A stretch of 64,000 bases of DNA from the NCBI RefSeq assembly GCF_000331535.1, contig NZ_AMZN01000015.1:124001-188000 (forward strand). Reading direction: 5' to 3'. The notes under the pieces are model-generated. The model worked only from the letters and a program-made list of their open reading frames with translations, did no database searches and was not told where the DNA came from. The stretch comes from Fulvivirga imtechensis AK7 (lineage in GTDB: Bacteria; Bacteroidota; Bacteroidia; Cytophagales; Cyclobacteriaceae). The position numbers were made by a program, and so were the translations under genes. Positions 1-64,000 of the stretch are shown here, in pieces. Numbering within the stretch: position 1 is the first letter of the stretch; the number at the start of each line of letters is the position of its first letter.

Positions 1-557
1 TAGCCGATATTTTAGCCCAAAGTGCCCAGCCCGTGGCCAATAGCCTTGAGGTTACCATCAAAAAGATCAATACCATTCTTGATAACCTTTCAGGAAATAG
101 TGATAAGATAAACAGGATGATGGATCGATTTGAGAAAACGCCCGTACTGCTTAATACCACTATTGTAGAAACTAAAAACAACCTGGAAGAAATAACGGCC
201 ACATTTAATAAAGTAGGAGAAGAATTGAATACTACGCTGAGGGCGGCCAGACCTGTTCTAAAGAATATGACTACTTTTTCGGATTCGCTAAAGGCTTTGG
301 AGCTGAATAAAACCATACGCGAGACTAATGAAGCTATAGCTAAACTACAGAATGCTATTGACCACTTTACGCAAAGCGAGGGTACTTTAGGGCGATTGCT
401 GAAAGACGATTCTCTTTATGTTAATATGAACAATGCTATTCTAAACCTTGACACCCTGTTAAATCATTTTGATCAGAATCCGAGGCATTTTTTCTCTCCG
501 TTAGGTAAAAGCCCCAAGAAGATAAGCAAAGAGAGGCAGAAGGCCGAGGACTATTAG
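1..557 (+). CDS. MlaD/MCE-family protein, C-terminal part (cut by window edge)
   Basis: The reading frame is open to the left edge, so the true start lies outside; the GTG at 33 is only an internal codon. The visible part of about 185 residues is almost all long amphipathic helix rich in Asn, Lys, Leu and Thr, followed by a segment with GTLGRLLKDDSLY and a basic tail. This fits the helical C-terminal region of MCE proteins, the periplasmic lipid-binding subunits of Mla-type ABC transporters, and the 'G-TLG-LL-D--LY' segment is typical of that family in Bacteroidota. The MCE domain itself is not visible, so the call rests on the C-terminal part. The gene is followed by about 200 bases without a gene. 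Confidence 0.75.
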   Translation, partial: ADILAQSAQPVANSLEVTIKKINTILDNLSGNSDKINRMMDRFEKTPVLLNTTIVETKNNLEEITATFNKVGEELNTTLRAARPVLKNMTTFSDSLKALELNKTIRETNEAIAKLQNAIDHFTQSEGTLGRLLKDDSLYVNMNNAILNLDTLLNHFDQNPRHFFSPLGKSPKKISKERQKAEDY

Positions 558-760
558 AAATCTGAAATCTGAAAGGAAATAGGAAAAGGGAGTGGCGGGA
601 TTGTTGCGAATTGCCTGTTTGGAATAATCTTTCACTTTTTGTTCAATTCAAACGTTTGCGCGTGCGATGTTTAAGTCAAAAAATGAAGTTGATAAGCTCC
701 GTTCAATTCTAATTTTCTGTTTACTTTAGAGGCTCTTAATCTTGAAGGCTTAATAATATA

Positions 761-2386
761 ATGGATATCGAATTCAATAAAAACGAAGATCATATCAAGC
801 AGTTGCTTTACCAACTCAAAACAAAAATCCAGAAAATAAAAAAGGGTGGTGGCGATAAGAAGATAGAGGCTCACCATAAAAAAGGCAAGCTTACTGCCAG
901 AGAGCGGATCGACTACCTTATAGACGAGGGAAGCGGGTTTCTTGAGGTAGGGGCACTGGCAGGTGAAGGAATGTACCATGATGTGGGCGGCTGTCCTTCC
1001 GGGGGAGTGGTAACAGGCATTGGATATGTACAGGGCCGCCAATGCATGATAGTGGCTAATGATGCCACAGTAAAAGCCGGAGCCTGGTTTCCGATCACTG
1101 CCAAAAAAAATCTTAGAGCGCAGGAAATAGCGATGGAAAACCGTTTGCCTATCATCTATCTTGTAGATAGCGCGGGAGTCTTTTTGCCTATGCAAAATGA
1201 AATATTCCCGGATAAAGATCACTTTGGCAGGCAGTTTAGAAATAATGCAAAAATGTCGGCCATGGGCATAGTCCAGATCGCGGCCATTATGGGAAGTTGT
1301 GTTGCCGGAGGGGCTTATCTGCCTATTATGTCTGACGAGGCTATGATCGTTGATAAAACGGGGTCTATATTTTTAGCAGGTTCTTATCTTGTGAAAGCAG
1401 CGATTGGTGAAGATATTGATAATGAGACGCTTGGAGGTGCAACAACGCATTGCGAAATTTCAGGTGTGACCGACAATAAGTTTGAAAGCGATGAGGCTTG
1501 CCTCGATTATATAAAATCTATTTTTAATAAGATAGGCCACGATGAAAAGGCTGGATTTGATCGCATAGCACCGGCAGAACCTAAGGAAAAGCCCGGAGAG
1601 ATATATGGTATTCTGCCGCATGACAGGGTGAAGCCTTATGACACTCTGGATATTATCAGACGGCTGGTGGATGGTTCTGAATTTGACGAATATAAACCTT
1701 TGTACGGCCAAACTATTGTTTGTGGCTATGGCCGGGTAGACGGATGGGCTGTTGGTATTGTTGCTAACCAGCGAAAAGTAGTGAAGTCGAAGAAAGGTGA
1801 GATGCAGATGGGAGGGGTGATCTATTCTGACTCAGCAGACAAGGCTGCACGTTTCATCATGAACTGTAACCAACGTAAAATACCCCTGGTATTCCTGCAG
1901 GATGTGAGCGGATTTATGGTGGGAAGTAAGGCGGAGCATGGAGGGATTATTAAGGACGGTGCTAAAATGGTGAATGCCATGGCGAATTCTACAGTGCCAA
2001 AGTTTACCTTTGTTATGGGTAACTCTTATGGAGCCGGTAACTATGCTATGTGTGGCAAAGCGTATGACCCCAGACTGATATACGCCTGGCCTACGGCACA
2101 GATAGCTGTTATGAGCGGTGCCTCGGCTGCAAAAACTTTGTTGCAGATAAAAGTGGCTACGCTTAAAGCCCAGGGTAAGGAAATAAGCAAGGAGGAGGAA
2201 GATCAGTTGCTCAAAGAGATTACCGATAAGTATAATGAAGAGCTAAGCCCTTACTATGCGGCCGCAAGACTTTGGGTGGACGGCATAATCGATCCGCTGG
2301 AAACCAGGAAGGTGATCTCTATGGGTATTGAAGCAGCCAACAATGCTCCGGTAGAGAAATTTAATGTGGGGGTGATACAAACGTGA
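761..2386 (+). CDS. Acyl-CoA carboxylase carboxyltransferase (beta) subunit, methylcrotonyl-CoA type
   Basis: A 541-residue cytosolic protein of normal length for the biotin-dependent acyl-CoA carboxylase beta subunit, which moves the carboxyl group from carboxybiotin to an acyl-CoA. The N-terminal half carries KLTARERIDYLID and the acyl-CoA pocket segment LVDSAGVFLPMQ, then FPDKDHFGR and MGSCVAGGAYLP. The C-terminal half has GGVIYSDSADKAARF, FLQDVSGFMVG and GNSYGAGNYAMCGKAYDP. The DxxGVFLP/FPDxDHFGR pattern resembles methylcrotonyl-CoA carboxylase beta subunits (leucine breakdown) more than propionyl-CoA ones, though geranyl- or other acyl-CoA substrates remain possible. No biotin-carrying alpha subunit is encoded nearby, so its partner must be elsewhere. 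Confidence 0.92.
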   Translation: MDIEFNKNEDHIKQLLYQLKTKIQKIKKGGGDKKIEAHHKKGKLTARERIDYLIDEGSGFLEVGALAGEGMYHDVGGCPSGGVVTGIGYVQGRQCMIVANDATVKAGAWFPITAKKNLRAQEIAMENRLPIIYLVDSAGVFLPMQNEIFPDKDHFGRQFRNNAKMSAMGIVQIAAIMGSCVAGGAYLPIMSDEAMIVDKTGSIFLAGSYLVKAAIGEDIDNETLGGATTHCEISGVTDNKFESDEACLDYIKSIFNKIGHDEKAGFDRIAPAEPKEKPGEIYGILPHDRVKPYDTLDIIRRLVDGSEFDEYKPLYGQTIVCGYGRVDGWAVGIVANQRKVVKSKKGEMQMGGVIYSDSADKAARFIMNCNQRKIPLVFLQDVSGFMVGSKAEHGGIIKDGAKMVNAMANSTVPKFTFVMGNSYGAGNYAMCGKAYDPRLIYAWPTAQIAVMSGASAAKTLLQIKVATLKAQGKEISKEEEDQLLKEITDKYNEELSPYYAAARLWVDGIIDPLETRKVISMGIEAANNAPVEKFNVGVIQT

Positions 2387-2458
2387 GAGATGTTGAATGG
2401 GAGAATGATGGAATGATGGAATGAGGAAAGTAGATATTAAAATCCTTAATTAGATACT

Positions 2459-2671
2459 ATGAAAACGTATAGCAAAAGTGACAAAGTAGAATTTGTAGAG
2501 AAGCTTAAAAAAAGAACAAAACAAATAGGGTTGGATGCTATTGCGCTTTTTAGAGGATTACCTAGAGCAGAGGAAGCTAGGATAGTCGGTAAGCAATTTT
2601 TAAGGTCATCTCTTTCAGTTGGGGCCAATTATAGGGCTGTGTGCAGGGCAAGATCTAAGGCCGAGCGATAA
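2459..2671 (+). pseudogene. Truncated four-helix-bundle protein (23S rRNA IVP / TIGR02436 family)
   Basis: The 70 residues match the first half of the four-helix-bundle family related to proteins encoded in 23S rRNA intervening sequences. Visible marks are ALFRGLPRAEEARIVGKQFLRSS and LSVGANYRAVCRARSKAE, where intact members continue for two more helices to about 115-125 residues. Here a stop follows directly after the SKAE motif, so helices 3 and 4 are missing. The sequence after the stop is a short tandem repeat of 'attcagtc', suggesting that the 3' part was lost or replaced. The family is often found as stray intergenic copies in Bacteroidota, and its function is not firmly known. Confidence 0.7.
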
Positions 2672-2713
2672 GAGCAATTATTCAGTCATTCAGTCATTCA
2701 TTAATTTTAGTTA

Positions 2714-3574
2714 ATGCAGGAAAACGAAATAAAAGCGCTGGTTTCTTTACTCGATGATGAGGATGCGCAGATCATTGCTCATGTGGAGGAGAAGATCATT
2801 TCACTCGGTGAGGAAGTGATCCCTTTTTTGGAGACCGAATGGGAGAGCAATCTTAACCCCATGGTACAGGAAAGGATAGAGGACCTGATCCATATTTTGC
2901 AGTTTGATCTCCTGAAAAGCAGGCTATCAGCATGGTTTGAGCAAGAAGAAGGAGACTTGCTGGAGGGTATGTGGCTGGTGGCAACATATCAGTATCCTGA
3001 CCTGGAGCTGCAAAAACTACGACAAGACCTGGAGCAGATCTATTACGATGCATGGTTGGAGTTTAAGCCTGAGGCTCATCCTTATGATCAGGTGAAACTG
3101 TTAAATAGCGTGCTTTTCAGTAAGCTGAAATTTGGTGCCAACACCAAAAATTTTCATTCTCCGGGCAACTCCATGATCAATGTAGTGCTGGAGACAAAAA
3201 AGGGCAACCCCATTTCCCTTTGTGTGCTTTACATGTTGGTGGCTCAGAAGTTGAAAATGCCTGTTTTTGGAGTGAACCTACCAAATCTATTTATACTTAC
3301 CTACAAAGGTGAAAACGAGAATTTTCCCCAGTTTTATATCAATGCCTTCAATCGCGGACTGATCTTCTCCAAGGAAGATATTGATAACTACATCGCGGAG
3401 CTTCGCATACATCCGCAAAGCTCTTACTACCAACCTTGCGACCACAAAGAAATCGTTCTCAGGTCACTGCGAAATCTCGTGAATTCATTTGAAAAAATTG
3501 GGGATCACGCCAAATCTGAGGAGGTGAAGACGCTTTTACATGCGGTTTTGAAAGGTAAGGATATCGGTATTTAG
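2714..3574 (+). CDS. SirB1-like transglutaminase-related protein
   Basis: A 286-residue soluble protein of the SirB1 N-terminal / transglutaminase-like family. An alpha-helical HEAT-like N-terminal part (residues 1-95) is followed by the family core with LLNSVLFSKLKFGANTKNF and the diagnostic segment KKGNPISLCVLYMLVAQKL, containing the Cys of the transglutaminase fold. It continues with LPNLFILTYKG and YINAFNRGLIFS. A tetratricopeptide-like helical end follows. The biochemical role of the family is not established. It stands alone, with a lipoprotein gene running towards it from the right. Confidence 0.8.
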   Translation: MQENEIKALVSLLDDEDAQIIAHVEEKIISLGEEVIPFLETEWESNLNPMVQERIEDLIHILQFDLLKSRLSAWFEQEEGDLLEGMWLVATYQYPDLELQKLRQDLEQIYYDAWLEFKPEAHPYDQVKLLNSVLFSKLKFGANTKNFHSPGNSMINVVLETKKGNPISLCVLYMLVAQKLKMPVFGVNLPNLFILTYKGENENFPQFYINAFNRGLIFSKEDIDNYIAELRIHPQSSYYQPCDHKEIVLRSLRNLVNSFEKIGDHAKSEEVKTLLHAVLKGKDIGI

Positions 3575-3690
3575 TGCTGGCTTGATAGTTGGTTCTTTGG
3601 TGCGTAACAAAGGCTGAGCAATGTCTGATCGATAAACGATACTGTATCGATAAATTGCAGACGCATTGTGGGCTTATGGCTCACGGCCGT

Positions 3691-4353
3691 CTACTTGATT
3701 ATGCGCTTATTTTCATAAGTTATCATCAGTCCAATTTGATAGTGAAAATTGATGGCAATAATCAATCTTGTCAAGCTGTTGTCAAGTTCCTCTTCAGATA
3801 AGTTCTCGTAAAGTGCTTGGGCAACCAGTCCAGGACTTATGTCAATACCTGCCTTAACAACGTCCATGTAGTCATTCATGGCTTTGCTTTCAATGCTTTT
3901 GCTTAGACAATTAACATATTTGCCAGCGGGATCAATGACAATTGGGTCATAGGCTTCCTGTTGTCGAACTTTTCCGTTCACAACAGTTGGTGGTACTTCA
4001 ATAATGGACTCCTCATCGAAATTTGAAGTTTTAACCCATGTTCTTTTGTAAAATTCAGAATTGCGAAACCTGTTCATATCCTGTTTAAAGGCAGGATACC
4101 TAAAGAAGTTCTTTGGCAAGTCCCCAGTTGACAGGTCCTTCAAGTATCTCTTATAGGATTCTGTTGAACTCAGTTCGTAAGTTTCCTTGATATGACTTTC
4201 AAACTTATCTGCCAAAGAGTTCAGAAGTTCGATATCGTTCAGATTTAAACAGCCGTCAAGCTTGTTGGCATATTTGGCAGTTGGTTGAGATTGACAACTT
4301 GAAATAGTCACTAGTAGAATGATGATATACAATATTCGCATGGTTGACTTCAT
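3691..4353 (-). CDS. Hypothetical lipoprotein
   Basis: A 220-residue protein with a hydrophobic N-terminus and a lipobox (TISSC, Cys at about residue 20), so it is probably a lipid-anchored envelope protein. The start may be Met1 or Met5; both leave the signal intact. The rest is hydrophilic and largely helical, with EVPPTVVNGKVRQQEAYDPIV in the middle. I do not recognise a family. It is convergent with the SirB1-like gene. The 116 bases between them hold a small perfect palindrome (3637-3649) but no strong terminator. Confidence 0.65.
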   Translation of the reverse strand: MKSTMRILYIIILLVTISSCQSQPTAKYANKLDGCLNLNDIELLNSLADKFESHIKETYELSSTESYKRYLKDLSTGDLPKNFFRYPAFKQDMNRFRNSEFYKRTWVKTSNFDEESIIEVPPTVVNGKVRQQEAYDPIVIDPAGKYVNCLSKSIESKAMNDYMDVVKAGIDISPGLVAQALYENLSEEELDNSLTRLIIAINFHYQIGLMITYENKRIIK

Positions 4354-4564
4354 TTATTATGGTTTTGCGGATAACTGGTGAATAACCCCATTACCATTAC
4401 CTTTCAAATTAAACGATTTATTTAAATCTCGCAACAAATTGGTGGCTCATACATATAGGAAGAAATCTCCTCATGGATTCTTGCAAAGGAAATTATAAGC
4501 GGTCGGAAAATATGAGTGAATGTTTAGGGTTGATAGAGCCTGACCTAACCCCTTTTGCTTTTTT

Positions 4565-4582
4565 ATATACCAATCGGTATAT
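4565..4582. promoter_or_regulatory. TetR-type operator in front of the tetR gene
   Basis: An inverted repeat ATATACC-N4-GGTATAT lies 8 bases before the preferred start codon of the TetR gene at 4591. The same 18 bases, in reverse complement, occur at 5196-5213 in front of the thiolase gene. This is the typical layout of an autoregulated TetR repressor controlling its neighbour; binding is inferred. Confidence 0.8.
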
Positions 4583-4590
4583 TTGTGGAA

Positions 4591-5178
4591 ATGATACGAA
4601 ATCCGGAAACCAGACAGCTCATTATAGAAAAAACTGCAGAGATATTCAACAAGCAGGGGTATGCCGGTACGCATTTGTCGGACCTCACTAAAGCGACAGG
4701 CCTGACCAAGGGCAGCATTTATGGGAATTTTGAAAATAAGCAGGAAGTGGCTGTGGCCGTGTTCAGGTACAACTATGAAAGGTTGAGGAATGAGATCAGG
4801 GCATCTCTGCAAAAGCATGCGCATCCGATTGATAAGCTGGCGGCATTAATTGACTACTACTTACACAACTTTGAATTGCTGTTCGAGAATGGAGGATGCC
4901 CCCTTATCAACACCGGGGCTGATGCCGATGATACTAACCAGGAACTGAAAAAGGAGGTGACTGAAAGTATCCTGCAGTGGAAAAACGCTTTGATCAGGTT
5001 GATTGGCTATGGCATTGGAAAAGGGGAGATAAAGCCAGTAAATGCTGAGGCGCTGGCATTCAGGATCATCGCCACCATCCAGGGGAGTGTCTTTCTGGCA
5101 AAAACACTGGGCGACATCCAAGGACTGAATGAAAACCTGAAAACACTAAAAAAAGAAATACTGGACTTGAAGTTATAA
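4591..5178 (+). CDS. TetR/AcrR-family transcriptional regulator
   Basis: A protein of about 195 residues with an N-terminal TetR helix-turn-helix (TRQLIIEKTAEIFNKQGYAG, then DLTKATGLTKGSIYGNFENK) and a C-terminal ligand-binding helical domain with ENGGCPLINTGADADDTN, as in the AcuR/YcdC-like group. A longer frame from a TTG at 4555 is open, but it would run through the operator, so ATG 4591 is the better start. The gene lies between two identical operators and directly before thiolase and thioesterase genes. It therefore probably represses itself and that acyl-CoA unit, relieved by an unknown ligand, perhaps an acyl-CoA. Confidence 0.88.
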   Translation: MIRNPETRQLIIEKTAEIFNKQGYAGTHLSDLTKATGLTKGSIYGNFENKQEVAVAVFRYNYERLRNEIRASLQKHAHPIDKLAALIDYYLHNFELLFENGGCPLINTGADADDTNQELKKEVTESILQWKNALIRLIGYGIGKGEIKPVNAEALAFRIIATIQGSVFLAKTLGDIQGLNENLKTLKKEILDLKL

Positions 5179-5195
5179 AAATTTTTTGTCTGCTC

Positions 5196-5213
5196 ATATA
5201 CCGATTGGTATAT
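5196..5213. promoter_or_regulatory. TetR-type operator in front of the thiolase gene
   Basis: The inverted repeat ATATACC-GATT-GGTATAT is the exact reverse complement of the site at 4565-4582. It lies 23 bases before the thiolase start codon, where a bound repressor would block transcription of the thiolase-thioesterase pair. Confidence 0.8.
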
Positions 5214-5236
5214 GAGGTTAAATCAAACATCTCAAT

Positions 5237-6403
5237 ATGCAGAAAGTATATATCATTTCAGCTAAAAGAACCGCGGTTGGCGGTTTTCTTGGCAAATTAG
5301 CCCATATCAACGCGATAGAGCTGGGCAGTACAACGATAAAGGCTGTTATCGCTGATGCCGGAATAGAAGCCAGCACCATCAATAGCGTGTATATGGGAAA
5401 TGTTATTTCCGCTAACCTGGGGCAGTCTCCGGCACGGCAGGCGGCCATCGGGGCAGGAATACCTGTCAACGTTGATGCCACCACGGTAAACAAAGTTTGT
5501 TCGTCAGGACTGAAGGCCATCACCCTGGGCGCTCAACAAATTCAGTTGGGTTTGGAGGACCTGGTGATAGCCGGAGGAATGGAAAGCATGAGCAATGCTC
5601 CGTTTTATGCCGACATACGAAAAGGCAACAAGTATGGACATGCTCAGTTGACCGACAGCCTGCTAAAAGATGGACTTTCCGATGCTTATCACGGTTACCA
5701 TATGGGAAATGCAGCAGAAACTACTGTCAGGAAATATAAAATAACGCGGGAAGCCCAGGATGAATACACCATCAACTCATACGAGAGGGCACAGCGTGCT
5801 ATCAAATTCGGAAAATTTGAGCAGGAAATTATTGCTGTTCCTGCCTATAAGTCCGGGGAGCTGATTGCTGAAGATGAAGATGTCAGCAAGCTTGTCAGGG
5901 ATAAGGTGTCGAAGCTGCAGCCAGCTTTTGAAGAAGGTGGGACTATTACCGCAGCCAGCGCCAGCAACCTGAACGATGGGGCTTCGGCAGTGCTCTTGGC
6001 CTCTGAAAAAGCAGTGGAGAAATATGGTTTAAAACCAATAGCCGGTATACTTGATTATGCCGATGCTGCCCAGGTGTCTGATAGCTTCTCAACATCTCCC
6101 TCGGTAGCCATTCAGGCCATTTTGAAGCGCTCCCGTTTGGCCATAGACAGCATTGATTTCCTGGAGTTGAACGAGGCGTATGCTTCCGTTATCCTGGCCA
6201 ATCAGAAAATCCTTGGGTTTGACCTTGAAAAGGTAAATGTATATGGTGGCGCTGTGGCGCTCGGACATCCGATAGGTGCTTCAGGAGCGCGTATCGCCAC
6301 TACCTTGCTATCGGTACTGCACCAGGAAAATGGCACGTTGGGCCTTGCAGCCATATGCAATGGTGGTGGTGGCGCTACGGCATTACTCGTTGAAAAAATC
6401 TAA
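5237..6403 (+). CDS. Thiolase (acetyl-CoA C-acyltransferase)
   Basis: A 388-residue thiolase, normal length for the family. The acylated nucleophile is Cys88 in NKVCSSGLKA. The C-terminal catalytic His lies in GGAVALGHPIGASGAR and the second Cys in AICNGGGGATALLVE. NEAYASV matches the usual NEAFA motif with Tyr in place of Phe. It either condenses two acetyl-CoA or cleaves 3-ketoacyl-CoA. Its place behind a TetR repressor and before a hotdog thioesterase (6-base gap) suggests an inducible fatty-acid or aromatic-acid degradation role. The repressor site at 5196-5213 probably controls it. Confidence 0.93.
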   Translation: MQKVYIISAKRTAVGGFLGKLAHINAIELGSTTIKAVIADAGIEASTINSVYMGNVISANLGQSPARQAAIGAGIPVNVDATTVNKVCSSGLKAITLGAQQIQLGLEDLVIAGGMESMSNAPFYADIRKGNKYGHAQLTDSLLKDGLSDAYHGYHMGNAAETTVRKYKITREAQDEYTINSYERAQRAIKFGKFEQEIIAVPAYKSGELIAEDEDVSKLVRDKVSKLQPAFEEGGTITAASASNLNDGASAVLLASEKAVEKYGLKPIAGILDYADAAQVSDSFSTSPSVAIQAILKRSRLAIDSIDFLELNEAYASVILANQKILGFDLEKVNVYGGAVALGHPIGASGARIATTLLSVLHQENGTLGLAAICNGGGGATALLVEKI

Positions 6404-6409
6404 AAAGAC

Positions 6410-6874
6410 ATGGAACAAGAAACAATAACTGAAAATAAAGCCCTCACATTTTTAAAAAAACAGGTGGGAAGGCATGCAGAACAGTCTCCTTCACCGCTTA
6501 TGCGTTGGCTAAATCCCGTTATGCTCTCGGTGCAGGAAGGAGAGGTGGAATTTGAGTACGAAGTGAGACCGGAAATGACCAACCCGATCGGTATTTTACA
6601 CGGAGGGATAACCGCAGCCATCATTGACGATGCCATAGGGTGCGCTGTTTTTTCTTTCGGAGAAAAGCATTTCTACAGCACCATCAACAACACCATCGAC
6701 TACTTTGGAGCGGCTCAGTTGGGCGAAAAAATTATAGCTAAAACCAGGATTATCAAAAAAGGCAAGCAACTGATCAATGCGGAATGCGAGGTGTGGAGTA
6801 CGCGTACCAACAGGATGATCGCAAAGGGAGCATCAAATCTGCTGAAGACGCAAGTAGAAAAGCAAGCATTTTAG
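6410..6874 (+). CDS. PaaI-like hotdog-fold thioesterase
   Basis: A 154-residue single hotdog-domain protein. The family signature is clear: NPIGILHGGITAAIIDDAIG, with the catalytic-loop HGG at residues 64-66 and acidic residues at 73-74. It probably hydrolyses acyl-CoA thioesters in the cytosol. It starts 6 bases after the thiolase stop and is almost certainly co-transcribed with it, so both are likely controlled by the neighbouring TetR protein. The exact acyl substrate cannot be read from sequence. Confidence 0.88.
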   Translation: MEQETITENKALTFLKKQVGRHAEQSPSPLMRWLNPVMLSVQEGEVEFEYEVRPEMTNPIGILHGGITAAIIDDAIGCAVFSFGEKHFYSTINNTIDYFGAAQLGEKIIAKTRIIKKGKQLINAECEVWSTRTNRMIAKGASNLLKTQVEKQAF

Positions 6875-7281
6875 TTACCTGTAGGAACAATAAATATACA
6901 TCTAGCTCATCCTGAAAAGCTACTTTAGGGGCATTTCCATCGCCTTGGTTCTTACTTTTTTCCTTGATGAAAAAAGTAAGCAAAAAAATCAAGGCTGTGA
7001 GTAAATAACTAAATTTCAATGCCTTCTACGTACAAATCACAAACTCGCTGCGCTCAAACAGTGTGATTTATCAAGTATCGTGTGGCATTGAAATTCTTAA
7101 CGTCATTTACTCAAGGCCGTTTTTCAAATCAAAAACATGAGAAAATTCCACTAATTTAAAAGGCTGCCGAGGCAAGGGGAAACTAAAAATTACTTCTCCG
7201 CGTACCTCGGCGTCCTCTGCGGTTAAACCTCACTTTACTAGCGCGATCTCACAAACGGATTGCATAATCCCCAACAAAATC
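6875..7281. repeat. Gene-free stretch with hairpin and long imperfect palindrome
   Basis: No gene is seen between the thioesterase and the sigma factor. At 6951-6980 there is a perfect 12-bp hairpin (CTTACTTTTTTC, loop cttgat), enclosed by the outer arms GCCTTGGTT / AATCAAGGC. It is followed by a much longer imperfect palindrome from about 6994 to 7120, whose arms include AATTTCAATGCC and GGCATTGAAATT with an inner pair AAATCACA / TGTGATTT. A GC-richer segment near 7195-7230 (tacctcggcgtcctctgcgg) resembles intergenic filler common in Bacteroidota. The first hairpin may serve as the terminator of the thiolase operon. Confidence 0.6.
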
Positions 7282-7289
7282 TAAATTTG
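7260..7289 (+). promoter_or_regulatory. Bacteroidota-type promoter for the ECF sigma gene
   Basis: TTG at 7260-7262 and TAAATTTG at 7282-7289, separated by 19 bases, fit the known Bacteroidota promoter pattern (-33 TTTG, -7 TAnnTTTG). Transcription would start near 7296, about 22 bases before the TTG start codon. The -33 box is only a partial match. Confidence 0.5.
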
Positions 7290-7317
7290 TTTTGCAACCA
7301 TCAGAAAAATACCACCA

Positions 7318-7923
7318 TTGGATCACTCCGATAATATTGCACAACAAATCCGCTTTGGCGATGAGCAGGCTTTTGAACAGGTGTTCAGGGCTAACTATGC
7401 TGGTATGTGTGGCTATGCAATGAAATACATCGAGGAGATCGAGCAGGCAGAGGAGGTGGTGCAGGAGGTCTTTCTCAACTATTGGGATAAAAGAGCAACT
7501 TTGGATGTGACGGGATCGCTCGAGGCGTACCTTTACCGGGCGGTTCGGAATTCGTGCCTCAATTATCTAAAACACCAGAAAGTAAAAAGGCAGTATGCTC
7601 TTGTGCAAACCGAGGTGCTAAAGGCTGAGGAAAACCAAAGCCAGGATAAGGTCATAGAATTGGAACTACAGCAAAGAATAGATGATTGCATAGCGCAGTT
7701 GCCGCCTGAGCGAAGGAAAATATTCAAGCTGAGCAGGGAAGAGGGATTGAAGTATAAGGAAATAGCGGATGAGTTGGGGCTTTCGGTGAAAACGGTGGAG
7801 GCCCAGATGGGCAAAGCATTGAAATTTCTCAGAGAGCACCTAATGGAATATTTGCCGGTGCTGATCATGCTGGCGTATGCCAAGACAATGGTTTTACAAT
7901 GGATCACATATTTATTTTTATGA
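7318..7923 (+). CDS. ECF sigma factor, FecI-like
   Basis: A 201-residue RNA polymerase sigma-70 factor of the ECF class. Region 2 covers about residues 20-90 (FRANYAGMCGYAMKYIEE, then AEEVVQEVFLNYWDKR) and region 4 about 120-175 (LPPERRKIFKLSREEGLKYKEIADELGLSVKTVEAQMGKAL). No ATG is available before the conserved N-terminus, so the start is TTG. The C-terminal 25 residues are strongly hydrophobic (LPVLIMLAYAKTMVLQWITYLFL), which is unusual for a sigma factor but seen in Bacteroidota FecI proteins. It leads a sigma/FecR/STN/TonB-receptor cluster and probably activates it. Confidence 0.9.
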   Translation: MDHSDNIAQQIRFGDEQAFEQVFRANYAGMCGYAMKYIEEIEQAEEVVQEVFLNYWDKRATLDVTGSLEAYLYRAVRNSCLNYLKHQKVKRQYALVQTEVLKAEENQSQDKVIELELQQRIDDCIAQLPPERRKIFKLSREEGLKYKEIADELGLSVKTVEAQMGKALKFLREHLMEYLPVLIMLAYAKTMVLQWITYLFL

Positions 7924-7967
7924 GGAGTAAGGTTAAAACAGGTTGAAGTTGTCTGATACTATATATA

Positions 7968-8978
7968 ATGGTAAACAGGAATACAAATATCGATGACGAA
8001 CTGATCGCCAAATATCTGGCCGGAGAAACTAATGAAGAAGAGAGTCTTGAAATACAACGCTGGCTCAACGGATCTTCAGAAAATCAGCGCTATTTCGATC
8101 GGCTAAAGAACCTTTGGGAAAAGACGGGGTGGGTAGCGCCACATCAGGAAGCCGATGTAGATGTGGACAGCGGCTGGTCCCGGTTCCAGGAAAAGCTTGG
8201 CGACAGAAGAGGAAAATCAGAAGGTGGAACTAAGATCCGGCCGTTATTCGCATACCTGGCCAGAGTGGCAGCGATATTGGTGTTGGCGGTGTTGGTTTAT
8301 TTTATTTACCACACCTTTTCGAAGGATATCATGGTGGAGCAGGTACTGATGGCGTCTGCAGAAATAAAAACGGATACATTGCCGGACGGCTCTTTGATCT
8401 CTCTGAATAAGAACTCCATACTCACCTATTCAGGATCATTCAATACTGATCAGCGTAGCGTTCAGCTCAAAGGGGAAGCTTTTTTCAATGTAATACCGGA
8501 TAAAAAGAAACCCTTTGTGGTAAAGATTAATAATACCACCATTACAGTGTTAGGGACGTCTTTTTACGTGGAGGCTTATGACAGCCTCGGCTTTATCGAA
8601 GTGGGTGTAGAGGAGGGCCGTGTGAGCGTTGCTTCCATGGGAAATGAGGTAGTACTGAGCGCTGGTGAGCGAGTGTCGGTTAATAAAAGAAGTGGAGGGG
8701 TAACAGCGGTGCAGGCATATGATCCGAACAGCATATATTGGAAATCAGAGACGCTGATCTTTCGGGATGATTCGCTGGAGGAAGTCTTTGCCACATTGGA
8801 AGAGATATATCAGATCAGGATAGAAGTGAGCAATGCAAAGATTCTCAACTGCAGGCTCACCGGTAAATTTTACCAGGAGCCAGTGGACAGGATGTTTGAG
8901 ATCATCGATGCGAATTTTGGGCTCACATCAGAGCGAGCAGGAGATAGATTTATTATTTCAGGTGATGGTTGTGAATAA
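7968..8978 (+). CDS. FecR-family anti-sigma factor
   Basis: A 336-residue membrane anti-sigma factor. Residues 1-60 form the cytoplasmic helical N-terminus that would bind the sigma factor (IAKYLAGETNEEESLEIQRWLNG). A single membrane span lies at about 93-117, the FecR beta-domain follows (TLPDGSLISLNKNSILTY, VLGTSFYVEAY), and a DUF4974-type STN-like end closes the protein (ETLIFRDDSLEEVFATLEEIY). It should hold the upstream FecI-like sigma until a signal comes from the outer membrane. It overlaps the next gene by 14 bases, which implies translational coupling. Confidence 0.92.
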   Translation: MVNRNTNIDDELIAKYLAGETNEEESLEIQRWLNGSSENQRYFDRLKNLWEKTGWVAPHQEADVDVDSGWSRFQEKLGDRRGKSEGGTKIRPLFAYLARVAAILVLAVLVYFIYHTFSKDIMVEQVLMASAEIKTDTLPDGSLISLNKNSILTYSGSFNTDQRSVQLKGEAFFNVIPDKKKPFVVKINNTTITVLGTSFYVEAYDSLGFIEVGVEEGRVSVASMGNEVVLSAGERVSVNKRSGGVTAVQAYDPNSIYWKSETLIFRDDSLEEVFATLEEIYQIRIEVSNAKILNCRLTGKFYQEPVDRMFEIIDANFGLTSERAGDRFIISGDGCE

Positions 8979-10902
8979 TACACTTATTCGAATTCTTTTG
9001 GTTTCACTCTTTTGTGTTTTGAAAGGATATTCGCAAGATAATCTCCTTAAAAGAAAGGTAAAACTGGACGTAGTGGATCAGAAGCCTGAGGAGCTTTTGT
9101 TACGCATTTCCAGCGAAGCAGAGTTTACATTTTCCTATGATGCCTCCATTTTTTCTCAGGAAGAAACAGTATCACTTGCATTGGAAGATGCACCGGTCAA
9201 AACAGCGCTGGACAAAATACTTCCAAAGAATGTTCACTACAAAATCAGCGGCAACCACCTCATTTTACTTAAGCATCTTTCCGCTAGTACGCCAGACAAA
9301 AAAGAAAAATATCTTATCACGGGGCAGGTGTATAATGCCGAAAACAACGTGCCATTAAAAAATACTGTAGTTTATGAGATTAGCAGCCTTGTTTCTGTAA
9401 TTACAGATCATAACGGGGCGTTTTCAATGTCCGTACCTACCCAATTTGAGCAGTTAGGGTTGTCTTTTAGTCAGAAATCAGTGCAGGATACAGTTATTTT
9501 GCTTCCTGCCGGTGACCAGGAAGTGGTGCTTTCACTGAACCCCGCAAAAAATGTGATACCCGCGGTCAGTATCAAAGAGCTGCCGCTAGGAACACTACCC
9601 CCGGTGGAGACTTTATCCTTTGTTCAGCAGGTGGTTTCCAGACAGTCATTGTTACGAACTAAAAATACCGACCTTGCCCTTCAAACGACTGCTCAGGTTT
9701 CATTTGTGCCTGTTATAGGCACCAACCTTAAAATGGGCGGATTGATAGAAAATAAATACTCCCTCAATATATTGGTAGGTTATGCACGCGGGGTTGGCGT
9801 TTTTGAACTGGGAGGTCTGTTTAACATTATTAGGGAAGACGTGAAAGGGGCTCAGATAAGTGGGTTGGGAAATTTTGTGGGTGGCGATACCCATGGCCTT
9901 CAACTTGGCGGACTGTTCAATCACAACAGAGGAGCACTCCGGGGATTACAGATTGGCGGCATCAACAATATGCTAATTGACTCACTAAAAGGCGTACAGT
10001 TTGCCGGTATCAACAATATTCTAAAAGGCGGAATGAAGGGGTGGCAAATAACAGGTATCAATAACCTAACCACCGGAAATGTTGATGGCGTTCAGTTTGC
10101 CGGGTTGACTAATGTGGCCCTGGAAGATGTGAGAAAGATACAAGTGGCCGGATTGGTCAACAAAGGCAGAAATGTCGAAGGCCTGCAGTTTGCCGGACTG
10201 GTAAATTTGGCTAAAGAGGATATTAAAGGAGTTCAACTGGCGGGACTCATCAACAAGGCCCGGAATGTCAAAGCCGTTCAGTTTGCCGGTCTTGGTAACG
10301 CGGCAGACACGGTGTTTGGAGCCCAGCTTGCCGGACTTTTAAATCATTCCCGGTACTCGGAAGGTGCGCAGTTGGCATTGATCAATATTGCAGATTCCGT
10401 TTCAGGAATTCCTATTGGCCTCTTCAGCTATGTAAAAAAGGGTTTGCAAGTGCTGGAATTTTCCTCTAATGAAATTACCCCTGTCAACATGGCTTTTAAA
10501 ACCGGGGTAAGGAGGTTTTACAATATCTTTTCGGGTGGATATGGTGACTGGGGTGGTAGCAGCAGATGGAGCTTTGGTTATGGTTTTGGCACAGAGCGGT
10601 ATCTGACCGATAAATTATTGCTAAACCTGGAATATAACGCCTATTGGGTCAATGAAAAGGAGGCATTTCAAACAGATTTGAGCCTGCTTAACCGGCTGGG
10701 TGTCTTTTTCGGACAGCGAAAACAGAAAGGGATCAGTATGTCAGGAGGTCCTGCCGTTAATATTTGGCTTTCGGAATGGCGAGACCCTGATAGTGGCGCT
10801 TACCTCACCCAATTGGCTCCTTATAAAATTGCAGAAGAAAATCTGGGTACTACACTTCTCCAAATGTGGATCGGAGGAAAATTAGCTGTTCGGTTAAATT
10901 AG
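8965..10902 (+). CDS. STN domain protein with LA_2272-like surface repeats
   Basis: A protein of about 645 residues. The frame is open upstream to 8833, but ATG 8965 gives a good signal peptide (TLIRILLVSLFCVLKGYSQ), so it is preferred. Residues 35-105 form a secretin/TonB short N-terminal (STN) domain, followed by a carboxypeptidase-regulatory-like beta domain (ITGQVYNAENNVPLKNTVVY). Residues 275-482 hold about 13 repeats of about 16 residues of the form GVQFAGLxN, as in LA_2272-type surface repeat proteins, and the end looks like a beta-barrel. It overlaps fecR and precedes a TonB receptor. STN domains usually signal to FecR, so it may be the sensing partner here, which is an inference. Confidence 0.75.
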   Translation: MVVNNTLIRILLVSLFCVLKGYSQDNLLKRKVKLDVVDQKPEELLLRISSEAEFTFSYDASIFSQEETVSLALEDAPVKTALDKILPKNVHYKISGNHLILLKHLSASTPDKKEKYLITGQVYNAENNVPLKNTVVYEISSLVSVITDHNGAFSMSVPTQFEQLGLSFSQKSVQDTVILLPAGDQEVVLSLNPAKNVIPAVSIKELPLGTLPPVETLSFVQQVVSRQSLLRTKNTDLALQTTAQVSFVPVIGTNLKMGGLIENKYSLNILVGYARGVGVFELGGLFNIIREDVKGAQISGLGNFVGGDTHGLQLGGLFNHNRGALRGLQIGGINNMLIDSLKGVQFAGINNILKGGMKGWQITGINNLTTGNVDGVQFAGLTNVALEDVRKIQVAGLVNKGRNVEGLQFAGLVNLAKEDIKGVQLAGLINKARNVKAVQFAGLGNAADTVFGAQLAGLLNHSRYSEGAQLALINIADSVSGIPIGLFSYVKKGLQVLEFSSNEITPVNMAFKTGVRRFYNIFSGGYGDWGGSSRWSFGYGFGTERYLTDKLLLNLEYNAYWVNEKEAFQTDLSLLNRLGVFFGQRKQKGISMSGGPAVNIWLSEWRDPDSGAYLTQLAPYKIAEENLGTTLLQMWIGGKLAVRLN

Positions 10903-11104
10903 ACTAGTGCTTTGATACCAACAACAGAGTACACGAGAAGCAGAGTGAGCAGAGAATTTTTATTTCTGTTTTTTCTCCCGGAATCCCAATATCCTCTACT
11001 TGTAATTTATAACATCCCTGAAATAAAAAATATTTTTATAGTGTAAGGGTAAACCTGACCATAGTTGTCTTGTCATTGTAAAATCAAAAAATGATAAAAT
11101 AACT

Positions 11105-13474
11105 ATGAATTGTAAATCAATGAAGATCGTTATTGTGGCGCAGGTGTTTTTATGCATCTTATGTTCAAATCTTCTGCAGGCACAGGACCTGTTTCAGACC
11201 GTGCGGGGAAGAATTATCGATCAGGATTCCCGCATGCCCTTGCCGGGCGCCAATGTAGTGGTGATAGGATCGGATCCGATCCTGGGGTCGAGTACTGATC
11301 TGGACGGTGCCTTTAAAATAGAGAAAGTACTGTTGGGTAGGATCTCATTAATCATCACTTATGTGGGCTATGAAGAGAAGGTGATCCCCAATATTCTTGT
11401 TACCTCTGGCAAAGAAGTGGTGCTGGATGTTGCGCTAAATGAGTCGCTCACCAAAATGGAAGAAATTGTTATCTCGGCAGATAAAGATAAGTCTGAAATA
11501 GCTAATGAGATGGCTTTGGTGAGCGCCCGGGGCTTTACCGTAGAGGAGACGAAACGTTATGCCGGCTCCTTTAACGATCCTGCCAGAATGGTGGCCGGCT
11601 ATGCGGGAGTAAGCGGTGATGCCTCCGGGAATAACTTTATCATTGTGAGAGGCAACTCTCCAAAAGGGATCCAGTGGAGATTGGAGGGCATAGAGATTCC
11701 TAATCCCAACCACTTTTCCGATGAAGGCGCTACTGGTGGTCCTATCAATGCCCTTAACAGCGCAATGTTGGCCAATTCGGAGTTTTATACGGGAGCATTT
11801 GCACCGGAATATGGCAATGCGCTGTCAGGGGTATTTGATATGAGGTTGAGAAAAGGAAACAATGAACAACACGAGTACAGTGTTTCAGTGGGCGCACTGG
11901 GCACGGAGGCAACAGCCGAAGGGCCATTTGTCAAAGGTGGGAAGTCTTCATTTTTACTTAACTACAGGTACTCCACCTTGACTATTCTTGATGAACTGGG
12001 GTTGGTAGATTTTGACGGTGTTCCGAAATACCAGGACATATCTTTTAAACTTTATTTCCCAACCAGATCTTTGGGCACCTTTTCAGTTTTCGGATTGGGA
12101 GGAAAGAGCTCCATCATTTCCAAAGAGTATGATGAAGAGGATGAAGACAAGCTTCTGGAACAGGGCGACTACCAGGCAGATATGGGCGTGGTGGGAGTAA
12201 CGCAGTATTGGCCGGTAGGCGCGAAAACTTACTTACAGAACAGTTTGTCGGTGTCTCAAAACGGCAGTGGCTATGTGGGTTATGAACCAGACGATCAGAG
12301 CAACCTGGTGCAGTTGGATAATGCCCAATTGGATAAAAATACCATCAAGGCTTCTACAACATTAAATCATAAATTTGATGCAAGGCACAACCTGCAGGCC
12401 GGGATCATTTATACGCATCACTATTTCGACTTCTACAATGAATATTTTGAAAGCAGCACTAATAGCTTTGTTATAAACCAAAATATTGATGGTGATGCGG
12501 GGCATTATCAGGGGTTTGTAAGTTGGAAATACCGTCCGTGGGAGGACCTTTCTTTTGTCAGTGGAGTCCATGCACATAGCACTACCCTAAATGACGAGCT
12601 TTCCATTGAACCGCGGGTAAGCATGAGATGGCAGTTTCACCCCAGGCAAGCGCTTACAGCCAGTTGGGGGATACATGGTAAAATGGAATCATTGACCAAT
12701 TACTACAGCATCATAACCGATGAAGCAGGCAATGTCTCCAAGCCGAATATTGACATTGGATTTTCAAAAGCCAGGCACTACGTGGTGGGTTATGAAAACA
12801 AGCTGGGTATCAACCTGCTCTTTAAAGCAGAGGCCTATTACCAGCAATTGTACAATTTGCCGGTGGAGAACCTGGCCGGTAGCTCATACTCTTTGGTCAA
12901 CCAGGTGGAGTGGTTTACCGATAGAAGACTTGTGAATGAAGGTACAGGTGAAAATGTGGGTCTTGAACTGACCATGGAACGGTATTTTGCTGATAATTAC
13001 TTCTTTATGGTCACAGGTTCTATATATGATTCTAAATATAAAGCTATGGATGGAGTGGAAAGAGACAGCCGGTTCAATGGCAACTACATTGGCAATCTGT
13101 TATTCGGGAAAGAATTCGAAATAAATAGCCGTGGAGATAAGAAAAAAGTGATGGGAATCAATACAAAAATCTCCCTGCTTGGTGCCAGAAGGTATACTCC
13201 TATCGATCTTGAAGCATCGATCGCAGAGGGCAAGACGGTGTGGTTTGAAGACCGGGCTTTTTCAGAAAGGGGAGATGACGTATTTATTGCCAACCTGGGC
13301 ATCACCTATAGGATTGATAGAAAGCGAACCAGCCAGGAACTTAAGCTGGATATACAGAATGTCACAAACAGTGCAGCCAGGATAGAGCAATACTATAGCG
13401 ATCTGACTGGAAAGGTTGAATGGCAGGATCAACTTCCATTATTGCCGGTTCTAATATATACTTTACATTTTTGA
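11105..13474 (+). CDS. TonB-dependent outer-membrane receptor
   Basis: A 789-residue outer-membrane receptor. A signal peptide (residues 1-26, ending LLQAQ) is followed by a carboxypeptidase-regulatory-like domain (VRGRIIDQDSRMPLPGANVVV, 34-115), a plug domain (about 130-245, FIIVRGNSPKGIQWRLEGIE) and a 22-strand-type barrel ending in LLPVLIYTLHF with a terminal Phe. It has no STN domain of its own; the preceding gene carries one. Substrate is unknown. The 200 bases before it hold no gene and may contain its own promoter. It probably imports or senses the signal for the sigma/FecR system. Confidence 0.9.
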   Translation: MNCKSMKIVIVAQVFLCILCSNLLQAQDLFQTVRGRIIDQDSRMPLPGANVVVIGSDPILGSSTDLDGAFKIEKVLLGRISLIITYVGYEEKVIPNILVTSGKEVVLDVALNESLTKMEEIVISADKDKSEIANEMALVSARGFTVEETKRYAGSFNDPARMVAGYAGVSGDASGNNFIIVRGNSPKGIQWRLEGIEIPNPNHFSDEGATGGPINALNSAMLANSEFYTGAFAPEYGNALSGVFDMRLRKGNNEQHEYSVSVGALGTEATAEGPFVKGGKSSFLLNYRYSTLTILDELGLVDFDGVPKYQDISFKLYFPTRSLGTFSVFGLGGKSSIISKEYDEEDEDKLLEQGDYQADMGVVGVTQYWPVGAKTYLQNSLSVSQNGSGYVGYEPDDQSNLVQLDNAQLDKNTIKASTTLNHKFDARHNLQAGIIYTHHYFDFYNEYFESSTNSFVINQNIDGDAGHYQGFVSWKYRPWEDLSFVSGVHAHSTTLNDELSIEPRVSMRWQFHPRQALTASWGIHGKMESLTNYYSIITDEAGNVSKPNIDIGFSKARHYVVGYENKLGINLLFKAEAYYQQLYNLPVENLAGSSYSLVNQVEWFTDRRLVNEGTGENVGLELTMERYFADNYFFMVTGSIYDSKYKAMDGVERDSRFNGNYIGNLLFGKEFEINSRGDKKKVMGINTKISLLGARRYTPIDLEASIAEGKTVWFEDRAFSERGDDVFIANLGITYRIDRKRTSQELKLDIQNVTNSAARIEQYYSDLTGKVEWQDQLPLLPVLIYTLHF

Positions 13475-13631
13475 TGCAATGTAATGACATATGATCTTGT
13501 CCACTCAGCTCTCAGGCTTAAACCATACACCTAGCTCTTCGCCCTCTGCACTTAGCTCTTTGCCCCTCTATGGGTAACAAAAATTAATAATCTTGATATA
13601 GGGTTGATCGCGGGCTGTTGCCAGTGGTTAT

Positions 13632-13663
13632 GCGGAAGCCGAAAAGCAGTAACAGAGTAGGCA
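13632..13663 (+). promoter_or_regulatory. Conserved element upstream of the first RiPP-like gene
   Basis: A 32-base stretch beginning GCGGAAGCCGAAAAGCA and ending ACAGAGTAGGCA lies with its first base exactly 52 bases before the start codon at 13684. It recurs at 18433-18462, again with its first base exactly 52 bases before the second precursor gene, with only a small indel. The position suggests a 5'-untranslated control element or regulator site; its function is unknown. Confidence 0.6.
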
Positions 13664-13683
13664 AACCATAAAAACCTATAAAA

Positions 13684-13881
13684 ATGAAAAAGTTAAATTT
13701 AAACCAGTTGGAAGTAAGAAGTTTCATCACTGCCATGAAGGATGAAAATGGTATTCAAACCGTTAAAGGAGGTATTTCCGGGGGTGCATGCCAGCCTGTA
13801 GAGGCTTATCCGGTTGACATAGAGTGGGCATTGGGCACTCGTGGCGGCTGCACGCAGTGGGAAAACATGTGTAACGGTTAA
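13684..13881 (+). CDS. RiPP-like precursor peptide 1 (pinensin-type lanthipeptide leader)
   Basis: A 65-residue peptide. The leader starts MKKLNLNQLEVRSFITA and ends at Gly-Gly (29-30). The predicted core begins ISGGAC and ends TRGGCTQWENMCNG. The core has exactly three Ser/Thr (32, 52, 57) and three Cys (36, 56, 63), each Cys placed 4, 4 and 6 residues after a Ser/Thr, as expected for lanthionine rings. The leader resembles those of pinensin-family class I lanthipeptides of Bacteroidota, from memory and not from a search. A close paralogue lies at 18485. No LanB/LanC-type enzyme is in the window, so modification is an inference; disulfide-bonded or signalling peptides are alternatives. Confidence 0.72.
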   Translation: MKKLNLNQLEVRSFITAMKDENGIQTVKGGISGGACQPVEAYPVDIEWALGTRGGCTQWENMCNG

Positions 13882-13885
13882 TTCC

Positions 13886-13917
13886 TTTTCCCGGCCTGCT
13901 GGATCAGGCCGGGAAAA
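13886..13917 (+). terminator. Hairpin after RiPP-like gene 1
   Basis: A perfect 13-bp stem (TTTTCCCGGCCTG / CAGGCCGGGAAAA) with a 6-base loop begins 5 bases after the stop codon. No clear T-run follows, so it could act as a terminator or protect the 3' end of a small abundant transcript. The second precursor gene has a hairpin at the same relative place. Confidence 0.6.
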
Positions 13918-14015
13918 AATATTATCCGATTTATCTTTAGAAAGCCATCGCACCACTCATCCCATTGCCTGTATTCAAAAGTTCGACAAATGGTTATCTT
14001 TATTCTATTAGTTGA

Positions 14016-14573
14016 ATGTACTCCCAGATGACAGATCTTACTAAAATAACTATTCGTCAGGTAGGCCGCGGCGATCTTCCGGCACTGCAGCAAATCGGCA
14101 AAACGACTTTTATCGAAGCCTTCGGTGCTGCCAATTCTCCTGCTAATATGGAAAAATACCTGAGTGAAAAATTCAGCATGGAAGCAATAGCCATGGAAGT
14201 AGGGGATCCTGAGTCACTATTTTTCTTTGCGGAATCGGCTGGAGAAGCTTTAGGTTACTTAAAAGTGAATTTTGGTGCGGCCCAAACCGAACCTCTACCC
14301 GGTAAGTCACTGGAAATTGAACGGATATATGTTTTGGCAGATTATTACGGGCAGGGAGTGGGAAAACTCTTATTCAACAAAGCACTTGATATTGCCGGAG
14401 AGAAGGCTATGGATGTAATATGGCTGGGTGTATGGGAAGAAAACCCCCGCGCGATCAGGTTTTACGAGAAAAATGGCTTCAAGGAGTTTGGCAGGCATAA
14501 GTTTATGTTGGGTGACGATGAGCAGATTGATATTATGATGAGGCTTGAGATATCCATGATACCGAACCGTTAG
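14016..14573 (+). CDS. GNAT-family N-acetyltransferase
   Basis: A 185-residue GCN5-related acetyltransferase. The acetyl-CoA site is visible as ERIYVLADYYGQGVGKLLFNKAL (motif A), followed by VIWLGVWEENPRAIRFYEKNGFKEFGRHKF (motif B). Family members of this shape include SpeG/PaiA-like polyamine acetyltransferases; WLGVWEENPRAIRFYEK resembles PaiA. The substrate is not determined. ATG 14016 or ATG 14028 could be the start. It lies between the first precursor peptide and the two-component pair. A role in peptide acetylation or self-protection is possible but unsupported. Confidence 0.85.
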   Translation: MYSQMTDLTKITIRQVGRGDLPALQQIGKTTFIEAFGAANSPANMEKYLSEKFSMEAIAMEVGDPESLFFFAESAGEALGYLKVNFGAAQTEPLPGKSLEIERIYVLADYYGQGVGKLLFNKALDIAGEKAMDVIWLGVWEENPRAIRFYEKNGFKEFGRHKFMLGDDEQIDIMMRLEISMIPNR

Positions 14574-14593
14574 ATTTACTATATTGCCAGGAA

Positions 14594-17518
14594 ATGATAT
14601 ATCTGGCTTTAAGATCACTCATACCTATCCTGTTATTCCCGGGTTTCATCGCGGGCGCTTTTGCGCAACAGCATGCCTTCAGGCAATTTAGTGTAGATGA
14701 AGGTTTGCCTAGTTCCGAGGTTTACAATATCTATCAATCCGATGAAGGTTACATTTACTTTACAACAGACAGAGGTATAAGCAGGTATGACGGATATAAG
14801 TTTCGGAATTACTCACTTCGGGATGGACTGCCGGGTAACACAGTTTTCGGTGGTTATAAACACAGCAACCAGACCATTTATTTTTATACTTATGAAGGTG
14901 ATATCTTCTATCCGTTCGATGATCAGATAAAGGTGATCAGTGTAGGTGAGCTGAAGGAGCAGATGTCATTCCGAAGGGTTATTCAGAATTTAATGATAGA
15001 CGAACACGGAAGCGTGTGGATTGTGATAACAGGACACGAGAAAGGTTTTTTTGAGATAGATACCCTTGGTCACTTCAAAAAGGATATTCTTCTTCATCCT
15101 TCCTCATCTATTCAAATGAAGTATTCCGGTGATGGAAAATATCTCTGTGCCTACTATGAAGACGCGGATAGTACTATCCTGCACTTGTCTGATGGCCGTG
15201 CGCTTGATATCACCAGTATTATTAAAAAAGAAAATATAGATACTGCGGATATTCTTAGTGCTATAGAGAAAGGTCAGGCGTTGTACCTCGTGTTTAAATT
15301 CGGCTTAATGCACTTAAACACCATCAATCACGACTATATCTACTTGCCATACCAGGAAGAACTGGTTAAAAACATGTATATCGATACGGATAATAGTTTA
15401 TGGATAGGACATGCGCAGAGAGGTATACTTCGGTTTCCTGATGCCGATCTGAGCAGGTCGCCAGAAAGGCTGTTGGACGGTGAAACGGTAACAGCTTTTT
15501 ATGAAGATACCGAAGGTGGGAAATGGTTTTCTACATTGGACAATGGCGTTTACTACATGCCCTGGAATGACCTTTACTATTACAATGATATTGATGGAAT
15601 GTGCAAAACAATTGCTGTTAATAATAATAATGAGATCTGGGCCGGATTTACCAAGGGGACGATAATCAATTATCGCGAGGGAAATTCTCCAAATATTTAC
15701 AGGCTTCCCTTTAGTGACAAAAGGCTGGGCGCCATCCAATCATTTTGTGAAAATAAAGAACGGCTCTATGCAGTATGCTCTAACCTTGTTTATGACATCA
15801 CTGATGGAGTTATACAGGGCTCTGAATTTAGTGATGCCTACGTTCGCAAGCTGGTGAACGATGGTGATAATATGTGGGGACTGGGTAATGGTTTCTACCT
15901 CTTCAAAGATGATAGCATCAGCTACTCTTCCGAGCTGGAAAATTCTTTTGGAGAGTGGACCACCACTTTGACAAGGGTATCCGACTCGTTGTGTATTGTC
16001 GGCTCTTTTTCGGGGCTTTATGCATTTGATGGCTCAGGCGTCAGGCCTTACCACCGGGAGAAAAGCCCGCTGTTTTCCCAAAGGATTAGCGACATAGAAT
16101 TTGCAGGAAGGAACAGGATATTCTCTACCATTGGCAACGGGCTGCTGATTGAAAATGATTCTGCTATAATACACGTGCAAAAAGACAGTGGAGGAGTGCT
16201 CAGCAATGTATGTAATGCTGTATTTGTTGAAAACGACTCCACGTTTTGGGTGGCTACCAATGAAGGTATCAATACCATATTTATCAGGAACGATCCGGAC
16301 GGTACATTTAGTTATGAAGTAAAAGGTGTCACCAGGGAAGATGGACTGAGGTCAAATGAGGTATACGATCTTCTGGTGAAAGATGACCAGGTTTGGGCAG
16401 GCACCAACCTTGGTCTGGTGCGGTTTGGAAAGGACATGTACAACTACGGGAAATACACCTTGCCTGTTATCTTAAATTATTTTAAAGCTGGTGATCAGGA
16501 AAAGGACATCTCACACCTGTTAGAGCTATCAAGCGATCATAACAGTATTGAACTTAGCTATACCGCACTGTTTTTTAAGAATCCGGATAAGATCATGTAT
16601 CGCTACCGGCTGCAACCGGACCGGGAATGGTCCTATACCAAAAACACACGGATAAATCTACTCAACCTGGCTGAAAGAAGATATGATCTACAACTTGAGG
16701 CTTCTATTGACAATGTTCATTGGTTTGGTTTGGACAACAATATCTCCTTTATCATCTATCCGCCATTATGGCGCTCTACCGGTTTTCAAATTGGCTATTT
16801 TATTGTTGGAGGTGTACTGCTTTGGCTGGTGTTTTATTACCAGTTTTCGATATTTAAGAAACGAGCCGTACTGAAGCGGAAGGCCTTTGAAGCAGAGCAA
16901 AAGGCATTAAGGGCTCAGATCAACCCCCACTTTATATTTAATTCCCTGAATTCGATCAACAGCTTTATATTGAATAACGATAAATTGATTGCCAGCCAAT
17001 ACCTGGCTAAGTTTGCCGGGCTAATGAGACAGATGCTGGATAATTCAGCAGAGGTTACCATAGCACTTAGAAAAGAGATCAATGCCCTGGCATCATATAT
17101 GGCTATGGAGGCATTACGGGTTGAAAACAAATTTGATTTTTCCATTACCCATGATCCGGGGCTGGATATTGATAAATGCTTTATTTCACCCATGCTGATA
17201 CAACCATTTGTGGAAAATGCGATCTGGCATGGAGTGATGCCTCTGAATAGTCGAAAGGGGTTTATCACTGTGCATTTTACACAGTTGTCTGCCAAAAGGA
17301 TATTGTGTGTGGTGGACGACAATGGGGTTGGGCGTGATGGGCAGGATAGTAGTGGAAAGCCCAGGCACAGGTCTCATGGAATATCGTTGATCAGGAACAG
17401 GCTGGCGATCATCAGTGAAATTCGTAAAGCAGACTACCATATAGAAGCTGTCGATAAGAAGTGCAAGGACGGGAGTGCGGCAGGAACAAAAATCAAATTG
17501 GTATTACCGGCTAATTAG
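14594..17518 (+). CDS. LytS-type histidine kinase with periplasmic beta-propeller sensor
   Basis: A 974-residue sensor kinase. A signal peptide (residues 1-24) precedes a long two-component-regulator propeller region (about 30-640, with repeats such as GLPSSEVYNIYQSDEGYIYFT). A Y_Y_Y domain follows (about 654-707), then one membrane span (733-752). The cytoplasmic His_kinase domain has ALRAQINPHFIFNSLNSINS with the phosphorylated His at 779, and an ATPase domain with PFVENAIWHG and VDDNGVGRD. It should phosphorylate the LytTR regulator starting 51 bases downstream. In Bacteroidota such kinases usually sense envelope or extracellular cues. It sits between the two small precursor genes. Confidence 0.92.
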   Translation: MIYLALRSLIPILLFPGFIAGAFAQQHAFRQFSVDEGLPSSEVYNIYQSDEGYIYFTTDRGISRYDGYKFRNYSLRDGLPGNTVFGGYKHSNQTIYFYTYEGDIFYPFDDQIKVISVGELKEQMSFRRVIQNLMIDEHGSVWIVITGHEKGFFEIDTLGHFKKDILLHPSSSIQMKYSGDGKYLCAYYEDADSTILHLSDGRALDITSIIKKENIDTADILSAIEKGQALYLVFKFGLMHLNTINHDYIYLPYQEELVKNMYIDTDNSLWIGHAQRGILRFPDADLSRSPERLLDGETVTAFYEDTEGGKWFSTLDNGVYYMPWNDLYYYNDIDGMCKTIAVNNNNEIWAGFTKGTIINYREGNSPNIYRLPFSDKRLGAIQSFCENKERLYAVCSNLVYDITDGVIQGSEFSDAYVRKLVNDGDNMWGLGNGFYLFKDDSISYSSELENSFGEWTTTLTRVSDSLCIVGSFSGLYAFDGSGVRPYHREKSPLFSQRISDIEFAGRNRIFSTIGNGLLIENDSAIIHVQKDSGGVLSNVCNAVFVENDSTFWVATNEGINTIFIRNDPDGTFSYEVKGVTREDGLRSNEVYDLLVKDDQVWAGTNLGLVRFGKDMYNYGKYTLPVILNYFKAGDQEKDISHLLELSSDHNSIELSYTALFFKNPDKIMYRYRLQPDREWSYTKNTRINLLNLAERRYDLQLEASIDNVHWFGLDNNISFIIYPPLWRSTGFQIGYFIVGGVLLWLVFYYQFSIFKKRAVLKRKAFEAEQKALRAQINPHFIFNSLNSINSFILNNDKLIASQYLAKFAGLMRQMLDNSAEVTIALRKEINALASYMAMEALRVENKFDFSITHDPGLDIDKCFISPMLIQPFVENAIWHGVMPLNSRKGFITVHFTQLSAKRILCVVDDNGVGRDGQDSSGKPRHRSHGISLIRNRLAIISEIRKADYHIEAVDKKCKDGSAAGTKIKLVLPAN

Positions 17519-17569
17519 GGTGTGAAAGCCTCTAAGTGGCTAAAGAAGAACGTCAATGTTTAAACTACT

Positions 17570-18283
17570 ATGATCAGAGTTGTACTTATTGATGATGAAA
17601 ATACGGCTATCAGAGCTTTACAAACGCTGTTGCACGAATATTTCGATTACATCGAAGTGGTGGGTACTGCCTCGAGCCTCGATGAAGGGAAAATAGTTGT
17701 GCTCAGGCAAAAGCCCGACCTCGTATTTTTAGATATTGAACTCAGGGATGGTACGGGGTTCGATCTTCTGGAGGCTATTCCTGTCAACTTCAAGGTAGTT
17801 TTTGTTACCGCATACTCCGAATATGCGCTGAAGGCCATCAAAAAACGAGCATTTGACTACCTGTTAAAACCCGTGGATGTTGATGAGTTGGCAAGAACAC
17901 TTGACGATATCAAAAGGGAGCTTCAAACTCGTGAAGCCCCAAGGTATCCCGCCAGGCTCTCGATACCCTGTAAGAATGGCAGTCTGTACATACAGGCCGA
18001 TCAGATCCTGAAGCTGGACGCCAGCGGTAGCTACAGCAAAATATTTCTTGAAAACGGAGATTCGCACATGGCCTCTCATAACCTGAGCTACTTTGAAAAA
18101 CTGCTGGATCCCGGAAGATTTTTCAGATGCCATCATTCACACATTGTTAACCTTACGAAGGTGAAGAGGGTACTTTTTGAAATGGGAATGATCGTGGTGC
18201 TGACCGATGGGAGCTGTGTCGATGTTTCAAAACGAAAAAAGACCGAATTTAATCAAAGAATGGCCGATATACCTAACCGTTAG
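17570..18283 (+). CDS. LytTR-family response regulator
   Basis: A 237-residue response regulator with an N-terminal receiver domain (acidic pocket LIDDE, phospho-acceptor Asp55 in LVFLDIELRDG, Lys in YLLKPVD) and a C-terminal LytTR DNA-binding domain (IPCKNGSLYIQADQILKLDASGSYSKIFLENG, then FRCHHSHIVNLTKVKRV). It is the expected partner of the kinase just upstream. LytTR regulators often control peptides, bacteriocins or surface functions, so the neighbouring precursor genes are candidate targets. This is inferred from position only. Confidence 0.93.
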   Translation: MIRVVLIDDENTAIRALQTLLHEYFDYIEVVGTASSLDEGKIVVLRQKPDLVFLDIELRDGTGFDLLEAIPVNFKVVFVTAYSEYALKAIKKRAFDYLLKPVDVDELARTLDDIKRELQTREAPRYPARLSIPCKNGSLYIQADQILKLDASGSYSKIFLENGDSHMASHNLSYFEKLLDPGRFFRCHHSHIVNLTKVKRVLFEMGMIVVLTDGSCVDVSKRKKTEFNQRMADIPNR

Positions 18284-18432
18284 TGTACCGGTTGTAAAAA
18301 TTAGTTGGCAAATTAGTGATCCCCAGCCTAGTCCACCTGTGAAGTAATAACGCCCGCTTATAAAGAATATCCATGCACGTCTGAATTTGAAGTTTGCTGC
18401 AGGTTAAAAAGACATTATGTTGCAGCTTTAAC

Positions 18433-18462
18433 GCGGAAGCCGAAAAGCAAACAGAGTAGGCA
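18433..18462 (+). promoter_or_regulatory. Conserved element upstream of the second RiPP-like gene
   Basis: A 30-base stretch nearly identical to 13632-13663, two bases shorter in the middle. Its first base lies exactly 52 bases before the start codon at 18485, matching the spacing at the first gene. Sequence farther upstream is not alike, so the element itself seems to be under selection or recently duplicated. Confidence 0.6.
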
Positions 18463-18484
18463 GCTTATTAAAAACTTAGACGAA

Positions 18485-18694
18485 ATGAAGAAGTTTAACC
18501 TAAACCAATTAAAAGTACAGAGCTTTGTTACTTCTGTTAACGGAGGAAAGATCGAAACCATAAAAGGCGGAATTTCAGGTGGAGCATGCGTTCCTGCAGA
18601 AAAATATCCAAGAGATATTGAATGGGACCTTGGAACACGTGGCGGATGTACTAACTGGGAAAATATGTGTAACGCAACTAACTTCAATTGTTAA
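18485..18694 (+). CDS. RiPP-like precursor peptide 2 (pinensin-type lanthipeptide leader)
   Basis: A 69-residue paralogue of the gene at 13684. The leader starts MKKFNLNQLKVQSFVTS and ends at Gly-Gly (28-29). The core begins ISGGACVP, contains YPRDIEWDLGTRGGCT and ends NATNFNC. The core holds four Ser/Thr (31, 51, 56, 65) and four Cys (35, 55, 62, 69). Compared with peptide 1 the C-terminus is longer and adds one Thr together with one Cys, with the same 4-residue spacing, so the Ser/Thr-Cys parity is kept. This supports ring formation. No maturation enzyme or dedicated exporter is encoded nearby. Confidence 0.72.
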   Translation: MKKFNLNQLKVQSFVTSVNGGKIETIKGGISGGACVPAEKYPRDIEWDLGTRGGCTNWENMCNATNFNC

Positions 18695-18706
18695 GAATGC
18701 TTTATG

Positions 18707-18734
18707 CTTCGGCTTGATTGTTATCAGGCCGAAG
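18707..18734 (+). terminator. Hairpin after RiPP-like gene 2
   Basis: A 12-bp stem (CTTCGGCTTGAT / ATCAGGCCGAAG, one G-U pair) with a tgtt loop starts 12 bases after the stop codon. It has the same 'atcaggcc' right arm as the hairpin behind the first precursor gene. It is followed by 'ttctcc' rather than a long T-run. Confidence 0.6.
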
Positions 18735-18776
18735 TTCTCCGAAAGAACTGTAGCGGACCCCCCCTGTTTCTTCTCC

Positions 18777-20162
18777 TTAATATATCTTTTTTGCCTCTGA
18801 AGCCATGGAATGTGTGGCTTCCGAAGCCATGCCGCTGCTGAAAGTTGGCAGCGTAAAATAAAAAGTAGTACCCTTACCTTTTTCAGTTTCCACCGACAAC
18901 CGGCCACCGTATTTTTTTACCACCTCATGGCAGATTGCCAGTCCCAGCCCCGTGCCTTTCTCAGAACGTGTGCCTTCTTTTGAAAAGCTTTTGTTGCTGA
19001 AAAGCTGAGCCACCTCATCTTCATCCATCCCTATTCCTTCGTCTTTTACAGAAAGGGTGATCAGCCCGTTTGTTTCTGTAGCCGATAGGGAGATGCTGCC
19101 ATTTTCAGTAAACTTTACAGCATTGGCCAATAGATTGCGCAATACCAGTTTGATCAGATTACGATCTCCTAAGTAGGTTAATGTGGGGGGTATATTGTTG
19201 ACGAAGGTAATATGCTTGCCCAGGGCAGCTATTTCCGATCCGCTGATATTTTCTGAAACAACCTCATGCAGCGCTACCAGATCATGATCTGCCATTACAT
19301 TCATTTCCGACTTTGACCACAGTAATACATTATCCAGTATCCCCTTAGTATGCGTTAGTTGCCCTTGCAGGTTTTTTGATTGGCTGTTAAACTCCTCCGG
19401 AGTGATGATCTTCTCTGACAACAGGTGTAAAAGCGCCTGTACATTATTGATTGGTCCTTTGAGGTCGTGTGATAGTATGGATAGCAGCAGGCGCTTCATG
19501 CTGTCCGAATCCTCAAGTTTTTTATGCGCGCTGTCAAGCAACACCTTTCTTTGCGTAATAACACCATTTTTGTGGATGTTCCACCTTAAAATATTAATTA
19601 CAAAATATCTGCAATAGGACCCGAGTATGCCGCCAGTGAGCAGCAAAATATTTTGTAATACTACATAGGTGATGATTACCTCACCGGTATGCGCCTGAAG
19701 TGAGGTGATATTGAAAGGCAATAGTACCAGTGGAAGGGATAGGAACATAAACAGCTTATTATACCACAGCACAAGGGGGGCGAAGCTGACGGCCAGCACA
19801 AAAGCCGTGAAATACAGGTTGTAGTAATCTTGCTGGCCACGTTTTGCCAGGTAGAGCATAGCCATAAGCGCCGCAAGTGTACATAAGCCTAATAAAAAGG
19901 AGAGAATCGGTTGATGGCGCTCAAAAGAATGGTGGTAGGTAAGTAAAAAAGAAATGACATAAACCGGGACTATAAACATATACCTCACCATTAAAGTATC
20001 GGCTAATACTTTCGTATCGGTGATTACCATGTAATCAATTAGCCCAAAAAGCACAAACAGGCCAAATGTTACACCCAGTCCATACCTGTAAGTTTTTACA
20101 GATATATAAGGGTGAAAGTCCTTCCCCAGTAACCTTTTAACAGTAATTGCAATGTTGTTCAA
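18777..20162 (-). CDS. Membrane-bound sensor histidine kinase
   Basis: A 461-residue kinase with an N-terminal membrane domain of about six spans (residues 30-190, including LFVLFGLIDYMVI and YMFIVPVYVISFLL). A HisKA domain follows, with the phosphorylated His232 in LLSILSHDLKGPINNVQALL, then a HATPase domain (LVLRNLLANAVKFTENG, VKDEGIGMDEDE, EKGTGLGLAICHEVVKKYGG). There is no periplasmic sensor or receiver domain, so the signal may be membrane-borne. No response regulator lies next to it on its strand. The C-terminus ends with a short repeated MASEA motif. It is convergent with the second precursor gene. Confidence 0.9.
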   Translation of the reverse strand: MNNIAITVKRLLGKDFHPYISVKTYRYGLGVTFGLFVLFGLIDYMVITDTKVLADTLMVRYMFIVPVYVISFLLTYHHSFERHQPILSFLLGLCTLAALMAMLYLAKRGQQDYYNLYFTAFVLAVSFAPLVLWYNKLFMFLSLPLVLLPFNITSLQAHTGEVIITYVVLQNILLLTGGILGSYCRYFVINILRWNIHKNGVITQRKVLLDSAHKKLEDSDSMKRLLLSILSHDLKGPINNVQALLHLLSEKIITPEEFNSQSKNLQGQLTHTKGILDNVLLWSKSEMNVMADHDLVALHEVVSENISGSEIAALGKHITFVNNIPPTLTYLGDRNLIKLVLRNLLANAVKFTENGSISLSATETNGLITLSVKDEGIGMDEDEVAQLFSNKSFSKEGTRSEKGTGLGLAICHEVVKKYGGRLSVETEKGKGTTFYFTLPTFSSGMASEATHSMASEAKKIY

Positions 20163-20548
20163 ACCGGTTTTATATTAAGTTTTTCTTATTTTTTATAGCC
20201 GGTATAACTCTTTTTAACACGTAAGGTTTTAGCAATTTTTTGATTGTATACGGCTCGGTAAAGAAAAGTGACCAACCGCAATTAAAACATGATTTAAAAA
20301 TGTTTAGTTACTTATCGGTAATAGATGCGATACTTCTGAGAATACTGTAGTTCATCGATCCGTCAAATACTTTCTCATGATAATTTATTTATTTAGTGAT
20401 TCAAAATAATGTGATGAGTTCCCGTGTTGCCACTAAGAGCGACAATTTTTTGCGGAGCATCCAAATCCATTTTCTTCCCTTGGTAGTGAGATTAGAGGGG
20501 TCAGATTTGTAATCTATTTTTTAAACTATAAAAGAGGAGTATTATCTC
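20163..20548. other. Divergent intergenic region, no gene seen
   Basis: An AT-rich 386-base stretch between the divergent kinase and beta-helix lipoprotein genes. It should hold the promoters of both. A GAGGAG stretch at 20534-20539, about 9 bases before the ATG at 20549, is a plausible ribosome binding site. I see no other structure. Confidence 0.4.
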
Positions 20549-22054
20549 ATGTTCTATTTTTTTTCTGATTTAATTGCGCGACAAGCAGGTCGTGCAGGTT
20601 TGTTATTAATTGTTTTAGCAGTGTCTTTTGGTTGTGCGGATGAGGAGGACCTTCTGGTTTCGGAAGAATCCCTACCCCGGGAGCAGGTTTCAGAAGAGGA
20701 TCAAGCTTCTGATTCACATGGAAGTGATGAATTAACAGGTTGTACAGATGGTCTGGCGCTTAACCGAGTTGCAGGCGCTTCGTTTGATGATAATTCATGC
20801 CAGTATACACCTAAAGCCTGTGCTGATTGCGACTACATAGTAGAGCCGGATAACTGGATAGCTGACAATGAAGTATTAAAACTGCCTCCCGGATCCGTTA
20901 TAGGTATAAAAGGAGCCAACAGAGGACCTGTAACCATAAGAAATTTTCATGGCACGGCAGATCAACCTTATATCATTATCAATTGTGATGGAAAAGTCAG
21001 CGTAAGTGGTGATGTGCCGGGAATTAAACTTCATAAGAGCAGCTTTATTCGCCTTACAGGCACAGGATCTGCCGATGACTATGGCATCAAGGTCCATAAC
21101 ACCAAGCCTTTTGGTGTGGTAGCAGAGCTGGGCACAACGGATTTTGAAATTGACCATATTGAGATCACAGCCACCAAAGGCCCGGGAATATCGGCCAGAA
21201 CACGTCCCGCTTGTGATGGAAGTACAAACAGAGGTACTTTTGTACAGCGGAATACAGTCATTCACCACAACTACATCCACGATACAGGTGGAGAAGGGAT
21301 GTATGTGGGTGGCTCAAATTGGCATAAAAGCTTTCCGCCACTGAATCAATGTCCCGATCTCGTATTGTATGAGCCTGAACTGGAAGGGGTATTTATCTAT
21401 AACAACCTGGTTGAAAATACCGGCCAGGATGGTATTCAGGTAGGGGGAGCCGTTGGAGGAACGGAAATATACAATAATGAGATCCGAAATTATGGATTAA
21501 AAGGTATTGAAATCCACCAGGCGGGTATTCAGATCAATCCGGGAACAACCGGAAAGATATACAGTAACCTAATAAAAGGAGGTACGGGAAAAGGTATTTT
21601 CCTAAACGGGTTTGACAACAGTGTTTATAATAATCTGATTGTCGATTGCAATAAGGATGCTATACATATCGGAGACAGGGACCCGCTTCCTAATCAAAGC
21701 TATCGCATTGTCAATAATACCATGAGTAATATTAGCGGCTATGGAGTTATTACTAACTCATCGAAAAGTGTTGACAACGTTTATCACAACAACGTCCTCG
21801 TCAATGTAGGTGGTGAGATATTTAAATTTCATAAGGACATGGATTTCGATGTTGATAATAATTACGAGACTTCTAATATTAATGAACTATCATTTAAAGA
21901 TCCCGCCAGCCTGGATTACTCGTTATTGGACGATAGTCCTTTGATAGATACGGGTACGGATAATGATATGGAAATTATAGGTGATTATATGCTCAATACC
22001 AGGGAAGTAGGAGCACGGATAGATATCGGAGCCTATGAGTATCAGGGTCAATAA
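20549..22054 (+). CDS. Right-handed parallel beta-helix lipoprotein 1
   Basis: A 501-residue protein with a hydrophobic N-terminus and a lipobox (VSFGC, Cys at about residue 29), so it is probably lipid-anchored. After an acidic linker comes a Cys-rich motif CTDGLALN...DDNSCQY, a relaxed form of the CTDPxAxNYxxxAxxDDGSC motif common in Bacteroidota surface proteins. The main part (about 95-480) is a parallel beta-helix with many 'N.IY.N.I...G.GI' turns, as in pectate-lyase-like folds. The ligand or substrate, perhaps a polysaccharide, is unknown. A close paralogue follows at 22768. Confidence 0.8.
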   Translation: MFYFFSDLIARQAGRAGLLLIVLAVSFGCADEEDLLVSEESLPREQVSEEDQASDSHGSDELTGCTDGLALNRVAGASFDDNSCQYTPKACADCDYIVEPDNWIADNEVLKLPPGSVIGIKGANRGPVTIRNFHGTADQPYIIINCDGKVSVSGDVPGIKLHKSSFIRLTGTGSADDYGIKVHNTKPFGVVAELGTTDFEIDHIEITATKGPGISARTRPACDGSTNRGTFVQRNTVIHHNYIHDTGGEGMYVGGSNWHKSFPPLNQCPDLVLYEPELEGVFIYNNLVENTGQDGIQVGGAVGGTEIYNNEIRNYGLKGIEIHQAGIQINPGTTGKIYSNLIKGGTGKGIFLNGFDNSVYNNLIVDCNKDAIHIGDRDPLPNQSYRIVNNTMSNISGYGVITNSSKSVDNVYHNNVLVNVGGEIFKFHKDMDFDVDNNYETSNINELSFKDPASLDYSLLDDSPLIDTGTDNDMEIIGDYMLNTREVGARIDIGAYEYQGQ

Positions 22055-22767
22055 ATTAGATTGATTTATGGGGGCTGTCTCTAAAGGGCAGTCGTCATTC
22101 CAAACTTGATTTGGGATCCCCTGGAATGGGCAGAAACTGGCCATGGGACACCAAATCAAGTTTTTTAATGCACTGAAAACCAGTGCTCATAGTGTATAAT
22201 TAAACGTGAGCTCGATATAAAATGCCAGGTCATCCTATCCCAAAAGTTTTAATAGTCGGCAGTTGGCAAAAAAAGTTATGAGTACTGAGTCGCGAGTATT
22301 GAGTAGAAGAAGAGTAATACTGAAAGCATAGCAGCATTATGGTTTCAAATTTCAGATCACGACACTAGTGTCAATACTCAATACTCAACCCAGGGGTCAT
22401 TCCATTGACGAGTTTTACTTCCTGAGGCTATAGGCTTGAGGATAACAATCACAAAGTTATAACTATGGGAAAAAGTCAAGCTTTCGCCTTCGCGTACGTC
22501 AGAAGGAGACTTTTTTGATGCTAAGCACTGTATTGAGCAAAAGTAGATTGATTGCCGGGCTTAGTGTGCATTCTTCTGATACATCACCATCTCATCGATA
22601 CTGCTCTTGCTTTGTCGGCTGGTTGCGGTTAATTACGCTTTTATATTGTAGATAATATTTCCCGGGGTGATTTTTCCCCTTTTTAAATGCTTGAAATACA
22701 GTTTAATATAAAATAGTATTATCTTGCAGATAAACTGCACATTAACTCGAACCAAACAACCCAATTC
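22055..22767. repeat. 713-base intergenic stretch with hairpins and repeat remnants
   Basis: No gene is seen. A perfect 13-bp inverted repeat (AAACTTGATTTGG at 22102-22114, CCAAATCAAGTTT at 22151-22163, followed by T's) can terminate the first beta-helix gene. The 'cgtcattccaaacttgat' part recurs in the ispD-queA gap. Near 22280-22390 there are degenerate 'gagtattgagt' repeats in both orientations. A second hairpin-like pair AAAAAGTC / GACTTTTTT spans 22470-22516. The last 100 bases are AT-rich and likely hold the promoter of the next gene. Confidence 0.5.
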
Positions 22768-24204
22768 ATGAAACGTGTTATCCACCTTTTTTTCCTCGCC
22801 CCGCTCGTGTTCGCCTGCGGTTCTGATGATTCAGTAGATGTCACCAGATTTGAATTATTACCAAAAGAAAGTACTCTGGCCAGTTGTACTGATCCCTTGG
22901 CTACAAACCTGTCCACCGGTTTTATTTTTGATGATAATTCCTGCCAATACACACCGGTTAAGTGCTCAGGGTGCGACCATGTGATAGCAACTGATGATCA
23001 CATTATTGATAACGACAAGCTAAAGCTCCCTATAGGCGCTACCATAGGAATAAAGCCCGGAAAGAGAGGAGCTCTTACCTTTAGAAACTTTCATGGAACG
23101 GCAGCCAAGCCATACATCATAGTAAATTGTGATGGTAAAGTAGATATTGCTGCAGAGGTGCCTGGGATAAAGCTGCATGCCAGCAGCCATATCAGGCTGA
23201 CCGGCACAGGTTCTGTGGATGACTATGGCATCAAGATCTCAGATGCCAAACCTTTTGGAGTGGTTGCGGAACTGAGCACTACAGATTTTGAAATAGATCA
23301 CCTGGAGATTACCGGCACTCAGGGTCCGGGTGTTTCGGCCAGAACAAGACCTGTGTGTGACGGAAGCTCAAACAGAGGCACCTTTACACAGCGAAATACC
23401 ATCCTTCACCACAACTATATCCATGATACAGGAGGTGAAGGATTTTACATAGGAGGCTCTCACTGGCATACCAGCTTCCCTGAAAATAATGACTGTCCTT
23501 CGCTGACATTACTTGAGCCTGAACTGGAGGGAGTAAAAATATATAATAATATCGTTGAAAATACCGGTCAGGATGGCATTCAGGTAGGTGGCGCTATTAT
23601 TGGTTGCGAGATATACAATAATGTAGTGATCAATTATGGATTGAAGAATATTGAGGTACACCAGGCGGGTATACAGATCAACCCGGGCACAACGGGTGAC
23701 ATCTATAGTAACCTGATCAAAGGAGGGACCGGTAGTGGTATATTTCTCAATGGATTTGATAATCGGGTTTTTAGTAATTTGATCATTGACTGTAACAAAA
23801 ATGCAATTCTGGCGGGCGACCGCGAGCCACCGGCAGGTAAGAGCTATAAAATTGTGAATAATACCATGGTCAACGTCAATGGTTATGCCATATATATGAA
23901 TTCCAAGTTAAGTGTGAATAACATTTTTTATAATAATCTGATCATCAATCAGGTAGGAGACCTCAATAATAAACTGGGTGCGGATATAGATATAGATATT
24001 GCAGATAACATTGAGTTCGAGAAGCTGGACGAAGCGTTGTTGGTATCTCCGGATAGGTATGATTTCACTCCTTTGGATGACAGCCCGTTAATAGATGCAG
24101 GGCGTAATATAGATAACATTGGTATTAGTATAGATTACCTGTTGAATAGCAGGCACCGCGGTGCCGCCGTTGACGTAGGGGCTTTTGAATACCAGAAAAA
24201 TTAG
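22768..24204 (+). CDS. Right-handed parallel beta-helix lipoprotein 2
   Basis: A 478-residue paralogue of the gene at 20549, alike over nearly the whole length. It has its own signal peptide and lipobox (APLVFAC, Cys17), but the acidic linker is shorter. The motif CTDPLATN...DDNSCQY is closer to the usual form. The helix domain keeps GPGVSARTRPVCDGSSNRGTF, HHNYIHDTGGEGFYIGGSHW and VHQAGIQINPGTTG nearly unchanged, which marks the probable functional face. The two genes arose by tandem duplication. A strong terminator hairpin follows at 24254-24286. Confidence 0.8.
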   Translation: MKRVIHLFFLAPLVFACGSDDSVDVTRFELLPKESTLASCTDPLATNLSTGFIFDDNSCQYTPVKCSGCDHVIATDDHIIDNDKLKLPIGATIGIKPGKRGALTFRNFHGTAAKPYIIVNCDGKVDIAAEVPGIKLHASSHIRLTGTGSVDDYGIKISDAKPFGVVAELSTTDFEIDHLEITGTQGPGVSARTRPVCDGSSNRGTFTQRNTILHHNYIHDTGGEGFYIGGSHWHTSFPENNDCPSLTLLEPELEGVKIYNNIVENTGQDGIQVGGAIIGCEIYNNVVINYGLKNIEVHQAGIQINPGTTGDIYSNLIKGGTGSGIFLNGFDNRVFSNLIIDCNKNAILAGDREPPAGKSYKIVNNTMVNVNGYAIYMNSKLSVNNIFYNNLIINQVGDLNNKLGADIDIDIADNIEFEKLDEALLVSPDRYDFTPLDDSPLIDAGRNIDNIGISIDYLLNSRHRGAAVDVGAFEYQKN

Positions 24205-24253
24205 CACTTAAGATTTTGCTGTCACCGGTGAACGATGATGGCTAACCTATAGA

Positions 24254-24288
24254 AAAACGTAGAGGAAATGCCGACCTCTGCGTTTTTT
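24254..24288 (+). terminator. Terminator after beta-helix gene 2
   Basis: A 12-bp stem AAAACGTAGAGG / CCTCTGCGTTTT (one G-U pair) with a 9-base loop runs into a T-run (cgttttttc), a classical intrinsic terminator 50 bases after the lipoprotein stop codon. Confidence 0.8.
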
Positions 24289-24334
24289 CTCTTCGTCAAT
24301 TGTGTTGGATCAAATAAAAAAGAATATTTGTTGA

Positions 24335-24354
24335 AACATACCAACCGGTATGTT
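24335..24354. promoter_or_regulatory. TetR-type operator in front of the second tetR gene
   Basis: An inverted repeat AACATACC-AACC-GGTATGTT lies 3 bases before ATG 24358. A related site (ACATAC...GTATGT) is at 24965-24982 in front of the NmrA-like gene. The core ATACCAACCGGTAT differs by one base from that of the 4565-4582 operator. Confidence 0.78.
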
Positions 24355-24357
24355 CGT

Positions 24358-24948
24358 ATGAATCACCTGATGAGCACCAGAGACCAAATATTGAGCAAAA
24401 ACTATGAAGCCATGTGTCTGCATGGCTTTCAGGGATTAAGAACCGATAAGGTGATCAATGATCTGGGAATAACAAAAGGAGCTTTCTACCACTATTTCTC
24501 CGGGAAAAAGGAACTGGGATATGCTATAGTGGATGAGATCATAGCGCCACATTATATCAGTAATTTCAAACGCCTGGAAGGAGCGGAAAGAGTAATTGAT
24601 GCTATTATCGAGGCACTGGAAAGCATAAGGGCTTGTTCAACAGAGGACAATGTGCATATAGGGTGTCCGCTGAATAATTTGATCCAGGAAATGTCACCGC
24701 TGGACAGTACATTTAGAAATAAATTGAATCACATACTGAAGACACAAAAGGAACTTCTGGCTGATGCGCTTAAGCGTGGCATGGGATCAGGAGAGATTAA
24801 GAAAGATATTGAGCCGGAAGAGGTTGCCTTGTACATTCTTGCTTCAATAGAAGGCACGTATACATTAGCAAAGTCATTTCAGAGCAAAAAAGTATTTGAT
24901 CAATCTATGGACCAACTGACGGGATATATTAAAATGCTTAAGGGGTAA
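24358..24948 (+). CDS. TetR/AcrR-family transcriptional regulator 2
   Basis: A protein of about 196 residues with a TetR helix-turn-helix (STRDQILSKNYEAMCLHGFQ, then DKVINDLGITKGAFYHYFSGKKELG) and a C-terminal helical domain with VHIGCPLNNLIQEMS, as in the YxaF/LmrA-like TetR_C group. A longer frame from 24268 would translate through the operator, so ATG 24358 (or 24370) is the better start. With operators on both sides of the gene it probably represses itself and the downstream NAD(P)-binding protein. Such pairs often respond to reactive or toxic small molecules. Confidence 0.88.
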   Translation: MNHLMSTRDQILSKNYEAMCLHGFQGLRTDKVINDLGITKGAFYHYFSGKKELGYAIVDEIIAPHYISNFKRLEGAERVIDAIIEALESIRACSTEDNVHIGCPLNNLIQEMSPLDSTFRNKLNHILKTQKELLADALKRGMGSGEIKKDIEPEEVALYILASIEGTYTLAKSFQSKKVFDQSMDQLTGYIKMLKG

Positions 24949-24964
24949 AAAAATTTACCTAATA

Positions 24965-24982
24965 ACATACCAACTAGTATGT
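24965..24982. promoter_or_regulatory. TetR-type operator in front of the NmrA-like gene
   Basis: ACATACC-AACT-AGTATGT, an inverted repeat with one mismatch, lies 33 bases before the ATG at 25016. It matches the site before the second tetR gene and probably places the NmrA-like gene under the same repressor. Confidence 0.72.
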
Positions 24983-25015
24983 ATCCATTATGTTCAACTA
25001 TAAACAACTATTATT

Positions 25016-25905
25016 ATGTATGTAATCACAGGAGCAAGCGGAAATACCGGGCGTATTATCGCAAAAAAGTTATTGGAACAAGGTCAACAGGTAAAAGTGA
25101 TCAGCCGTAACGAAAGTAATTTAAAGGAGCTGATAGCTTCCGGGGCTATTTTAGCGGAAGGCAATTTGGCGGATGAGAAATTCCTTGTCAGTGCCTTTAC
25201 AGGAGCAAAAGCTGTTTACGCTATGATACCACCGAAGTGGGACTTACAAGAGCCCTGGAGAAACTATCAGCGGAGAATTGCCGTGGCATTGACCAACGCC
25301 CTGCAGGCTGCTGAAGTGCCTCATGCAGTGGCATTGAGTTCAAACGGCTCTCATTTGCAAACAGGGGCAGGGCCGGTAAGCGGCTTGTATGACTTTGAGC
25401 AGCTTTTGAGAGGAGTGGAGGGCCTCAATGTGCTTGTGCTAAGACCCGGATATTTTATGCAGAACCTTTTTGCTAATATACCATTGATCAAATCAGCCGG
25501 GATTTTCGGATACTCTCTGGACCCTGATGTAAAAGTGCCTATCGTTCATACCAATGATATCGCTCAGGTGGCTGCAGAACGATTGCTGGCTCTGGATTTC
25601 ACAGGTTTTGAAAAGCAATTTGTGGCCGGAGACAGGGATTATACCATGCCCGAAGTAGCTCAGATTTTGGGCAAGGCCATAGGCAGGGAAGAGCTTCAAT
25701 ATGTGCCGTTCACGAAGAGGATATGAAAAGTGGCATGGTAGCCAACGGGATACCTGAAACCATCGCTGACGGGTATAACGAATTATTTAATGCCTTGAAT
25801 GAGCGAAAATATTTGAATGATTTTGAACGGACTGCTGAAAACACAACACCAACTTCACTGGAAGATTTCTCTGTAGAATTTGCAACTGCTTATAGCAATA
25901 GTTAA
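25016..25905 (+). pseudogene. NmrA-like NAD(P)-binding protein, broken by a frameshift
   Basis: An NAD(P)-dependent atypical short-chain dehydrogenase (NmrA/azoreductase-like). The first frame (25016-25726) starts with the Rossmann motif YVITGASGNTGRIIAKKLLEQG and reads to LQYVPFTKRI then stop. The second frame (to 25905) picks up with EEDMKSGMVANGIPETIADGY and continues to a normal C-terminus, giving a usual total of about 295 residues. The shift lies at about 25709-25720 and fits loss of one base. It could be a real inactivating mutation, a programmed shift, or a sequencing error. The Rossmann part alone is 236 residues. It is controlled by the TetR gene upstream, as judged from the operators. 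Confidence 0.8.
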
Positions 25906-25910
25906 TAAAT

Positions 25911-25949
25911 GCAGGCTCCCGGCCGGACTGCCAAAATTCGGGAGCCTGC
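25911..25949. terminator. Bidirectional terminator hairpin
   Basis: A perfect 11-bp inverted repeat GCAGGCTCCCG / CGGGAGCCTGC with a 17-base loop lies in the 51-base gap between the convergent NmrA-like and HtrA-like genes and could end both transcripts. Confidence 0.7.
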
Positions 25950-25956
25950 TATATCT

Positions 25957-27429
25957 CTACCTCAGATAGAATGAGTAATACCCCTCTCTACCCTGCCGGT
26001 TCATACCTTCGATGATCACCCGTCCACGGATCTTTTCCAGTATTTCCACCAGCCTTTGCGGATCTTTAATCGGATTACGGTTGATGTCGGTGATGATGAA
26101 ATCTTCTGTGATACCTACCCTTTTGAGCAGTCCGTTACCAATGTTAAACACCCTTACACCATAGCCGATGCCCAGCATATCCCGCTCTACTTTTGGTACT
26201 GTCTCAAACTTAGCGCCTAATGATTCCGAAGTATAAATCTCTCTTTTCAGTATGCTTGTTGTACCTTCTCTGTTTGTCAGGGTTAGCTGTGCTTTACCTG
26301 TTTCGTTACCTCTTTTGTAAGTAAGTGTGATTTTATCTCCGGGTGAGTGGTAGCTCAGTTCTTCTTCAAACTGGCTGCGACTGTCTACTTCCACCTCATT
26401 TACTTTAAGGATAATATCACCTTCTTTCAAGCCGGCTTTAGCAGCGGTGCCATCGCTTTGTACGTATCCTAATAGCACTCCTCTCAGCTCCACATCGCTG
26501 CTGATGCTGATATCAAGCCTGTTGGCAATAGAGGCATTGAAGTCAGACACCTCTCCGCCAAAGAAAGCTTTCTGAACCTCACCGTATTCGATCAGGTCAC
26601 CTACGATCTTCTTCACAATATCTATCGGCACTGCAAAACCATATCCGGCATAAGATCCTGTTCTGGATAAAATGGCCGTGTTGATACCCACTAATTCGCC
26701 ATGGCGATTTACCAAAGCGCCACCACTATTTCCCGGGTTGATGGCTGCATCAGTCTGTATGAACGACTCAATAGGGAATTTGCCTTGCAGAATGTTGATT
26801 TCGCGACCCTTTGCACTTACTATACCCGCTGTAACAGTTGATGTGAGGTTAAATGGATTGCCAACAGCAATTACCCACTCACCAACCTGTAATTCTTTTG
26901 AGCCTCCTCTTGGTATAACAGGCAGGTTTTTAGCATCTATTTTCAGCACGGCCAGGTCAGTAGAAGGGTCGGTGCCAATAAGCTCCGCATTGTAGTTACG
27001 CTTGTTATAAACCACTTCTAATCTGTCAGCATTTTGTACAACGTGATTATTCGTAACTATATAGCCATCGGAGGTGTAAATTACACCCGAACCGCTGCTG
27101 ATCTGAGTTTGTGAGCCGGGATTCACATCAAAAAACCAGTCCAAATAGCTCCTGGTATAAGTTCTTTCGCTTATATTTTTAATGTATACGACACTCTTGG
27201 TACTGGATCTGGAGGCAGCTACAAAGTCTGTATTTGCATCAGGTAGTGAAACTCGCGAAGATAGAACAGGTTGAAATGTACTGCTACTATCGTGATTTGC
27301 CACCTGTACCGCCCGGATTGCCTCTGTTACTGGCGGAACTTGTTGCTCAGGCTTAACCAAATCGTAGGTGACAGCGCCTCCCAAACCAGCAACAAAGCTC
27401 AGAAATATAATTTTAAGTGAATTTTGCAT
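25957..27429 (-). CDS. HtrA/DegP-like trypsin-family serine protease with PDZ domain
   Basis: A 490-residue periplasmic protease. An N-terminal signal or anchor (LKIIFLSFVAGLGGAVTYDL) is followed by the trypsin-like domain with the catalytic triad His129 (VTNNHVV), Asp158 (DPSTDLAVLK) and Ser235 (NPGNSGGALV). A PDZ domain follows at about 300-385 (RGVLLGYVQSDGTAAKAGLKEGDIIL), and the rest looks like a degenerate second PDZ. HtrA proteases degrade or refold damaged envelope proteins under stress. It is a single gene transcribed away from the GH3-like gene; the 142-base gap between them holds both promoters. Confidence 0.93.
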   Translation of the reverse strand: MQNSLKIIFLSFVAGLGGAVTYDLVKPEQQVPPVTEAIRAVQVANHDSSSTFQPVLSSRVSLPDANTDFVAASRSSTKSVVYIKNISERTYTRSYLDWFFDVNPGSQTQISSGSGVIYTSDGYIVTNNHVVQNADRLEVVYNKRNYNAELIGTDPSTDLAVLKIDAKNLPVIPRGGSKELQVGEWVIAVGNPFNLTSTVTAGIVSAKGREINILQGKFPIESFIQTDAAINPGNSGGALVNRHGELVGINTAILSRTGSYAGYGFAVPIDIVKKIVGDLIEYGEVQKAFFGGEVSDFNASIANRLDISISSDVELRGVLLGYVQSDGTAAKAGLKEGDIILKVNEVEVDSRSQFEEELSYHSPGDKITLTYKRGNETGKAQLTLTNREGTTSILKREIYTSESLGAKFETVPKVERDMLGIGYGVRVFNIGNGLLKRVGITEDFIITDINRNPIKDPQRLVEILEKIRGRVIIEGMNRQGREGYYSFYLR

Positions 27430-27571
27430 TTTTTACTGTTTTTTCTGGTATCAACAAAAACTATGCTGCATTATAAAACGTGACAAAAATGCCTAAGTTG
27501 TACTTTTTAATAGTTAATATCCATTAAAAATAATAGCAAAGGAAGACTCGAGTTGTCATATATTTGTAGAT

Positions 27572-29080
27572 ATGGGATTCAGGTCAGTATTAAGTAAGCC
27601 ATTTGCAGCTTACATAGTCAATCAACAGAAAAAGTGGTCAGCCATACCCGGGCGATATCAACAGCAGATCTTCGAAAATATTATTAAGACAGCCGCTTCT
27701 ACCGTTTTTGGCAAGGATCATGGCTTTGGTGATATCAGGAATTATGATGATTATCGCAAACAAGTGCCGATAAAAGATTATGAAGAACTATCACCATACA
27801 TCAAACAAATATTGGAAGGAAAGTCAGATGTATTGTGGCCTGGCAAACCTGAATATTTTTCCAAAACATCAGGGACCACATCCGGAGTTAAATACATACC
27901 AATAACAAAGGCATCATTACCCAATCACATCAATAGCGCCCGCAATGCACTACTTAGCTATGTCCATGAAACCGGTAAATCAAAGTTTCTCGATGGTAAG
28001 CTGATCTTTTTATCCGGCAGCCCCGAACTTGACCGGAAAGCCGGTATAAATACAGGTCGACTTTCCGGTATTGTAAACCACCATGTGCCGGCTTATTTAC
28101 GCACCAATCAGTTGCCAAGCTATGAAACCAACTGCATAGACGATTGGGAGCAGAAGCTGGAAAAGATCATAGACGAAACCCTGCATCAGGATATGACGCT
28201 CATCTCAGGGATACCACCATGGGTACAGATGTATTTCGACAGGATACAGGTGCGTACAGGAAAGAAAATAAAAGATGTATTTCCAAACTTCGATCTGTTC
28301 GTTTACGGAGGTGTCAATTTTGAGCCTTACAAGGCCAAGCTGTTCGAGTCTATCGGCCGAAAAGTGGACTCGATAGAAACCTATCCCGCATCGGAGGGTT
28401 TCATAGCCTATCAGGATTCACAAAGGGAGGAGGGACTGCTACTATTGGCAAACTCAGGTATCTTTTTTGAATTTATACCTGCTGATGAATATTTTAATGA
28501 CCACCCTACACGCCTGACCATCGATGACGTGAAAGAGGGAGTAAACTATGCCGTGGTGATCAATAGCAATGCTGGCTTATGGGGATATTCCATCGGAGAT
28601 ACGGTGAAATTTGTGTCTACGCGCCCACACCGATTGGTTGTCACAGGCCGGATCAAGCATTTTATTTCTGCTTTTGGAGAGCATGTGATAGGGGAAGAGG
28701 TAGAGAAGGCGATGAAATATACCATTGCCAAATATCCTGAAACAGAAATTGTTGAATTTACCGTTGCGCCACAGGTTACGCCTAAAGAGGGTCTGCCATT
28801 GCATGAATGGTATGTGGAATTTTCTAATCCACCATCAGATTTGTCAGCTTTCGAAAAAGAACTAAATTTGCAGCTTCAGAAATTTAATGCATACTATGAC
28901 GACCTCCTTTCCGGGAGCATTCTCAGAAATTTGAAGATCATACAGCTAAGGAGAGACTCATTTATCGAATATATGAAATCACAAGGGAAACTTGGGGGGC
29001 AGAATAAGGTGCCAAGGCTATCGAATGACAGGAAGATTGCTGATGAGTTGATCAAGTACGAATTGCAAAAAAATGATTAG
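27572..29080 (+). CDS. GH3 auxin-responsive-promoter-family protein (acyl-adenylate enzyme fold)
   Basis: A 502-residue protein of the GH3 family, a branch of adenylate-forming enzymes known in plants for joining amino acids to jasmonate or auxin. Visible family marks are YFSKTSGTTSGVKYIPIT (ATP-binding motif), YGGVNFEPYKA, SIETYPASEGFIAYQ and the hinge region TVKFVSTRPHRLVVTGRIKHFISAFGEHV. Bacterial members are common in Bacteroidota, but their substrate is not established. The last 8 bases overlap the next gene, so the two are translationally coupled. Confidence 0.88.
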   Translation: MGFRSVLSKPFAAYIVNQQKKWSAIPGRYQQQIFENIIKTAASTVFGKDHGFGDIRNYDDYRKQVPIKDYEELSPYIKQILEGKSDVLWPGKPEYFSKTSGTTSGVKYIPITKASLPNHINSARNALLSYVHETGKSKFLDGKLIFLSGSPELDRKAGINTGRLSGIVNHHVPAYLRTNQLPSYETNCIDDWEQKLEKIIDETLHQDMTLISGIPPWVQMYFDRIQVRTGKKIKDVFPNFDLFVYGGVNFEPYKAKLFESIGRKVDSIETYPASEGFIAYQDSQREEGLLLLANSGIFFEFIPADEYFNDHPTRLTIDDVKEGVNYAVVINSNAGLWGYSIGDTVKFVSTRPHRLVVTGRIKHFISAFGEHVIGEEVEKAMKYTIAKYPETEIVEFTVAPQVTPKEGLPLHEWYVEFSNPPSDLSAFEKELNLQLQKFNAYYDDLLSGSILRNLKIIQLRRDSFIEYMKSQGKLGGQNKVPRLSNDRKIADELIKYELQKND

Positions 29081-29828
29081 AATATATCTTGTGCTCATTG
29101 TTTTCGTCACCTCAGCTAATGTATCTGGTCAGTACAGAAACTTTAATACTGAGAGAAATATATGGAAGAATGGGTTGATCAAGCTAGAGAATGGAAGTGC
29201 GGTTAAAACTACAATAAATTTCAATTTTGTTTCGGGAACGCTGACAGCAAAGGAAGGGAAGGAAGAAATTATTTATACACCTCATCAGGTGCAGTATTTT
29301 GAAATTTATAGTGGTAAAGAAAAAGCATTATTTTATTCCCTGCCTTACGACTTTGATGAGAATGGAGAGGTAACGCTGGCTTTTTTTGAGGTAGTTTATC
29401 AAAAAAATAGAGACGTGCTTTTATTACGACATGAGCTGGAGTTCAAAAACAAGAATTTTGAAGCAGGCATACCCGCTTCAGCGCACAATTTTGGTAGAGA
29501 AAGGGTCTACCGGATTGTTTATATGGCTACAAATGGGAAAATATACCCCGTCTTACAGGCAAGGGTTCGTACGGCTACCTCCTACTCTGTACGATTATGG
29601 AGCGATGCGGACAAACTGGCTTCTTATAATGAAAAAAGTCAGTATACCGAAAGTGCTACTGAGGATGAAGAGGTGAGATACAAATCGATTTTGAAAGATG
29701 ATATGGAAGTTTTATTTCCTGAATCATATTTAAAAATAGAAGAATTCGTAAAGAATAATAAGATAAAGCTGAAAGATATTGAGAGCTGGAAGACTGTAGT
29801 TGATTTTAAAAGTCAACTTGTTAACTAG
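29073..29828 (+). CDS. Hypothetical exported protein
   Basis: A 251-residue protein with a signal peptide (IYLVLIVFVTSANVSGQ). The mature part begins with repeated beta-strands (ENGSAVKTTINFNFVSGTLTAKEGKE), a pattern seen in Bacteroidota envelope proteins of unknown function, and ends in a charged helical segment. I recognise no family. It overlaps the GH3-like gene by 8 bases. Its stop codon (29826-29828) lies inside the terminal inverted repeat of a repeat element, so its C-terminus may have been set by that insertion. Confidence 0.65.
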   Translation: MIRIYLVLIVFVTSANVSGQYRNFNTERNIWKNGLIKLENGSAVKTTINFNFVSGTLTAKEGKEEIIYTPHQVQYFEIYSGKEKALFYSLPYDFDENGEVTLAFFEVVYQKNRDVLLLRHELEFKNKNFEAGIPASAHNFGRERVYRIVYMATNGKIYPVLQARVRTATSYSVRLWSDADKLASYNEKSQYTESATEDEEVRYKSILKDDMEVLFPESYLKIEEFVKNNKIKLKDIESWKTVVDFKSQLVN

Positions 29829-29974
29829 TGTTTTTTAAGAAAACTCTAAGTGGCTTTAAGAAAGCGTTCCCGCCGAAGGGCGGGACGAAGTTACAAAAAG
29901 CGGATCGTACTGAGGAACGAGAGCATTTTTGAAACGAGCGTAAGGCGGACATTGGCGTTTTCTTGGAGACACTA
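29826..29974. mobile_element. MITE-like element, copy A
   Basis: About 149 bp with terminal inverted repeats (left TAGTGTTTTTTAAGAAAAC, right CGTTTTCTTGGAGACACTA) and no coding capacity. The inside shares 'ctctaagtggctttaagaaa' and 'gcggacattggcgttttctt' with copies C and D. It begins on the stop codon of the preceding gene and ends 15 bases before the dxr start codon. Confidence 0.72.
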
Positions 29975-29989
29975 ACTAAGTAATTTTTA

Positions 29990-31147
29990 GTGGAAAATAA
30001 AAAAAATATAGCTATCCTCGGATCAACCGGTTCCATAGGCACACAGGCATTAGAGGTAATAGAGGCTCATCCTGAGCAGTTTGCTGTGGAAGTGCTTTCT
30101 GCCCAGAGCAACTGTGACCTTCTGATAGAGCAAGCGCTTACCTTCAAACCTAATGCTGTTGTGATAGGTAACGAAGCGCACTACTATAAGGTATTTGAAG
30201 CCCTTGATAAACACGATATAAAAGTCTACGCCGGGGAAAATGCATTGGCCGCTGTGGTGGAAATGGATACCATCGACCTTGTTTTAACAGCGCTTGTCGG
30301 GTATAGCGGTCTTAAACCCACTATTCGCGCCATAGAAGCGGGTAAGAGTATTGCACTGGCCAACAAAGAGACCCTGGTTGTGGCAGGTGAGCTGATCACT
30401 GGCCTGGCCAGAGAAAAGGGTGTGAATATTTATCCTGTAGATTCTGAACATTCGGCCATTTTTCAATGCATCGTTGGTGAATTTCATAACCCAATAGAAA
30501 AAATTATTCTTACCGCGTCTGGTGGGCCTTTTCGCGGTAAAAGTAAGAGAGAACTGGAAAGTGTCACCAAGGCACAGGCTTTGAAACACCCTAACTGGGA
30601 TATGGGAGCAAAGATAACTATTGACTCTGCTACCCTGATGAATAAAGGTCTTGAGGTGATTGAGGCAAAATGGCTTTTTGGATTAAAGGCGGAGCAGGTA
30701 GATGTAGTAGTACACCCGCAGTCTATCATCCACTCCATGGTGCAGTTTGAAGACGGGTCTATAAAAGCGCAAATGGGACTTCCGGATATGAAATTGCCTA
30801 TTCAGTTTGCCATGGCATACCCAAACCGCTTAAAGTCTGCATTTCCCAGATTTAACTTCGCAGACTACCCCGCACTGACGTTTGAGAAACCTGATATGGA
30901 TACTTTTCGTAATCTGGAATTAGCATTTGATGCTTTGAAGAAGGGGGGAAATATGCCTTGTATTCTCAATGCAGCCAACGAAGTGGCTGTGGCGGAATTT
31001 TTAAAAGATAGAATTGGTTTTCTTGACATATCAAATGTTGTTGAACATTGTATGAATAAAATAGATTTTATTAACGTCCCTTCTTATGAGGATTACGTAA
31101 ACACAGATAAAGAAACAAGAATTAAAGCTTTAGAAATAATAGATTAA
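29990..31147 (+). CDS. dxr: 1-deoxy-D-xylulose 5-phosphate reductoisomerase
   Basis: A 385-residue enzyme of normal length that converts DXP to 2-C-methyl-D-erythritol 4-phosphate with NADPH, the first committed step of the MEP isoprenoid pathway. The NADPH motif is ILGSTGSIGTQALEV at the N-terminus. The metal and substrate site is visible as VDSEHSAIFQCI, SGGPFRGK, HPNWDMGAKITIDSATLMNKGLEVIEA and VHPQSIIHSMV. The start codon is GTG at 29990. It ends one base into the rseP gene (TAATG overlap), so the two form one unit. ispD of the same pathway lies at 49336. Confidence 0.97.
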   Translation: MENKKNIAILGSTGSIGTQALEVIEAHPEQFAVEVLSAQSNCDLLIEQALTFKPNAVVIGNEAHYYKVFEALDKHDIKVYAGENALAAVVEMDTIDLVLTALVGYSGLKPTIRAIEAGKSIALANKETLVVAGELITGLAREKGVNIYPVDSEHSAIFQCIVGEFHNPIEKIILTASGGPFRGKSKRELESVTKAQALKHPNWDMGAKITIDSATLMNKGLEVIEAKWLFGLKAEQVDVVVHPQSIIHSMVQFEDGSIKAQMGLPDMKLPIQFAMAYPNRLKSAFPRFNFADYPALTFEKPDMDTFRNLELAFDALKKGGNMPCILNAANEVAVAEFLKDRIGFLDISNVVEHCMNKIDFINVPSYEDYVNTDKETRIKALEIID

Positions 31148-32472
31148 TGGAAGGATTAGTAATGACCGCTCAGATTATTCTGAGCTTATCAATTTTAGTA
31201 GGTCTCCATGAGATGGGACACCTGCTCGCAGCGAAAGCTTTTGGAATGAGGGTAGAGCAGTTTTCCATCGGATTTCCTCCTAAAATTTTCAGCTTCAAAT
31301 ACGGAGAGACAGAATATGCGCTGAGCGCTATTCCACTCGGGGGCTTTGTAAAAATATCGGGTATGATAGATGAATCCATGGATGTGGAGGCCATGAAAGA
31401 GCCGCCAAAACCTTATGAGTTCCGATCAAAGCCGGCCTGGCAACGTTTAATTGTTATGCTTGGAGGTATTATCGTCAATGTTATTACCGGGATTGCCATT
31501 TTTATCTTCCTTACTTATGCATATGGAGATACTTTTATTTCTAATGATGCGGTAAATGAGCATGGAGGAATTGTGGCTTACGAACTGGGGCAGGAATTGG
31601 GCCTTCAAACAGGTGACAAGATTGTGAAAGTGAATGGTAAGAAAGTTGAAGATTTTTCAGAAATACTAGATCCTCATGTATTTATGGGTGACGGGGCCTA
31701 TTATACAGTAGAAAGGAATGGAGAAATGATAAACATTCCTATTCCTGGGAATTTCATTGAAAAAATGAATAACAAAGAGGCAGCGGGTAAGTTTATTAGC
31801 CCGAGACTTCCTGCTATTATCGGTGAAATTTCCGAGGGTTCCCTGGCGAAAAGAATAGACCTTCAAAGGGGTGACCAGATAATAGAAATATCAGGTACTG
31901 CAGTGGCATATCATGATGAGGTTTATTCCATTATGAAAAGCTACAAACAAGACTCGATCCATTTGAAGATAAATCGTAATGGTGAAGTACTTACTTATCA
32001 TGAAAATTTCAAGTCGGATTCGATTATTGGTTATTTGCCACATGTTGCCATCAACTACGACCAGGTAGATTACACCTTGGGTGAATCACTTGGGCTGGGT
32101 ACCGAGCGGGCTTTTGGTATCGTATTTCTACAGATCAAAGCTTTCGGTAAGATGTTCAGCGGAGAATTATCGGTTACTAAATCGTTGGCGGGACCTATTG
32201 GTATAGCTCAGGCCTATGGTGGCGACTGGCAGTGGGAACGGTTCTGGAGAATGACCGGGTTATTATCGATGGTGCTGGCATTTATGAACCTGCTACCTAT
32301 TCCGGCCCTTGATGGAGGACATGTAATGTTCCTTTCTTATGAGATCATTTCCGGCAGGAAGCCGTCAGATAAATTCCTGGAAAATGCCCAGAAAGTGGGG
32401 ATGGTATTCTTACTTCTGCTGATGGTATTTATTATATTCAATGATATTTTCAAAGTAGTTGGAATAGTCTAA
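31147..32472 (+). CDS. rseP: RseP-like site-2 protease (intramembrane zinc metalloprotease)
   Basis: A 441-residue membrane protease. The zinc site HEMGH is at residues 21-25 in the first membrane span. Two PDZ-like regions follow (GGIVAYELGQELGLQTGDKIVKVNG and EISEGSLAKRIDLQRGDQIIEI), and the C-terminal spans hold LLPIPALDGGHVMFL with the third metal ligand Asp. RseP cuts membrane anti-sigma factors and signal-peptide remnants. It directly follows dxr, a gene order common in Bacteroidota. FecR-type anti-sigma factors such as the one at 7968 are plausible substrates. A strong terminator follows. Confidence 0.95.
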   Translation: MEGLVMTAQIILSLSILVGLHEMGHLLAAKAFGMRVEQFSIGFPPKIFSFKYGETEYALSAIPLGGFVKISGMIDESMDVEAMKEPPKPYEFRSKPAWQRLIVMLGGIIVNVITGIAIFIFLTYAYGDTFISNDAVNEHGGIVAYELGQELGLQTGDKIVKVNGKKVEDFSEILDPHVFMGDGAYYTVERNGEMINIPIPGNFIEKMNNKEAAGKFISPRLPAIIGEISEGSLAKRIDLQRGDQIIEISGTAVAYHDEVYSIMKSYKQDSIHLKINRNGEVLTYHENFKSDSIIGYLPHVAINYDQVDYTLGESLGLGTERAFGIVFLQIKAFGKMFSGELSVTKSLAGPIGIAQAYGGDWQWERFWRMTGLLSMVLAFMNLLPIPALDGGHVMFLSYEIISGRKPSDKFLENAQKVGMVFLLLLMVFIIFNDIFKVVGIV

Positions 32473-32483
32473 AGCATCAAAAG

Positions 32484-32543
32484 AAAAACAATTGTGCCAC
32501 CACCATTTTCTCAAACAGAAATTGTGGTGGCACAATTGTTTTT
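32484..32543 (+). terminator. Strong terminator after rseP
   Basis: A perfect 20-bp stem (left 32484-32503, right 32524-32543, GTGGTGGCACAATTGTTTTT) with a 20-base loop and a terminal T-run begins 12 bases after the rseP stop codon. It ends the dxr-rseP transcript. Confidence 0.88.
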
Positions 32544-32547
32544 AGGT

Positions 32548-33153
32548 TTTTAGTGCTATTTTATAGTTTTATTGCCGAACTGGACCTTGTTTGCCAATTC
32601 ACCAAAAAAAAATCCATAACCTGCTAGTCCCCGTACGAGTTCCCATAGCCGTTAACTTAAGCACTCCGCTAGGAACTCAAAGCCTGTAGACCTCGTAAAA
32701 TGATGGAAAAACTCTAAATCTAATCATTTTTTTTCCTGGCATTGAGTTATCACCTCACCCTTGAACAGGCTGAAGTATAAGCACAGAAGAACCGCCCTCT
32801 CCTCAAGGAGAGGGATGTACAGACTGCAGTAAAAGCACAGGCTTTTGATGGGGGAGGTGTGAAACATGTATTTTTCTAAAAGTCATAGTTTCTTTAAGGT
32901 TACCGCGTATGTCCTCTGGGACTATACATACTGTTAAGTTAGTGGCTATGGGACAAGTTCCGGGGTCCCTGGGAGAGGGTAGTTGGGCTAGAGATATTTC
33001 CAAGGCTATGAAAATCTTAAGGGCTGCGATTTTTTTCTGGGCCATTCTATTGCCTGGGTTTGTAGGGTGACCTCTCTGGAAGCCCTTTGCTGAAGGGTCC
33101 CGGAACAGGTCCGGGAACAGGTGCAAAGAGGTTTTAGTGCTATTTTATAGTTT
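32548..33153. repeat. Repeat-built non-coding segment bounded by 22-bp direct repeats
   Basis: No gene is seen. Identical 22-bp direct repeats lie at 32548-32569 and 33132-33153; the right one covers the stop codon of the next gene. Inside, an element of about 311 bp (32642-32952) has terminal inverted repeats CCCATAGCCGTTAACTTAA / TTAAGTTAGTGGCTATGGG and is flanked by near-identical 9-mers (ACGAGTTCC, ACAAGTTCC). The part from about 33030 to 33120 is a diverged reverse complement of the unit at 43010-43100. Confidence 0.65.
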
Positions 33154-33544
33154 ATCTCGAATCCTTTATCTTTTCCGAAAGCATAGCCATTTGCAGTTCC
33201 AGACGTTTGATTTCCCTTAGCAAATGATTTTTGTCCATTTGCATCCAACTCCAGAGTTTAAGCATTGATTGTATAATAAGACACGTAAAACCACCGGCCC
33301 CCCATAAGATCATATTTCTAACTTCAGTGGCATTAAAAAATTCAATACTACAATAGATAAGCAGGATTAAAAGTACGAATGTCATGATCGTTCCTGAAAT
33401 CGCGATCCACTTCTGTTTGCCCCTGTAAACATCGCTGAGGAGCTCAAATATAGAGGGTTCGTCTATCTGCTCGTAAAATTCTGCTTCTTCCTCCGATAGC
33501 ACATTTTTTATGAGATCATCAATGTTTTCGTTAGATCTTTTCAT
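33152..33544 (-). CDS. Small membrane protein paired with an ECF sigma factor (DUF6768-like)
   Basis: A 130-residue protein with an acidic N-terminus (IDDLIKNVLSEEEAEFYEQ), a short cytoplasmic stretch (FELLSDVYRGKQKW), two membrane spans (about 48-68 and 78-95) and a C-terminal coiled-coil-like helix (HLLREIKRLELQMAMLSEKIK). It starts inside the sigma gene (14-base overlap), so it is translationally coupled. I believe this shape matches DUF6768, from memory only. A role as membrane anti-sigma factor is likely from gene order but not shown by a known anti-sigma domain. Confidence 0.65.
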   Translation of the reverse strand: MKRSNENIDDLIKNVLSEEEAEFYEQIDEPSIFELLSDVYRGKQKWIAISGTIMTFVLLILLIYCSIEFFNATEVRNMILWGAGGFTCLIIQSMLKLWSWMQMDKNHLLREIKRLELQMAMLSEKIKDSR

Positions 33545-34106
33545 GGTTCACCTCCTTATATTTTTTCTTCAGTTGTTCTCTTGCGTAAAATAAGCGGGAT
33601 TTTACAGTCCCTTCAGGTAATGATAATATCCGGGCGATCTCTTTTAATGACTGTTCTTCAAGATAGAAAAGGGTCAGTATCAATTTCTGATGGTCAGGAA
33701 GTGTGTTAAGTGTTACCTTCACTCGCTCAGCAGCCGATAATTCCCCGGTGATGACGGGCTCATCTTCAGCAGACTTCTGAATATCCAGTTCAAGATTATC
33801 CATGATCTCATGCTCTTTTTTGTTTTTTCTGATCCAATCTATCGATTTATTATGTGCAATACGATAGATCCAACTGCTGAACCTACCCGTGTCTTTAAGT
33901 CCCGGTAATCCACGAATTGCCGACTGCCAGCTTTCCTGAGCAATATCCTGGGCTACTTCACGATCCTTTACTATGAATAGCGCATGCCTCACAAGCCTGG
34001 GGTGCCACCTTTTTACCAGTAGTTCAAAAGACTTTCTGTCACCTTGCTGACTCCTTAAAATAAGGAGCTCCTCAAGTACCCTGGCCGATTCCAATTTTTC
34101 GGACAT
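33531..34106 (-). CDS. ECF-type RNA polymerase sigma factor
   Basis: A 191-residue sigma factor. Region 2 is at about residues 24-95 (FELLVKRWHPRLVRHALFI, DREVAQDIAQESWQSAIRGL, FSSWIYRIAHNKSIDWIRKNKK) and region 4 at about 125-185 (LPDHQKLILTLFYLEEQSLKEIARILSLPEGTVKSRLFYAREQLK). It lacks the hydrophobic tail of the FecI-like factor at 7318. The coupled small membrane protein downstream is its probable control partner. Targets are unknown. Confidence 0.9.
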   Translation of the reverse strand: MSEKLESARVLEELLILRSQQGDRKSFELLVKRWHPRLVRHALFIVKDREVAQDIAQESWQSAIRGLPGLKDTGRFSSWIYRIAHNKSIDWIRKNKKEHEIMDNLELDIQKSAEDEPVITGELSAAERVKVTLNTLPDHQKLILTLFYLEEQSLKEIARILSLPEGTVKSRLFYAREQLKKKYKEVNHEKI

Positions 34107-34237
34107 TATATCACCTAGTCGTGATTTGAAGTAAATAGTTCAATGTACGTGAAAATATTTTTTGAGGGCACCAGTATTTTGCCAGCGGTTAGGTTTTATG
34201 GCTGGACAGTATCCTTGGAATATCACAGGTAATTACG

Positions 34238-36235
34238 CTACTCCTCTAACTTATCCCGATAGATCTCAAATTCCACCCTGCGGTTTAACCGTTTGTCCGC
34301 TTCTGTCACTTCTTTTACAATGGGTTTAGAGCTTCCGAAACCTTGGGCAGTAATGCGGAAATCTTCAACCCCTCCAAAAAACACCAGGTATTCTTTGATA
34401 ATATCTGCACGATCCTGTGATAGCTTTAAATTGAAATCTTCGCGACCGGCAGAGTCAGTATGTCCGGAGATGCGCAGCTTAAAGCCTGGGTTATCCAATA
34501 GAAAATCCGCCATTTTATCCAGGTCTCCGTACATTGGAGAAGTTAAGGCAGCTTTCCCTTCTTCGAATTCGAGGGATTCAAATTTCAGTTTACTGGAGAT
34601 AGGCGAAGTTTGCTTATGAAGCTGCATCTCACCATCCAGGTAAAATAATTCTTCAATTCTGAAGAATTCCTCCCCTTGTATGATCAGCAGGTAATTATTG
34701 TTGTTGATCAGATCAAATTCAAAAGACCCGTCAGGGCGGAGAAATTTTGGCGCCACCTCTATACCATTATCAAGATCAATAATAGACACGATACCCTTAA
34801 ATGGCTCTCCATTTTCTTCATTGGTCAGTGAGCCTCCTACTTTGGTGGTGGCTCCGGGTTGAGCCTCCATGGGCACAGGAAAAGAATATAGATCCAGGTT
34901 GCTCATATTGTTTTCCACAGACCGTGAGTAATAAAGATTTTCTGATCGTGAGTCTATCGTAAAATAAAACTCACTACCCGGGCCGTTTACCAAAGGGCCT
35001 ATATTTTTGGGCTCGGCCCAATTGCCATTGTCTTTATATGATTTATAAATATCAAATTCTCCAAAGTTCAGGCTTTGCCCATTGGAACTAAAATATAACA
35101 CATTAAATACATGATGATAGAAGGGGCTTACTTCGGAATTTCTTGTATTAATGATCGGCCCCATATTTACAGCTTTAGTCCAATTGCCGTCTTTATCTCT
35201 GGTGGTATAGTAAATATCGGAGAGCCCGAATCCACCAATTCTGTCAGAAGCAAAGTAGAGCGTGTCTTCAGAGTGGGATAGCGAAGGGTGCGAATCCCAT
35301 GCAATGCTATTTACATTGACTCCCAGATTTTTCACTTTTCCCCAGGTACTGTCGGCCCCCAGAGTGGCCGTAAATATATCACAATCACCATATGAGTCAG
35401 GGGAGTTGCATCGGGCGAAAAAAAGTGTTTTGCCGTCTCTGCTCAGCGAGGCTGAGCCTTCATTGTATTGTGTGTTGAGCTCTTTAAATTCTTTTGCCTG
35501 TCCCCAATTTCCGTGAGAGAGCTGCGTATAAAACAGATCTTCATCATGCACGGGATCGATCCCTCTGTGATGAGAATTTCTTTTAGAGGTGAAGATCAGG
35601 GTTTTATCTGATGAGCTTAATGTAGGCCCATAATCTGACAGGTCGGAGTTTACAAGCTGCCCCATGTTCAAAAGCACACTTCTCGGAGGCCTCAAGGTAT
35701 CTACCTCCTTACGATAATCTACAAGCTCATAATAATATTCTAATGGAACATAGTAGTCTTTATCATTCGTGGTAAGCGAATCGTAATAAAGCTCTATACT
35801 TCTGATGTCGATATCCTCGCGGTGATGCTTGAGTACCAATTTATATAGCAGCTTAGCCTCATCATAATTACCATATATCTCCGTCAGCTTGGCCAGCCTC
35901 CATATCCAATGGGTGTCACGATAGAAGTTGACAACTCCGAAGTTTTTCACATAAGAGCGTAATAAAGGATATAACGAGATCCATCCCTTTTCTTCTTCGA
36001 GCTTTCTGATCTGCTTTAATTTGCTTTCATTATAGTAATAAGGGACCTTGTTGACATTTGGGAAATTAAAAAGATCAGAACGACTATAGGTGGATATAGT
36101 GTCGTTTACTCTTAGTACACCACTGGATTTTAATGTTTTTTTCTTTTGGCTATATGCCTCATGTGCCAGCAATGAGCAAAGCAAAATGCAAAATATCCAT
36201 TTAATCGTTGTCTTCAAGGCCCCTGCTAATTTCAT
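34238..36235 (-). CDS. OmpA-family protein with TPR and PD40/WD40-like repeats (PorE-like layout)
   Basis: A protein of about 665 residues; Met at 36235 gives a good signal peptide (TTIKWIFCILLCSLLAHEAYSQ), so it is preferred over the upstream ATG at 36286. The order is a helical TPR-like part (WRLAKLTEIYGNYDEAKLLYKLVL), a PD40 propeller with repeated 'G-DIY' blades (DKTLIFTSKR, DTLYFASDRIGGFGLSDIYY), a carboxypeptidase-regulatory-like domain, and an OmpA peptidoglycan-binding domain in the last 110 residues (ISGHTDSAGREDFNLKLSQDRA). This is the layout of the type IX secretion protein PorE, but many Bacteroidota OmpA proteins share it. Confidence 0.82.
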   Translation of the reverse strand: MKLAGALKTTIKWIFCILLCSLLAHEAYSQKKKTLKSSGVLRVNDTISTYSRSDLFNFPNVNKVPYYYNESKLKQIRKLEEEKGWISLYPLLRSYVKNFGVVNFYRDTHWIWRLAKLTEIYGNYDEAKLLYKLVLKHHREDIDIRSIELYYDSLTTNDKDYYVPLEYYYELVDYRKEVDTLRPPRSVLLNMGQLVNSDLSDYGPTLSSSDKTLIFTSKRNSHHRGIDPVHDEDLFYTQLSHGNWGQAKEFKELNTQYNEGSASLSRDGKTLFFARCNSPDSYGDCDIFTATLGADSTWGKVKNLGVNVNSIAWDSHPSLSHSEDTLYFASDRIGGFGLSDIYYTTRDKDGNWTKAVNMGPIINTRNSEVSPFYHHVFNVLYFSSNGQSLNFGEFDIYKSYKDNGNWAEPKNIGPLVNGPGSEFYFTIDSRSENLYYSRSVENNMSNLDLYSFPVPMEAQPGATTKVGGSLTNEENGEPFKGIVSIIDLDNGIEVAPKFLRPDGSFEFDLINNNNYLLIIQGEEFFRIEELFYLDGEMQLHKQTSPISSKLKFESLEFEEGKAALTSPMYGDLDKMADFLLDNPGFKLRISGHTDSAGREDFNLKLSQDRADIIKEYLVFFGGVEDFRITAQGFGSSKPIVKEVTEADKRLNRRVEFEIYRDKLEE

Positions 36236-36409
36236 TACTGCTAATTTGCACGTAATAAATATGTTATAAAAATGCATTTTTTTCAAGAAGTGGTCAAAAA
36301 AGAGTTTGGCACACCTATTGACAATTTATAATAGTTAAAGAAAAATACCGATTACTACATAAAATATGTCATATTGGCATATTATACGGACTATTAAGGA
36401 AACTCAACT

Positions 36410-38872
36410 ATGTTCAATAACTTCTTTTTTTCTGACCTGGTACAGGATGATTCAGATGAGCTTATACAACTTATTAATCCTGAGGAAGATACCGGTGTAC
36501 AGGATGACGATTTACCCGATGATATTTCAATTTTACCTATAAAAAACACCGTGCTTTTTCCCGGGGTGGTGATACCTATTACTGTGGGAAGGCAAAAATC
36601 TATAAAGCTGGTAAAGAAGGCTTATTCTGGCGACAGATTTATCGGAGTAATAGCCCAGAAAAATGTAAAGATTGAAGATCCCACGAAGGATGATATCTAT
36701 AAAGTAGGAACTATTGCCCGCATCATAAAAATGCTGGTGCTTCCTGATGGAAATACCACTATAATCATTCAGGGCAAAAGCAGGTTCGAAATAGAGCAGA
36801 TATTAAATGAAGAGCCCTATATCACCGCCAAAGTGAAGTTGCTAAAGAGTGATTTTCCCGTTGACAATAAGAAAGAGATTAAGGCAATTACACAATCACT
36901 TAAGGATTCCGCATCCAAAATTTTGAAGCTAAATCCCGAGATCCCTCAGGAGGCTCAGATGGCGCTTGATAATATTCATGACCTTGGCTTCCTTACACAT
37001 TTCCTGTCGTCTAACCTCAATGCAGAAGTGGCCGACAAGCAGAAGCTTCTGGAGATTAACGATGGCATGAAGAGAGCTACGCTGTTGCTTGAGTATATGC
37101 TTAAGGAGGTGCAACTTCTGGAGCTAAAGCACGATATACAGCGAAAAGTACATACTGATATTGACCAGCAGCAGCGGGATTATTACCTGAGGCAGCAGAT
37201 CAAGGTGATGCAGGACGAACTGGGTTTTGATGGCCCGGACCAGGAGGTAGAAGCGCTGCGTGCAAAAGGCAATAAGAAAAAGTGGGGAAAGGAGGTTCAT
37301 AAACACTTCAACAAGGAGTTGGATAAGATCCTGCGTATGAATCCGGCAGCAGCGGAATATCCTGTAGCCATGAATTACGTAGAGCTGCTTTTGGAGCTAC
37401 CATGGAATGAGTACACCCAGGATAATTTTGATCTGAAAAGGGCGCGGAAGATCCTGGATAAGGATCATTTTGGCATGGAGAAGGTGAAGGAAAGGATAAT
37501 AGAATACCTGGCCGTGCTGAAGCTAAAGCAAGATATGAAAGGCCCCATTCTCTGTTTGTATGGCCCTCCGGGGGTAGGTAAGACTTCTTTAGGTCGCTCC
37601 ATTGCCAAGGCATTGAAACGAAAATATGTCAGAATGTCACTGGGGGGTGTGCATGATGAAGCCGAGATCAGGGGGCATAGAAAAACGTATGTAGGAGCCC
37701 TGCCGGGAAAGGTTGTTCAGAATATAAAAAAGGCAAAATCTTCTAATCCGGTGTTTATCCTCGATGAAATTGATAAAGTAAGCTCCGACTTCAGGGGTGA
37801 TCCTGCCTCCGCCCTACTGGAAGTACTGGACCCCGAGCAGAATAATGCTTTTGCAGATAACTACCTGGAACTGGAGTATGACCTCTCCAAGGTGCTGTTT
37901 ATAGCCACTGCCAATTCTCTTGAAACGATCCATCCAGCACTAAGAGATCGCATGGAGATCATAGAGATAACCGGATATACGCAGGAGGAAAAGGTGGAGA
38001 TAGCAAAAAGACACCTGATACCCAAGCAAAAGAAGGAGCATGGACTGAAGACTGCTGATGTCTCCTTTCATAAAAGGGCCATAGAAAAGCTAATTGATGG
38101 CTACACACGTGAGTCTGGTGTTAGAAATCTGGAAAGAAAAGTCGGGTCGGTAGTACGTCATATTGCCAAATTCATCGCTATGGATGAGGAATATAGTAAA
38201 ACGGTGACTTCTGATGAAGTGATAAAGATCCTGGGATCAGAGGTTTATGACAAGGAGCTTTATCAGGGCAACGAGATAGCCGGTGTGGTTACCGGCCTGG
38301 CATGGACGCAGGTTGGTGGCGAGATACTCTTTATCGAATCCAGCCTGAGCAAAGGGAAAGGAAAATTAACCCTTTCAGGCCAGTTGGGTGATGTAATGAA
38401 AGAATCGGCCATGGCAGCCATCTCTTATTTGAGGGCAAATGCAGAAACTTTAGGTATAGATCATCGTGCTTTCGATCAATATGATCTGCATGTGCATGTA
38501 CCTGCGGGAGCCGTACCCAAGGACGGGCCGTCAGCCGGTATTACCATGTTTACATCACTGGCTTCTATTTACACCCAGAGGATGGTGAAAGAAAAGATAG
38601 CCATGACGGGTGAGATCACACTCCGGGGTAAAGTATTGCCTGTGGGAGGGATAAAAGAGAAAATATTGGCAGCGAAGCGCGCTGGCATTTCAGAGATCAT
38701 CCTCTCCGAACGAAATAAGCGAGACATAAATGAAATAGATGACAGGTATATCAAGGGGCTAAAGATCCACTACGTGGAGAACGTAGATGAGGTATTGGCG
38801 CTGGCCCTGCTCAAAGAAAAAGTGAAGCGTCCGATGCAATTTACTTTTGCAGACCCAGTTAATAAGGAGTAA
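36410..38872 (+). CDS. lon: ATP-dependent protease Lon
   Basis: An 820-residue Lon protease, full length. The N-terminal substrate domain (ISILPIKNTVLFPGVVIPIT) is followed by the AAA+ domain with Walker A GPPGVGKTS near residue 384 and Walker B VFILDEIDKV. The C-terminal protease domain has the catalytic Ser in PKDGPSAGI (about 707) and Lys in VGGIKEKILAAKRAG (about 749). It degrades misfolded and regulatory proteins in the cytosol. It reads away from the OmpA-like gene and is followed after 27 bases by porQ and then hslU, so a stress-related transcript is plausible. Confidence 0.98.
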   Translation: MFNNFFFSDLVQDDSDELIQLINPEEDTGVQDDDLPDDISILPIKNTVLFPGVVIPITVGRQKSIKLVKKAYSGDRFIGVIAQKNVKIEDPTKDDIYKVGTIARIIKMLVLPDGNTTIIIQGKSRFEIEQILNEEPYITAKVKLLKSDFPVDNKKEIKAITQSLKDSASKILKLNPEIPQEAQMALDNIHDLGFLTHFLSSNLNAEVADKQKLLEINDGMKRATLLLEYMLKEVQLLELKHDIQRKVHTDIDQQQRDYYLRQQIKVMQDELGFDGPDQEVEALRAKGNKKKWGKEVHKHFNKELDKILRMNPAAAEYPVAMNYVELLLELPWNEYTQDNFDLKRARKILDKDHFGMEKVKERIIEYLAVLKLKQDMKGPILCLYGPPGVGKTSLGRSIAKALKRKYVRMSLGGVHDEAEIRGHRKTYVGALPGKVVQNIKKAKSSNPVFILDEIDKVSSDFRGDPASALLEVLDPEQNNAFADNYLELEYDLSKVLFIATANSLETIHPALRDRMEIIEITGYTQEEKVEIAKRHLIPKQKKEHGLKTADVSFHKRAIEKLIDGYTRESGVRNLERKVGSVVRHIAKFIAMDEEYSKTVTSDEVIKILGSEVYDKELYQGNEIAGVVTGLAWTQVGGEILFIESSLSKGKGKLTLSGQLGDVMKESAMAAISYLRANAETLGIDHRAFDQYDLHVHVPAGAVPKDGPSAGITMFTSLASIYTQRMVKEKIAMTGEITLRGKVLPVGGIKEKILAAKRAGISEIILSERNKRDINEIDDRYIKGLKIHYVENVDEVLALALLKEKVKRPMQFTFADPVNKE

Positions 38873-38899
38873 ATTTATCGTCTGCATTAGGATTGTTGC

Positions 38900-39919
38900 A
38901 TGTTAAAAAAAATTATCACTTTCATTTTTTTTTCTATGGTAAACCCCATGGTGTATGGCCAGTCGGACGGGCAACGTTCTTTTGAGTTTATGAATATTCC
39001 TTCATCGGCCAAGCTGATGGGGCTGGGTGGGGTAAACATTTCGCAGGCTAACGAGGATTTGAACCTGGCATACAGCAATCCCGCATTAACATCGGATACA
39101 CTTTCCGGGATGGTGTCATTTAACTACCTCTCCTATTTTGCAAATGTCGGTGTGGCTTCATTTATTTACCAGCATAGCCTTGGGAAGTATGGGCCGTGGC
39201 ACATTGGGGTTCATCATGTCGATTATGGTGAAATTGATGGCTATGATGATACAGGGGGCGATTTAGGAGAGTTCCAGGCAGGTGAAACGGTGGTATTTCT
39301 CGGTAAGAGTCATCAGGTGAGGCATTTTACCGTAGGCGCTAATTTGAAATTTGCATATTCTGGTATTGCCGGATATTCATCAAGCGCCCTGCTTATGGAT
39401 CTTGGGGGTATTTTCCAGCATCCGAACATTAACTTTTCGGCAGGGTTGGCAATTAAAAATTTGGGAGTGATTTTAAGTGATTATTCGGAAACCAGTGATA
39501 GCAGTCTCCCCTTTGATGTACAGGTTGGCATGACTTTTAAACCGGAGCATATGCCCTTCAGGTTTTCTTTTACTGGTCATCACCTGCACCAGGGTGATAT
39601 CTCCTACTATGATGCTGGTCAGTCTTCCGGGCAGGAGGAGCCAGGCAAATTTGATAAAATATTCAGACATATTGTTGTTGGGGCAGAGCTACTTCTGACA
39701 AAGAATGTAAATTTGAGATTTGGGTATAACCATTTGGTACGGCAAGAGTTAAAGTTAGAGGAGGCCGCCGGGGGAGCAGGTTTTTCCTATGGTCTTATGT
39801 TTAGGGTCAAGGCTTTCGAATTTGCTTACAGTCGTGGGGGATACCACGTGGCCGGAGGGGCGCATAGCTTTACCCTTACAGCCAATACAAACATGTTTTT
39901 TAGAAAAGGAAAAGTATAG
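38900..39919 (+). CDS. porQ: Type IX secretion system protein PorQ
   Basis: A 339-residue outer-membrane beta-barrel with a signal peptide ending VYGQ. The start of the mature part (FEFMNIPSSAKLMGLGGVNISQANEDLNLAYSNPALTSD) is the PorQ/PorV-type N-terminus, and the whole length fits PorQ. In type IX secretion PorQ belongs to the attachment complex with PorU, PorV and PorZ, which cleaves the C-terminal signal of exported proteins and anchors them to the surface. It lies between lon and hslU with gaps of 27 and 3 bases. Confidence 0.85.
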   Translation: MLKKIITFIFFSMVNPMVYGQSDGQRSFEFMNIPSSAKLMGLGGVNISQANEDLNLAYSNPALTSDTLSGMVSFNYLSYFANVGVASFIYQHSLGKYGPWHIGVHHVDYGEIDGYDDTGGDLGEFQAGETVVFLGKSHQVRHFTVGANLKFAYSGIAGYSSSALLMDLGGIFQHPNINFSAGLAIKNLGVILSDYSETSDSSLPFDVQVGMTFKPEHMPFRFSFTGHHLHQGDISYYDAGQSSGQEEPGKFDKIFRHIVVGAELLLTKNVNLRFGYNHLVRQELKLEEAAGGAGFSYGLMFRVKAFEFAYSRGGYHVAGGAHSFTLTANTNMFFRKGKV

Positions 39920-39922
39920 ATC

Positions 39923-41335
39923 ATGATAAATCAGGAAAAGTATTTAACACCTAAGGAAATAGTAGCAGAGCTGGATAAGTATATTATTGGCCAAAAAGAC
40001 GCCAAGCGTAATGTGGCTATTGCTTTGCGAAATAGGTGGAGGCGCATGAATGTGAAAACGGAGATGCAAGGTGAGATTGTTCCGAATAACATATTGATGA
40101 TAGGGGCTACAGGTGTAGGAAAAACAGAGATTGCCAGAAGACTGGCTAAAATATCCAATGCTCCCTTTACTAAAGTGGAAGCGTCAAAATTTACAGAAGT
40201 AGGATATGTAGGCCGCGATGTTGAAAGCATGGTCCGCGACCTGGTAGAGCAGTCGGTTAACCTGGTGAAATCCGAAAAGAAGGAAGAGGTGAAATTGAAA
40301 GCCGAACAGGTGGTGGAAGATATTATTCTTGATGCCCTGATCCCGCCTTTAAAAGGTAACGGTGCAGGATACAAGAATCCGGCTTCTACGGAAACTGTAA
40401 CCGGGGAATTGCCACAGACAGAGCAGGAGCTCAACGAGAGAACACGTGAGCGCTTCCGTGAAAAGATCCGCAATGGTGAAATGGAAGATAGAAAAATAGA
40501 GATCAATGTACAGAAGCCCGTAAATGCCGGAGTGGGGATGATTGGTGGAGGAATGATGGACGAATCCTCTATGATCAACTTGCAGGAGATGATCAGTGGC
40601 ATGATGCCGAAAAAGAATAAAAAACGAAAGGTCACTATCGGGGAAGCCAGAAAGATATTGATAGAAGAAGAATCAGCCAAGCTGATAGATATGGATGAGG
40701 TGAAAGAACTGGCCATTAGGAAAGCTGAGAACACCGGTATCATATTCATAGATGAAATAGATAAAATTGCCGGTGGAGCTTCGCGTAAAGGAGGAGGCGG
40801 AGGTCCTGATGTGAGCCGTGAAGGTGTACAGCGTGACTTGTTGCCTGTAGTAGAGGGAAGTACCGTCAACACCAAATACGGACTGATAAGAACGGATCAT
40901 ATATTATTTATCGCTGCGGGAGCATTTCATATTGCGAAGCCCTCCGATCTCATTCCTGAGTTGCAGGGAAGGTTTCCGATCAGGGTAGAGCTTGATAACC
41001 TCACCAAGGAAGACTTCTACCATATACTTAAAGAACCGAAGAATGCACTGACAAAGCAGTATGAGTCGTTACTTGAAGCTGAAGAGGTGGAATTGAAGTT
41101 CCAGGAAGATGCTATGGAGGAGATTGCCGAAACAGCTTTTCATATCAACTCTGAGGTAGAGAATATAGGAGCGAGAAGACTACACACGGTAATGAGCCAG
41201 TTGCTCAATGAGTTTCTATTTGATGTGCCGGATAAGATAGGCCCCAATGCCAAAATCGTTGTCACTCGTGAAATGGTGAAAGAGAAGCTTTCAAGCCTGG
41301 TTAAGAACAAAGACCTCAGTGAGTTTATACTTTAA
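39923..41335 (+). CDS. hslU: ATP-dependent protease ATPase subunit HslU
   Basis: A 470-residue AAA+ unfoldase of the HslUV protease. The N-terminus [34 protein letters not shown] is the HslU signature. Walker [10 protein letters not shown] is at 61-69, the variable I-domain covers about 110-240, and Walker [13 protein letters not shown] follows. The C-terminus ends in LSEFIL, the tail that docks into HslV. No hslV is encoded within the window, so the peptidase partner must be elsewhere. It starts 3 bases after porQ. Confidence 0.96.
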
Positions 41336-41342
41336 TTCTAAG

Positions 41343-41494
41343 TAGTGTCTGTAAGAAAACCCACAACTTATCGTCATTGCGAACGAAGTGCGGCAATCCC
41401 CTCATCTTTGGTTAAGAGGGGATCGCTTCGATTCCTTCCCGTGTCGGAGCTCGGGACAGGCGCGATGACGGCAAAAGTTTTCTTACAGACACTA
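41343..41494. mobile_element. MITE-like element, copy B (perfect 18-bp terminal repeats)
   Basis: 152 bp with perfect terminal inverted repeats TAGTGTCTGTAAGAAAAC (41343-41360) and GTTTTCTTACAGACACTA (41477-41494). The inside differs from copies A, C and D: it carries a nested inverted repeat CGTCATTGCG / CGCGATGACG with 'cggcaatcccctc' and 'gaggggatcgcttcg'. It sits just after hslU and reaches into the start region of the next gene. No transposase and no clear target duplication are seen. Confidence 0.78.
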
Positions 41495-42520
41495 TGTAAT
41501 TTGAAACGCGCTGTTTTTTTAACTGTAGTTTTTAGACTTGTGTTTGTTTCTTTTAGCTTACCGGCCCAAACTGATCATGAGGAGGCCGGCAGGTCTAAAT
41601 ATATTCAACAGTTCCCGGACAAATTTTATCTTAAACCGATTCTGACAGTACGTAATCTGGACCTGAAAATCCGGGACCGTGATGGGAGCACCCAGACTGT
41701 AATCTACGAACCTACCACCAATACTTATTTAGGCTTGGGGTTTTATATGTTTAAGCTCAGTGTGGAACTGTCGTTGCGACTGCCGGTTGATGATAAAGAC
41801 ATAGAACGGTATGGTGAGACCAGTGCGTTTGATTTTCAGAGCAACATTTATAGTAAGCGATGGGGAGCAGACATTGCGTACCAGGATTACGAAGGGTTTT
41901 ATGTGAGAAATCCTGATGATCTGTTTCCCTCCTGGAATAAGGACGGCCCCTTTCCCCAGCGCTCGGACCTGGAGGCGCGGAACTTTCAGCTTAATGGCTT
42001 CTATATTTTCAATCACGAGAAATTTTCTTACCGATCTTCCTTTATTCAGGCGGACAAACAGTTGAAGAGCGCAGGCTCTTTTTTGCTGGGAACTACACTG
42101 GGCATATTTAAATTTGAGGCAGATTCAGCTCTGGTGCCCGGCAATACTGATGCCGCACTGGAAGAACAGATAAAGGCAGGACGCTTCGCCATACTGGGGT
42201 TATTGCCAGGGTATACCTATAACTTTATTGTTAAGGATTTCTATCTAAATCTTTCTTTTTCAGCAGGCCCGGCCAATGTATGGACAAAATATAGAACCGA
42301 TGCAGATGTATCTACAGATAGCAAGGTAAGGCCGATTGTAGGAGTACGCGCTGCTTTTGGGTATAACAGTCAGAGGTTCTTTTGCGGATTTAGTATGGTC
42401 AGCCAGTCTATCAGTTATGATGTTGACAAGCTGGATATCAACGGACAAACAGGAAATGCCAAGCTCTTTTTTGGGTATAGGTTTTTAGAGAAGGGGTTTA
42501 TGAAGGAGAGGTTTTTTTGA
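41465..42520 (+). CDS. Outer-membrane protein, DUF4421-like
   Basis: A protein of about 350 residues with a signal peptide (TVVFRLVFVSFSLPAQ) and a beta-rich mature part. FYLKPILTVRNLDLKIRDRDG and YEPTTNTYLGLGFYMFKLSVELSLRLP look like the DUF4421 family of Bacteroidota outer-membrane proteins, recognised from memory. The start is uncertain: ATG 41465 lies inside repeat copy B, while TTG 41501 lies just outside it and gives a neat signal peptide (KRAVFLTV). The frame is also open back to 41345 through the element. Confidence 0.7.
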   Translation: MTAKVFLQTLCNLKRAVFLTVVFRLVFVSFSLPAQTDHEEAGRSKYIQQFPDKFYLKPILTVRNLDLKIRDRDGSTQTVIYEPTTNTYLGLGFYMFKLSVELSLRLPVDDKDIERYGETSAFDFQSNIYSKRWGADIAYQDYEGFYVRNPDDLFPSWNKDGPFPQRSDLEARNFQLNGFYIFNHEKFSYRSSFIQADKQLKSAGSFLLGTTLGIFKFEADSALVPGNTDAALEEQIKAGRFAILGLLPGYTYNFIVKDFYLNLSFSAGPANVWTKYRTDADVSTDSKVRPIVGVRAAFGYNSQRFFCGFSMVSQSISYDVDKLDINGQTGNAKLFFGYRFLEKGFMKERFF

Positions 42521-43470
42521 TTTTTGAGAAAGAGTGATCATTCTTCTCTCAGGCAAAGATGTCTATATATTAACAGTTAAATACTAAACGGCTGCTCTTT
42601 AAAGAATCGGTAAACAAAGTCCATTCATCCAGTCCGGTGATAAGCTATAAAAAATAGCAACCATTTCCCCCTCGCACCAGTTCCCGGACCAGTTCCCATA
42701 GCCGTTAACTTAAGCATCCCGGTAGGGATGCAATATTGGTAGCCCGGGGTGAAGCCCCGGGATAGGATTAGATTTTTTTATGCGCCACATTCAAGCTTGG
42801 GAAGATGAGAAGGCTATTTTGGCGCATCCATGCTTACTAAGGTAAATGCTTCGAACTCATTCCTGCCATGTGTGCCAAGGAAGCCTGTGTTCCATGGTTG
42901 GGCCTTCCTATGGCACACTCAACTTCTCGTTTAAACCCGGGGCTTCACCCCGGGCTACAAAGATTTACCCCCTCTGGGGGCTCGTTATTCTCTTAAGTTA
43001 ACGGCTATGGGACCTGTTCCGGGACCCCTTCGCAAAACGCTTCTTGAGAAGTAGCCCGATAAACCCAGCCAATAAAATGGCGCAGAAAAAATCCCTATTC
43101 TTCGGCTTTACATTGGTTTTGGCGGAGTGTCACTACGGTTAATCCCCCTTCTCTCAGGGGCCCCGGAACGCGTCCGGGGACTAGTGGTTATGTTTTTTTT
43201 TATTGAAGAATTGGTAAACAAAGTCCATTCATCCAGTCCGGTGATAAACCATAAAAATAGCAGCTAATTACCCCCTCGCACCAGTTCCCGGACCAGTTCC
43301 GGGACCCTTCCGCAAAGCACTTCTTGAGAAGTAGCCCGATAAACCCAGCCAATAAAATGGCGCAGAAAAAAATCCCTATTCTTCGGCTTTTCATTGGTTT
43401 TGGTGGAGTGTCACTACGGTTAATCACCCTTCTCCCAGGGGCCCCGTAACAGGTCCGGGGACTGGTAGTT
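42521..43470. repeat. 950-base non-coding region of nested repeats
   Basis: Two direct copies of a unit of about 285 bp (copy 1 from about 42600 to 43202, copy 2 from 43203 to about 43485) share 'ggtaaacaaagtccattcat', 'gagaagtagcccgataaacc' and 'gagtgtcactacggttaatc'. Copy 1 is split by an element of about 317 bp (42695-43011) with perfect 20-bp ends CCCATAGCCGTTAACTTAAG / CTTAAGTTAACGGCTATGGG and flanking near-repeats ACCAGTTCC / ACCTGTTCC. Inside that element lies a perfect 23-bp inverted repeat (42739-42761 and 42936-42958) containing GCCCGGGGTGAAGCCCCGGG. Confidence 0.75.
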
Positions 43471-43698
43471 ATGGTTTTTTTTATAGAAGAATCGGTAAAC
43501 AAGGTCTATTCATTAAAACTCCGCATATCGAAGCGAACGGTTTTTAATTACCTGAAATGGATGAAGAAGCGGGGCGCCCGGATAATTTACTCCAAAGAGA
43601 GTAATAGCTACTTATATGAAAAGGAAGTTGTGTTTGTAATCACTTTTATAAAACCGGAGGTAAAAACACTTATTGATAAATTTAAAGAAAATGAGTAG
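43471..43698 (+). pseudogene. Short helix-turn-helix fragment, probably a remnant
   Basis: A 75-residue frame whose middle (LRISKRTVFNYLKWMKKRGARIIYSKESNSYLY) resembles a helix-turn-helix DNA-binding domain of the kind that discriminates DNA in HTH_11/DeoR-like proteins. The rest of any regulator is missing. Its first bases (gaagaatcggtaaacaaggtctattcat) occur twice more upstream at 42603 and 43206 as parts of the duplicated unit, so the gene end seems to have been copied into repeats. It may be a decayed regulator rather than a functional gene. Confidence 0.4.
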
Positions 43699-43702
43699 CC
43701 GC

Positions 43703-44200
43703 TTACTTCTTCCCCTTTTTCGGATAATCATAAAACAACAAGCTTCCCTTTCCAAAGTCAACTTCTTCCCACGTCTGTACATCAAATGTGCATGCAAAGA
43801 CTCCGCAGGTAGGTATATTATCGATGCGGGTATTGGCCAGGCTGTTGGCAAAGTCGGTGAAGCCGGGATTATGACCAAAGATCATAAGTGAAAGCCATGT
43901 ATCATCAGTGTCCTGAACTACTTTCAAAAGACGATTCTCACCGGCGTGATACACCTGATCATTAATATTAATGGCATCTTCAGGATAATCCAGCGCTTTT
44001 GCGATGGTTTTGCATGTGGTGAGCGCCCGGTTTGCCGGGCTGCTTACCATCAGGTCAGGAAAAATGCCCCTTGTTTTTAGCCTTCTGCCCATTTCCGGAG
44101 CATCTTTCTCACCTCTTTTGTTTAGGGGCCGGTCTATATCGTCCAAATGGGGATGGTCCCAACTGGATTTGGCATGCCGCACGATGTATAGTGTTTTCAT
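43703..44200 (-). CDS. SixA-like histidine phosphatase
   Basis: A 165-residue histidine phosphatase. The catalytic RHAK motif is at the N-terminus (LYIVRHAKSSWDHPHLDDIDRPLNKRGEKDAPEMG), SSPANRALTT follows, and the second catalytic His is in MIFGHNPGFTDFAN. The small size and sequence fit the SixA branch, which removes phosphate from phospho-His proteins such as ArcB, although the substrate in Bacteroidota is unknown. It is a single gene convergent with the helix-turn-helix fragment. Confidence 0.88.
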   Translation of the reverse strand: MKTLYIVRHAKSSWDHPHLDDIDRPLNKRGEKDAPEMGRRLKTRGIFPDLMVSSPANRALTTCKTIAKALDYPEDAININDQVYHAGENRLLKVVQDTDDTWLSLMIFGHNPGFTDFANSLANTRIDNIPTCGVFACTFDVQTWEEVDFGKGSLLFYDYPKKGKK

Positions 44201-44673
44201 ATTATGTTTAGTATTGAGATATTAGTATTGAGTATATAGATTGTATTTACGATTCACGATTTTTGATTTACGAATTAAGCTGCAAGTTTTCACTAATAGT
44301 GTGCGTGTTTATTGTATTGACGGCCTGCTAAACAGTGATTAACGATGCTGACTACCGTGCCAACTTCGGGTTCCGGGACCCCTCCTTTGCCTACTGCCAA
44401 CTATACATCTTTAGCCTGTCCCGATCACTAGTGGGGTTGGTATAATTTAGGATGCCTGAAGTTTATGTTCATTTCATATATGAAGATAACCAATGGTTCA
44501 ATAAAGAGTTTTTGCACAGCCAAAAATTTTATGATAGAATATTTATACTAGAAAAATGAAGTTTTAATTTGGCTGGTAACCCCCGGTAGTATCTTTTTTA
44601 AAAAGAAATAACTAGATTTGAATTGATTTTACTGCATTCCTGGTGGTGAGGTCATAACTAACCAAACCTGCAA
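44201..44673. other. 473-base intergenic stretch, no gene seen
   Basis: It begins with degenerate tandem repeats ('ttagtattgagata', then 'tttacgattcacgatttttgatttacg'). It contains a short remnant of the repeat unit from the neighbouring region (ttccgggacccctcc near 44371) and ends AT-rich before the DJ-1-like gene. No clear promoter boxes or hairpins stand out. Confidence 0.4.
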
Positions 44674-45252
44674 ATGAAGAAAGCAACCATCGTAGCATTT
44701 GATAAGTTTACGGATATAGATATTTTTCTGGCGTGGGACTTATTAAACCGTGTACGTTTGCGGGATAAAGATTTTGAAGTTAAAATAGTTGGCACATCGG
44801 CCAAACACAGATCAGTTTGTGGCATAGACCTGGACATGCATGGGCAGATAGAGGAGTGTAATGATGCAGACCTCGTATTCTTTTCCAGTGGCCCGGGTAC
44901 AAGAGCGCTGTATAAAGACCCGGCCTACCTGAGCCGTTTTCAGTTGGATCCGAACCAACAACTTATTTGTTCAATGTGCTCAGGCGCTTTGATCCTTGCA
45001 GCCATGGGGCATCTAACAGGCATTACAGCGACAACTTATCCCACCGCAGTAGAAGCTTTACGGGCATTGGGTGTGGAGGTGGTTGAAGACCAACATCTGG
45101 TTGTTCATGGTAATATTGCCACTGCGGCAGGATGCCTGGCAGCAGTGGATCTGGTAGGCTGGGCTGTTGAGAAATTATATAACCACAAAGTTAAAGAAGA
45201 TGTGATCAACTCTGTGTTGCCCGTTGGGCAGGGACAAGCATGCATATATTAA
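44674..45252 (+). CDS. DJ-1/PfpI-family protein
   Basis: A 192-residue class-I glutamine-amidotransferase-like protein. The nucleophile elbow carries Cys102 in ICSMCSGALILAAMG, followed by the usual TTYP and GNIATAAGCLAAVDLVGW. The form is close to isonitrile hydratase (InhA)- and AraC-sensor-like members of the DJ-1/PfpI family. The reaction is not known; enzymes, chaperones and redox sensors all occur in this family. It stands before a small unrelated gene. Confidence 0.85.
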   Translation: MKKATIVAFDKFTDIDIFLAWDLLNRVRLRDKDFEVKIVGTSAKHRSVCGIDLDMHGQIEECNDADLVFFSSGPGTRALYKDPAYLSRFQLDPNQQLICSMCSGALILAAMGHLTGITATTYPTAVEALRALGVEVVEDQHLVVHGNIATAAGCLAAVDLVGWAVEKLYNHKVKEDVINSVLPVGQGQACIY

Positions 45253-45323
45253 TAGCAGTCTTTTTAATAGGCAACCGTGAGTAAGAATATAAATTAGTGT
45301 TTGTAGTAATTATTTATACATAA

Positions 45324-45617
45324 ATGGTCAACATTGAAAATCAATTGAAGCAAAATTTGTCCATTGTTGAATTTTTAGGTCTTATTTTGACGGCCCCTAA
45401 AGATTTATCAGGAGCGGGTCCATACATTTTGGTACCAACGGGCGTTTTGAGTGCGGCATCCAGGAATACATCGGAAACCATTAACTACTGCAAGGAACAC
45501 GAGCTCATAGAAGTAAAGCCATTGGGAAGCAAGTGCTACGAATTTCATATCACTTCTAAAGGCGCAGCCTTTCATAGGTCGCAGCGGATAAAGGAAAAAT
45601 ATAGCAGAGAGCGTTAG
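45324..45617 (+). CDS. Hypothetical small protein, possibly winged-helix
   Basis: A 97-residue cytosolic protein. The second half (ETINYCKEHELIEVKPLGSKCYEFHITSKGAAFHRSQRI) looks like the recognition helix and wing of a winged-helix domain, with ITSKG as the usual turn before the last helix. I recognise no family. It lies 71 bases after the DJ-1-like gene and could be co-transcribed with it. Confidence 0.5.
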   Translation: MVNIENQLKQNLSIVEFLGLILTAPKDLSGAGPYILVPTGVLSAASRNTSETINYCKEHELIEVKPLGSKCYEFHITSKGAAFHRSQRIKEKYSRER

Positions 45618-45744
45618 ATTGCTACTTTCGTTCTTCTTTTCTCAGGAGTTTGACAAAGTGAATTTGGTGTGTCGATAGCGTAAGAGGCTATCAGGCTAAA
45701 GACCGGATAGCAGTTAGGATATAAGTGACGCTATCGCTTAATGC

Positions 45745-46317
45745 TCATTCTTCTTTTTTCTTTGATAAGTTGATGCCAAAATTCAGATGGCCAATCGGGC
45801 CTACATTAGAGCTTTGTCCTTCTCCGATAGTTACCCCCAAGCCGAGGCTGAGGCTGAATGTAAACAGGCCATTACGCTGAAACCCCCACACAGGACCAAG
45901 TGTGAGACCATTTTCTACATCTATGGCATGCGTATTTTTACCGCCAATGGCATCGAATGTATAATGCGCCATCATTCCAAAAAAACTACCGGTATTATTG
46001 GTGGTTTTTCTGTCCAACAACTGCCGCCTGGCAAGATTGTAATAGCTGCGATACTGTGCCAACAATGTGGGGTTGATCGTATAAGCCTCATAGGAAGAGA
46101 ATCCGGAGGAATGGTATTCATAGGCGAAGCCAAAGGCAAAATTTAAAAATAATGAAGACTTATCTGTTAAAGATTGTTCATACGTGAGGCCCGGGAGCAA
46201 TATATTTAATCCCAATACTGTTTTTTTAAGTCTGGCGCTATCTTGTTGATAATAACTTTGCGCACTTGCATTGTAGTAGCTTGATATTACCAGACCTAAA
46301 AGCAATAATTTTTTCAT
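45745..46317 (-). CDS. Hypothetical outer-membrane beta-barrel protein
   Basis: A 190-residue protein with a signal peptide (LLLLGLVISSYYNASAQ) and alternating beta-strands typical of a small porin-like barrel (LGLNILLPGLTYEQSLTDKSSLFLNFAFGFAYEY, then HLNFGINLSKKKEE). No specific family is recognised. It forms a minus-strand group with the following metalloprotease-like gene and ettA, but gaps are larger and co-transcription is unsure. Confidence 0.6.
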   Translation of the reverse strand: MKKLLLLGLVISSYYNASAQSYYQQDSARLKKTVLGLNILLPGLTYEQSLTDKSSLFLNFAFGFAYEYHSSGFSSYEAYTINPTLLAQYRSYYNLARRQLLDRKTTNNTGSFFGMMAHYTFDAIGGKNTHAIDVENGLTLGPVWGFQRNGLFTFSLSLGLGVTIGEGQSSNVGPIGHLNFGINLSKKKEE

Positions 46318-46425
46318 ATGGGGTTATTTAAGCTTGTAAAGATAAGTGTGTAATGGCTTTAAAAAAATTAAACCAATATTCTGAGGATCAGTCAGCAGGA
46401 AGTAAGAATATGAAGGCTGTTATTA

Positions 46426-46977
46426 CTACCCTTGATGGTGAACATAGAAACCCATTTTTTCAGGATGATCGCTGACCATTTCGTTCGCATTGAAACGCCT
46501 GAGCATCCATAGAGCTATTATATCACCCGAGGCCGCCCATGTAAAGAAAACGCCAAACACGATCATCCAGTTGATTTGAAAGATAGTAGCGATGATCACA
46601 GGGATGATACCCATGACTACCCCGGGCATAGCGCCTCCCAGTCGATAATGCTTTACTTTTAAAGGTTCGCTGCAATGACAATAAGGAGCAATAGCTTTCC
46701 AGTTCATACCAAAGGAAATACTCTTCATGCCCTGTTTGGCAAAGCAGGCCCACGTCACGCCATGTAACAGCTCATGGATGATGATGCCCACAGGCAAAAT
46801 TAGAAGCAGATGCTTAAAAAACAGCTTCCATCCTTCACGGAAATCAGCATAGCTATAGAGCGAGATGTAGGGACTCGCCAATAACAGCAGCATAGGAATT
46901 AGAAAAAGAAAGGCCACCAAATTCATAGAGGAACCCGTCATGGTATACTCCTTTTGTTCGATTTGCCGGCCTTCCAC
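46426..46977 (-). CDS. DUF3267-type membrane metalloprotease-like protein
   Basis: A 183-residue membrane protein with about four spans. A zinc-protease motif HELLH (in GIIIHELLHGVTWACF) lies in the second span, as in the DUF3267 family of predicted intramembrane metalloproteases. GAMPGVVMGIIPVIIATIFQ forms another span. Substrates are unknown. It starts 5 bases upstream of ettA in opposite reading order, that is, it is the gene downstream of ettA on the minus strand, so the two are probably co-transcribed. Confidence 0.75.
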   Translation of the reverse strand: MEGRQIEQKEYTMTGSSMNLVAFLFLIPMLLLLASPYISLYSYADFREGWKLFFKHLLLILPVGIIIHELLHGVTWACFAKQGMKSISFGMNWKAIAPYCHCSEPLKVKHYRLGGAMPGVVMGIIPVIIATIFQINWMIVFGVFFTWAASGDIIALWMLRRFNANEMVSDHPEKMGFYVHHQG

Positions 46978-46982
46978 AGAAG

Positions 46983-48665
46983 TTATTTAACTAGTTTTTT
47001 ATATTTGATTCTCTTGGGCCCTTCATCACCCATACGTTTTTTGCGATCCTCCTCATACTCTGTGAAGTTGCCTTCATACCAATGTACCTGAGAGTTACCT
47101 TCAAAAGCCAGTATATGTGTACAAACCCTGTCCAGGAACCAGCGATCGTGAGAGATGATCACTGCACAACCTCCGAAATTCTCAAGCGCTTCCTCAAGAG
47201 CCCGTAAAGTGTTTACATCCAGGTCGTTGGTAGGCTCATCGAGCAGCAGGAGGTTAGCCCCTTGTTTTAGTGCAATGGCCAGGTGAACCCTGTTCCTCAT
47301 GCCCCCCGATAGTTCTTTTACTTTCTTTTGCTGGTCACTGCCGTTGAAGTTAAACTTGCTCACATACGCCCGGCTGTTCACCTGCTTTCCGCCTAGGTTG
47401 ATCAGCTCATTACCTCCGGTGATCACTTCCCAAACTGTTTGCTCGGGCTTCAGGTCATGATGCTCCTGATCTACATAAGCAATTTGTACGGTTGGCCCTA
47501 CTTCAAAAGTGCCTTCATCGGGCCTTTCCTGCCCGGTGATCATTTTAAATAAAGTAGTTTTTCCAGCACCATTCGGACCTATCACACCAACAATGCCAGC
47601 TTTGGGTAGTGTAAATTCGAGGTTTTCGTAAAGCAATTTATCTCCAAATGCCTTAGAAACACCATGAGCTTCTATTACTTTATCACCAAGCCGTGGCCCC
47701 GGGGGGATATAAAGCTCCAGCTTTTCTTCCCGTTCTTTTGTCTCCTGGTTAAGGAGCTTGTCATAAGCGCTCAATCTGGCTTTTGCTTTGGCATGCCTTC
47801 CCTTGGGAGACATCCGCGCCCATTCTAATTCGCGTTCAAGGGTTTTCTGACGTTTTGACTCGCTCTTTTCCTCTCGCGACAGTCGTTTTTGCTTTTGCTC
47901 CAGCCATGAGGAATAGTTGCCTTTCCAAGGAATACCCTCACCACGATCCAGCTCCAATATCCAGCCCGCTACATTGTCGAGAAAATACCTGTCGTGGGTA
48001 ACGGCTATTACAGTGCCTTCATATCGCTGTAAATGCTGCTCAAGCCAATGTACAGACTCAGCATCCAGGTGGTTAGTAGGTTCATCCAGTAGTAATACAT
48101 CAGGCTCCTGTAGTAGCAGGCGACATAGCGCAACCCTTCTTTTTTCTCCACCAGACAGGTTTTCAGTGATGGCATCAGCGGGAGGGGTACGCAGTGCATC
48201 CATTGCCCTTTCAAGTTTGCTGTCAAGCTCCCAGGCATTCAACTGATCCAATTTTTCCTGCACCTCGCCTTGCATTTCGATTAGCTTATTCATGGCGTCA
48301 GGATCTTCCATAAGCTCAGGGTCTGCAAATTTCATATTGATCTCCTCAAACTGCCTGAGCAGGTCAACCGTTTCTTTTACACCTTCTTCTACTACTTCTT
48401 TTACGGTTTTTTTAGGATCTAATTGAGGTTCTTGCTCCAAAAGTCCAACACTATAACTGCCATCGAAAACTACTTCACCCCTATAATCTTTGTCTATCCC
48501 TGCAATTATTCTCAATAAAGAAGATTTGCCGGCACCATTGAGGCCCAGCACTCCTATCTTGGCTCCATAAAAGAAAGAGAGATATATATCTTTTAAAACA
48601 TGTTTGTTTGGCGGGTAAATTTTATTTACTCCTGCCATTGAGAAAATTATTTTTTCGTCACTCAT
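46983..48665 (-). CDS. ettA: Energy-dependent translational throttle protein EttA
   Basis: A 560-residue ABC-F protein with two ATPase domains and no membrane spans. Domain 1 has Walker A GLNGAGKSS and signature NLSGGEKRRVALCRLLL. The linker (KRLSREEKSESKRQKTLERELEWARMSPKGRHAKAKARL) is basic, and domain 2 has GPNGAGKTT and ELSGGMRNRVHLAIALKQG. Length and the 'arm' insertion in domain 1 fit EttA, which binds the ribosomal E site and limits elongation when ATP is low. No stall-peptide or antibiotic-resistance context is seen. The 257-base upstream gap holds its promoter and that of the DUF2795 gene. Confidence 0.93.
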   Translation of the reverse strand: MSDEKIIFSMAGVNKIYPPNKHVLKDIYLSFFYGAKIGVLGLNGAGKSSLLRIIAGIDKDYRGEVVFDGSYSVGLLEQEPQLDPKKTVKEVVEEGVKETVDLLRQFEEINMKFADPELMEDPDAMNKLIEMQGEVQEKLDQLNAWELDSKLERAMDALRTPPADAITENLSGGEKRRVALCRLLLQEPDVLLLDEPTNHLDAESVHWLEQHLQRYEGTVIAVTHDRYFLDNVAGWILELDRGEGIPWKGNYSSWLEQKQKRLSREEKSESKRQKTLERELEWARMSPKGRHAKAKARLSAYDKLLNQETKEREEKLELYIPPGPRLGDKVIEAHGVSKAFGDKLLYENLEFTLPKAGIVGVIGPNGAGKTTLFKMITGQERPDEGTFEVGPTVQIAYVDQEHHDLKPEQTVWEVITGGNELINLGGKQVNSRAYVSKFNFNGSDQQKKVKELSGGMRNRVHLAIALKQGANLLLLDEPTNDLDVNTLRALEEALENFGGCAVIISHDRWFLDRVCTHILAFEGNSQVHWYEGNFTEYEEDRKKRMGDEGPKRIKYKKLVK

Positions 48666-48854
48666 ATGCTATTCTTAATCCGTTATAATGGACAAATTTA
48701 TCGTTTTGCTCGCCTTTGTTGTGAAGCTCATAACTTTTTTGAAAGAAAAAAAGTAAAGGTTTGTAAACTTTTAAAAAAAAGGTTACGTTTCAGCGGTAAG
48801 TTGTAATTATATACAAAGTTGGCTGTTGACTTTGTTAAATAATTTGATATAATA

Positions 48855-48884
48855 TTTGATATAATCATTTAAATTTTATTTTTG
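48855..48884 (+). promoter_or_regulatory. Promoter of the DUF2795 gene
   Basis: TTTG at 48855-48858 and TATTTTTG at 48877-48884, 18 bases apart, match the Bacteroidota -33/-7 pattern. The start codon is 39 bases downstream. The message would carry an AGGAGG ribosome binding site (48909-48914, 8 bases before ATG), which is rare in this phylum. Confidence 0.6.
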
Positions 48885-48922
48885 CACGAAATTTAAGAGG
48901 CAAATCATAGGAGGATTTATCT

Positions 48923-49144
48923 ATGTATTGGACATTAGAATTAGCATCATACCTTGAAGACGCTCCCTGGCCAGCAACCAAGGATGAATTGATCGACTAC
49001 TCCATTAGAACAGGAGCTCCGTTAGAGGTAGTAGAAAATTTACAAGAACTTGAGGATGACGGTCAGCCTTATGAAAATATTGAGGAGATCTGGCCGGATT
49101 ATCCGACAAAAGAGGATTTCTTTTTCAACGAGGATGAATACTAA
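48923..49144 (+). CDS. DUF2795 domain small protein
   Basis: A 73-residue acidic protein with YLEDAPWPATKDELIDYSIRTGAPLEVVENLQELEDDGQPYENIEEIWPD, the DUF2795 pattern of small bacterial proteins of unknown function. The 'P--K-ELI--A---GAP--V---L--L-D----' arrangement is diagnostic. It has a clear promoter, and a strong Shine-Dalgarno sequence not seen before most other genes here, which suggests high expression. MITE copy C starts directly after its stop codon. Confidence 0.8.
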   Translation: MYWTLELASYLEDAPWPATKDELIDYSIRTGAPLEVVENLQELEDDGQPYENIEEIWPDYPTKEDFFFNEDEY

Positions 49145-49145
49145 T

Positions 49146-49296
49146 TAGTGTTTGTAAGAAACTCTAAGTGGCTTTAAGAAAAGGTTAAGGTCAAGGCTTG
49201 CGAAGTGCCCAAAAAGCGGTAGTCCCGTACAGTTGCCGGGAAGAGTATTTTTTGGAACGAGCGTAACGCGGACATTGGCGTTTTCTTCGAGACACA
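49146..49296. mobile_element. MITE-like element, copy C
   Basis: About 151 bp beginning TAGTGTTTGTAAGAAA and ending TTTCTTCGAGACACA, partial inverted repeats of each other. The inside shares 'ctctaagtggctttaagaaaa', 'tcaaggcttg', 'gaagtgcc' and 'gcggacattggcgttttctt' with copies A and D. It starts right after the DUF2795 stop codon and lies 39 bases from the end of ispD. Confidence 0.72.
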
Positions 49297-49335
49297 AATT
49301 AATAGTAAAGATATTCTGAATAGAAGGAGCTGACT

Positions 49336-50034
49336 TTACTTCAGTGTATAGTCAGATCCTGTGTTTTTGCTTTTAATTAGCGCCTCAGCAATTACCAGAT
49401 CTTCCGGGGTGGTGACTTTGATATTTTCATAACTTCCTTCGAATAGCGAGATTTTATTCCCGGCTTTTTCAGCTACGCTGGCATCGTCTGTCAGGTCGGC
49501 TGTTTCCTTTATCTTGTACGCATTTTTGATCATTTGCAGGTCAAACGTCTGTGGTGTTTGTATCAGCCTGTAGTTTGAGCGGTCAACGGCCTTTGTGGTA
49601 TCCTGATCGGTCACTCTCAGCGACTCTTTCAAACCCACTGCTGCTATGGCGCTTTTGTGTATTGCGGCCAACCTGAATGATGCTCCGATCATATCTGCAC
49701 TGATCAGTGGGCGTACACCATCATGAATAGCCACCAAACCTGCGGCATCTGTAATTTGATCCAGTCCGTTTTTTACCGACTGAAACCGGGACTCACCACC
49801 CGCGGTAATGGCCACAGGCTTGTCAAAGTTGTGCTTCAGGCACAGATCTCGCCAGGTGGGAATATCATCTTCAGGTAGTACGAGTATGAGGTGAATATTT
49901 TTTGAATAATTAAAAAAGGCGTTGACAGTATGCATGAGTATTGGAAGGCCATTGAGAGGGATGAACTGCTTTGGTGTTAAGCTATTCATTCTCGTGCCTT
50001 TACCACCGGCAACTATGATTGCGAACTCCTTCAT
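49336..50034 (-). CDS. ispD: 2-C-methyl-D-erythritol 4-phosphate cytidylyltransferase
   Basis: A 232-residue enzyme joining CTP and MEP to CDP-methylerythritol, the step after dxr in isoprenoid synthesis. The CTP-binding N-terminus is IVAGGKGTRMNSLTPKQFIPLNG. VAIHDGVRPLISADMI (substrate site) and LTDDASVAEKAG follow, and the end KVTTPEDLVIAEALIK is typical. It lies on the minus strand downstream of queA, separated by a repeat. Confidence 0.95.
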   Translation of the reverse strand: MKEFAIIVAGGKGTRMNSLTPKQFIPLNGLPILMHTVNAFFNYSKNIHLILVLPEDDIPTWRDLCLKHNFDKPVAITAGGESRFQSVKNGLDQITDAAGLVAIHDGVRPLISADMIGASFRLAAIHKSAIAAVGLKESLRVTDQDTTKAVDRSNYRLIQTPQTFDLQMIKNAYKIKETADLTDDASVAEKAGNKISLFEGSYENIKVTTPEDLVIAEALIKSKNTGSDYTLK

Positions 50035-50059
50035 ATCAGTTTAAAGTAAAAAGAGTCCG

Positions 50060-50178
50060 TCTCAAAAGCCAACGCGTCATTCCAAAACTTGATTTTGGAA
50101 TCCCCTAGAAATTCGTAGAAACCAATCGGGGGCTCCTGATCCTGATTTCAGGATGACGTCAGAAGTAGGCTTTTGAGA
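50060..50178. repeat. Inverted-repeat element between queA and ispD
   Basis: TCTCAAAAGCC (50060-50070) and GGCTTTTGAGA (50168-50178) bound a stretch with 'cgtcattccaaaacttgattttggaatcccc'-like sequence and 'cctgatttcaggatgacgtc'. The same motif occurs at 22093-22120 after the first beta-helix gene. It looks like a short dispersed intergenic repeat. Confidence 0.55.
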
Positions 50179-50207
50179 TGGCCTACTTTTATATTAATCA
50201 TGCGTTA

Positions 50208-51254
50208 TTATATGATCAGCATGGCATCACCATAGGTGAGAAACCTGTATTTTTCTTTGATAGCGGTTTCATAAGCCTTCATTATAAGGTCATAGCCACC
50301 GAAAGCAGATGCCATCATCAATAAAGTAGACTCCGGCATGTGGAAGTTAGTGATCATAGCATTGCAGATCTTGAAATCGTAAGGAGGGAAGATAAACTTA
50401 TCCGTCCATCCTTCCTTAGGCTTTAACCTGCCATTAGCCGACACGGAAGACTCGAGCGCCCTCATGGAGGTGGTGCCTACCGCACATACACGCTTTTTAT
50501 TATCGAGTGCATGGTTTACAGTACTTACGGTCTCTTCACTCACTCTGAAATTCTCAGAGTCCATTTTATGTTTGGTCAGATCCTCAACATCTACAGGACG
50601 GAAAGTTCCCAATCCGATGTGCAGTGTTATTGCAGACATCTTTACATTTTTGATCTCCAGCCTTTTTAGCAATTGCCGGGTGAAGTGTAGTCCTGCAGTT
50701 GGGGCCGCAACAGCGCCCTTATGCTTGGCATAAATGGTTTGAAACCTTTCGCGATCCTCAGGCTCCGTTTCTCTTTTAATATATTTTGGGAGGGGAGTTT
50801 CTCCCAAACTGTCTATGGTCTTATAGAATTCCTCGTCAGAGCCATCATATAAAAATCGGATAGTCCTGCCCCTGGAAGTTGTATTGTCAATTACTTCAGC
50901 TACAAGGTCACCCTCTCCAAAGTATAGTTTATTACCTACTCTGATCTTACGAGCAGGATCTACCAATACATCCCAGAGGTGCATTTCCTGGTTAAGCTCT
51001 CTTAGTAAGAATACCTCTATTTTAGCGCCTGTCTTCTCCTTATTGCCATATAGTCTGGCGGGAAAAACCTGGGTATCGTTGGTCACCAGCACGTCTCCAT
51101 CGCCGAAATATTCTACTATATCTTTAAATGATCGGTGTTCTATCTCTTTGGTATCCTTATGCACTACCATTAGGCGAGATTCATCCCTGTTTTCAGCCGG
51201 ATATAAGGCAACCAGTCCGGTCGGTAGATCAAACTTGAATTCTGATAATTTCAT
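50208..51254 (-). CDS. queA: S-adenosylmethionine:tRNA ribosyltransferase-isomerase
   Basis: A 348-residue enzyme that moves the ribosyl part of S-adenosylmethionine onto preQ1-tRNA to make epoxyqueuosine in the tRNA anticodon. The N-terminus [28 protein letters not shown] is the family's usual opening, followed by [25 protein letters not shown] (conserved) and ALESS near the C-terminus. The order with ispD on the same strand suggests co-transcription despite the repeat between them. It reads away from the ABC permease gene. Confidence 0.96.
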
Positions 51255-51375
51255 ATTTAATATTACGGTATTAAATAAAAGGGTTAGTTTTTAAAATTAG
51301 CTTGCAAAGATAAAAGATATTATTGAGAAATTTGCCTTTTAAAAAAGATATACTTTAAATAAAGAAAAATAAATA

Positions 51376-52641
51376 GTGCTGGTACTAAGACTAATTTTGG
51401 AAAGCTTCAGGTTTGCCTGGAATGCCTTAAAAATGAACCTGTTAAGGACAATTCTTTCGTTACTTGGAGTAACAATTGGCATTTTTGCTATTATTTCGGT
51501 ATTCACCCTGGTGGATTCGCTGGAGAAGAATATCCGGGAGAGCTTTGCCTTTCTTGGAGCTGGAGTAATATATGTTGGAAAGTGGCCTTATACACCTGAT
51601 GCCAGTGGTGTGTACCGTTGGTGGGACTTCTGGAGAAGGCCAAATACCAGCTATAATGAATTCAAATTCTTACAGGAGAACCTGTCATCTCAAAGTGGTA
51701 TTTCTATTTACGCAAGAAGAGGTGGTGTAACTCTGAAAAGAGGAAGCAATAGCCTTGGAGATATTACACTTATCGGTGCAAGCACAGGCTATACCGACAT
51801 TTTTGAAACTGATATTGAAATGGGTAGGTATTTTACAGTTACCGAAATAGAATCAGGAAGAAATGTGGCTATAATTGGTAGCAATCTGGCCAGCGCACTC
51901 TTTCCTCGCGGAGAAAGCCCTGTTGGAAAGGAGGTTAAGCTGAGCAGTCTGAAGTTTACCGTAGTTGGTGTTATTAAAAAGGAGGGAGAGAGCTTCTTAG
52001 GTACGCCCAGTAATGACGATAACTGTATTATCCCCTATAATTCGTTTCGTAAAATTTATCAGACTGGCACAGGCGCCTGGGATGAAATTGAATCGAATAT
52101 CGGAGTGAAGGGTATGGAAAATGATGTAGGGCTCGTAGAATTGGAATATGAGATCACGGGTCTACTAAGAAGTAAGAGGGGACTTAAGCCTAAAGAAAAA
52201 GACAATTTTGCATTAAACAGACCGGAAGCCATTGCCAATGCAATTGGAAGTGTATTTGATGTTTTTGGTATAGCAGGGTGGATTATTGGAGGGTTTTCAA
52301 TACTCGTGGGAGGTTTCGGGATCGCCAATATCATGTTCGTTTCGGTAAAGGAAAGGACCAATATCATTGGAATTCAAAAATCGCTGGGCGCTAAAAATTA
52401 TTTTATCTTATTTCAGTTTCTGTTTGAATCTATTTTTCTAAGCGTGATCGGGGGAGCTGCAGGCTTGGTGTTGGTAGTATTTATTACGTTCATACCTATG
52501 GGTAGTATGGAAGTAACGCTTACCTTGAAGAACATTGTTTTGGGATTGGGCGTTTCTGCAGCGATAGGCACTGTTTCGGGAATTATACCCGCGGCATTGG
52601 CAGCACGACTGGACCCGGTGATCGCTATCAGGTCGAATTAA
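51376..52641 (+). CDS. MacB/FtsX-type ABC transporter permease
   Basis: A 421-residue membrane protein with the MacB periplasmic-core layout: one span near residue 20-45 (LLRTILSLLGVTIGIFAIISVFTLVDSLEKNI), a large periplasmic domain (about 60-290), and three spans at the C-terminus (GWIIGGFSILVGGFGIANIMFVSVKERTNIIGIQKSLGAK; FESIFLSVIGGAAGLVLVVF; IVLGLGVSAAIGTVSGIIPAALAARLDPVIAIRSN). The start is GTG. Such permeases pull substrates through the envelope with an ATPase. No ABC ATPase gene is adjacent, so the partner must be encoded elsewhere. Confidence 0.88.
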   Translation: MLVLRLILESFRFAWNALKMNLLRTILSLLGVTIGIFAIISVFTLVDSLEKNIRESFAFLGAGVIYVGKWPYTPDASGVYRWWDFWRRPNTSYNEFKFLQENLSSQSGISIYARRGGVTLKRGSNSLGDITLIGASTGYTDIFETDIEMGRYFTVTEIESGRNVAIIGSNLASALFPRGESPVGKEVKLSSLKFTVVGVIKKEGESFLGTPSNDDNCIIPYNSFRKIYQTGTGAWDEIESNIGVKGMENDVGLVELEYEITGLLRSKRGLKPKEKDNFALNRPEAIANAIGSVFDVFGIAGWIIGGFSILVGGFGIANIMFVSVKERTNIIGIQKSLGAKNYFILFQFLFESIFLSVIGGAAGLVLVVFITFIPMGSMEVTLTLKNIVLGLGVSAAIGTVSGIIPAALAARLDPVIAIRSN

Positions 52642-53133
52642 ATGAGTTTACAGTTCTCAGTTCACAGTATGATCTGACCAGTGACCAGTATAGCCTGTAT
52701 TTTTCTAAAGTTTGGCATAGAGGGCTCAGAAATGAAACGATATTCAACCTGGTTTCCTTACCCCCCTCTTTTTCGGTAATTTGAAATTTTACGCTGATTT
52801 GATGCGATCAGCAAGTATAATGCTTGCAACACCTTACCCACCAAAATCCTGCAAGTTCTACTACTCTCTGTAAATCCCTCTCCTTTCTCGCTTCGCGAAG
52901 CTTTCTGCGGATCAAGGGAGGAGAGGGTGATACTGCTGAGCAAATATTTCAGCCCGTTATGGATGGGTGTAAGCAGGCCAAACTTTTAACTTCTCAGGTC
53001 CGCAACTTCACCTGACCCGAACCGATAGACATGAAAAAACTCAGAACTGAGAACTGTAAACTGAGAAACGAGAACTGAGAACTCAGAACTGAGAACTGAG
53101 AACTGAGAACTCAGAACTGAGAACTATAAACCC
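52642..53133. repeat. 492-base intergenic stretch with degenerate short tandem repeats
   Basis: No gene is seen. From 53040 to 53127, next to the 3' end of recA, runs a low-complexity array of 'gaactgagaactcaga' units in both orientations, about 88 bases. Near 52644-52665 'gagtttacagttctcagttc' is an inverted match to part of it. The middle has 'ccctctcctttctcgcttcgcg', typical intergenic filler. Confidence 0.6.
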
Positions 53134-54162
53134 CTACTCCTGTGCCGGAATAGGTTTTTCCAGATCCTCACCTTTGATCTGGGCTTTAATCTTTCCTTCC
53201 AACTCCTCCATAAGTTCAGGATTATCTTCAAGCAACGCTTTTACTGCGTCTCTACCCTGCCCTAATTTATTGCCATCGTAGGAAAACCATGAGCCTGCCT
53301 TTTTAATAATATCAAGTTCAACCCCCAGGTCAATTACTTCTCCGACCTTAGAGATGCCCTTTCCATACATGATGTCGAACTCTACAACTTTAAACGGAGG
53401 AGCTACCTTATTTTTTACCACCTTAACACGCGTACGGTTTCCGGTGATATCGTTAGCTCCTTCTTTGATCTGCCCGATCCTTCTGATATCCAGCCTTACA
53501 GAGGCGTAGAATTTCAAAGCGTTACCTCCTGTGGTTGTTTCAGGGTTGCCAAACATCACTCCGATCTTTTCCCTCAACTGGTTGATGAAAATACATGAGC
53601 AGCCGGTTTTATTAATAGTACCTGTTAATTTTCTCAATGCTTGCGACATAAGCCTGGCCTGCAATCCCATTTTGCTATCACCCATTTCACCTTCCAGCTC
53701 ACCTTTTGGAACAAGAGCAGCTACCGAGTCGATTACAATAATATCGATTGCTCCGGAGCGGATCAGGTGCTCGGCAATTTCAAGCGCCTGTTCACCACTA
53801 TCAGGTTGTGATATTAAAAGGTTTTCAGTGTCAATACCGAGTTTTTCGGCATACACTCTGTCAAAAGCATGTTCGGCATCTATGAATGCCGCCAAACCAC
53901 CATTTTTTTGCGCTTCTGCAATGCAGTGCATTGAAAGCGTAGTTTTACCTGACGATTCAGGTCCATATATTTCAATTATCCTTCCACGCGGAATACCACC
54001 GACACCCAAGGCGATATCAAGGCTCAAAGAACCGGTAGAAATGGCCGGAACATCTACTACCCTCTCATCGCTAAGTTTCATTACTGCACCTTTGCCGTAA
54101 GTCTTTTCCAGTTTGTCAATTGTTAATTGAAGCGCTTTTAATTTTTCGTCCTTTTCAGCCAT
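53134..54162 (-). CDS. recA: Recombinase RecA
   Basis: A 342-residue RecA with ATP-binding Walker [10 protein letters not shown] (residues 67-75), [30 protein letters not shown] at the N-terminus, the DNA-contact loops ([18 protein letters not shown] and [25 protein letters not shown]) and a normal acidic C-terminus. It acts in homologous recombination and SOS induction. It is a single gene; the divergent gene at 54301 shares the upstream region, in which I found no clear LexA-type box. Confidence 0.98.
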
Positions 54163-54300
54163 TACTATTGTAGTTGTTTTGTCGTCAAAGTGGTGAAGTT
54201 AATAAGTTCTGGGCATAAATATGGAATGGTAGCTTAAAATTGTTTCGGCATCCGCCTGCTTTTTAAGGGCTCTTTTTTATATTGCGGCAAAACCCCTGGT

Positions 54301-55437
54301 ATGAAAGTCATTCTGAGCCTGTTACTACTTTTAGCAGCATCTCTACACGTTAGTGCACAATTAAACAATCAAATATTCGAGCAGCGATTAAGAATGGACC
54401 CGGCGGACTCCAATGCCCTCTTTTTTGGTTTAAATACATTGGGCTTCACAAAGAATAATGAATACTTTAATAATATAGCCGATGGCTATACCTTATTCGG
54501 TTATCAGCTTAATCCATATCTTACTTACTATGTCACTCCGCATTTCAGAGTTGACGCAGGGATATATTTACAAAAGGATTTTGGAGCTAACGGATATCAG
54601 GAAATTGTACCTACTTTTTCTTTTAAGTACCTACACAATGGTATTGCCATAATATTCGGAAACCTGGAAGGAAGTATCTCACATAGACTTATAGAGCCGT
54701 TATATGATTTTGAAAAGGTGCTGGTAGACCGCCAGGAAACAGGGATACAACTATTGGTTGAAAATGAAAGACTGTTTCTCGATGGGTGGATAGATTGGCA
54801 AAATATGATCTACAAAGGTGATAATGACCAGGAGAGGGTGACGGGTGGTTTATCGCTGAATTATAAGGTTAAACAATTGCCCCGTTGGAATATAGAGCTT
54901 CCCGTCCAATTTTTGGTGACACACGTAGGAGGACAGATTGATAGCAGCCCTGCGCCCCTACAGACCTATATTAATACGGCTACAGGTGTTGGCCTTCAAC
55001 ATACATTTGGAGAGAAAAATTTTGTTCAAGGGATCAGAATGGACAATTATTACGTTTACTATAAAGATTTTTCAACGGAGATAGAGAGGGCATTTGAAGA
55101 TGGAAGTGGATTGTATGCTAATCTTAGTGTTAAAATGAGGCCAAACCTGGAAGTGATGACGAGCTATTGGCGTGGACATGAATTTATTTCGATAATGGGG
55201 GGACAGTTATATCCTTCTGTTTCAAGTACTTTTAAAAATTCCACAGCGCTAGAAGAGGTGCGTGAGCTTTTAATTTTAAGATTAATGCATAATATAAAAG
55301 TTGCAGACAGACTTTATATCACCACCCGGGTGGAACCTTTGTATGACCTGGCAAATTCGAAATTTGAATTTTCGCACGGATTCTATATTAACTATTCCGC
55401 TGATTTTTTGCTGACAAAAAAGGAGAGTCATAAATGA
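54301..55437 (+). CDS. Hypothetical outer-membrane beta-barrel protein
   Basis: A 378-residue protein with a signal peptide (LSLLLLLAASLHVSAQ) and a mature part of alternating beta-strands (YTLFGYQLNPYLTYYVTPHFRVDAGIYLQKDFG), ending FSHGFYINYSADFLLTKKESHK. No specific family is recognised. It leads a likely operon with the aminopeptidase-like and DUF3108 genes (overlap of 4 bases with the next), so it may belong to an envelope function with them. Confidence 0.65.
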   Translation: MKVILSLLLLLAASLHVSAQLNNQIFEQRLRMDPADSNALFFGLNTLGFTKNNEYFNNIADGYTLFGYQLNPYLTYYVTPHFRVDAGIYLQKDFGANGYQEIVPTFSFKYLHNGIAIIFGNLEGSISHRLIEPLYDFEKVLVDRQETGIQLLVENERLFLDGWIDWQNMIYKGDNDQERVTGGLSLNYKVKQLPRWNIELPVQFLVTHVGGQIDSSPAPLQTYINTATGVGLQHTFGEKNFVQGIRMDNYYVYYKDFSTEIERAFEDGSGLYANLSVKMRPNLEVMTSYWRGHEFISIMGGQLYPSVSSTFKNSTALEEVRELLILRLMHNIKVADRLYITTRVEPLYDLANSKFEFSHGFYINYSADFLLTKKESHK

Positions 55438-56459
55438 TTAAAAAAATTTCACTGGGGATCATTGGTATATTATTGCTGTTGATTGTTTGGAATTTTGAAC
55501 TGGTGGTTTACGGTATCAAGCAGGCTCGGGGACAGTTGAATATCGTTTGGAATGCCCGGCCGGTCAGTGCATATCTATCCGATCCGGCTGTAGCTGATTC
55601 GGTGAAAATCAAGCTTCAGTATATTCAAAAGGTACGAGAATATGCTATAAAAGAACTGGGGTTAAATGACACGGATAACTACACTTCTATGTACGATCAG
55701 GGAGGGAAACCCGTGTTGTGGGTTGTGACAGGATGCAAGCCCTATAAGTTTGAACCCCGGGAATGGAACTTCCCCGTGGTTGGAAAAGTACCTTATAAGG
55801 GCTTCTTTGTTGAGAAAGATGCTATGCAAGCGATGGAGAAGCTTAAAAAAGATGGATATGATGCGGGTGTTCGCACCGTAGGCGGGTGGTCTACTTTGGG
55901 TTGGTTTAATGATCCGATCCTGAGCAGTATGCTTAACAGGAGTATCGGTGATCTCGCTAACCTCATCATTCACGAGTTGGTGCATGCCACTATTTTTGTG
56001 AAAGATAGCGTGGAATTTAATGAAAATCTGGCTTCATTTATAGGGGATGAAGGAGCCAGGCAATTCTTACAGTATGAATATGGGGCTGATTCGGAAGAGT
56101 ATCACAACTATTTAAAAGAGGTGGAGGACGAACGAAGTTATGTGGCACACATCCTGAGAGGAGCGGATAGTCTTGAAGTTTTATATGGATCGTTTGCTGA
56201 AGAGTTGAGTGATGAGGACAAAGAGATGAAAAAACAGCAGCTAATTGGTAAAATTATGCAGGAACTGGATACAGTGTCGTTAAACAATCGTAATTTTTTT
56301 AGAAATGTAAAAGGATACCAGCCTAACAATACATTTTTTATGTCTTTTATGCGTTACAGATCTAAACAAAATAATCTCGATGACATTTATACCAATAAGT
56401 TTGATCAGGATATAAGAGCATTTATCACATTTTTGAAAAAAGAACACCCATTTCTTTAG
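55434..56459 (+). CDS. Predicted aminopeptidase (PF10023 type)
   Basis: A 341-residue protein with an N-terminal membrane anchor (ISLGIIGILLLLIVWNFELVVYG). A zinc-protease motif HELVH is at 180-184 in LANLIIHELVHATIFVKDSVEFNENLASFIGDEGARQFL, the family pattern of PF10023 'putative aminopeptidase' proteins, where the E of ENLASFIGDEG is the likely third ligand. It is not experimentally understood. It overlaps the preceding gene by 4 bases and is followed by a DUF3108 gene after 28 bases. Confidence 0.82.
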   Translation: MIKKISLGIIGILLLLIVWNFELVVYGIKQARGQLNIVWNARPVSAYLSDPAVADSVKIKLQYIQKVREYAIKELGLNDTDNYTSMYDQGGKPVLWVVTGCKPYKFEPREWNFPVVGKVPYKGFFVEKDAMQAMEKLKKDGYDAGVRTVGGWSTLGWFNDPILSSMLNRSIGDLANLIIHELVHATIFVKDSVEFNENLASFIGDEGARQFLQYEYGADSEEYHNYLKEVEDERSYVAHILRGADSLEVLYGSFAEELSDEDKEMKKQQLIGKIMQELDTVSLNNRNFFRNVKGYQPNNTFFMSFMRYRSKQNNLDDIYTNKFDQDIRAFITFLKKEHPFL

Positions 56460-56487
56460 GAAGAAACTTCAGGTTAAATTTGCCTTA

Positions 56488-57282
56488 ATGTCAAAATCGC
56501 TTACACTAACTTTTTTCATTTTTTGTTTTTCATTCATTTCAGGTGATGGACCCAAGTACCGCACGATAAAAAATACAAGTTTTGTGCAAGGGGAGGTTAT
56601 TGAATACAAAGCACATTATGGCTTCATAAATGCCGCTGAAGGGCGGATGATCATCAGTGATGAGCTATATAATATCAATGGGCGGCCCTGCTATAAGATC
56701 GATGTTTTTGGACGATCTGTGGGCATGTTCGATCTGTTTCTGAGGATAAGGGATAACTGGGGTACATACCTGGATACGGCATCGATCATAACCCATAAAT
56801 TTTACAGGGTGATTGAAGAGGGGAAGTACAGGAAAAATGAAATCGTTGATTTTGATCCCGAAAAAAATGTGGCGAAAGTCCGGTCATTTGACAAAAAGAA
56901 GCAAGAGTGGCGTGTTCCGGAAGCTTTCGAGGTGCCTGACAACGTACAGGATCTGGTGAGTGGCTACTACTATATTCGTACCATAGATTTCGATAGCCTT
57001 GATAATGGAGATATTATAAAAATTGATGCTTTCTTTGACAAAGAGCTGTATGATTTCAAAGTAAGATTTATTGGGCGGGAGACGATCAAAACCAAGCTCG
57101 GGCATATCAGATCAGTAGTATTGTCGCCTATTATGCCTGAAAACAGTCTCTTTAACGGGGAGAACTCTGTTAAGGTCTGGATTTCTGATGACAGGAATAA
57201 AGTGCCGCTAAAGATCAAGGCTGAGATGTTTGTAGGTGCGGTGGAAATTGACATTACCAGCTATCATAAAGGTCAAAATTAA
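56488..57282 (+). CDS. DUF3108 domain exported protein
   Basis: A 264-residue protein with a signal peptide (LTLTFFIFCFSFIS) and a beta-rich mature part with SFVQGEVIEYKAHYGFINAAEGRMIISDE, a pattern of DUF3108 proteins, and LVSGYYYIRTIDFDSLDNGDIIKIDAFFDKELYDFKVRFIGRETIKTKLG. Function is unknown. It closes the 54301-57282 envelope operon. Confidence 0.8.
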   Translation: MSKSLTLTFFIFCFSFISGDGPKYRTIKNTSFVQGEVIEYKAHYGFINAAEGRMIISDELYNINGRPCYKIDVFGRSVGMFDLFLRIRDNWGTYLDTASIITHKFYRVIEEGKYRKNEIVDFDPEKNVAKVRSFDKKKQEWRVPEAFEVPDNVQDLVSGYYYIRTIDFDSLDNGDIIKIDAFFDKELYDFKVRFIGRETIKTKLGHIRSVVLSPIMPENSLFNGENSVKVWISDDRNKVPLKIKAEMFVGAVEIDITSYHKGQN

Positions 57283-57389
57283 GTTATTGTTAAGTTATTG
57301 CTGCGTGTTTTTTATTAACACATTTTCTATATACTTTTATTTTTGATTAAATTAATGCTGTAGCACGTTTCAATCAAATCAGAAAAATT

Positions 57390-58079
57390 ATGGGAAACAA
57401 GCAGGAACACAGGGTGCTTGTTGTAGACGATGAAGAGGCAATATTGGAATTGCTGAAATACAATCTTGAGAAGCAGGGCTATGAAGTGAAAACGGCTCTG
57501 GACGGTGTTAGAGCGGTTGACATAGCGAAGAAATTCAAACCGGATCTTATCCTGCTGGATATCATGATGCCCCGGCAGGATGGAGTTGAGACCTGCCGGC
57601 AGCTACGGGAAATACCCGAATTGGCCGGTACATTCATTATATTTTTGACTGCACGTGCAGAGGAGTATTCCGAAATAGCTGCCTTCGATGTAGGGGCGGA
57701 TGACTATATTACTAAGCCGATAAAGCCCAGAGCTTTAATGAGCAGGCTAAGCGCTCTGTTCCGAAGGGATTCCAAGAAAAAGGCTGTCACTAATAAAATA
57801 TCTATTGGTGACCTGGTGATCGACAGGACAAGCTACATTGTAATGGCCAATGGCAGGGAAGTATCGCTACCCAAGAAGGAGTTTGAATTGCTTTATTTTT
57901 TGGCACAGAATCCTAATAAAGTCTTTGGGCGTGACGAGTTGCTGCACAATATATGGGGTTCCGATGTATATGTGCTGGCACGTACTGTAGATGTTCACAT
58001 CAGGAAAGTACGTGAGAAGATCGGAGAGGAGTATATAAAAACAGTGAAAGGAGTTGGCTATAAGTTTAGCCTGAATTAA
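57390..58079 (+). CDS. PhoB/OmpR-family response regulator
   Basis: A 229-residue regulator with a receiver domain (VDDEEAIL acidic pocket, phospho-acceptor Asp57 in DLILLDIMMPRQDG, Lys in YITKPIKPRALMSRL) and an OmpR-type winged-helix domain (SIGDLVIDRTSYIVMANGREVSLPKKEFELLYFLAQNPNKVFGRDELL, then RTVDVHIRKVREKIG). It is the partner of the histidine kinase 3 bases downstream. The pair resembles PhoB/PhoR, but its signal cannot be read from this region. Confidence 0.93.
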   Translation: MGNKQEHRVLVVDDEEAILELLKYNLEKQGYEVKTALDGVRAVDIAKKFKPDLILLDIMMPRQDGVETCRQLREIPELAGTFIIFLTARAEEYSEIAAFDVGADDYITKPIKPRALMSRLSALFRRDSKKKAVTNKISIGDLVIDRTSYIVMANGREVSLPKKEFELLYFLAQNPNKVFGRDELLHNIWGSDVYVLARTVDVHIRKVREKIGEEYIKTVKGVGYKFSLN

Positions 58080-58082
58080 TAG

Positions 58083-59138
58083 ATGGCGTTCAATTCCAGG
58101 GTAATAGCAGCGCTGCTGGCTTTCTGCATAGCAGCGGTAACTACTGCCTTTCTTTCATTATTTAAGGAGGTAACACAAAATGCTTTGGTCGTCACCTTCC
58201 TCATCAGTTTTTCATCTACCTATCTGCTGGGCTTTATTGTACTTGAATTTTTGATATTCAGGGAGATCAATAAGGTGTATGGCTTATTTGAAAAACTACG
58301 GAAGCGGGAGCTTTCTACCATAAATCAAAATAAATCAAATCCGCTAAGCCCTCTGAAGAAGATCAATGAAGAGATCTTTTCTTACGCAGCCCTTAAACAA
58401 AAAGAGATCGATGAACTGAAAAAGCTGGAAGCTTTCAGGAGGGAGTTTATCGCTGACGTGAGCCATGAGCTAAAAACACCGATTTTTGCAGCGCAAGGTT
58501 TCGTTCATACCCTGCTTGATGGTGCTGTTAAAGATAAAAGTGTAAGGAATAAATTCCTGAAAAAGGCTGCCAAAAGCCTTGACGGGTTGGATATGCTTGT
58601 TCAGGATCTTCTCACCCTTTCGCAGATCGAAACAGGAGATATCAAAATGCATTTTGAGAATTTTGATATAAAAATGTTGGTGGAAGAGGTGTTTGACCAG
58701 TTTGAAAGCAAAGCAGAGAAAAAGGACATAACACTGGAGTTTGGCAGAAATGTACCGGACGAAGTATTTGTCTATGGCGATTGGCAGCGCATCAGTCAGG
58801 TAATTACTAACCTGATAAGCAACAGTGTAAAATATACCAACGAAGGAGGTAAGGTGGTTGTAGATTTCCTGTTAAGCAAAAATCAGGTTACTACCACAGT
58901 TAAAGATAATGGAGATGGGATACCCCCGGAAGATGTGAATAGAATATTCCAACGGTTCTACCGTGTGGACAAGAGCCGGTCGCGGGAAAGGGGTGGAACG
59001 GGTCTTGGATTAGCCATTGTAAAGCACATCATGGAAGGGCATAACTCTAAAGTGGAGGTTAAGAGCACCGTTGGTAAAGGGTCGGAATTTAGCTTTAAGC
59101 TTCCCAGGGGAAAAAAAACTGTTATTTCGGAGGAATGA
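58083..59138 (+). CDS. PhoR-like sensor histidine kinase
   Basis: A 351-residue kinase with two membrane spans at the N-terminus (about 8-28 and 35-60), only a few residues outside the membrane, then a HisKA domain with the phosphorylated His128 in REFIADVSHELKTPIFAAQGFVH. The ATPase domain has RISQVITNLISNSVKYTNEGG, VKDNGDGIPPEDVNRIF and RGGTGLGLAIVKHI. The absence of a large periplasmic sensor distinguishes it from E. coli PhoR-type kinases with a PAS domain. It starts 3 bases after its response regulator. Confidence 0.92.
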   Translation: MAFNSRVIAALLAFCIAAVTTAFLSLFKEVTQNALVVTFLISFSSTYLLGFIVLEFLIFREINKVYGLFEKLRKRELSTINQNKSNPLSPLKKINEEIFSYAALKQKEIDELKKLEAFRREFIADVSHELKTPIFAAQGFVHTLLDGAVKDKSVRNKFLKKAAKSLDGLDMLVQDLLTLSQIETGDIKMHFENFDIKMLVEEVFDQFESKAEKKDITLEFGRNVPDEVFVYGDWQRISQVITNLISNSVKYTNEGGKVVVDFLLSKNQVTTTVKDNGDGIPPEDVNRIFQRFYRVDKSRSRERGGTGLGLAIVKHIMEGHNSKVEVKSTVGKGSEFSFKLPRGKKTVISEE

Positions 59139-59254
59139 GAGGGCATGGAACCGGCCCACACTTTTCGAAGTCATTCCCTACGCACTTTGAGATGCGGTTC
59201 TATCATCACACAATTTTTGTTTGACTGTAAATATTGATTTATATGAAAAATAAA

Positions 59255-59288
59255 CCATCCCGGACCACTAAGGTGCAGTCCGGGATGG
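59255..59288. terminator. Bidirectional terminator hairpin
   Basis: A perfect 11-bp stem CCATCCCGGAC / GTCCGGGATGG with a 12-base loop, followed on the plus strand by 'cttctttt', lies between the convergent kinase and PRC-barrel genes. Confidence 0.78.
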
Positions 59289-59314
59289 CTTCTTTTGTAC
59301 CATAGATCAAAATC

Positions 59315-59887
59315 TTATTGATTACGGCTATAGAATTTTCGCTCATCAAATTCATCGCGCTCATAGAATTCACCTGGTACAGCGGTGCCGATCGGCCTGT
59401 CATTCTCTCCTGTTGCCTCTCTAGGGCTCGCTAAAGCCTCTGAAACGGCAAACTCATAATCCGCACTTATCGGGGTGCTGGTGTCATAACGCGGCACCCT
59501 CTGAAAAGTTTCTTTATGTACTTCATCCACAATTACACAATGGCTTTCATCGTCTATCCGTGCCAGTCCAATGGGTACTATCAGGTGTTTATCGCCCTTT
59601 CTGTTGGTGAATCCGTGAACACCTCTGATGTTGGTATTATCCTGAGGATCATAATCCTCACTTATCAGCCGGTCATCCAGGTCGACATCAAGATACCGTA
59701 CCTTTTCAGCTTTAATATCAACAAGCAGGTTTTCTACCGTTCCAACTCTTTCACGATTGGCATCCACTAACTCCCAACCACGTACATCTGGCTGGCCACT
59801 GGCTACCTTAAAGTCATCAAGGTCATGTAAAAAGTGCAACCTCTTATCTTTTCTTTTTGCTGTATATTTTTCTGCTGTTCGTGCCAT
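59315..59887 (-). CDS. PRC-barrel domain protein
   Basis: A 190-residue protein whose N-terminal part (GWELVDANRERVGTVENLLVDIKAEKVRYLDVDL) is the PRC-barrel pattern and whose middle has KGDKHLIVPIGLARID. The C-terminal 50 residues are acidic and low in complexity. Such proteins are often stress-linked; the exact role is unknown. It is the second gene of a pair with the membrane protein at 59909 (21-base gap). Confidence 0.8.
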   Translation of the reverse strand: MARTAEKYTAKRKDKRLHFLHDLDDFKVASGQPDVRGWELVDANRERVGTVENLLVDIKAEKVRYLDVDLDDRLISEDYDPQDNTNIRGVHGFTNRKGDKHLIVPIGLARIDDESHCVIVDEVHKETFQRVPRYDTSTPISADYEFAVSEALASPREATGENDRPIGTAVPGEFYERDEFDERKFYSRNQ

Positions 59888-59908
59888 ATGTTCATTGTGT
59901 TTTATATG

Positions 59909-60517
59909 TTAAACATTTTCCGTCATAGCCCTTAAAGCATCTGCCGATTCGGTAAAGAATTTATGGATCTTTTCATTTTGCTCCGTTGCCATAGCCCTGG
60001 GGTCCATAGCCTGAGCAGCTTGCTTCACCTCTTCGATCTCTTTTTCGAGCCCTGGATATTTCTTTTGTTGTATTTCCTTCATCACATCGGCAGCATTATT
60101 AAATGCACGAGCCATTATGTCTGCATGTTTGTCAGAGTCTCTGTTCTGAGTCAATTCATCAGCGCTCTTTTTTAGCTCTTCAATAATATTCTGAGCCTCT
60201 ATATCATCATAGTTAGAGGCAACTGTTTCCAGTGCAGCGGCTAACCGTGTAAGGGCACTGCTTGAGTACTTATGCTTCAGCCCTACCTCCCTGCCATTTT
60301 TTTCTATATAGCTTACGTAAGCCTGCACTTCTCCATTTTGTCTGGCGAAGTTATTTTCCTCAGCAGTTTCTACCTCTTGCGTTTGCGTCACCACCTGATC
60401 TCTCTTTACATCATCATTGTCGTCTATTAATACTATCAACGCAGCAATGACCAATACTCCCAATAATAGCCATGGCCATATCGGGCTTTTCTTTTTTTCT
60501 ATATCTATCTCAGCCAT
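59909..60517 (-). CDS. Hypothetical membrane-anchored protein
   Basis: A 202-residue protein with one N-terminal span (PIWPWLLLGVLVIAALIVLI, about 13-32) and a long helical, charged periplasmic or cytosolic part with three coiled helices. No family is recognised. The following PRC-barrel gene starts 21 bases downstream, so the two are probably co-transcribed; with the nearby stress-type proteins the pair may serve envelope or osmotic stress. That role is only inferred. Confidence 0.6.
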   Translation of the reverse strand: MAEIDIEKKKSPIWPWLLLGVLVIAALIVLIDDNDDVKRDQVVTQTQEVETAEENNFARQNGEVQAYVSYIEKNGREVGLKHKYSSSALTRLAAALETVASNYDDIEAQNIIEELKKSADELTQNRDSDKHADIMARAFNNAADVMKEIQQKKYPGLEKEIEEVKQAAQAMDPRAMATEQNEKIHKFFTESADALRAMTENV

Positions 60518-60879
60518 AACAATACTTTTAGTTAAAAATGTTGGTTCTCATTTCTATAAAGACATTCCTTGCCATTTATATACATCCAAAACATATGCCT
60601 TCGTTCAATGTTACTTGAGGAATATCTTATTGCTTTTAAATGCCTGTAAACCAGTAATTAAACTTTTTAAAAATGAGGTGCATTGAATTTGAATGGGTAA
60701 TAAACCGGACATTTAGTGGAATATGACCCCCGAAGTTTGGTTCATGAAAACCAAAATGCGCCTTCCGTAAAAAAAGCGGGGAGTGTTTGGCTTGCGATAG
60801 TTATATTGCTAATGAAGCTTAACCAGGAGAGGAGATTGTCGCACTTCTTTACCAATGAGAGGTTTTTATGAGACGCTAA
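60518..60879. other. Intergenic stretch without recognised features
   Basis: About 360 bases between the hypothetical membrane protein and repeat copy D. The first part should hold the promoter for the minus-strand pair. I see no gene, strong hairpin or repeat here. Confidence 0.35.
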
Positions 60880-61012
60880 CTAAACTCTAAGCGGCTTTAA
60901 GAAAACGTCATGGTCAAGGCTTGTGAAGTGCCAAAAAGCGGAGCGTACTGAGGTACGTGAGCATAATTAGGACAAGCATAACACAGACATTGACGTTTTC
61001 TTGCAGACACTA
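60880..61012. mobile_element. MITE-like element, copy D
   Basis: About 133 bp. The right end ACGTTTTCTTGCAGACACTA is intact, while the left outer end is eroded, so only the inner arm TTAAGAAAACGT remains. Inside, 'ctctaagcggctttaagaaaacg', 'tcaaggcttgtgaagtgcc' and 'gacattgacgttttctt' match copies A and C. It ends 20 bases before the amidohydrolase start codon. Confidence 0.65.
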
Positions 61013-61032
61013 ACTAAAACAGATTGAGACAA

Positions 61033-62613
61033 ATGAAGACGTTTTCCATCATATTTATATTGTTTATTTCCTTTAATATCTCTGCACAGGTTGAAAAAGC
61101 TCCGGCACGTAGTGAAGGTCAGGGGCCATGGCCGCAACTGATAATAAGGGGAGTTACGCTCATCAACGGAAATGGGGCGCCACCTGTCGGACCCGTTGAT
61201 ATTGTGGTGGAGCGGAATCGTATTACAGAGGTTAAAGTAGTAGGTTATCCAGGTGTTGAGATTGATGAGCGTAAAAGGCCTAAACTTCGTAATGAAGGCT
61301 ATGAGCTTAATGCAGATGGCATGTATCTTATGCCAGGTTTTATAGATATGCATGGTCATATTGGAGGAGAAGATCAGGGAGCTGGTGCCGAATATGTTTT
61401 TAAGCTGTGGATGGCACATGGGATCACTACAGTGCGAGACCCCTCAGCGGGAAACGGCCTGGATTGGGTGCTTGACCACAAGGAAAAAAGCGAAAGAAAT
61501 GCTATTACAGCCCCGCGCATATTTGCGTATACAGCCTTTGGTATGGGCAGCAAGCAATCCATTAGTACACCAGCCATGGCTCGGGAGTGGGTTAGAAAAA
61601 ATGCGGAACGTGGTGCTGATGGGATTAAATTTTTTGGAGCACCACCCGAGATCATGACTGCCGCACTTGATGAAAACAAAAGACTTGGACTGCGGGCGGC
61701 ATGCCATCATGCGCAGATGGATGTGGCCAGATGGAATGTATTACATTCAGCCAGAGCCGGGTTAACCTCTATGGAGCATTGGTACGGGTTGCCAGAGGCC
61801 CTCTTCGAGGATCGTACGGTCCAGCACTACCCATTAGACTATAACTATGCCAATGAGCAGCATCGCTTTAAGGAAGCCGGCCGACTGTGGCAACAAGCGG
61901 CAGAGCCATATTCACCGAAATGGAATGAAGTAATGAATGAGTTGATAAAGTTGGATTTTACACTCGATCCAACCTTCAATATTTATGAGGCGAGTCGCGA
62001 CCTGATGAGGGCCAGACGAGCCGAATGGCATGAGGAATATACTCTTCCTGGGCTATGGCAATTTTACCAGCCGAGTAAAATATCACACGGCTCATACTGG
62101 CACTACTGGGGCACCGAAGAGGAGGTAGATTGGAGAAAGAACTATCAGCTTTGGATGACTTTTGTTAATGAATATAAAAACAGAGGCGGAAGGGTGACGA
62201 CCGGGTCAGATTCCGGGTTTATTTTTCAATTATATGGTTTTGCGTATGTTCGGGAGCTGGAACTGCTCAGGGAGGCGGGCTTTCATCCTTTGGAGGTGAT
62301 CAGGGCCGCTACATTAAATGGTGCGGAAGCTTTAGGTGTTGCACGCGACCTGGGGACAGTTGAGGTAGGTAAACTCGCTGATTTTGTTATAGTGGAAGAA
62401 AATCCCCTTCAAAACCTGAAGGTGCTATACGGAACCGGGGCCATTAAGCTTACGGAAGATAATAAAGTGGTGCGAGTTGGGGGAGTGAAATATACAGTGA
62501 AGGATGGTATTATTTATGATGCGAAAAAATTATTGGCAGATGTAAAGCAAATGGTACAGATGGAAAAGGAAAAAACAGGTTTTAAAATTACTCAGCCTGG
62601 TATGCAGCGATGA
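61033..62613 (+). CDS. Exported amidohydrolase
   Basis: A 526-residue metal-dependent hydrolase of the amidohydrolase superfamily. ATG 61033 gives a signal peptide (FSIIFILFISFNISAQ) and is preferred to a TTG at 61024. The first metal-binding pair is HGH in LMPGFIDMHGHIGG. Further ligands are the His in ACHHAQ, MEHW, and the Asp in TTGSDSGF. The C-terminus GVARDLGTVEVGKLADFVIVEENPLQNL is the usual family closing. The substrate, perhaps a peptide or cyclic amide outside the inner membrane, is not known. It converges on asnB with a 15-base gap. Confidence 0.9.
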   Translation: MKTFSIIFILFISFNISAQVEKAPARSEGQGPWPQLIIRGVTLINGNGAPPVGPVDIVVERNRITEVKVVGYPGVEIDERKRPKLRNEGYELNADGMYLMPGFIDMHGHIGGEDQGAGAEYVFKLWMAHGITTVRDPSAGNGLDWVLDHKEKSERNAITAPRIFAYTAFGMGSKQSISTPAMAREWVRKNAERGADGIKFFGAPPEIMTAALDENKRLGLRAACHHAQMDVARWNVLHSARAGLTSMEHWYGLPEALFEDRTVQHYPLDYNYANEQHRFKEAGRLWQQAAEPYSPKWNEVMNELIKLDFTLDPTFNIYEASRDLMRARRAEWHEEYTLPGLWQFYQPSKISHGSYWHYWGTEEEVDWRKNYQLWMTFVNEYKNRGGRVTTGSDSGFIFQLYGFAYVRELELLREAGFHPLEVIRAATLNGAEALGVARDLGTVEVGKLADFVIVEENPLQNLKVLYGTGAIKLTEDNKVVRVGGVKYTVKDGIIYDAKKLLADVKQMVQMEKEKTGFKITQPGMQR

Positions 62614-62628
62614 AAGAATTTGATTCGC

Positions 62629-64000
62629 TCATGCACAATGTCTTTTCCACCACCATTGAAATACAAGCAGGCCCCAAATTCTGGCATGTACGTCACCGGG
62701 GTTGGCAGAGAAGAGTTTTCTTTTTAGTTTTTGGACTGTCTTTACATCAAATATTCCCTGCTGCTGGATGAAGTGGTCTGCTAATAGGTCGTCTTTAATC
62801 GTAGACTTCATTTCTTGTCGAAGCCATTTTAGCAGGGGCACTTCAAAGCCTTTTTTCGGACGGTTGTATAGTTCTGTTGGAAGCAGGTCTCTGAAAGTGT
62901 CCTGAACAATTCTCTTTCTCAATTGAGAGTTGATCTTTGAATCAGCAGGTAATGAAAAGGCAAATTCTACTATTTCATGATCTAAAAACGGTACCCGAAT
63001 TTCAAGGCTGTTAGCCATCGACATACGATCCACTTTTGTAAGCATGTCATCAGGGAGAACTAATCTGACATCAGTATAAAGTATGTCATTGATATCTCCA
63101 CCTTCAGGAATATACTGTAGTAGTTGATCCTTAAACGACTGATACTTTTGTCTGTTTAAAGCCGATAGCGCATCGTTGGTGAATAGTTTAATGGCTTCAT
63201 TTTCTGCGGCATATCCGGCCCATTGCCAGTAGCGCTCTTTGGCTGATAGCTTCATTCCCTTTCCAAACCTATGCAGTTGCCTGAATTTGTTGGTCAGGGC
63301 ATTACCTCTTGATTTTGGCAGAATACTCCAAAGAGGTGTCAGCGCACCTACTGTTGTTGCCGCACTTCCGGCATTTATCATTTTTAGAAAAGCCGCATGT
63401 TTATTATACCCTGAAAATACCTCATCGGCCCCATCTCCGGAGAGCGCTACTGTGGCATGCTTTCGGGTTTCTTTTGATAAGATATAAACCGCTATGGCGG
63501 ATGAATCGGCAAAGGGTTCGTCAATATAATTGAGTATATCGTGAACATGCCGGTATAAATCGTAATTCGTTAAAGAAAATACTGTGTGTTCAGTGCCGAT
63601 TTTTTTAGCTACCAGTCTGGCATAATGGGTTTCATCAAAAAACTTTTCATCACTGTATCCAATAGAGAAAGTATGCAGATCCGGCTTGTGCCTGCTCGCT
63701 AATGTAGCTATTACCGAGGAATCTATCCCTCCGCTTAGAAACGAACCCAGTGGAACATCAGCTACCAGTCTTTTTTGCACTGAACCCTCCAGCAATTGAG
63801 CCAGCTTTTTCTTTTGGTCATCATAGCTTAAGCTGGTATGGCTGTTTTTTTTGTAAGGTATCTGGTAGTAACATTCGGTTGTTACTTTTCCATTCCTGAT
63901 GTACAAGCTATGACCAGGCAGGAGCTTCTTGACGTCACGAAATATTGTTTTAGGAGCAGGAATGTAATTAAGCTGAAGGTAGGTGTAGAGCGCTTCATAA
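62629..64000 (-). CDS. asnB: Asparagine synthase (glutamine-hydrolysing), N-terminus cut by window edge
   Basis: The frame stays open to the right edge, so the glutaminase domain lies outside; the visible part is about 455 residues. It begins YLQLNYIPAPKTIFRDVKKLLPGH, then has the ATP-binding P-loop SFLSGGIDSSVIA, the synthetase motif VALSGDGADEVFSGYNKH and RMSMANSLEIRVPFLDHEIVEFAFSLP. This enzyme makes asparagine from aspartate, ATP and glutamine. In Bacteroidota similar enzymes also serve in surface-polysaccharide clusters, and the neighbours outside the window would decide. Confidence 0.93.
   Translation of the reverse strand, partial: YEALYTYLQLNYIPAPKTIFRDVKKLLPGHSLYIRNGKVTTECYYQIPYKKNSHTSLSYDDQKKKLAQLLEGSVQKRLVADVPLGSFLSGGIDSSVIATLASRHKPDLHTFSIGYSDEKFFDETHYARLVAKKIGTEHTVFSLTNYDLYRHVHDILNYIDEPFADSSAIAVYILSKETRKHATVALSGDGADEVFSGYNKHAAFLKMINAGSAATTVGALTPLWSILPKSRGNALTNKFRQLHRFGKGMKLSAKERYWQWAGYAAENEAIKLFTNDALSALNRQKYQSFKDQLLQYIPEGGDINDILYTDVRLVLPDDMLTKVDRMSMANSLEIRVPFLDHEIVEFAFSLPADSKINSQLRKRIVQDTFRDLLPTELYNRPKKGFEVPLLKWLRQEMKSTIKDDLLADHFIQQQGIFDVKTVQKLKRKLFSANPGDVHARIWGLLVFQWWWKRHCA

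Follow-up and report, generated by a model that had tools for sequence, protein, structure and literature searches.

Two pinensin-type precursor genes behind DUF805b RNA elements in Fulvivirga imtechensis AK7, with a split LanB/LanC system on another contig as their probable modification machinery

Two precursor genes and their neighbors

Analysis of a 64,000-nucleotide window of the genome of the marine bacterium Fulvivirga imtechensis AK7 (positions 124,001 to 188,000 of contig NZ_AMZN01000015.1, referred to as C15) revealed two short plus-strand genes encoding peptides that are 70% identical to each other. Precursor 1 (13684..13881, + strand) has 65 aa and consists of a 30 aa leader ending in Gly-Gly and the core ISGGACQPVEAYPVDIEWALGTRGGCTQWENMCNG, while precursor 2 (18485..18694, + strand) has 69 aa, with a 29 aa leader, likewise ending in Gly-Gly, and the core ISGGACVPAEKYPRDIEWDLGTRGGCTNWENMCNATNFNC. 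The last three residues of both leaders are Lys-Gly-Gly, with the leader ending at residue 30 in precursor 1 and at residue 29 in precursor 2. Both open reading frames and their matching double-glycine leaders had been described in an earlier inspection of the DNA without database searches (the sequence-only reading), and both are present. The resemblance to pinensin-type leaders that it proposed is borne out by the curated NCBIfam model NF038180 (leader_pinensin), which scores precursor 1 at 44.9 bits and precursor 2 at 50.3 bits (cut-off 24). TIGR04149 (rSAM-modified RiPP), which it had also named, is unlisted for both peptides at E-values up to 10, with HMMER filters dropping most weak matches; a Pfam scan of the two peptides gave no match over cut-off.

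Core 1 contains Ser/Thr at positions 2, 22 and 27 and an odd number of Cys, at positions 6, 26 and 33, resulting in gaps of 4, 4 and 6 residues. Core 2 retains these positions and adds Thr36/Cys40 (gap 4), confirming the Ser/Thr to Cys counts of 3/3 and 4/4 reported previously. In precursor numbering, the predicted rings are S32-C36, T52-C56 and T57-C63 for precursor 1, and S31-C35, T51-C55, T56-C62 and T65-C69 for precursor 2. By itself, the parity of the two window peptides is weak evidence: every Cys has its own preceding Ser/Thr in 25% (core 1) and 20% (core 2) of composition-preserving shuffles, and since the two cores are paralogous, they count roughly once.

Directly beside precursor 1, a GNAT-family acetyltransferase is encoded (14016..14573, + strand; PF00583, E 1.6e-18). 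In three other genomes, a GNAT gene immediately precedes the precursor orthologue, and the encoded proteins are 52.6-61.6% identical to the window GNAT; the gene is thus conserved in relatives, but on the opposite side of the precursor compared with the window. A role in acylation or self-protection would be a guess. The region between the two precursors further encodes a Reg_prop/His_kinase sensor (14594..17518, + strand; PF06580, PF07494) and a LytTR response regulator (17570..18283, + strand; PF00072, PF04397). Based on their location, these two proteins could possibly regulate the window precursors. No match to either was found in the fetched orthologous loci of the three genomes, and their assignment as dedicated parts of the system is therefore unsupported.

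Modification enzymes on other contigs

Genome-wide profile searches located PF05147 (LanC) at two places and PF14028 (the LanB elimination domain) at two loci, all of them on contigs C81 and C9; no match to either family was found on window contig C15, in agreement with the earlier observation that the window holds no modifying enzyme. PF04738 was scanned on chosen proteins. C81 encodes a split LanB, comprising an N-terminal part of 1013 aa (PF04738, 8e-37) and a separate elimination protein of 337 aa (PF14028, 2.5e-43), together with a LanC-like cyclase of 651 aa (PF05147, 8e-58) and a C39 peptidase-ABC transporter (PF03412, 3.5e-34). Five more leader_pinensin precursors adjoin the enzyme genes on this contig. 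C9 carries a second set, consisting of a 416 aa LanC (PF05147) and a long LanB (PF04738/PF14028) with a C-terminal part spanning two reading frames. No further Pfam domain, such as would point to a class II LanM, exceeds cut-off in either LanC-like protein. The sequence-only reading had tied its lanthipeptide proposal to LanB/LanC-type genes elsewhere in the genome, and the proposal is now supported, at the level of sequence, because dehydratase and cyclase genes are indeed found on C81 and C9; the objection that the genome encodes none does not apply.

Together, the leader model match, the ring-capable cores and the split LanB and LanC encoded in the genome support membership of the window precursors in the pinensin family. 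The precursors are not clustered with their presumed enzymes, which are located on a different contig. Clustering of precursors with enzymes is usual and is not taken as essential for the pinensin family. Due to this separation, the pairing of leaders with the C81 enzymes rests on leader similarity and co-occurrence.

The presence of a second LanB/LanC set on C9 counts against the C81 assignment. It is very unlikely, however, that the window peptides are lanthipeptides modified by the C9 system, even though the latter holds PF05147 and PF04738/PF14028 genes and its own precursor carries the same DUF805b RNA element as the window genes (see below). The leader of the C9 precursor differs, with NF038158 and NF038153 as its best models, both under cut-off, and an NF038180 score of 12.1 bits against the required 24, and the C-terminal part of the C9 LanB is split over two frames. 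In addition, three relatives that encode the same precursor (G149, G153 and G161) have a single PF14028 gene apiece, with a score resembling that of the C81 gene.

Genome-wide leaders and the Ser/Thr-before-Cys pattern

Across the genome, 31 leader_pinensin matches over cut-off are distributed over 19 contigs, with 26 located outside the enzyme contig C81. Thus, the window genes are orphans locally, as the sequence-only reading stated, but not genome-wide, and the roughly 31 leader genes may depend on a common set of modifying enzymes. Cores were delimited by our own choice of Gly-Gly, which yielded 28 cores from the 31 leaders after leaving out 2 of 30 loci without Gly-Gly at the expected place and the leader match C34:264. 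Removal of three close paralogues (including window peptide 2) and one core without Cys resulted in a non-redundant set of 24.

In these 24 cores, 110 of 113 Cys can be paired with a distinct Ser/Thr 2-10 residues to their N-terminal side (shuffle mean 70.7, sd 4.5; reached by 0 of 5000 shuffles). On the C-terminal side, 74 Cys are paired against a shuffle value of 70.6 (1319 of 5000 reach it), that is, there is no excess. Such an N-terminal excess without a C-terminal one is expected from lanthionine formation. The control class VILM before Cys likewise clearly exceeds the shuffles (80 against 65.6; 2 of 5000 reach it), so that core composition near Cys is non-random in other ways as well. 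Ser/Thr numbers equal or exceed Cys numbers in all 28 cores, including the one without Cys (pooled-shuffle mean 22.4; fraction reaching 0.0002). Exact parity, considered as the key signature, holds for both window peptides (shuffle fractions 0.25 and 0.20 for these alone) but is rejected as a rule, since only 7 of the 28 cores show it (pooled-shuffle mean 2.9; fraction reaching 0.017). Instead, individual Cys tend to be matched by a separate Ser/Thr N-terminal to them, a tendency that becomes highly significant only across the precursor set of the genome.

This one-directional pattern also bears on whether the window peptides could instead remain unmodified, as disulfide-containing bacteriocins or signal peptides of the double-glycine type that leave the cell through the C39 transporter and are possibly sensed by the Reg_prop kinase and LytTR regulator. 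Both peptides do have a Gly-Gly leader, the kinase and regulator genes sit between them, and a bacteriocin-like Gly-Gly peptide gene on contig C47 has the same RNA element. We nevertheless consider this highly improbable: the directional pattern across the precursor set and the odd Cys number of core 1 speak against it, as do the curated lanthipeptide leader model matching both peptides, the co-occurrence of the leader with the LanB elimination domain across the genus and the lack of kinase and regulator matches in the fetched orthologous loci.

Distribution in the genus Fulvivirga

Among 15 genomes of the genus, the nine that contain the leader are also the nine that contain PF14028 (Fisher p 2e-4, uncorrected for shared descent), and four Fulvivirga genomes contain 14-31 dispersed precursors each. 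The single 6.98 Mb contig of G161 carries 19 leaders at positions between 0.12 and 6.2 Mb; here, 1.2 Mb separates the precursor orthologue (3.07 Mb) from the only PF14028 gene (4.28 Mb). Homologues of precursor 1 were found in three other genus genomes, and all Ser/Thr and Cys are kept in the available sequence of these orthologues, one of which is incomplete at a contig end. For precursor 2, a strict search of the order (E <= 1e-10) returned its own genome (1 of 148), while a scan of named genomes identified one locus, in Fulvivirga marina. In G150 and G155, a single leader gene is present without DUF805b RNA.

A DUF805b RNA element in the 5' leaders

Both window precursors are preceded by a match to the Rfam family DUF805b (RF02914), an element common to the two 5' leaders that the sequence-only reading had missed. 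According to cmscan, the copy before precursor 1 (13629..13663, + strand) scores 45.2 bits (gathering threshold 35.6; E 1e-10) and ends 20 nt before the start codon, and that before precursor 2 (18430..18462, + strand) scores 35.9 bits (same threshold; E 1.5e-7) and ends 22 nt before it. The Rfam model as printed contains the first stem only; it is the present analysis that adds the second stem and the link to RiPP precursors, although a pseudoknot may already have been drawn in the original description. The second stem is paired in 458 of 468 cells (156 sites), and all three of its pairs show changes on both sides. The outermost of the four pairs of the first stem forms in 110 of 156 sites only. 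As the second stem interleaves with the first and the two helices are accompanied by conserved single-stranded GAAAA and GAGUA, we propose that DUF805b forms an H-type pseudoknot.

A small conserved element at a fixed distance from a gene could also act as a DNA operator, with its covarying inverted arms bound by protein as DNA. Of 159 element copies, only 19 have a TAnnTTTG-like box in the 40 nt upstream (shuffles 3.6), so that for most copies transcription of the element is presumed. Nevertheless, two interleaved helices with conserved single-stranded segments fit a pseudoknot, and the distance to the start codon (median 22 nt; 13-31 nt in 139 of 157) is typical of an element in the 5' leader, which makes an operator unlikely.

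DUF805b RNA is found directly before 5 of the 31 leaders in this genome and is thus not a general switch of the precursor set; in the genus, 19 of 53 RNA sites directly precede a leader_pinensin gene. By simple rules of our own, a short Gly-Gly peptide is encoded downstream of the RNA at 28 of 53 sites in the genus and at 17 of 106 in the order. Many of the genes behind the order sites encode signal-peptide proteins or other non-RiPP products, and a regulon of RiPPs alone was therefore rejected. Comparison with curated models gives thin support for naming the RNA-linked peptides RiPPs: one of seven from this genome passes (leader_pinensin), as does one of ten from genus and order (lant_leader_L1a), with two more just short of bacteriocin models. 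Because the RNA also precedes other peptide precursors, among them the C9 precursor and the C47 gene, as well as secreted proteins and a subtilase, its distribution suggests a riboregulated exported-peptide regulon. A literature search for DUF805 showed no paper on the RNA among the records listed. With peptide precursor genes and a second stem now tied to a motif named after DUF805 proteins, a concrete search for its signal becomes feasible.

Proposed biosynthesis and relation to known systems

We consider it likely that the window genes encode pinensin-family class I lanthipeptide precursors that are modified in trans by the C81 enzymes, with both under DUF805b pseudoknot control. The 35-nt pseudoknot, whose 3' end lies some 20 nt upstream of the start codon, would control the mRNA of the window precursors in response to a putative signal, probably at translation initiation. 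After translation, the split dehydratase would recognize the leader and dehydrate Ser/Thr of the core, and the LanC-like cyclase would join each Cys to a dehydrated residue N-terminal of it, so that product 1 would carry three rings and product 2 four. Cleavage after Gly-Gly and export would then fall to the C39 peptidase-ABC transporter. One enzyme set may in this way process about 31 precursors, whose leaders are similar but whose cores mostly differ, and the same RNA control may extend to unrelated RiPP or bacteriocin-like precursors of the same cell.

More tentatively, these genes may represent a class I combinatorial lanthipeptide library in which one promiscuous split-LanB/LanC set modifies the 14-31 dispersed precursors of the four genomes, with the DUF805b pseudoknot switching part of this arsenal as well as unrelated RiPPs, bacteriocin-like peptides and a secreted subtilase. 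If so, DUF805b RNA would define a Bacteroidota-wide exported-peptide regulon.

Pinensins are class I lanthipeptides of Chitinophaga pinensis. Their biosynthesis uses a split LanB, and class I Bacteroidetes leaders ending in Gly-Gly with a C39 protease have been reported, according to passages of a large survey (PMC7268733). The system described here resembles pinensins in leader family (NF038180) and in having separate glutamylation and elimination LanB proteins and a LanC, but differs in that the window precursors lie far from any enzyme gene and about 31 leaders are present. In this respect it resembles the cyanobacterial class II prochlorosins, for which excerpts of the literature describe many diverse cores that follow similar leaders and are often encoded at a distance from the enzyme (PMC7268733), 29 precursors (PMC12328550), and a ProcM-type class II enzyme with Nif11-family leaders (PMC10783134). 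Both systems combine many precursors of diverse core sequence, many of them unclustered (31 leaders on 19 contigs here), with few enzymes, whereas the present one has a class I split LanB and LanC and pinensin leaders. If one split LanB system handles all precursors, it would be the class I equivalent of promiscuous ProcM and of use in building peptide libraries.

By its own account, the survey covered seven genes on each side of the LanC-domain gene and for this reason missed dispersed prochlorosin precursors (PMC7268733). Enzyme-centered mining reaches only precursors near enzymes, and the 26 of 31 leaders off C81 illustrate what could be missed in Bacteroidota. Judged by the titles and beginnings of abstracts that were listed, a literature search for dispersed Bacteroidota precursors and for Fulvivirga with lanthipeptide found nothing on this system. 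A further parallel, by description alone, is PedA15 of Pedobacter lusitanus, a Bacteroidota class I lanthipeptide whose leader, according to an excerpt of PMC12328550, was removed with the GG protease LahT150.

Window peptides of the pinensin leader family

Translation and core mapping of the window recovered both precursor ORFs exactly as the sequence-only reading had given them, namely precursor 1 (13684-13881, + strand, 65 aa) and precursor 2 (18485-18694, + strand, 69 aa). The two peptides are 70% identical and carry leaders of 30 and 29 residues, respectively, both ending in Lys-Gly-Gly. The pinensin-type leader suggested in that reading was confirmed by the NCBIfam model leader_pinensin (NF038180; 44.9 and 50.3 bits, cut-off 24); the model TIGR04149, which it had named, was not among the matches listed for either peptide, and Pfam gave no match above cut-off for the two. 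Based on leader sequence, the window peptides are assigned to the pinensin leader family as new members. They are, however, not the orphans they had been taken for: 31 of the 34 NF038180 matches listed for the AK7 genome (6.7 Mb, 225 contigs) lie above cut-off, spread over 19 contigs of the draft.

Homologues of the window peptides were found in three of 14 other genomes searched of the genus, which also includes Fulvivirga marina, whose strain 29W222 holds the sole named relative found. All Ser/Thr and Cys residues are kept in each homologue as far as sequence is present, one of the three ending at a contig end. Directly upstream of the homologous precursor, all three genomes encode a GNAT protein with 52.6-61.6% identity to that of the window, whose gene (14016-14573) lies downstream of precursor 1. 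Between its two precursor genes, the window encodes a sensor kinase (14594-17518) and a LytTR regulator (17570-18283), neither of which has a match in the orthologous loci fetched from these three genomes. Elsewhere in the window, adjacent genes at 20549-22054 (501 aa) and 22768-24204 (478 aa) have translations alike by eye, apparently reflecting a tandem duplication.

Directional placement of Ser/Thr and Cys

Both cores contain Ser2-Cys6, Thr22-Cys26 and Thr27-Cys33 (core numbering), with an extra Thr36-Cys40 in precursor 2. The Ser/Thr-Cys parity from which rings had been proposed is exact in both peptides but weak for these two alone, being reached in 25% and 20% of shuffles. Among 28 cores, parity is exact in seven, and Ser/Thr equal or outnumber Cys in all 28, one of them lacking Cys (shuffle mean 22.4; 0.0002). 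A distinct Ser/Thr lies 2-10 residues N-terminal to 110 of the 113 Cys in a non-redundant set of 24 cores, a count reached in 0 of 5000 shuffles (70.7, sd 4.5), while the mirror test with Ser/Thr after Cys gave 74 versus 70.6 in shuffles (reached in 1319 of 5000). When six other residue classes were counted before Cys as controls, VILM was clearly raised (80 versus 65.6; 2/5000) and NQ (64/5000) and DE (97/5000) slightly, all far more weakly than Ser/Thr. Since class I cyclization usually joins Cys to a dehydrated residue N-terminal to it, this one-directional excess gives the strongest sequence-based support in this analysis for the predicted lanthionine rings.

Modifying enzymes and a dispersed precursor set

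Genome-wide searches placed all matches to LanC (PF05147) and to the LanB elimination domain (PF14028) on contigs C81 and C9; the window, in which the sequence-only reading had seen no modifying enzyme, lies on neither. On C81, LanB is split into an N-part (PF04738) and a separate elimination protein (PF14028); LanC, a C39 peptidase-ABC transporter and a weak HlyD-like protein below its cut-off are encoded there too, together with five leader_pinensin matches. Such a split LanB is the pinensin arrangement, according to a published account (PMC7268733). Two TPR sensor kinases and a LuxR-type response regulator also lie among the precursors of this locus (L023:4284-11407). C9 also encodes LanC and LanB, the LanB C-part falling into two overlapping frames (C9:66800-67605) through either a frameshift or an assembly error. 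A class I-like precursor on this contig has another type of leader, with no model above cut-off. A grasp-with-spasm maturase is encoded at C9:55355-56558 (TIGR04192, 338 bits).

Within the genus, the leader occurs in nine of 15 genomes (31, 22, 19 and 14 copies in four, one in each of five), and PF14028 in the same nine (Fisher p 2e-4, kinship ignored), with a single gene in each of the three other many-copy genomes. In an order-wide (Cytophagales) sample, nine of 162 genomes carry the leader, AK7 among them and the other eight with 1-3 copies each. The scattering is not an assembly artefact, since in G161, a genus genome on a single 6.98-Mb contig, all 19 leader matches span 0.12-6.2 Mb; three lie <9 kb from the PF14028 gene (4.28 Mb) and the window-peptide orthologue 1.2 Mb from it. 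Most likely, the C81 enzymes would act in trans, converting precursor 1 into a three-ring and precursor 2 into a four-ring lanthipeptide, which would be cut at Gly-Gly and exported by the C39 transporter. We infer the enzyme-substrate pairing, the rings and the RNA action discussed below.

A shared DUF805b RNA upstream of precursor genes

Both window genes are preceded by a DUF805b RNA (RF02914, gathering score 35.6), absent from the sequence-only reading, at 13629-13663 (45.2 bits, 20 nt before precursor 1) and 18430-18462 (35.9 bits, 22 nt before precursor 2). The AK7 genome has 12 strong copies, ten above gathering score, and 11 directly precede a short ORF (36-85 aa). Five of these ORFs are leader_pinensin genes above cut-off and one encodes the class I-like precursor of C9. 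Another encodes a candidate grasp-with-spasm precursor on C9, so assigned because it precedes the maturase; a further one, judged by eye, encodes a Gly-Gly bacteriocin-like peptide, and the last three encode other short peptides. Five of 12 copies adjoining one of 31 leaders corresponds to p 3e-9 (5500 genes assumed), overstated as the window genes are paralogues. Genus-wide, a leader_pinensin gene comes directly after 19 of 53 sites. Among these genes are the single leader genes of three one-copy genomes; the remaining two of the five (G150 and G155) have no DUF805b RNA before their leader gene. As far as literature searches show, a class I arrangement with many dispersed precursors and its link to DUF805b appear new.

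Structure was analyzed in 159 sites (156 unique), comprising all 53 genus sites and 106 among those listed for the order, some listed ones being left out. The outermost of the four Rfam stem pairs forms in 110 of 156 sites, and pairing of this stem is partly a selection effect. A second stem, absent from the printed Rfam model, joins model positions 10-12 to positions 32-34. Of its 468 cells, 458 are paired; all three of its pairs show changes on both sides, and for none of them did any of 1000 shuffles attain the observed pairing (kinship of sites ignored). The interleaved stems are predicted to form an H-type pseudoknot in which GAAAA and GAGUA are conserved. Across the 157 sites followed by an ORF, the start lies a median of 22 nt away, and in 139 of them at 13-31 nt. 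A GTTGCAA(C) word, possibly a regulator site, stands just upstream of several copies, e.g. at loci L041 and L170-L172; TTGCAA, GTTGCA or TGCAAC occurs ≤40 nt before the RNA in 16 of 159 sites.

DUF805b was detected in 82 of 148 order genomes (E ≤ 1e-5) and 64 of 247 genomes of a phylum sample (E ≤ 1e-6). Order-wide, the genes behind it are mixed, including Gly-Gly peptides, lipoproteins, other secreted proteins and unknowns, and one resembles DUF805 (by eye). A hydrophobic N-terminus, called by our own rule, is found in 41 of 56 RNA-linked ORFs (≥150 aa) versus 60 of 155 controls (p 1e-5), an imperfect match as controls came from four genus genomes and RNA-linked ORFs from the whole order. We read DUF805b as a putative riboregulator of exported peptides and proteins.

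The twelfth AK7 copy precedes a 999-aa subtilase (PF00082) with a type IX secretion tail (C2:85906-88905; L097:107-3106), possibly a leader protease or exported effector. Stem 2 of its RNA bears a compensatory change, and downstream lies a pinensin-type precursor (L097:3380-3595). Proteins with an N-terminus like that of this subtilase are found behind DUF805b in the genus genomes G148 (0 leader matches), G149, G150, G153 and G161; a leader match about 3.3 kb downstream on the same strand is absent from G149 and G150 and present in G153 and G161.
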